This document shows positions 1-12,689 of a stretch of 12,689 nucleotides of DNA, piece after piece. The DNA comes from Eubacteriales bacterium (GTDB lineage Bacteria; Bacillota; Clostridia; Oscillospirales; Oscillospiraceae). Below the pieces are notes generated by a model, which saw only the letters and a program-made list of their open reading frames with translations, did not search any database and had not been told where the DNA came from. Position 1 is the first letter of the stretch; each line of letters begins with the position of its first letter. The stretch is from positions 5,731 to 18,419 of the forward strand of contig JAUMXS010000012.1 in NCBI GenBank assembly GCA_030528965.1, in the 5' to 3' direction. The translations under genes were made by a program, and so were the position numbers.

Positions 1-69
1 GGCGCCTTCGGCGAGCCAGGGATCTGCGTCGTTCCGGGTGATGACCCGGCCGTTTCCGATCAAAAGCAT
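1..69 (-). CDS. Amidohydrolase family protein, N-terminal fragment (gene runs off the window)
   Basis: Only the first 23 codons are inside the window, reading MLLIGNGRVITRNDADPWLA and then EGA on the minus strand from an ATG at 69. The start is secure: an AAGGAGG ribosome site lies at 77-83, 7 bases upstream. The short strand pattern LLIGNGRVIT followed by an acidic stretch and a 'DGA/EGA' turn is the usual first beta-hairpin of metal-dependent amidohydrolases (cytosine deaminase, SsnA and YtcJ-like groups), where the N-terminal strands form a small sandwich domain before the TIM barrel. None of the metal ligands (HxH, later His and Asp) are in view, so substrate and even the exact family are inference. 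It is preceded by a long leader with promoter, structured RNA and terminator (see 70-257), so its expression is probably controlled by transcription attenuation. Confidence 0.6.
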   Translation of the reverse strand, partial: MLLIGNGRVITRNDADPWLAEGA

Positions 70-76
70 ATTGCTG

Positions 77-83
77 CCTCCTT
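77..83 (-). promoter_or_regulatory. Ribosome binding site of the amidohydrolase
   Basis: Minus strand AAGGAGG, 7 bases before the ATG at 69. It sits just beyond the T-run of the leader terminator, so it is transcribed only when termination fails. Confidence 0.85.
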
Positions 84-92
84 ATCAGAAGA

Positions 93-128
93 TGAATAAA
101 AAAATAAGAGCATCCCAAGTGGATGCCC
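93..128 (-). terminator. Intrinsic terminator inside the amidohydrolase leader
   Basis: On the minus strand GGGCATCC and GGATGCTC form an 8-pair stem (one G-U) around the loop ACTTG, followed at once by TTATTTTTTT. There is no gene upstream on this strand for it to end, and it lies between a good promoter (229-257) and the ribosome site at 77-83. That placement is typical of an attenuator, not of a gene-end terminator. The plus strand has an A-run on that side, so it cannot act as a plus-strand terminator. Confidence 0.8.
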
Positions 129-223
129 TGTCCGGAATGGCCGCATGGTCACGGCCCCGGTCGGGCAGTCCCATGACCCGTGTGCTAGACACTTCGTTTC
201 AGCCATTTACCCTATCCTTATTT
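129..223 (-). promoter_or_regulatory. Structured 5' leader RNA, riboswitch-like three-way junction, class not recognised
   Basis: Read on the minus strand, three stems nest into a junction. P1: AATGGCTG (200-207) with CGGCCATT (136-143), 8 pairs including one U-G. P2: GTGT with ACAC around loop CTAGC (180-192). P3: GGTCATGG (171-178) with CCGTGACC (147-154), 8 pairs with one U-G, capped by an inner CCCG/CGGG hairpin (156-165). The junction linkers are AAACGAA, G and AT. The terminator at 93-128 follows directly. A possible switch pairing is TGCCC in the P3 cap (163-167) with GGGCA in the terminator's first arm (124-128). Parts such as GTGTCTAG and GACTG..CCGA faintly recall the ykkC family, but its conserved 3' half was not found, so no class is assigned. 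Structure is by eye; no folding energy or covariation was computed. Confidence 0.55.
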
Positions 224-228
224 CCCTC

Positions 229-257
229 ATCATACCAGACATCGGCCTCGATTGCAA
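229..257 (-). promoter_or_regulatory. Sigma-A promoter for the amidohydrolase leader
   Basis: Minus strand -35 TTGCAA (252-257), a 17-base spacer, and -10 TATGAT (229-234) preceded by TG one base away, an extended -10. Predicted start is near 222-224, giving an untranslated leader of about 150 bases. The rpmB promoter at 7885-7913 has the same -35 and the same spacing. Confidence 0.7.
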
Positions 258-298
258 GGATTTTTCCCGCCGCGCAGCAGGCGCCGGGGAAAAAAGAC

Positions 299-327
299 TT
301 GTGCGGGGAGCGGGCAGCGGTTATACT
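299..327 (+). promoter_or_regulatory. Putative promoter of the glycan/ABC gene run
   Basis: TTGTGC (299-304), exactly 17 bases, then TATACT (322-327). The -10 matches 5 of 6 and the -35 only 3 of 6. It is divergent from the leader promoter at 229-257 and stands about 120 bases before the chosen start of the ligase gene. No terminator was seen between 454 and 3747, so it may serve several genes. Confidence 0.4.
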
Positions 328-453
328 GAGAAAAGGATGCGCACAGCGCTCCGGATGTTGGGATGTTTATGCGGAAGGGGCCGAAAAGTGGGGCGAAATC
401 TTCCTCTGCCGGAGACGGATGGCGGGCATGAGCAGGGAAAAAGCCTGCAAACA

Positions 454-1965
454 ATGGCTTGTCGAATAACGGATATCTATATCTGCGTCATGCTGCTGGT
501 TTTTCCGCTGTTTACGGGGTTTCAGGGCTATGCGAATCTGACGGCTTCCAAATACATCTTTTTTACGGCGGCCTGTATTCTGTGGCTTGCGGGACTGCTT
601 TTCTGTTTTCTGCGCGGACTGCGTGTCCGGTTTCGCCGGGACCCCGCTCTGGGGTGCCTGGTGGTTTTTTTGACAGTCAATGTTCTCTCGGCCCTGCTGT
701 CCCCTTACGGCTCCGCGGCTTTTTTTGGGGCGGCGCGCGGAGGCGGACTGCTGACCGCGCTGCTCACGCTCGCGACGGTGATGGGCGTGTGCCTGTTTTC
801 GGGATTGCGGAAATCCCATGCGGTCTGCCTTGGCGTGTCCGTGACTCTCTGTTCCGTCACGGGCATTCTGCAGCTGCTGGGGGGGAATCCCTTTGGCCTG
901 TTTCCCGGGGGATTGTGCTATTACGATGCGTACATCCGTTTTAACAGCGAATTTCTCGGCACGATCGGAAATGCCGACCTGCATGCGGCGTTTCTGAGTC
1001 TTGCCCTGCCCCTGCTTCTGGGGATCTATATCGAGCGCGGCGGGCGCTGGGCATGGTTCCTGCTGCCTGTGGGACTGGGGACCCTGACGCTGTTTGTCTC
1101 CGGCGTGGCAGGAGGCCTTCTGGCTCTGCTTGCTGCGGCGGCAGTTGCCCTGCCATGGCTGCTTACAGACGGTATGCGTGCCCGCCGGATCCTCATCGCC
1201 GGTGCGGTATTGACGCTTTCGCTGACGATCGCGCTGGCTTTTGGTGCCGAATATGACGGTACAAATCTGCAGCTGTTTTTCAGCCTGTGTGGGCTGCCGC
1301 TGGGTATGCTCGGTCTGGCGTCGGGACTTATGCTTTGCGCTGTTCCGGCCGGACGCATAAAGCGTTTTCCCGCAGGACTGATCCGACGGCTGCTGATCGT
1401 CACGGAGATCCTTGTGCTGGTTCTGGGACTGTGTATCATTTATGCCGCACCGCCTGAGAGCGGGACGCTTTGGGAATTATCCCGTGTGCTCCACGGCGAC
1501 ATTCGTGATTCGTTCGGAAGCAGCCGCATCCGTATCTGGCGGGAGGTGCTGGCGCTTATTTCGGAACGACCTCTGCTTGGAGGCGGGCCGGATACGCTGG
1601 CACTGCGGCTGGATATCGTCTTTTCCCGCTACGCGGAGGCGAGCGGCGTTACGCTCACAGCCTTTATCGATAATGCGCATAACGTCTATCTGGGCCTGCT
1701 GGCGGATACCGGATGGCTGGGGCTTCTCAGCTATCTGGCGGCTATGGCCTGCAGCCTTTTTTCCCGGAATCGGACCGGACGCGCGCCCCTTGCCCTTGCA
1801 CTCATTTCCTGCTGGATCCAGGATCTGTTCGGCCTCGGGCTGCCGATCACCACACCGCTGATGTGGATCCTGTGGGGACTGTTCCTTTCGGAGAAAACCA
1901 TTTTTGCCCCGGGGAGGGATTGGGATGGAAGACAATCTGCGTTTGTCCGCCGGGCCGGAACGTGA
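454..1965 (+). CDS. O-antigen ligase / polymerase-like membrane protein (Wzy_C type)
   Basis: A 503-residue polytopic membrane protein with about ten or more hydrophobic segments. The diagnostic part is near residues 355-425: a polar extracytoplasmic loop with SSRIRIWR (Arg358, Arg360, Arg363), then RPLLGGGPDTL and AFIDNAHNVYL (His409) before GLLADTGWLGLL. This arrangement of arginines, PLLGxGP and HN is the hallmark of the O-antigen ligase/Wzy_C domain, which transfers or polymerises undecaprenyl-linked glycans outside the membrane. In a Gram-positive it would act on a cell-wall or capsular polysaccharide; the glycan cannot be told. Start choice is uncertain: the frame is open from 145, ATG454 places the first membrane segment properly but has a weak ribosome site, and GTG388 has AAGGGG 7 bases upstream. 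Its 3' end overlaps the acyltransferase gene by 41 bases, which implies coupled translation. Confidence 0.8.
   Translation: MACRITDIYICVMLLVFPLFTGFQGYANLTASKYIFFTAACILWLAGLLFCFLRGLRVRFRRDPALGCLVVFLTVNVLSALLSPYGSAAFFGAARGGGLLTALLTLATVMGVCLFSGLRKSHAVCLGVSVTLCSVTGILQLLGGNPFGLFPGGLCYYDAYIRFNSEFLGTIGNADLHAAFLSLALPLLLGIYIERGGRWAWFLLPVGLGTLTLFVSGVAGGLLALLAAAAVALPWLLTDGMRARRILIAGAVLTLSLTIALAFGAEYDGTNLQLFFSLCGLPLGMLGLASGLMLCAVPAGRIKRFPAGLIRRLLIVTEILVLVLGLCIIYAAPPESGTLWELSRVLHGDIRDSFGSSRIRIWREVLALISERPLLGGGPDTLALRLDIVFSRYAEASGVTLTAFIDNAHNVYLGLLADTGWLGLLSYLAAMACSLFSRNRTGRAPLALALISCWIQDLFGLGLPITTPLMWILWGLFLSEKTIFAPGRDWDGRQSAFVRRAGT
1911..1919 (+). promoter_or_regulatory. Ribosome site deciding the acyltransferase start
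   Basis: GGGGAGGGA ends 5 bases before ATG1925, inside the end of the ligase gene. It favours ATG1925 over the in-frame TTG at 1904. Confidence 0.65.
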
Positions 1966-3007
1966 CCCGGCGCTGGATATCCTGAAATGTATCTGCTGTG
2001 TCGGAGTGATCATCATTCACACAGCCTCGCTGGGCTTTTCCACATACATCGTGCGCTGCTTCAACTGGATGTCCTCCGCTGCTTGGAGCTGCATGTTCCG
2101 GTTTTGTGTGCCGGTGTTTCTGATGTGTACCGGCGCGGTGCTGCTTGACCCGCAGAAAGAGATGAGCATCCGAAGGATCATGACGCGGTATTTTTTGCGC
2201 ATGCTGCTGATCCTGATGTTCTGGTCCCTGATGTATGACCTGTACTTTGTTGCAGCCAAACTGGTTTTGTACCGGGAATACGAAGCCGGAGCCTTTTTGC
2301 AGGCCTTTGTGAATACACTGACTTTCCGGCATTATTTTCATCTGTACTATCTGCAGATGCTGCTGATCTTTTATCTTTTCCTCCCGGCGCTCCGGGTCTT
2401 TACGGCACATGCCGACCGGAATGTGTTCCGGTATATTCTGATCATCTGGTTCATTCTGGGCATCGTGTTCCCGTATGTATGGAAGTTCGAGCCTATGGCC
2501 TCCAACGACGGGGTGCCGGCGCAGTATCCTCTGAGCAATACCTATGCCGCCATCGGCTATGCCATGCTGGGCTGGTATGTGCGGTCCTCCAGACCCGGAC
2601 GGGAACAGGCGGGACGGTATATCGGACTTCTGATTTTGGGCTATGCTCTTGTATTCGGCGGGACGGTGGCGGTGTCGCTGTACCTCGACACACCGTACGG
2701 GGATCTCATGGAGGGAATGACCCCCGGCGTGGCACTGATGGCGCTCGGCCTGTTCGGGACGGTGTCGTCCCTCACGGCCGGGAAAGGCCCGATGCCGCGG
2801 GCGGAACGATTCGCGCGTGCCAGCTTCTGTATTTATCTCATCCATCATTTCTTCGTGCTGGCTTTCCGCGGACTGAACATCAATGTATATCTGTTCTACT
2901 GTTTGTTTTCCATCCCGGTCCTCTCGGCGGCGGTGCTGCTCCTGAGTGTGCTTGGGTATCTGGTTTTGTCCCGGACCCCCTTTGTGAAGGACCATCTGAT
3001 CCAATAG
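1925..3007 (+). CDS. Acyltransferase 3 family integral membrane protein
   Basis: A 360-residue protein of roughly ten membrane segments. The N-terminal signature RDPALDILKCICCVGVIIIH (residues 13-32) has the conserved Asp, Lys and first-helix His32 of the acyltransferase-3 (OafA/WecH-like) family, and the C-terminal helix SFCIYLIHHFFVLAF is also typical. Members move acetyl or other acyl groups from the cytoplasmic side onto sugars of surface polysaccharides, peptidoglycan or teichoic acids. The start ATG1925 is backed by GGGGAGGGA and lies inside the upstream O-antigen-ligase-like gene, so the two are probably translated together. The pairing with a glycan ligase supports O-acylation of the same polymer; the acceptor itself is inference. 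There is no fused SGNH domain, so it is the short form. Stop TAG lies 38 bases before the ABC ATPase gene. Confidence 0.85.
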   Translation: MEDNLRLSAGPERDPALDILKCICCVGVIIIHTASLGFSTYIVRCFNWMSSAAWSCMFRFCVPVFLMCTGAVLLDPQKEMSIRRIMTRYFLRMLLILMFWSLMYDLYFVAAKLVLYREYEAGAFLQAFVNTLTFRHYFHLYYLQMLLIFYLFLPALRVFTAHADRNVFRYILIIWFILGIVFPYVWKFEPMASNDGVPAQYPLSNTYAAIGYAMLGWYVRSSRPGREQAGRYIGLLILGYALVFGGTVAVSLYLDTPYGDLMEGMTPGVALMALGLFGTVSSLTAGKGPMPRAERFARASFCIYLIHHFFVLAFRGLNINVYLFYCLFSIPVLSAAVLLLSVLGYLVLSRTPFVKDHLIQ

Positions 3008-3045
3008 GGAAGGGGACGATAAATTTCCGGAACGGCGGTGAAAAC

Positions 3046-3747
3046 ATGGCTTTTGTGGAATTTAAAAACGTAAAAAAGACCTATGTTATCGGCGAAGTGC
3101 AGATCGAAGCGCTGCGCGATGCGACGTTTACCATTGAAAAAGGAGAGATCTGCGTCATCGTGGGCGCCTCCGGCGCGGGAAAAACCACGCTGCTCAATAT
3201 TCTCGGCGGTATGGATACCCTTACCTCGGGGACGGTCCTGCTGGACGGAGAGGAGATTTCGCGGCTCAATTCCAAACAGCTGACGACCTACCGGCGGCTG
3301 GATGTGGGGTTCGTATTCCAGTTTTATAACCTAATTCAGAACCTCACGGCGCTGGAAAACGTGGAACTGTCGGCGCAGATCTGTCAGGATCCGCTGGATG
3401 CGGAGACGGTCCTGCGTGAAGTCGGACTGGGTGAGCGTCTGGATAATTTTCCCGCACAGCTCTCCGGCGGTGAACAGCAGCGCGTGGCGATCGCCCGCGC
3501 TCTGGCCAAAAATCCCAAGCTGCTGCTCTGCGATGAGCCGACCGGTGCGCTGGATTACAATACCGGCAAGGCCATTCTGCAGCTTCTGCAGGATACCTCC
3601 CGCAAAACAGGCATGACAGTGGTCATCATCACCCATAACTCCGCCCTTACGGCCATGGCCGATCGGGTCATCCGTGTGAAGAGCGGTATGGTTACGTCCG
3701 TGCGCTGCAACGAGAATCCCCTGCCGGTATCGGAGATCGAGTGGTAA
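3046..3747 (+). CDS. ABC transporter ATP-binding protein, MacB/LolD type
   Basis: A complete 233-residue nucleotide-binding subunit. Visible motifs: Walker A GASGAGKT (40-47), Q-loop Gln92 in [22 protein letters not shown] signature [15 protein letters not shown] (139-153), Walker B LLLCDEP with catalytic Glu164, D-loop GALD, and switch His197 in ITHN. The sequence [16 protein letters not shown] and the DEPTGALD ending are characteristic of the mechanotransmission (MacB, LolD, FtsE, BceA) class that works with FtsX-like permeases instead of classic transport channels. It is cytoplasmic and membrane-associated through its partner, almost certainly the large permease gene that begins 79 bases downstream. 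ATG3046 is preceded by the weak site GGCGGTG. It follows the acyltransferase by 38 bases with no terminator, so it can be read from the same transcript. Confidence 0.93.
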
Positions 3748-3773
3748 CTGTTTTCGAATATTCGGATTATAAT
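3745..3773 (+). promoter_or_regulatory. Possible internal promoter before the permease
   Basis: A perfect TATAAT lies at 3768-3773, but the region 17 bases upstream (TAACTG) is a poor -35. Two perfect 10-base palindromes sit beside it, CGAATATTCG at 3755-3764 and ATATCGATAT at 3777-3786, which could be operator half-sites. The 79-base gap is AT-rich compared with its surroundings. Confidence 0.3.
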
Positions 3774-3826
3774 AAGATATCGATATAGCAGAGACAGATT
3801 TACAGAGAAAGAGAAAGAAGACAGAG

Positions 3827-6800
3827 ATGCAAACAGGGCTGCGGAAAAATATAATACGTTCCATTCGCGGCTCTATGGGCCGCTTTTTGGCGATCCTCTG
3901 TATTATTGCGCTGGGTTCCGGTTTTTTGGCCGGGCTGACGGTTTCCGAGGACGCCATGCTCCGGACGGCGGACAGGTATCTCACAGCGCAGAATTTCTAT
4001 GATTACCGCCTGCTCTCGACGCTGGGCTTCCAGGAGGAACAACTGGAGGCTGTGGCGGCGATCGAGGGAGTGGAGACGGCGGAAGGCGGACGTGCGCAGG
4101 ATATTATCTGTCACATGGAGGGTAGCAGTTCTGAGTTTGTGCTGCATACGATGTCTCTTCCGGAACTTATCAATCTGCCCACGGTGACGGCGGGACGGCT
4201 GCCCGAAAAACCGGGCGAATGTCTGGCGGACAGCAATGTCTTTTCGGAAGAGGATATCGGAAAGGTCATCTGCCTTTCCGATACCAACGATCCGGACGAT
4301 CTGGACTTTTTCACCCGGCGGAAGTTCACGATCGTGGGGATCGCGCTTTCACCGCTGTATATGAACTATGAGCGCGGCGCGACCTCGCTCGGAAACGGCT
4401 CCATCCGCGCCTTCGTTTTCATTCCGGCGGAGAGCTATGATATGGACTTTTACACGGATATCTACCTGACTCTGGATGAGGGCGGATATCTCTATAACGA
4501 TACATACGAGAGCGCGGCGGATGCGATGGAACAGGCTGTCACGGAAGCCGGCGAACTCCAGGCGGATAAGAGATATCAGGGGATCCTGGCAGATGCCTGG
4601 GAAGAGATATACGACGCGGAGGAAGAACTGCGCGACGGTGAAGCGGAATATGCCGAGGAAAAGGCGAAAGCACTGCAGGAACTGCAGGATGCACTGCAGG
4701 AACTGCTGGAAGCGGAACAGGATATTGCCGACGGCGCACAGGAGATCGCGGATGGATGGATAGAACTCCGCGAGGAGTCCGAAAAGGCGCGGCAGGAACT
4801 TTTGGATGCCGAAGAAGAGCTGAAAGAAGCCGAGGAAAAGCTGCGTGACGGCGAAGAGGAGTACGAAGACGGACTGAAGAAACTGCAGGAGGCCCGGCTG
4901 GAATACGAAGATGGTCTGCAGAAATACAACGAGGGCTATCAGGACTATCTGGATGGTCTGGCGGAATATGAAGACGGTCTGGCGCAATATGAGGAAGCGC
5001 GCCGGGCATACAGCTCCGGAGGCGGTCAGATAGGAGATGCGAAAGAACAACTCGCCGCGGCGCAGGAACAGTATGAACAGCTGAGCGGTCTGTACGGCGC
5101 AGTGTCGGGGATCGCTGCCGGCATGGGCATGGATCCCGGTACCTTTGCGGCCTTTTTGCAGGGGCAGCTGGCAGCGGCGGAAGCCGGAGACCCGACAGCG
5201 CAGGGAACGGTTGCCATGCTTGACGCCTCTTTGTCTGCCTACGGTATGTCGGCGGCTTCTTTGTCCGCTGCGTGGCAGACGGCGGATGCGCAACTGCGTG
5301 CGCAGGGATATTCGGAAGGCTTGACGCAGCAGACTCTCTCCCGGGTGAAAGCATCGTTGGATGAGGGACAGCTCGCCTATAATCAGGGCGCGGAAACCAT
5401 GGAGCGCGCCTGGTGGCAGCTCACGATGGCGAAAGAGCAGCTCAATGAGGCAAAGGATGAGCTGGACAATGCGCGGAGAGAACTGGAAGATGCCCGAAAG
5501 GAACTGGAAGAGGGCGAGAAGGAACTGCTGGACGGAGAACGTGAGCTGGAAGACGCCCGAAAAGAACTGGACGACGGCTGGCAGGAATATACCGATGGTC
5601 TGCAGGAGGTCGCTGACGGCTGGGTCACGCTTGAACAGGAGACTGCCGATGCGGAAGCGGAGCTTCGGGATGCGGAGGCGGAACTGGCGGATGGACGAAT
5701 CGAATTGGCGGACGGCTGGGTCGAATACAATGACGGCACAGCGGAAGCAGAGGCGGAATTTGCCGATGCGGAAGCCGAACTTGAGGATGCGCGCCGGGAG
5801 ATCGACGATGCCAAAGAGGAACTGAACGATCTCAAGAAACCGACTTTGTATGTCCTGCGGCGTTCGGCCAACGTGGGGTATGTCTGTTTTCAGAACGATG
5901 CGTCCATCGTGGCGGGCATTGCCACGATTTTTCCGATCTTCTTTTTCCTTGTTGCGGCGCTGGTGTGCATTACGACCATGACGCGCATGGTGGATGAGCA
6001 GCGGACGGAGACCGGCACATTCAAGGCGCTGGGCTACGGAAGCGGTGCGATCATGATGCGCTTTCTCATCTATTCCGGAAGCGCGGCACTCATCGGCTGC
6101 ACATTGGGCGTTTGGCTGGGTAGTTTCGCCCTGCCTGCCGTGATCTGGAAGGCCTATTCTTCCATGTATCATTTCTCGGAAAAGCTTCTTTTCTATTTCG
6201 ATATAAAACTTGCCGCGGCGATCGTGCTGTCCTTCGTGCTCTGCACCTTCGGCGCCACATGGTATGCCTGCAGCCGTGATCTGGCGGAGGCGCCGGCAGA
6301 ACTCATCCGCCCGCGAGCTCCGAAAGCCGGCCGCCGCACCGTGCTGGAGCGGATCCCCTTCTTCTGGAACCGGCTGAACTTCTTCGGGAAGGTTTCCATG
6401 CGGAATATTTTGCGGTACAAGCAGAGACTGTTTATGATGGTACTCGGCATCGGCGGCTGTATGGCACTGCTCATCACCGGCTTCGGTATTATGGACTCCG
6501 TTAACGGCGTGGTGGATTATCAGTATGAGGAGATCACGCTTTATGACGGCTCTGTCAGTTTTCGGGAAGAACTGACGGAGGCGGACCGTGCGGAATTTCT
6601 CGGCGAATGTGGGGACGTGATCGAAGAGATCGTGTTCCAGCACGAGAGCGCGACGGACGCGACCGCCGATGGCGTCACAAAGACGACGACGCTTCTGGCA
6701 CCGGAGACAGAGGATTACAGCGCATTTATCGATCTGCATGCCGACGGGCAGCCGATACCTTTGCCGGGGCTGCATGAGGCTGTGATCAACGACAATCTGG

Positions 6801-7501
6801 CCGATACGCTGGGTCTGCGTGTGGGCGACAGTTTCACGACGCTCAACAGTGACATGGAGCAGCTCGTCCTGAAGGTTTCCGGCATTTACGAAAACCACGT
6901 CGAAAATTACTGCATCATCCGTCCGGAAACCTATGCGGCACAGCTGGGAGGGACTTGTCCGATCCAGTCCGCTTATGTGAATTTCCGGGAAGGCGAGGAT
7001 ATATACACCGGCTCCGCAAAACTTCTGAGCAATGATCTTGTGGGTAATGTTTCCCTCTGCGCGGATATGCGTGACCGCCTGGCCACCTCGCTGCAGAGTA
7101 TGGGCTATATCATTATTGCCGTGGTGGTCAGTGCCGGGGCCCTGGCGTTTATCGTGCTTTATAACCTGACGAATATCAACATCAACGAACGCATCCGGGA
7201 GATCGCCACCATCAAGGTGCTGGGGTTCTATCCGCGGGAGACAGCCTGGTATGTGTTCCGGGAGAACATCGTGCTTACCCTGCTGGGGGCGCTTGCGGGC
7301 ATTCCCATGGGTATCGGACTGCATCGGTTCGTGATGTATAATGTCAAGATTGATCTGATGCGTTTTGACGTGCGGATCAGCCTGATGAGCTTTGTGATCT
7401 GTTTCGTCCTTACGATCGTGTTTTCTCTGCTGGTCGACTGGATCATGCTCCCACGCCTGCGGAAGATCAATATGGCGGAGTCGCTCAAATCCATTGAATG
7501 A
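3827..7501 (+). CDS. FtsX-like ABC permease with giant coiled-coil hairpin
   Basis: A 1224-residue permease. Transmembrane helices are seen near residues 20-38, 694-720, 742-770, 795-815, 868-893, 1092-1113, 1149-1170 and 1187-1210, that is two MacB-like 1+3 sets. Each three-helix set carries the FtsX pattern (MTRMVDEQRTETGTFKALGY and ININERIREIATIKVLGFYP), the cytoplasmic coupling helix that meets the ATPase. Residues 40-240 and 894-1090 are extracytoplasmic domains. Between the first helix and the first three-helix set is a strongly charged insert (about 245-668) rich in repeats such as LxDGxxEY. It reads as two long helical arms (about 245-391 and 508-667) joined by an Ala/Gly/Ser-rich tip, so probably an antiparallel coiled-coil rod projecting outside. 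It pairs with the preceding ATPase. Such permeases in Clostridia use ATP to move envelope components or signal mechanically; the substrate is unknown. The ribosome site is weak (GAAAGAAG). Confidence 0.88.
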   Translation: MQTGLRKNIIRSIRGSMGRFLAILCIIALGSGFLAGLTVSEDAMLRTADRYLTAQNFYDYRLLSTLGFQEEQLEAVAAIEGVETAEGGRAQDIICHMEGSSSEFVLHTMSLPELINLPTVTAGRLPEKPGECLADSNVFSEEDIGKVICLSDTNDPDDLDFFTRRKFTIVGIALSPLYMNYERGATSLGNGSIRAFVFIPAESYDMDFYTDIYLTLDEGGYLYNDTYESAADAMEQAVTEAGELQADKRYQGILADAWEEIYDAEEELRDGEAEYAEEKAKALQELQDALQELLEAEQDIADGAQEIADGWIELREESEKARQELLDAEEELKEAEEKLRDGEEEYEDGLKKLQEARLEYEDGLQKYNEGYQDYLDGLAEYEDGLAQYEEARRAYSSGGGQIGDAKEQLAAAQEQYEQLSGLYGAVSGIAAGMGMDPGTFAAFLQGQLAAAEAGDPTAQGTVAMLDASLSAYGMSAASLSAAWQTADAQLRAQGYSEGLTQQTLSRVKASLDEGQLAYNQGAETMERAWWQLTMAKEQLNEAKDELDNARRELEDARKELEEGEKELLDGERELEDARKELDDGWQEYTDGLQEVADGWVTLEQETADAEAELRDAEAELADGRIELADGWVEYNDGTAEAEAEFADAEAELEDARREIDDAKEELNDLKKPTLYVLRRSANVGYVCFQNDASIVAGIATIFPIFFFLVAALVCITTMTRMVDEQRTETGTFKALGYGSGAIMMRFLIYSGSAALIGCTLGVWLGSFALPAVIWKAYSSMYHFSEKLLFYFDIKLAAAIVLSFVLCTFGATWYACSRDLAEAPAELIRPRAPKAGRRTVLERIPFFWNRLNFFGKVSMRNILRYKQRLFMMVLGIGGCMALLITGFGIMDSVNGVVDYQYEEITLYDGSVSFREELTEADRAEFLGECGDVIEEIVFQHESATDATADGVTKTTTLLAPETEDYSAFIDLHADGQPIPLPGLHEAVINDNLADTLGLRVGDSFTTLNSDMEQLVLKVSGIYENHVENYCIIRPETYAAQLGGTCPIQSAYVNFREGEDIYTGSAKLLSNDLVGNVSLCADMRDRLATSLQSMGYIIIAVVVSAGALAFIVLYNLTNININERIREIATIKVLGFYPRETAWYVFRENIVLTLLGALAGIPMGIGLHRFVMYNVKIDLMRFDVRISLMSFVICFVLTIVFSLLVDWIMLPRLRKINMAESLKSIE
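4560..5828 (+). repeat. Degenerate heptad repeats encoding the permease coiled coil
   Basis: GAAGACGG, GAACTGGAAGA, CTGCAGGA and GCGGATGG-like words recur through the DNA of the two helical arms. In protein they are 7-residue periods with Leu/Tyr and Asp-Gly positions (for example YxDGLxEYxDGLAQY). The repeats are diverged, not tandem identical units, so they reflect protein periodicity and probable past internal duplication. Confidence 0.6.
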
Positions 7502-7527
7502 TACATAAATGTTCGGGAGAACAAAAA

Positions 7528-7566
7528 ACCGTCCCGTCCGCTGTTTGCGGACAGGACGGTTTTCTT
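7528..7566 (+). terminator. Strong bidirectional terminator ending the glycan/ABC run
   Basis: ACCGTCCCGTCCGC (7528-7541) pairs with GCGGACAGGACGGT (7547-7560), 14 positions with a single C-A mismatch around the loop TGTTT. It is followed by TTTTCTT on the plus strand and reads into TTTTTTG on the minus strand. It starts 27 bases after the permease stop and separates the convergent rpmB gene. Confidence 0.88.
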
Positions 7567-7594
7567 ATGGTGAGAGGAAAAACCCCCGAAAATC

Positions 7595-7620
7595 GAAAAA
7601 AGCCCGCCAAAGGCAGGCTT
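7595..7620 (-). terminator. Terminator of rpmB
   Basis: Minus strand AAGCCTGCC, loop TTT, GGCGGGCTT (7600-7620, one A-C mismatch) followed by TTTT. It begins 32 bases after the rpmB stop codon. Confidence 0.8.
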
Positions 7621-7651
7621 GATTCGATCATTTTGGAAATGATACCGGGTG

Positions 7652-7840
7652 TTACTGGGCCCGGGTGACCTTTCCGCTGCGGAGGCAGCGGGTGCAGGCG
7701 TAGACATGCTTCGGAGAGCCGTCCACAATGGCCTTAACGCGTTTGACATTGGGCTTCCACACGCGGTTGGAACGACGGTGGGAGTGGCTGACACGGATAC
7801 CGAAAACAACGCCCTTGTCACAGAACTCGCACTTTGCCAT
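7652..7840 (-). CDS. rpmB: 50S ribosomal protein L28 (bL28)
   Basis: A 62-residue basic protein starting MAKCEFCDKGVVFGIRVSHS and ending in KVTRAQ. The family core FGxxVSHSHRRSNRVWKPNV is intact, and two CxxC pairs (Cys4/Cys7 and Cys49/Cys52) give the zinc-binding 'C+' form of bL28, as opposed to the zinc-free paralogue induced by zinc starvation in some bacteria. It binds 23S rRNA near the exit-site region of the large subunit. ATG7840 is chosen over an upstream in-frame ATG at 7882 because AAGGAGGTG lies 4 bases before it and the family begins at MAK. It is monocistronic, with its own promoter (7885-7913) and terminator (7595-7620), the usual arrangement in Bacillota. Confidence 0.97.
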   Translation of the reverse strand: MAKCEFCDKGVVFGIRVSHSHRRSNRVWKPNVKRVKAIVDGSPKHVYACTRCLRSGKVTRAQ

Positions 7841-7844
7841 GCTG

Positions 7845-7853
7845 CACCTCCTT
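7845..7853 (-). promoter_or_regulatory. Ribosome binding site of rpmB
   Basis: Minus strand AAGGAGGTG, 4 bases before ATG7840. It settles the start against the upstream ATG at 7882. A small CGTCC/GGACG hairpin (7864-7877) stands just upstream in the untranslated leader. Confidence 0.9.
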
Positions 7854-7884
7854 CGATTATTTTCGTCCAAACGGACGCCCAAAT

Positions 7885-7913
7885 ATAATAACAGACCCTT
7901 TCATGAATTGCAA
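7885..7913 (-). promoter_or_regulatory. Sigma-A promoter of rpmB
   Basis: Minus strand -35 TTGCAA (7908-7913), 17-base spacer, -10 TATTAT (7885-7890) with a TG one base upstream. The 8-base word GAATTGCA that contains the -35 is repeated exactly 20 bases further upstream, at 7925-7932. Confidence 0.7.
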
Positions 7914-7938
7914 GAGTTTTTATCGAATTGCAGGACAG

Positions 7939-7959
7939 AAAACCGAAGGATTTTTTCGG
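7939..7959 (-). terminator. Weak terminator candidate after the ParB-like gene
   Basis: Minus strand CCGAA, loop AAAATCC, TTCGG followed by TTTTC. The 5-pair stem is short, so efficiency is doubtful; no better hairpin was seen between 7914 and 8006. Confidence 0.35.
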
Positions 7960-8006
7960 AATGGAAAAAATGAGACTGAGAGGCCATTTTAAGACCGTTT
8001 GAAGGC

Positions 8007-8804
8007 TCATTTGGGGATGCGAATGGTGATCAGGAGACTGTCCTCGGTTTCGTGCTGCTCCATTTGAGCATTGACGCCGCCTTTTTGCAGCAGTCTCATC
8101 CCGCGCGTGAGGGTGTTCAGGAAAATACGGAGATCCTTGATCACACCCCGGGCCTCTGGTCGGGGCGGAGGTGCGGGATGCAGAATATGTTCCACATAGG
8201 CTTCCGCGGCGGACGCGGCAAGACCGGCTCTCCGAAAATGTACGAGTGCAGTGCGCTGGGAGACTGCATCCGGCAGACGCAGGAGACAGTAGGCATGCTG
8301 TTCCGTGAGCCCGCTTGCCTGCAGACTGTCCAGAACATCCGGCGGGAGCCGGAGAAGCTGCAGTTTCCGTTCTGCTTCCTCCGGGGAGCATCCGATCTTC
8401 CTTGCGCAGGAGTCCCGGCTCAATCCAAACAGACGTATCATCCGTTCCAGCCCTTCGGACTCTTCCCGGAAATCCAGATCCTCTCGCTGCAGGTTCTCCG
8501 CCATGGCAATGAGACCGGCGGTTTCCATGTCTGCGTCCAGCACCAGACAGGGGACTTCCCGCAGTCCTGCCAGCCGCGCGGCGCGCAGACGCCGTTCACC
8601 GGCGACCAGTTCGTAGTTTTCACCGCGCCGACGAACAGTGAGAGGATGGAGAATACCAAAGACCGTGATGCTTTCGGCCAGTTCATATAAAGACTCCGGA
8701 TCAAAGCGCCGACGGGGGAGAACAGACCCCGGCAGAAGTTCGTCCACAGGAAGATACTGCAGTTGGGTTCGCCTTTGCCCGAAGCAGGTCGTTGAATACG
8801 GCAT
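8007..8804 (-). CDS. ParB/Spo0J/Noc family DNA-binding protein
   Basis: A 265-residue protein with the ParB N-terminal CTP-binding fold: LPVDELLPGSVLPRRRFDPE, the box GERRLRA (69-75) and ENLQREDL (103-110). A helix-turn-helix follows (about 127-150, FGLSRDSCARKIGCSPEEAE), then the linker LPPDVLDSLQASGLTEQHAY that is also seen in Noc and ParB. The C-terminal 50 residues look like a small dimerisation domain. Family members clamp DNA at parS or NBS sites and slide on CTP binding, for chromosome segregation or division-site control. No ParA gene is adjacent, and the N-terminal Lys/Arg-rich ParA-activating peptide is not obvious, so a Noc-like or other stand-alone role is more likely than partition; this is inference. 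ATG8804 has AGGGGGTG about 7 bases upstream. No convincing minus-strand promoter was seen between 8805 and 8975. Confidence 0.85.
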   Translation of the reverse strand: MPYSTTCFGQRRTQLQYLPVDELLPGSVLPRRRFDPESLYELAESITVFGILHPLTVRRRGENYELVAGERRLRAARLAGLREVPCLVLDADMETAGLIAMAENLQREDLDFREESEGLERMIRLFGLSRDSCARKIGCSPEEAERKLQLLRLPPDVLDSLQASGLTEQHAYCLLRLPDAVSQRTALVHFRRAGLAASAAEAYVEHILHPAPPPRPEARGVIKDLRIFLNTLTRGMRLLQKGGVNAQMEQHETEDSLLITIRIPK

Positions 8805-8898
8805 GACGCCGCACCCCCTCTTTTTGTAGTGTGCAGAAACAGTTTACCGCATTTTTGACGCAGAATTGGGCGAATCCGGACAAGTCCTGACGGAGTGA

Positions 8899-8927
8899 TT
8901 GACAGTTTCGATAGGCTGATATAATAT
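8899..8927 (+). promoter_or_regulatory. Promoter of the solute-binding lipoprotein
   Basis: A perfect -35 TTGACA (8899-8904) is followed by the AT-rich stretch TATAATATATA. The perfect TATAAT (8920-8925) gives only a 15-base spacer, while TAATAT (8922-8927) gives 17. Either way this is the only strong promoter in the divergent gap. Confidence 0.65.
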
Positions 8928-8962
8928 ATAAAAAGGAGATGGAAAAAGATTCAGGATCGGAA

Positions 8963-8970
8963 AAGGAGGT
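8963..8970 (+). promoter_or_regulatory. Ribosome binding site of the solute-binding lipoprotein
   Basis: AAGGAGGT, 5 bases before ATG8976. A second purine-rich site, AAAAGGAG at 8931-8938, has no useful start behind it. Confidence 0.85.
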
Positions 8971-8975
8971 TTTTC

Positions 8976-11414
8976 ATGAAGAAAAAAACTCTGCGGATCC
9001 TTGCAGTCCTGCTTTGTTTTGCAATGCTGGCCGGCTGCGAGTTTACGCTGACCAAACAGACGCCGACGCCCGCGCCGGAACCGACGGATACGACTGCGCC
9101 CTCCCCCGAACCTGAGGAAACACCTGCGCCGCGGGATGAAGCCCTGCGCGTGGCTGTTGATGTGGTTTCGGGACGATTTTCTCCCTTTACCGCTGAGACG
9201 GCGGGAGACCTTTCGGTAGTGGAGATGACCCAGCTTCCGCTGCTCACCGTGGCACGCGGCGGCGAAGCCGTCCTGCAGGGCATTGAGGGTGAGACCATTG
9301 CTTACGAGGGTACGGATTATACATATACCGGCCCGGCAAACATTGAGATCCAGCCCAACTATGACGGAACGACTACACTGAGAATTCGTCTTCGGGACGA
9401 CCTGCGGTTCAGTGATGGTACGCCGGTCACTGCCGACGATCTTCTGTTTACGTACTATGTTTTGCTGGATCCGGACTATGTGGGTGCAAATTCCCTGCGT
9501 GACAGTGCCATCGCAGGTCTGCGCGATTACAGTACAGGCACCCCGGCCGCTTTGTATGACCGGTATGCCGCGTTGTTTGATTCGGTCTACAACGACGGAG
9601 ATTACGCGGACAGCGATTATGCCGCGGAAGTCGAGAATGCGATCCGTGAGGCATGGATCGACAGTATCCGCGGGATCGTGGATTATTGTGCGGTCAATTA
9701 CATGAACTATGCCGAGGCCTATACCGGTTACACTTCCGAGGAGATCCGGGAGCACGAGGGCCTGCGGGTCATGTTCGGCATGTATATGTGGAATTTTGCG
9801 AACTTCGATGAGGCAGGGAACCTTGTCGGTGCCGTCTCGGGAACGACCTGGGATCTTTCGGAGAGCTTTCCCACGATAGAGGATTTTTATTCGGAGTGTC
9901 TGACGGCCTATGCCGGTGACCCGGTCTCCTATTGGAATATTGAGCTGGGAGAGGGGACCGATGTTGTCACCTCTGCCAAGAATCGTTTGATCTCCGAGTG
10001 GGCGGCGAAGGATCCGTATTATACCGGTCAGGTAACCACTGTGTCGGGGCTTGTCCGGACGGATGATTATTCCGTGGAACTCACGGTTTCGGAATTTTCC
10101 GCTTCCGATATTTTCAAGTACTGTGATGTGTATATTGCGCCGATGCATTTCTACGGCGACCCGGACCTGTATGATTACGAGGCAGGCAGTTTCGGATTCC
10201 CTGCCGGAGAGGTGGGGACTGTGACCGGACTCAATGACGCGATGGGTGCGGGTCCTTACTGCGTGACGGAATATGCCGGAGGCCAGGTGAGTTTCACCGC
10301 CAATGAGTATTATTGGAAGGGTGTGCCGAAGACCACCACGATTCGTTTCATGGAGACGGAAGAGGAGGAAAAACTCGATACGGTCCTGAACGGAGAACTT
10401 GATCTGGCGCTGGTGGAAGGAAGTCCGGAAGCCTTTGCTGCCGTACGGGAAGGAAACTCCAACGGAGAACTCGCCGGTGAAGTCGTGGCGGCATGGCCTC
10501 AGGATTTTGCCGGATATGGCTATATCGGCATCAATGCAGACTCTGTTAATGTGGGAGGAGATCCGGATTCGGAGGCTTCGAAGAATCTGCGCCGTGCCCT
10601 GATGACGATCATGTCGGCCTGCCGTGAAAAGGTCCTGACGGAAACGTGGGGTGAGGCGGCGTATATGATCAACGCGCCGATCTGTGCGTCCTCCTGGGCG
10701 GCGCCGGAGGAGACTGCGGAGGCGTTTTCCATCGCCATCGACGGTACGACGATACTGGAAGAGGGCCAGACGGCGGAGCAGCGGCTCGAAGCGGCCGTTA
10801 CGGCGGCAAAGGCCTACTTCCGTGCCGCAGGTTATGTGTGGGACGAAGTACGCTGGTATTTTACGGATGCGCCCACGGGTGCCAAGCTGAAATATAAAGT
10901 CCTTATACAGGGCGGCGGCGAAGGCGATCATCCCTGCTATGCCATCCTGGAAGAAACAGCCGGGATCCTTGCCGGCATGGGTCTGGGCCTTGAGATCGTG
11001 GATCTGGACGATTCCCGCGAGCTGCTCAGCCGAGTGGCGGCCGGAACACAGGAGATCTGGGTCGCCGCATGGGAATACTCGGCGGATCCGGACCTGTACT
11101 GGAACTATTCCGGGGACTGCATCCCCTTCCGGGGCGGAGAAGGCAGCAATTATTATGCGATCAACGATGCGGCGCTGAATGCCAAACTCGTCGAGGCGCG
11201 GAAGGAAACAGACCGCACACGGCGTGCGGCGCTTTATGAGGAATGCATGAAGCTCGCGGCCGGCTGGGCATGTGAACTGCCGACCTATCAGCGGCTGGAT
11301 CTGCTCTGCGTCGGAGCGGAGCGGGTGGATGCGTCCACAATCGTGAAGGATCCCAGCCCTTGGTGGAGCTGGATGCAGGAAATTCATAATATCGCGCTCC
11401 TGCCTGAAGAATAA
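8976..11414 (+). CDS. ABC transporter solute-binding lipoprotein, family 5 (peptide/oligopeptide type), enlarged
   Basis: An 812-residue secreted lipoprotein. The signal peptide MKKKTLRILAVLLCFAMLAG ends in lipobox LAGC (Cys21), followed by a Pro/Thr/Glu-rich tether (about 26-55). The family 5 features are ALRVAVD...FSPF, the strand pair TTLRIRLRDDLRFSDGTPVT with ADDLLFTYY (about 135-163), then AGPYCVTEY, the helix SKNLRRALM and the C-terminal WAAWEYSADPDLYWN-like motif. Usual family members have 500-600 residues. The excess is mainly an acidic, aromatic-rich insert of about 190 residues (165-356) between ADDLLFTYYVLLDPDY and GLVRTDDYSVEL. The protein would sit on the outer face of the membrane and capture peptides or similar ligands. 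No DppBCDF/OppBCDF permease or ATPase genes are near; it is flanked by a strong promoter and a terminator, so it is monocistronic and must borrow a transporter or act as a sensor. Confidence 0.9.
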   Translation: MKKKTLRILAVLLCFAMLAGCEFTLTKQTPTPAPEPTDTTAPSPEPEETPAPRDEALRVAVDVVSGRFSPFTAETAGDLSVVEMTQLPLLTVARGGEAVLQGIEGETIAYEGTDYTYTGPANIEIQPNYDGTTTLRIRLRDDLRFSDGTPVTADDLLFTYYVLLDPDYVGANSLRDSAIAGLRDYSTGTPAALYDRYAALFDSVYNDGDYADSDYAAEVENAIREAWIDSIRGIVDYCAVNYMNYAEAYTGYTSEEIREHEGLRVMFGMYMWNFANFDEAGNLVGAVSGTTWDLSESFPTIEDFYSECLTAYAGDPVSYWNIELGEGTDVVTSAKNRLISEWAAKDPYYTGQVTTVSGLVRTDDYSVELTVSEFSASDIFKYCDVYIAPMHFYGDPDLYDYEAGSFGFPAGEVGTVTGLNDAMGAGPYCVTEYAGGQVSFTANEYYWKGVPKTTTIRFMETEEEEKLDTVLNGELDLALVEGSPEAFAAVREGNSNGELAGEVVAAWPQDFAGYGYIGINADSVNVGGDPDSEASKNLRRALMTIMSACREKVLTETWGEAAYMINAPICASSWAAPEETAEAFSIAIDGTTILEEGQTAEQRLEAAVTAAKAYFRAAGYVWDEVRWYFTDAPTGAKLKYKVLIQGGGEGDHPCYAILEETAGILAGMGLGLEIVDLDDSRELLSRVAAGTQEIWVAAWEYSADPDLYWNYSGDCIPFRGGEGSNYYAINDAALNAKLVEARKETDRTRRAALYEECMKLAAGWACELPTYQRLDLLCVGAERVDASTIVKDPSPWWSWMQEIHNIALLPEE

Positions 11415-11418
11415 AGAC

Positions 11419-11457
11419 AAAAAGGTCCCGGGAAGTATTTCTCCCGGGACCTTTTTT
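11419..11457 (+). terminator. Bidirectional terminator after the solute-binding protein
   Basis: AAAAAGGTCCCGGGA (11419-11433) and TCCCGGGACCTTTTTT (11442-11457) form a long perfect stem around AGTATTTC, with T-runs in both directions. It starts 5 bases after the stop codon. Confidence 0.93.
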
Positions 11458-11551
11458 CGTACGATGAGAATACGAGATAAAGCCTGACGAACGATTGCCT
11501 GTCATCATGCCGATGATCGATGTCGTTTTCTGTAAGGCAGAACCGAACAGG
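11458..11551. other. Convergent intergenic spacer without a recognisable gene
   Basis: Between the two terminators only a short ATCAT/ATGAT inverted repeat is seen. I see no reading frame with a ribosome site. Confidence 0.5.
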
Positions 11552-11587
11552 AAAACACCCCGTCTGCTCAAACGGACGGGGTGTTTT
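11552..11587 (-). terminator. Terminator of the aminotransferase gene
   Basis: AAAACACCCCGTC (11552-11564) pairs perfectly with GACGGGGTGTTTT (11575-11587), with a 10-base loop. It starts 16 bases beyond the aminotransferase stop on the minus strand. Short T4 runs exist on both sides, so it may also back up the plus-strand terminator. Confidence 0.8.
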
Positions 11588-11603
11588 ATTGCGGAGGTAC
11601 CGG

Positions 11604-12689
11604 TCAGGGCTTCTGATGGTAACCGTCCAGGAATTCGCCGAGCTTTCCGATGGCTTCGCTGAGCACATCGACAGTCGGCAGATAGACGATGCGGAAATGG
11701 TCGGGTTCCGGCCAGTGGAAACCGCCGCCGTGGACCAGCAGAACATGTTTTTCGCGCAGGAAATCCAGCGCAAAGCGTTCGTCATCCACGATACCGAAAC
11801 GTTTGGCATCAAGGTGCGGGAAGGAGTAGAAGGCGGCGCTGGGTCTCACCACGGAGATACCGTCGATGGCGGCGAGGGATTTCATCATACATTCGCGCTG
11901 TTCATAGACGCGTCCGCCGGGTTCCAGCATAGCATGTGCAGCAAAGGGATCGGCCAGAGCCGGGGCAATGGAGTACTGGGCCTGTACGTTGGAGCACAGA
12001 CGCATGGAGGAGAGCATGTTCAGACCCTCAATGTAGTTTGCGGCGGCGACCTTGTTGCCGGAAATGCACATCCAGCCTGCGCGGTAACCGGCGGCAAGGT
12101 GAGATTTCGACAGGCCGTTGAAGGTCACGGTCGGTACATCGGGGGCGAGGGAAGCGATCGAGGTATGTTTCAGTCCGTCCATAACGAGACGGTCATAGAT
12201 CTCGTCCGCAAAAATGATGAGTCCGTGTTCACGGGCCAGCGCGACGATCTCCTCCAGAACCTCGACCGTATAAAGCGCACCGGTCGGGTTGTTGGGATTG
12301 ATCACGACAATGGCACGGGTGTAAGGCGTGATCTTCTTTCGGATATCCGCGATATCGGGCAGCCAGCCGGCCTTTTCATCGCAGCGGTAATGGACAACGG
12401 TGCCGCCTGCCAGCGTGGCGGTCGCGGTCCAGAGCGGATAGTCCGGGGTGGGGATCAGGATCTCATCGTCACGGTCCAGAAGAGCCTGCATGCTCAGGGA
12501 GATGAGTTCCGAAGCGCCGTTGCCGGTATAGACGTCATTGGCAGTGACTCCCGCAATGTTCTTGACATCACGGCAGTAAGCGGCGATGGCTTCACGGGCT
12601 TCCATAATGCCCTTGGAGTCGGAGTAGCCCTGCGCCTGATCCAGATGGCCGCGGACGGCGTCCACCACACAGTCGGGTGCACGGAAGCC
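11604..12689 (-). CDS. Alanine aminotransferase-like PLP enzyme (class I/II), 5' end outside the window
   Basis: 361 residues are visible; the frame is open to the window edge (GFRAPDCVVDAVRG), so roughly 45 N-terminal residues are missing compared with AlaA (about 405). A GTG at 12668 gives only an apparent start. Fold-type I landmarks are all present: QGYSDSKG, TGNGASELI (cofactor phosphate), PDYPLW (aromatic stacking), NPNNPTG with its Asn, FADEIYDRL (Asp and Tyr contacting PLP), the Schiff-base Lys in FNGLSKSHLAAGYRAGWM, and the substrate-carboxylate Arg in HFRIVYLP. QGYSDSKG and the SKSHLAAGYRAGWM form are closest to AlaA/YfbQ, which makes alanine from pyruvate with glutamate as amino donor in the cytoplasm; aspartate or broader specificity cannot be excluded. 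It has its own terminator at 11552-11587 and converges on the solute-binding protein gene. Confidence 0.9.
   Translation of the reverse strand, partial: GFRAPDCVVDAVRGHLDQAQGYSDSKGIMEAREAIAAYCRDVKNIAGVTANDVYTGNGASELISLSMQALLDRDDEILIPTPDYPLWTATATLAGGTVVHYRCDEKAGWLPDIADIRKKITPYTRAIVVINPNNPTGALYTVEVLEEIVALAREHGLIIFADEIYDRLVMDGLKHTSIASLAPDVPTVTFNGLSKSHLAAGYRAGWMCISGNKVAAANYIEGLNMLSSMRLCSNVQAQYSIAPALADPFAAHAMLEPGGRVYEQRECMMKSLAAIDGISVVRPSAAFYSFPHLDAKRFGIVDDERFALDFLREKHVLLVHGGGFHWPEPDHFRIVYLPTVDVLSEAIGKLGEFLDGYHQKP

Follow-up and report, generated by a model that had tools for sequence, protein, structure and literature searches.

A leader before ssnA in an Oscillospiraceae genome, very likely a divergent relative of the orphan ssnA RNA, as a possible ON switch for reductive uric-acid degradation

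What kind of regulatory RNA precedes an amidohydrolase gene at the left end of this Oscillospiraceae contig piece, and to which signal could it respond? The window, i.e. the whole stretch of 12,689 nucleotides analyzed, carries there a leader which a preliminary description, made from the letters alone, had read as an unassigned riboswitch-like attenuator. The parts it had listed were all found on the minus strand in the order given, with coordinates exact or off by a few bases, and the simplest of them are the following:

229..257, minus strand: promoter TTGCAA-17-TATGAT with an extended -10 TG (pattern count)
98..129, minus strand: intrinsic terminator, stem 129-107, T-run 106-98 (sequence)
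77..83, minus strand: ribosome-binding site AAGGAGG (by eye)
1..69, minus strand: first 23 codons of ssnA (MLLIGNGRVITRNDADPWLAEGA), start ATG 69-67; the gene runs on past a short N run outside the window

The promoter pattern is present once in positions 1-700, against a mean of 0.3 in shuffles, and the transcript is expected to start near 223-222. The terminator reads AGGGCATCC-ACTTG-GGATGCTCT, then TATTTTTTTA; the span of 93-128 given earlier had counted the T-run. Present as described are also the GTGT/ACAC hairpin with loop CTAGC and two stems of eight pairs, AATGGCTG (207-200) with CGGCCATT (143-136) and GGTCATGG (178-171) with CCGTGACC (154-147). The whole leader folds barely better than its shuffles, with a z of -1.22 and 21 of 200 shuffled versions doing as well. 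Its general character, a transcription-attenuator-like leader of an amidohydrolase gene with alternative pairings, was borne out, and it is probably a terminator/antiterminator switch.

The frame that opens at 69-67 starts MLLIGNGRVITR, and past the N run the protein is recognized as SsnA by NF005540 (542 bits, cut-off 444) and TIGR03314 (477, cut-off 455.5). The next gene encodes YgfK (TIGR03315, 1156.5, cut-off 835.3), while the best family of the third gene, a fragment, is the selenium-dependent xanthine dehydrogenase TIGR03311, with a score of 566.8 that lies under the cut-off of 830. Judged by these sequence families, ssnA, ygfK and the xanthine-dehydrogenase-like gene are genes of reductive uric-acid degradation. 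In this pathway, according to the accessible part of PMC12507026, uric acid is converted to yanthine by XdhD and the ring is then opened by YgfK and SsnA. Anaerobic breakdown of uric acid, including the role of ssnA, is described as a gout-related gut function in the accessible parts of PMC12507026 and PMC12990295.

The pieces joined at the N run, which lies next to position 1 of the window (about 5719-5730 of L002), repeat ssnA N-termini with differences, VITRNDADPWLAEGA and VITRDTDSPYFECGA, and the scaffold was probably joined there from different strains or with a misjudged gap. Away from the leader, a strong inverted repeat, AAAGGTCCCGGG...CCCGGGACCTTT, occupies 11421-11450; it attracts chance His_leader and Termite-leu scores and is a probable two-way terminator. 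Other genes of the window are:

3058-3747, plus strand: ABC ATPase
3827-7501, plus strand: permease-like protein of 1224 amino acids with a coiled-coil-like stretch, after the ABC ATPase
7652-7882, minus strand: ribosomal protein L28
8007-8804, minus strand: ParB/Noc-family protein

To which RNA class does the leader belong? An Rfam 15 scan of the window (E up to 10) matched ssnA RNA, RF03031, at 202-177 of the minus strand with 23.1 bits and E 0.023. The Rfam check proposed earlier for this strand thus gave a match, yet one that is partial (model positions 11-36 of 48) and under the gathering score of 37.3 bits, which is why we call the leader a divergent relative and not a catalogued member. 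Within 70-257 the same scan returned, besides ssnA, a weak match to XIST_A_REPEAT. The preliminary description was right to place the leader outside the well-known riboswitch classes; the word unassigned has to give way to kinship with RF03031. No ykkC match appeared in the scan (E up to 10), so that the ykkC flavour once suspected found no counterpart, and membership in ykkC (guanidine-I and relatives) was rejected on the same ground.

The kinship was recovered by further models. In the 1.25-Mb genome (assembly 71% complete) the only RF03031 match at E 0.001 is the leader copy, with E 5.2e-4. A covariance model R1, built from 50 dissimilar cores with the window excluded, gave 33.5 bits at 210-168, the second-best place reaching 7.9, and its scan of the genome found the leader (E 4.5e-5) and no other match at E up to 1. 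With both the window and its nearest relative L022 excluded, model R2 (49 relatives) still placed the window at 210-168 with 31.3 bits and E 3.4e-6 (second-best place in the window 9.1), and gave L022 15.9 bits with E 0.025. By R1 and R2, whose scores extend over the full model, the leader has the RF03031 arrangement of a stem P1, an 8/1 internal loop and a four-pair GUGN hairpin. Its letters at 200-177, GAAACGAA, GUGU and ACGGG, correspond to the family's GNAACGNA, GUG and ACGGG, and ssnA lies downstream as in the family, with the N-terminus at 69-1 and SsnA past the gap. On this evidence the leader (minus strand, 257-67) is very likely a divergent relative of ssnA RNA, an orphan class of Rfam; its kind is already catalogued in Rfam and is not a new RNA class.

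The ssnA RNA class reportedly originates from a 2017 survey of 224 candidate RNAs. Our literature search, which covered mostly papers outside subscription, had no paper on ssnA RNA among the matches listed, and the accessible parts of PMC7266159, PMC9295807 and PMC11448449 do not mention ssnA. With the window's own genome counted and the samples overlapping, RF03031 is present in 109 of 400 genomes of the family (102 above the cut-off), 18 of 394 of the order (15 above) and 6 of 391 of the class (0 above).

The conserved part of the leader is compact:

173..206, minus strand: ssnA-RNA core, proposed aptamer (RF03031 partial match, R1, R2, pair counts on relatives)

It consists of P1 (206-201/178-173, AUGGCU/GGUCAU, with two G-U pairs), an internal loop of 8 nt (200-193) against 1 nt (G179), and a hairpin (192-189/183-180, GUGU/ACAC, loop 188-184). 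The Rfam structure line is consistent with this anatomy for the four relatives compared. P1 reads UAGCU/GGCUG in most relatives and AUGACC/GGUCAU in L022. In an alignment of 50 cores 91.2% of the cells pair, as against at most 57.4% in slid registers, and both sides change in five of the ten pairs, in 21 such cells where shuffles give 10.9 (0 of 500 as high). Leaving out L022 gives nearly the same picture (91.0% paired, five two-sided pairs, 18 cells versus 10.3, slid registers at most 57.6%). Of the six P1 pairs, the outermost is missing from 30 of the 50 cores and its neighbor from 13, so that only the inner four are general; since most inner pairs are nearly invariant, covariation is modest. 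Part of the constancy of loop and hairpin comes from our search pattern, which prescribed G, A and A within the loop and, besides, GUG, AC, G and GG; it left more freedom to the innermost pair of the hairpin and to the four outer pairs of P1. Upstream of the core, inspection by eye shows a GTGCACA-like element in L037, L043, L056 and L099, and more weakly in L027, L077 and L080. It is complementary to the core hairpin arms and might be their alternative partner in a ligand-free state.

The low Rfam score and the two G-U pairs of P1 could also be attributed to decay, with nothing but a terminator and remnants of a core left of a former ssnA RNA. We consider this improbable, because under R2, built without either, the window scores about twice as high as L022, and because the loop GAAACGAA and ACGGG fit the consensus while promoter and terminator are intact.

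The two stems of eight pairs had been taken as a three-way junction forming the aptamer:

136..207, minus strand: three-way junction 207-200/143-136 plus 178-171/154-147, the proposed OFF-state fold (folding, shuffles)

Both stems in three-way order occur in only 2 of 20,000 dinucleotide shuffles of 170-130, although singly a P3-like stem is found in 1,458 of them and a P1-like stem in 158. Despite the weak fold score of the whole leader, the joint stems are therefore beyond chance, which is the point in favor of a distinct new riboswitch class with the junction as its aptamer. As a conserved aptamer the junction was rejected: the geometry is shared by three of 147 leaders (the window, L137 and L178), and its stems consume both strands of the conserved P1. 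Together with the kinship to ssnA RNA this makes a new class very improbable.

Of the two switch pairings proposed earlier, TGCCC with GGGCA exists, inside a longer helix of eight pairs with one bulge:

121..171, minus strand: proposed antiterminator, 171-169 and 167-163 with 128-121, enclosing 160-157/135-132 and 156-151/144-139 (minimum-energy fold of the transcript to 121; predicted function)

The second, AAATAAGG with TCTTATTT, does pair in the full-length minimum-energy fold; it could hardly act as a termination switch, since the T-run must already have been transcribed for it to form, and it was set aside in that role. The antiterminator begins two nucleotides beyond the last paired base of P1 (173). 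In 20,000 shuffles of 170-130 a helix of this kind lies within 2 nt of P1 in 384 and at any position in 2,928; by itself the first count is weak evidence for the antiterminator.

To follow the growing transcript we calculated model ensemble energies (kcal/mol). A transcript that stops at 135 has the three-way junction as its free minimum (-30.4 unconstrained, -23.5 with the core imposed). At 121, where the first arm of the terminator has emerged, the minimum is P1 plus antiterminator, with the hairpin 160-132 enclosed (-37.0 unconstrained, -34.5 with the core and -32.6 with the junction imposed), and at 103 it is the junction plus terminator (-46.6 unconstrained, -41.7 with the core and -44.9 with the junction imposed). 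Finally, at 96 the 5' end is paired with the T-run in the free minimum (-49.2 unconstrained, -47.4 with the junction and -44.8 with the core imposed). The most plausible reading of these folds takes the junction stems for the OFF state and core plus antiterminator for the ON state. Without ligand, both P1 strands would re-pair downstream into the junction and the core would be broken; the junction being incompatible with the antiterminator, the terminator (129-107) would form and transcription would end. With ligand, the core would be held and 171-163 left free to pair with 128-121, the antiterminator thus consuming the first arm of the terminator and allowing read-through into ssnA-ygfK-xdh. 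In this model a ligand contributing a few kcal/mol would be enough to shift the equilibrium between junction and core. At equilibrium the antiterminator of the window is independent of the core (mean arm pairing 0.87 with it and 0.88 without), and a ligand would therefore act by keeping the P1 strands out of the junction, probably kinetically. For this reason we set our confidence in the main reading, a divergent ssnA RNA that switches reductive uric-acid degradation on at the level of transcription, at about 0.55.

Relatives bear on both the regulon and the direction of switching. Among the best 80 of 369 SsnA relatives, the named genomes are mostly Oscillospiraceae, Oscillibacter, Flavonifractor, Dysosmobacter etc., and the core pattern stands upstream of ssnA in 70 of the 80. 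Of the 149 pattern matches in the fetched loci, 140 stand before an SsnA frame; the other nine are three before nfnAB-like genes, one before a hyuA-like gene, two at contig ends (L126, L140), the window, and two spurious second matches (L032, L133). The nfnAB reading (L159, L171, L176) comes from profiles, one protein each, of a sulfide/dihydroorotate-dehydrogenase-like FAD/NAD protein and a GltA-type oxidoreductase, while the target in L170 is a dihydropyrimidinase/hydantoinase, which we read as hyuA. Beyond ssnA, these nfnAB-like and hyuA-like genes are the only ones in the fetched loci that the core precedes. Where ssnA lacks the motif, no known riboswitch stood before it at gathering scores in the seven of ten loci scanned (all but L029, L098 and L100), the Rfam matches of L093 (glycine riboswitch, SECIS) falling downstream of ssnA. 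After ssnA the operon of L088 encodes a YgfK-like protein, a molybdopterin hydroxylase and a PALP enzyme, which would correspond to the published pathway's YgfK, XdhD and YgeX. Upstream of this operon and divergent from it (L088:8855-9502, minus strand) lies a gene for a YheO-like protein with PAS and HTH_22 parts, which might act as a DNA-binding regulator.

For folding we kept 137 leaders, that is, the 149 matches minus two without the strict motif and ten without a called terminator. In 14 of them the terminator stem starts within the core, of which it uses 1 to 15 nucleotides; L170 (hyuA-like), L159, L171 and L176 (nfnAB-like), L077 and L144 are among these leaders. Here core and terminator are mutually exclusive, and a ligand holding the core would consequently switch the genes on. 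The energy test divided the 137 leaders into nine with terminator pairs inside the core, 31 antagonistic by more than 1 kcal/mol, seven cooperative below -1 (L027, L016 twice, L108, L150, L184, L190) and 90 neutral; five of the 31 antagonistic ones also overlap the core (L133, L144, L159, L171, L176). Among the 123 leaders without overlap the core raises arm pairing in nine, lowers it in ten and leaves it flat in 104. Counted without a shuffle control, the first helix after P1 in these 123 runs into the terminator arm from 0-2 nt in 53 and from farther in 35, is absent in 33 and ends elsewhere in two, one of them L022, the nearest relative, which shows no antiterminator in its forced-core fold. 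In some leaders (L037, L056, L175) the terminator follows immediately 3' of P1. With folding neutral in the 123, and with L022 and the L037-like leaders as exceptions, the ON direction extends to them by homology only. The 14 overlaps argue for the ON direction; folding leaves the other 123 undecided.

Some genomes hold two or three ssnA RNAs, namely those of L159 (G637), of L170 and L171 (G702) and of L176 (G728); the extra copies stand before nfnAB-like or hyuA-like genes in very short leaders whose terminators include the core. In L016 / L192 (G311, another family of the order) tandem ssnA RNAs lie 169 bases apart before one ssnA gene, possibly a cooperative or two-input arrangement.

The neutral folding of most leaders would also suit a metabolite riboswitch that works in the OFF direction, or one whose ligand lies outside the purines (a product, a metal, a selenium or nitrogen signal). 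By eye, Oscillibacter-type leaders have an outer helix readable as OFF logic: it pairs the 5' leader with the antiterminator strand and, if stabilized by a ligand, would let the terminator form. Such a switch is rather unlikely in view of the 14 overlaps and of a regulon limited here to uricolysis and electron supply. It is also at odds with the induction of the genes elsewhere: the accessible parts of PMC12990295 and PMC12542679 have ssnA and ygfK among genes induced by uric acid in distant gut bacteria. By analogy this induction would agree with an ON switch; it identifies no regulator.

The core could, instead of binding a metabolite, be the site of an RNA-binding antiterminator protein, as LicT/SacY at RAT or a PyrR-like protein, that holds the core in place and so blocks the terminator. 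In layout the core is reminiscent of a RAT site: it is a compact hairpin, about 34 nt long, its loop is asymmetric, and in 14 of 137 leaders it shares nucleotides with the terminator. No domain of this kind was found among ten proteins near ssnA in L030 and nine in L088 (E 1e-8, in these neighborhoods), and the 8/1 loop with GNAACGNA is conserved as in an aptamer, a constancy partly due to the search pattern. We regard protein binding as unlikely.

If the core is an aptamer, the regulon makes uric acid or a close oxidized purine (xanthine, yanthine) its most likely ligand. The fuller proposal is put forward tentatively, at somewhat less than even odds: ssnA RNA would be a riboswitch that turns transcription on in response to uric acid (or yanthine), with an aptamer core of about 34 nt, serving a reductive uricolysis regulon (ssnA-ygfK-xdh, hyuA, nfnAB) of Oscillospiraceae, and with the window and L022 as divergent forms. 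Regulon, compact leaders and the two-state model together give a short list of ligands, and an orphan RNA tied to a recently solved pathway has a testable ligand.

How does such an RNA compare with known systems? LicT/SacY RAT and PyrR sites would be analogous in placing a short asymmetric-loop hairpin over the terminator, as in some ssnA leaders, but the sequence of the ssnA core differs. With the variants of the guanine class (xanthine, guanine, 2'-deoxyguanosine) ssnA RNA would share purine sensing; guanine-class riboswitches have a three-way aptamer, whereas the ssnA core is a hairpin with one internal loop. Neither this class nor Xanthine-I (NMT1) had an Rfam match in the leader (E up to 10). 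Xanthine-I is likewise linked to purine breakdown, and the ligands proposed for ssnA RNA overlap with the xanthine and uric acid that it binds, but it is an OFF switch working mostly via translation (PMC7373994, accessible part). Its authors remarked, in the same part of that paper, that genes degrading oxidized purines are missing from the list for their class, and ssnA RNA is a candidate for this gap. The closest system is RF03031 itself, with which the window shares P1, the 8/1 internal loop (GNAACGNA versus G), the GUGN hairpin, ACGGG and the site before ssnA. It differs in P1 (AUGGCU/GGUCAU, in the family UAGCU/GGCUG), in the hairpin (GUGU/ACAC, in the family GUGC/GCAC) and in a proposed platform that re-pairs both P1 strands downstream.
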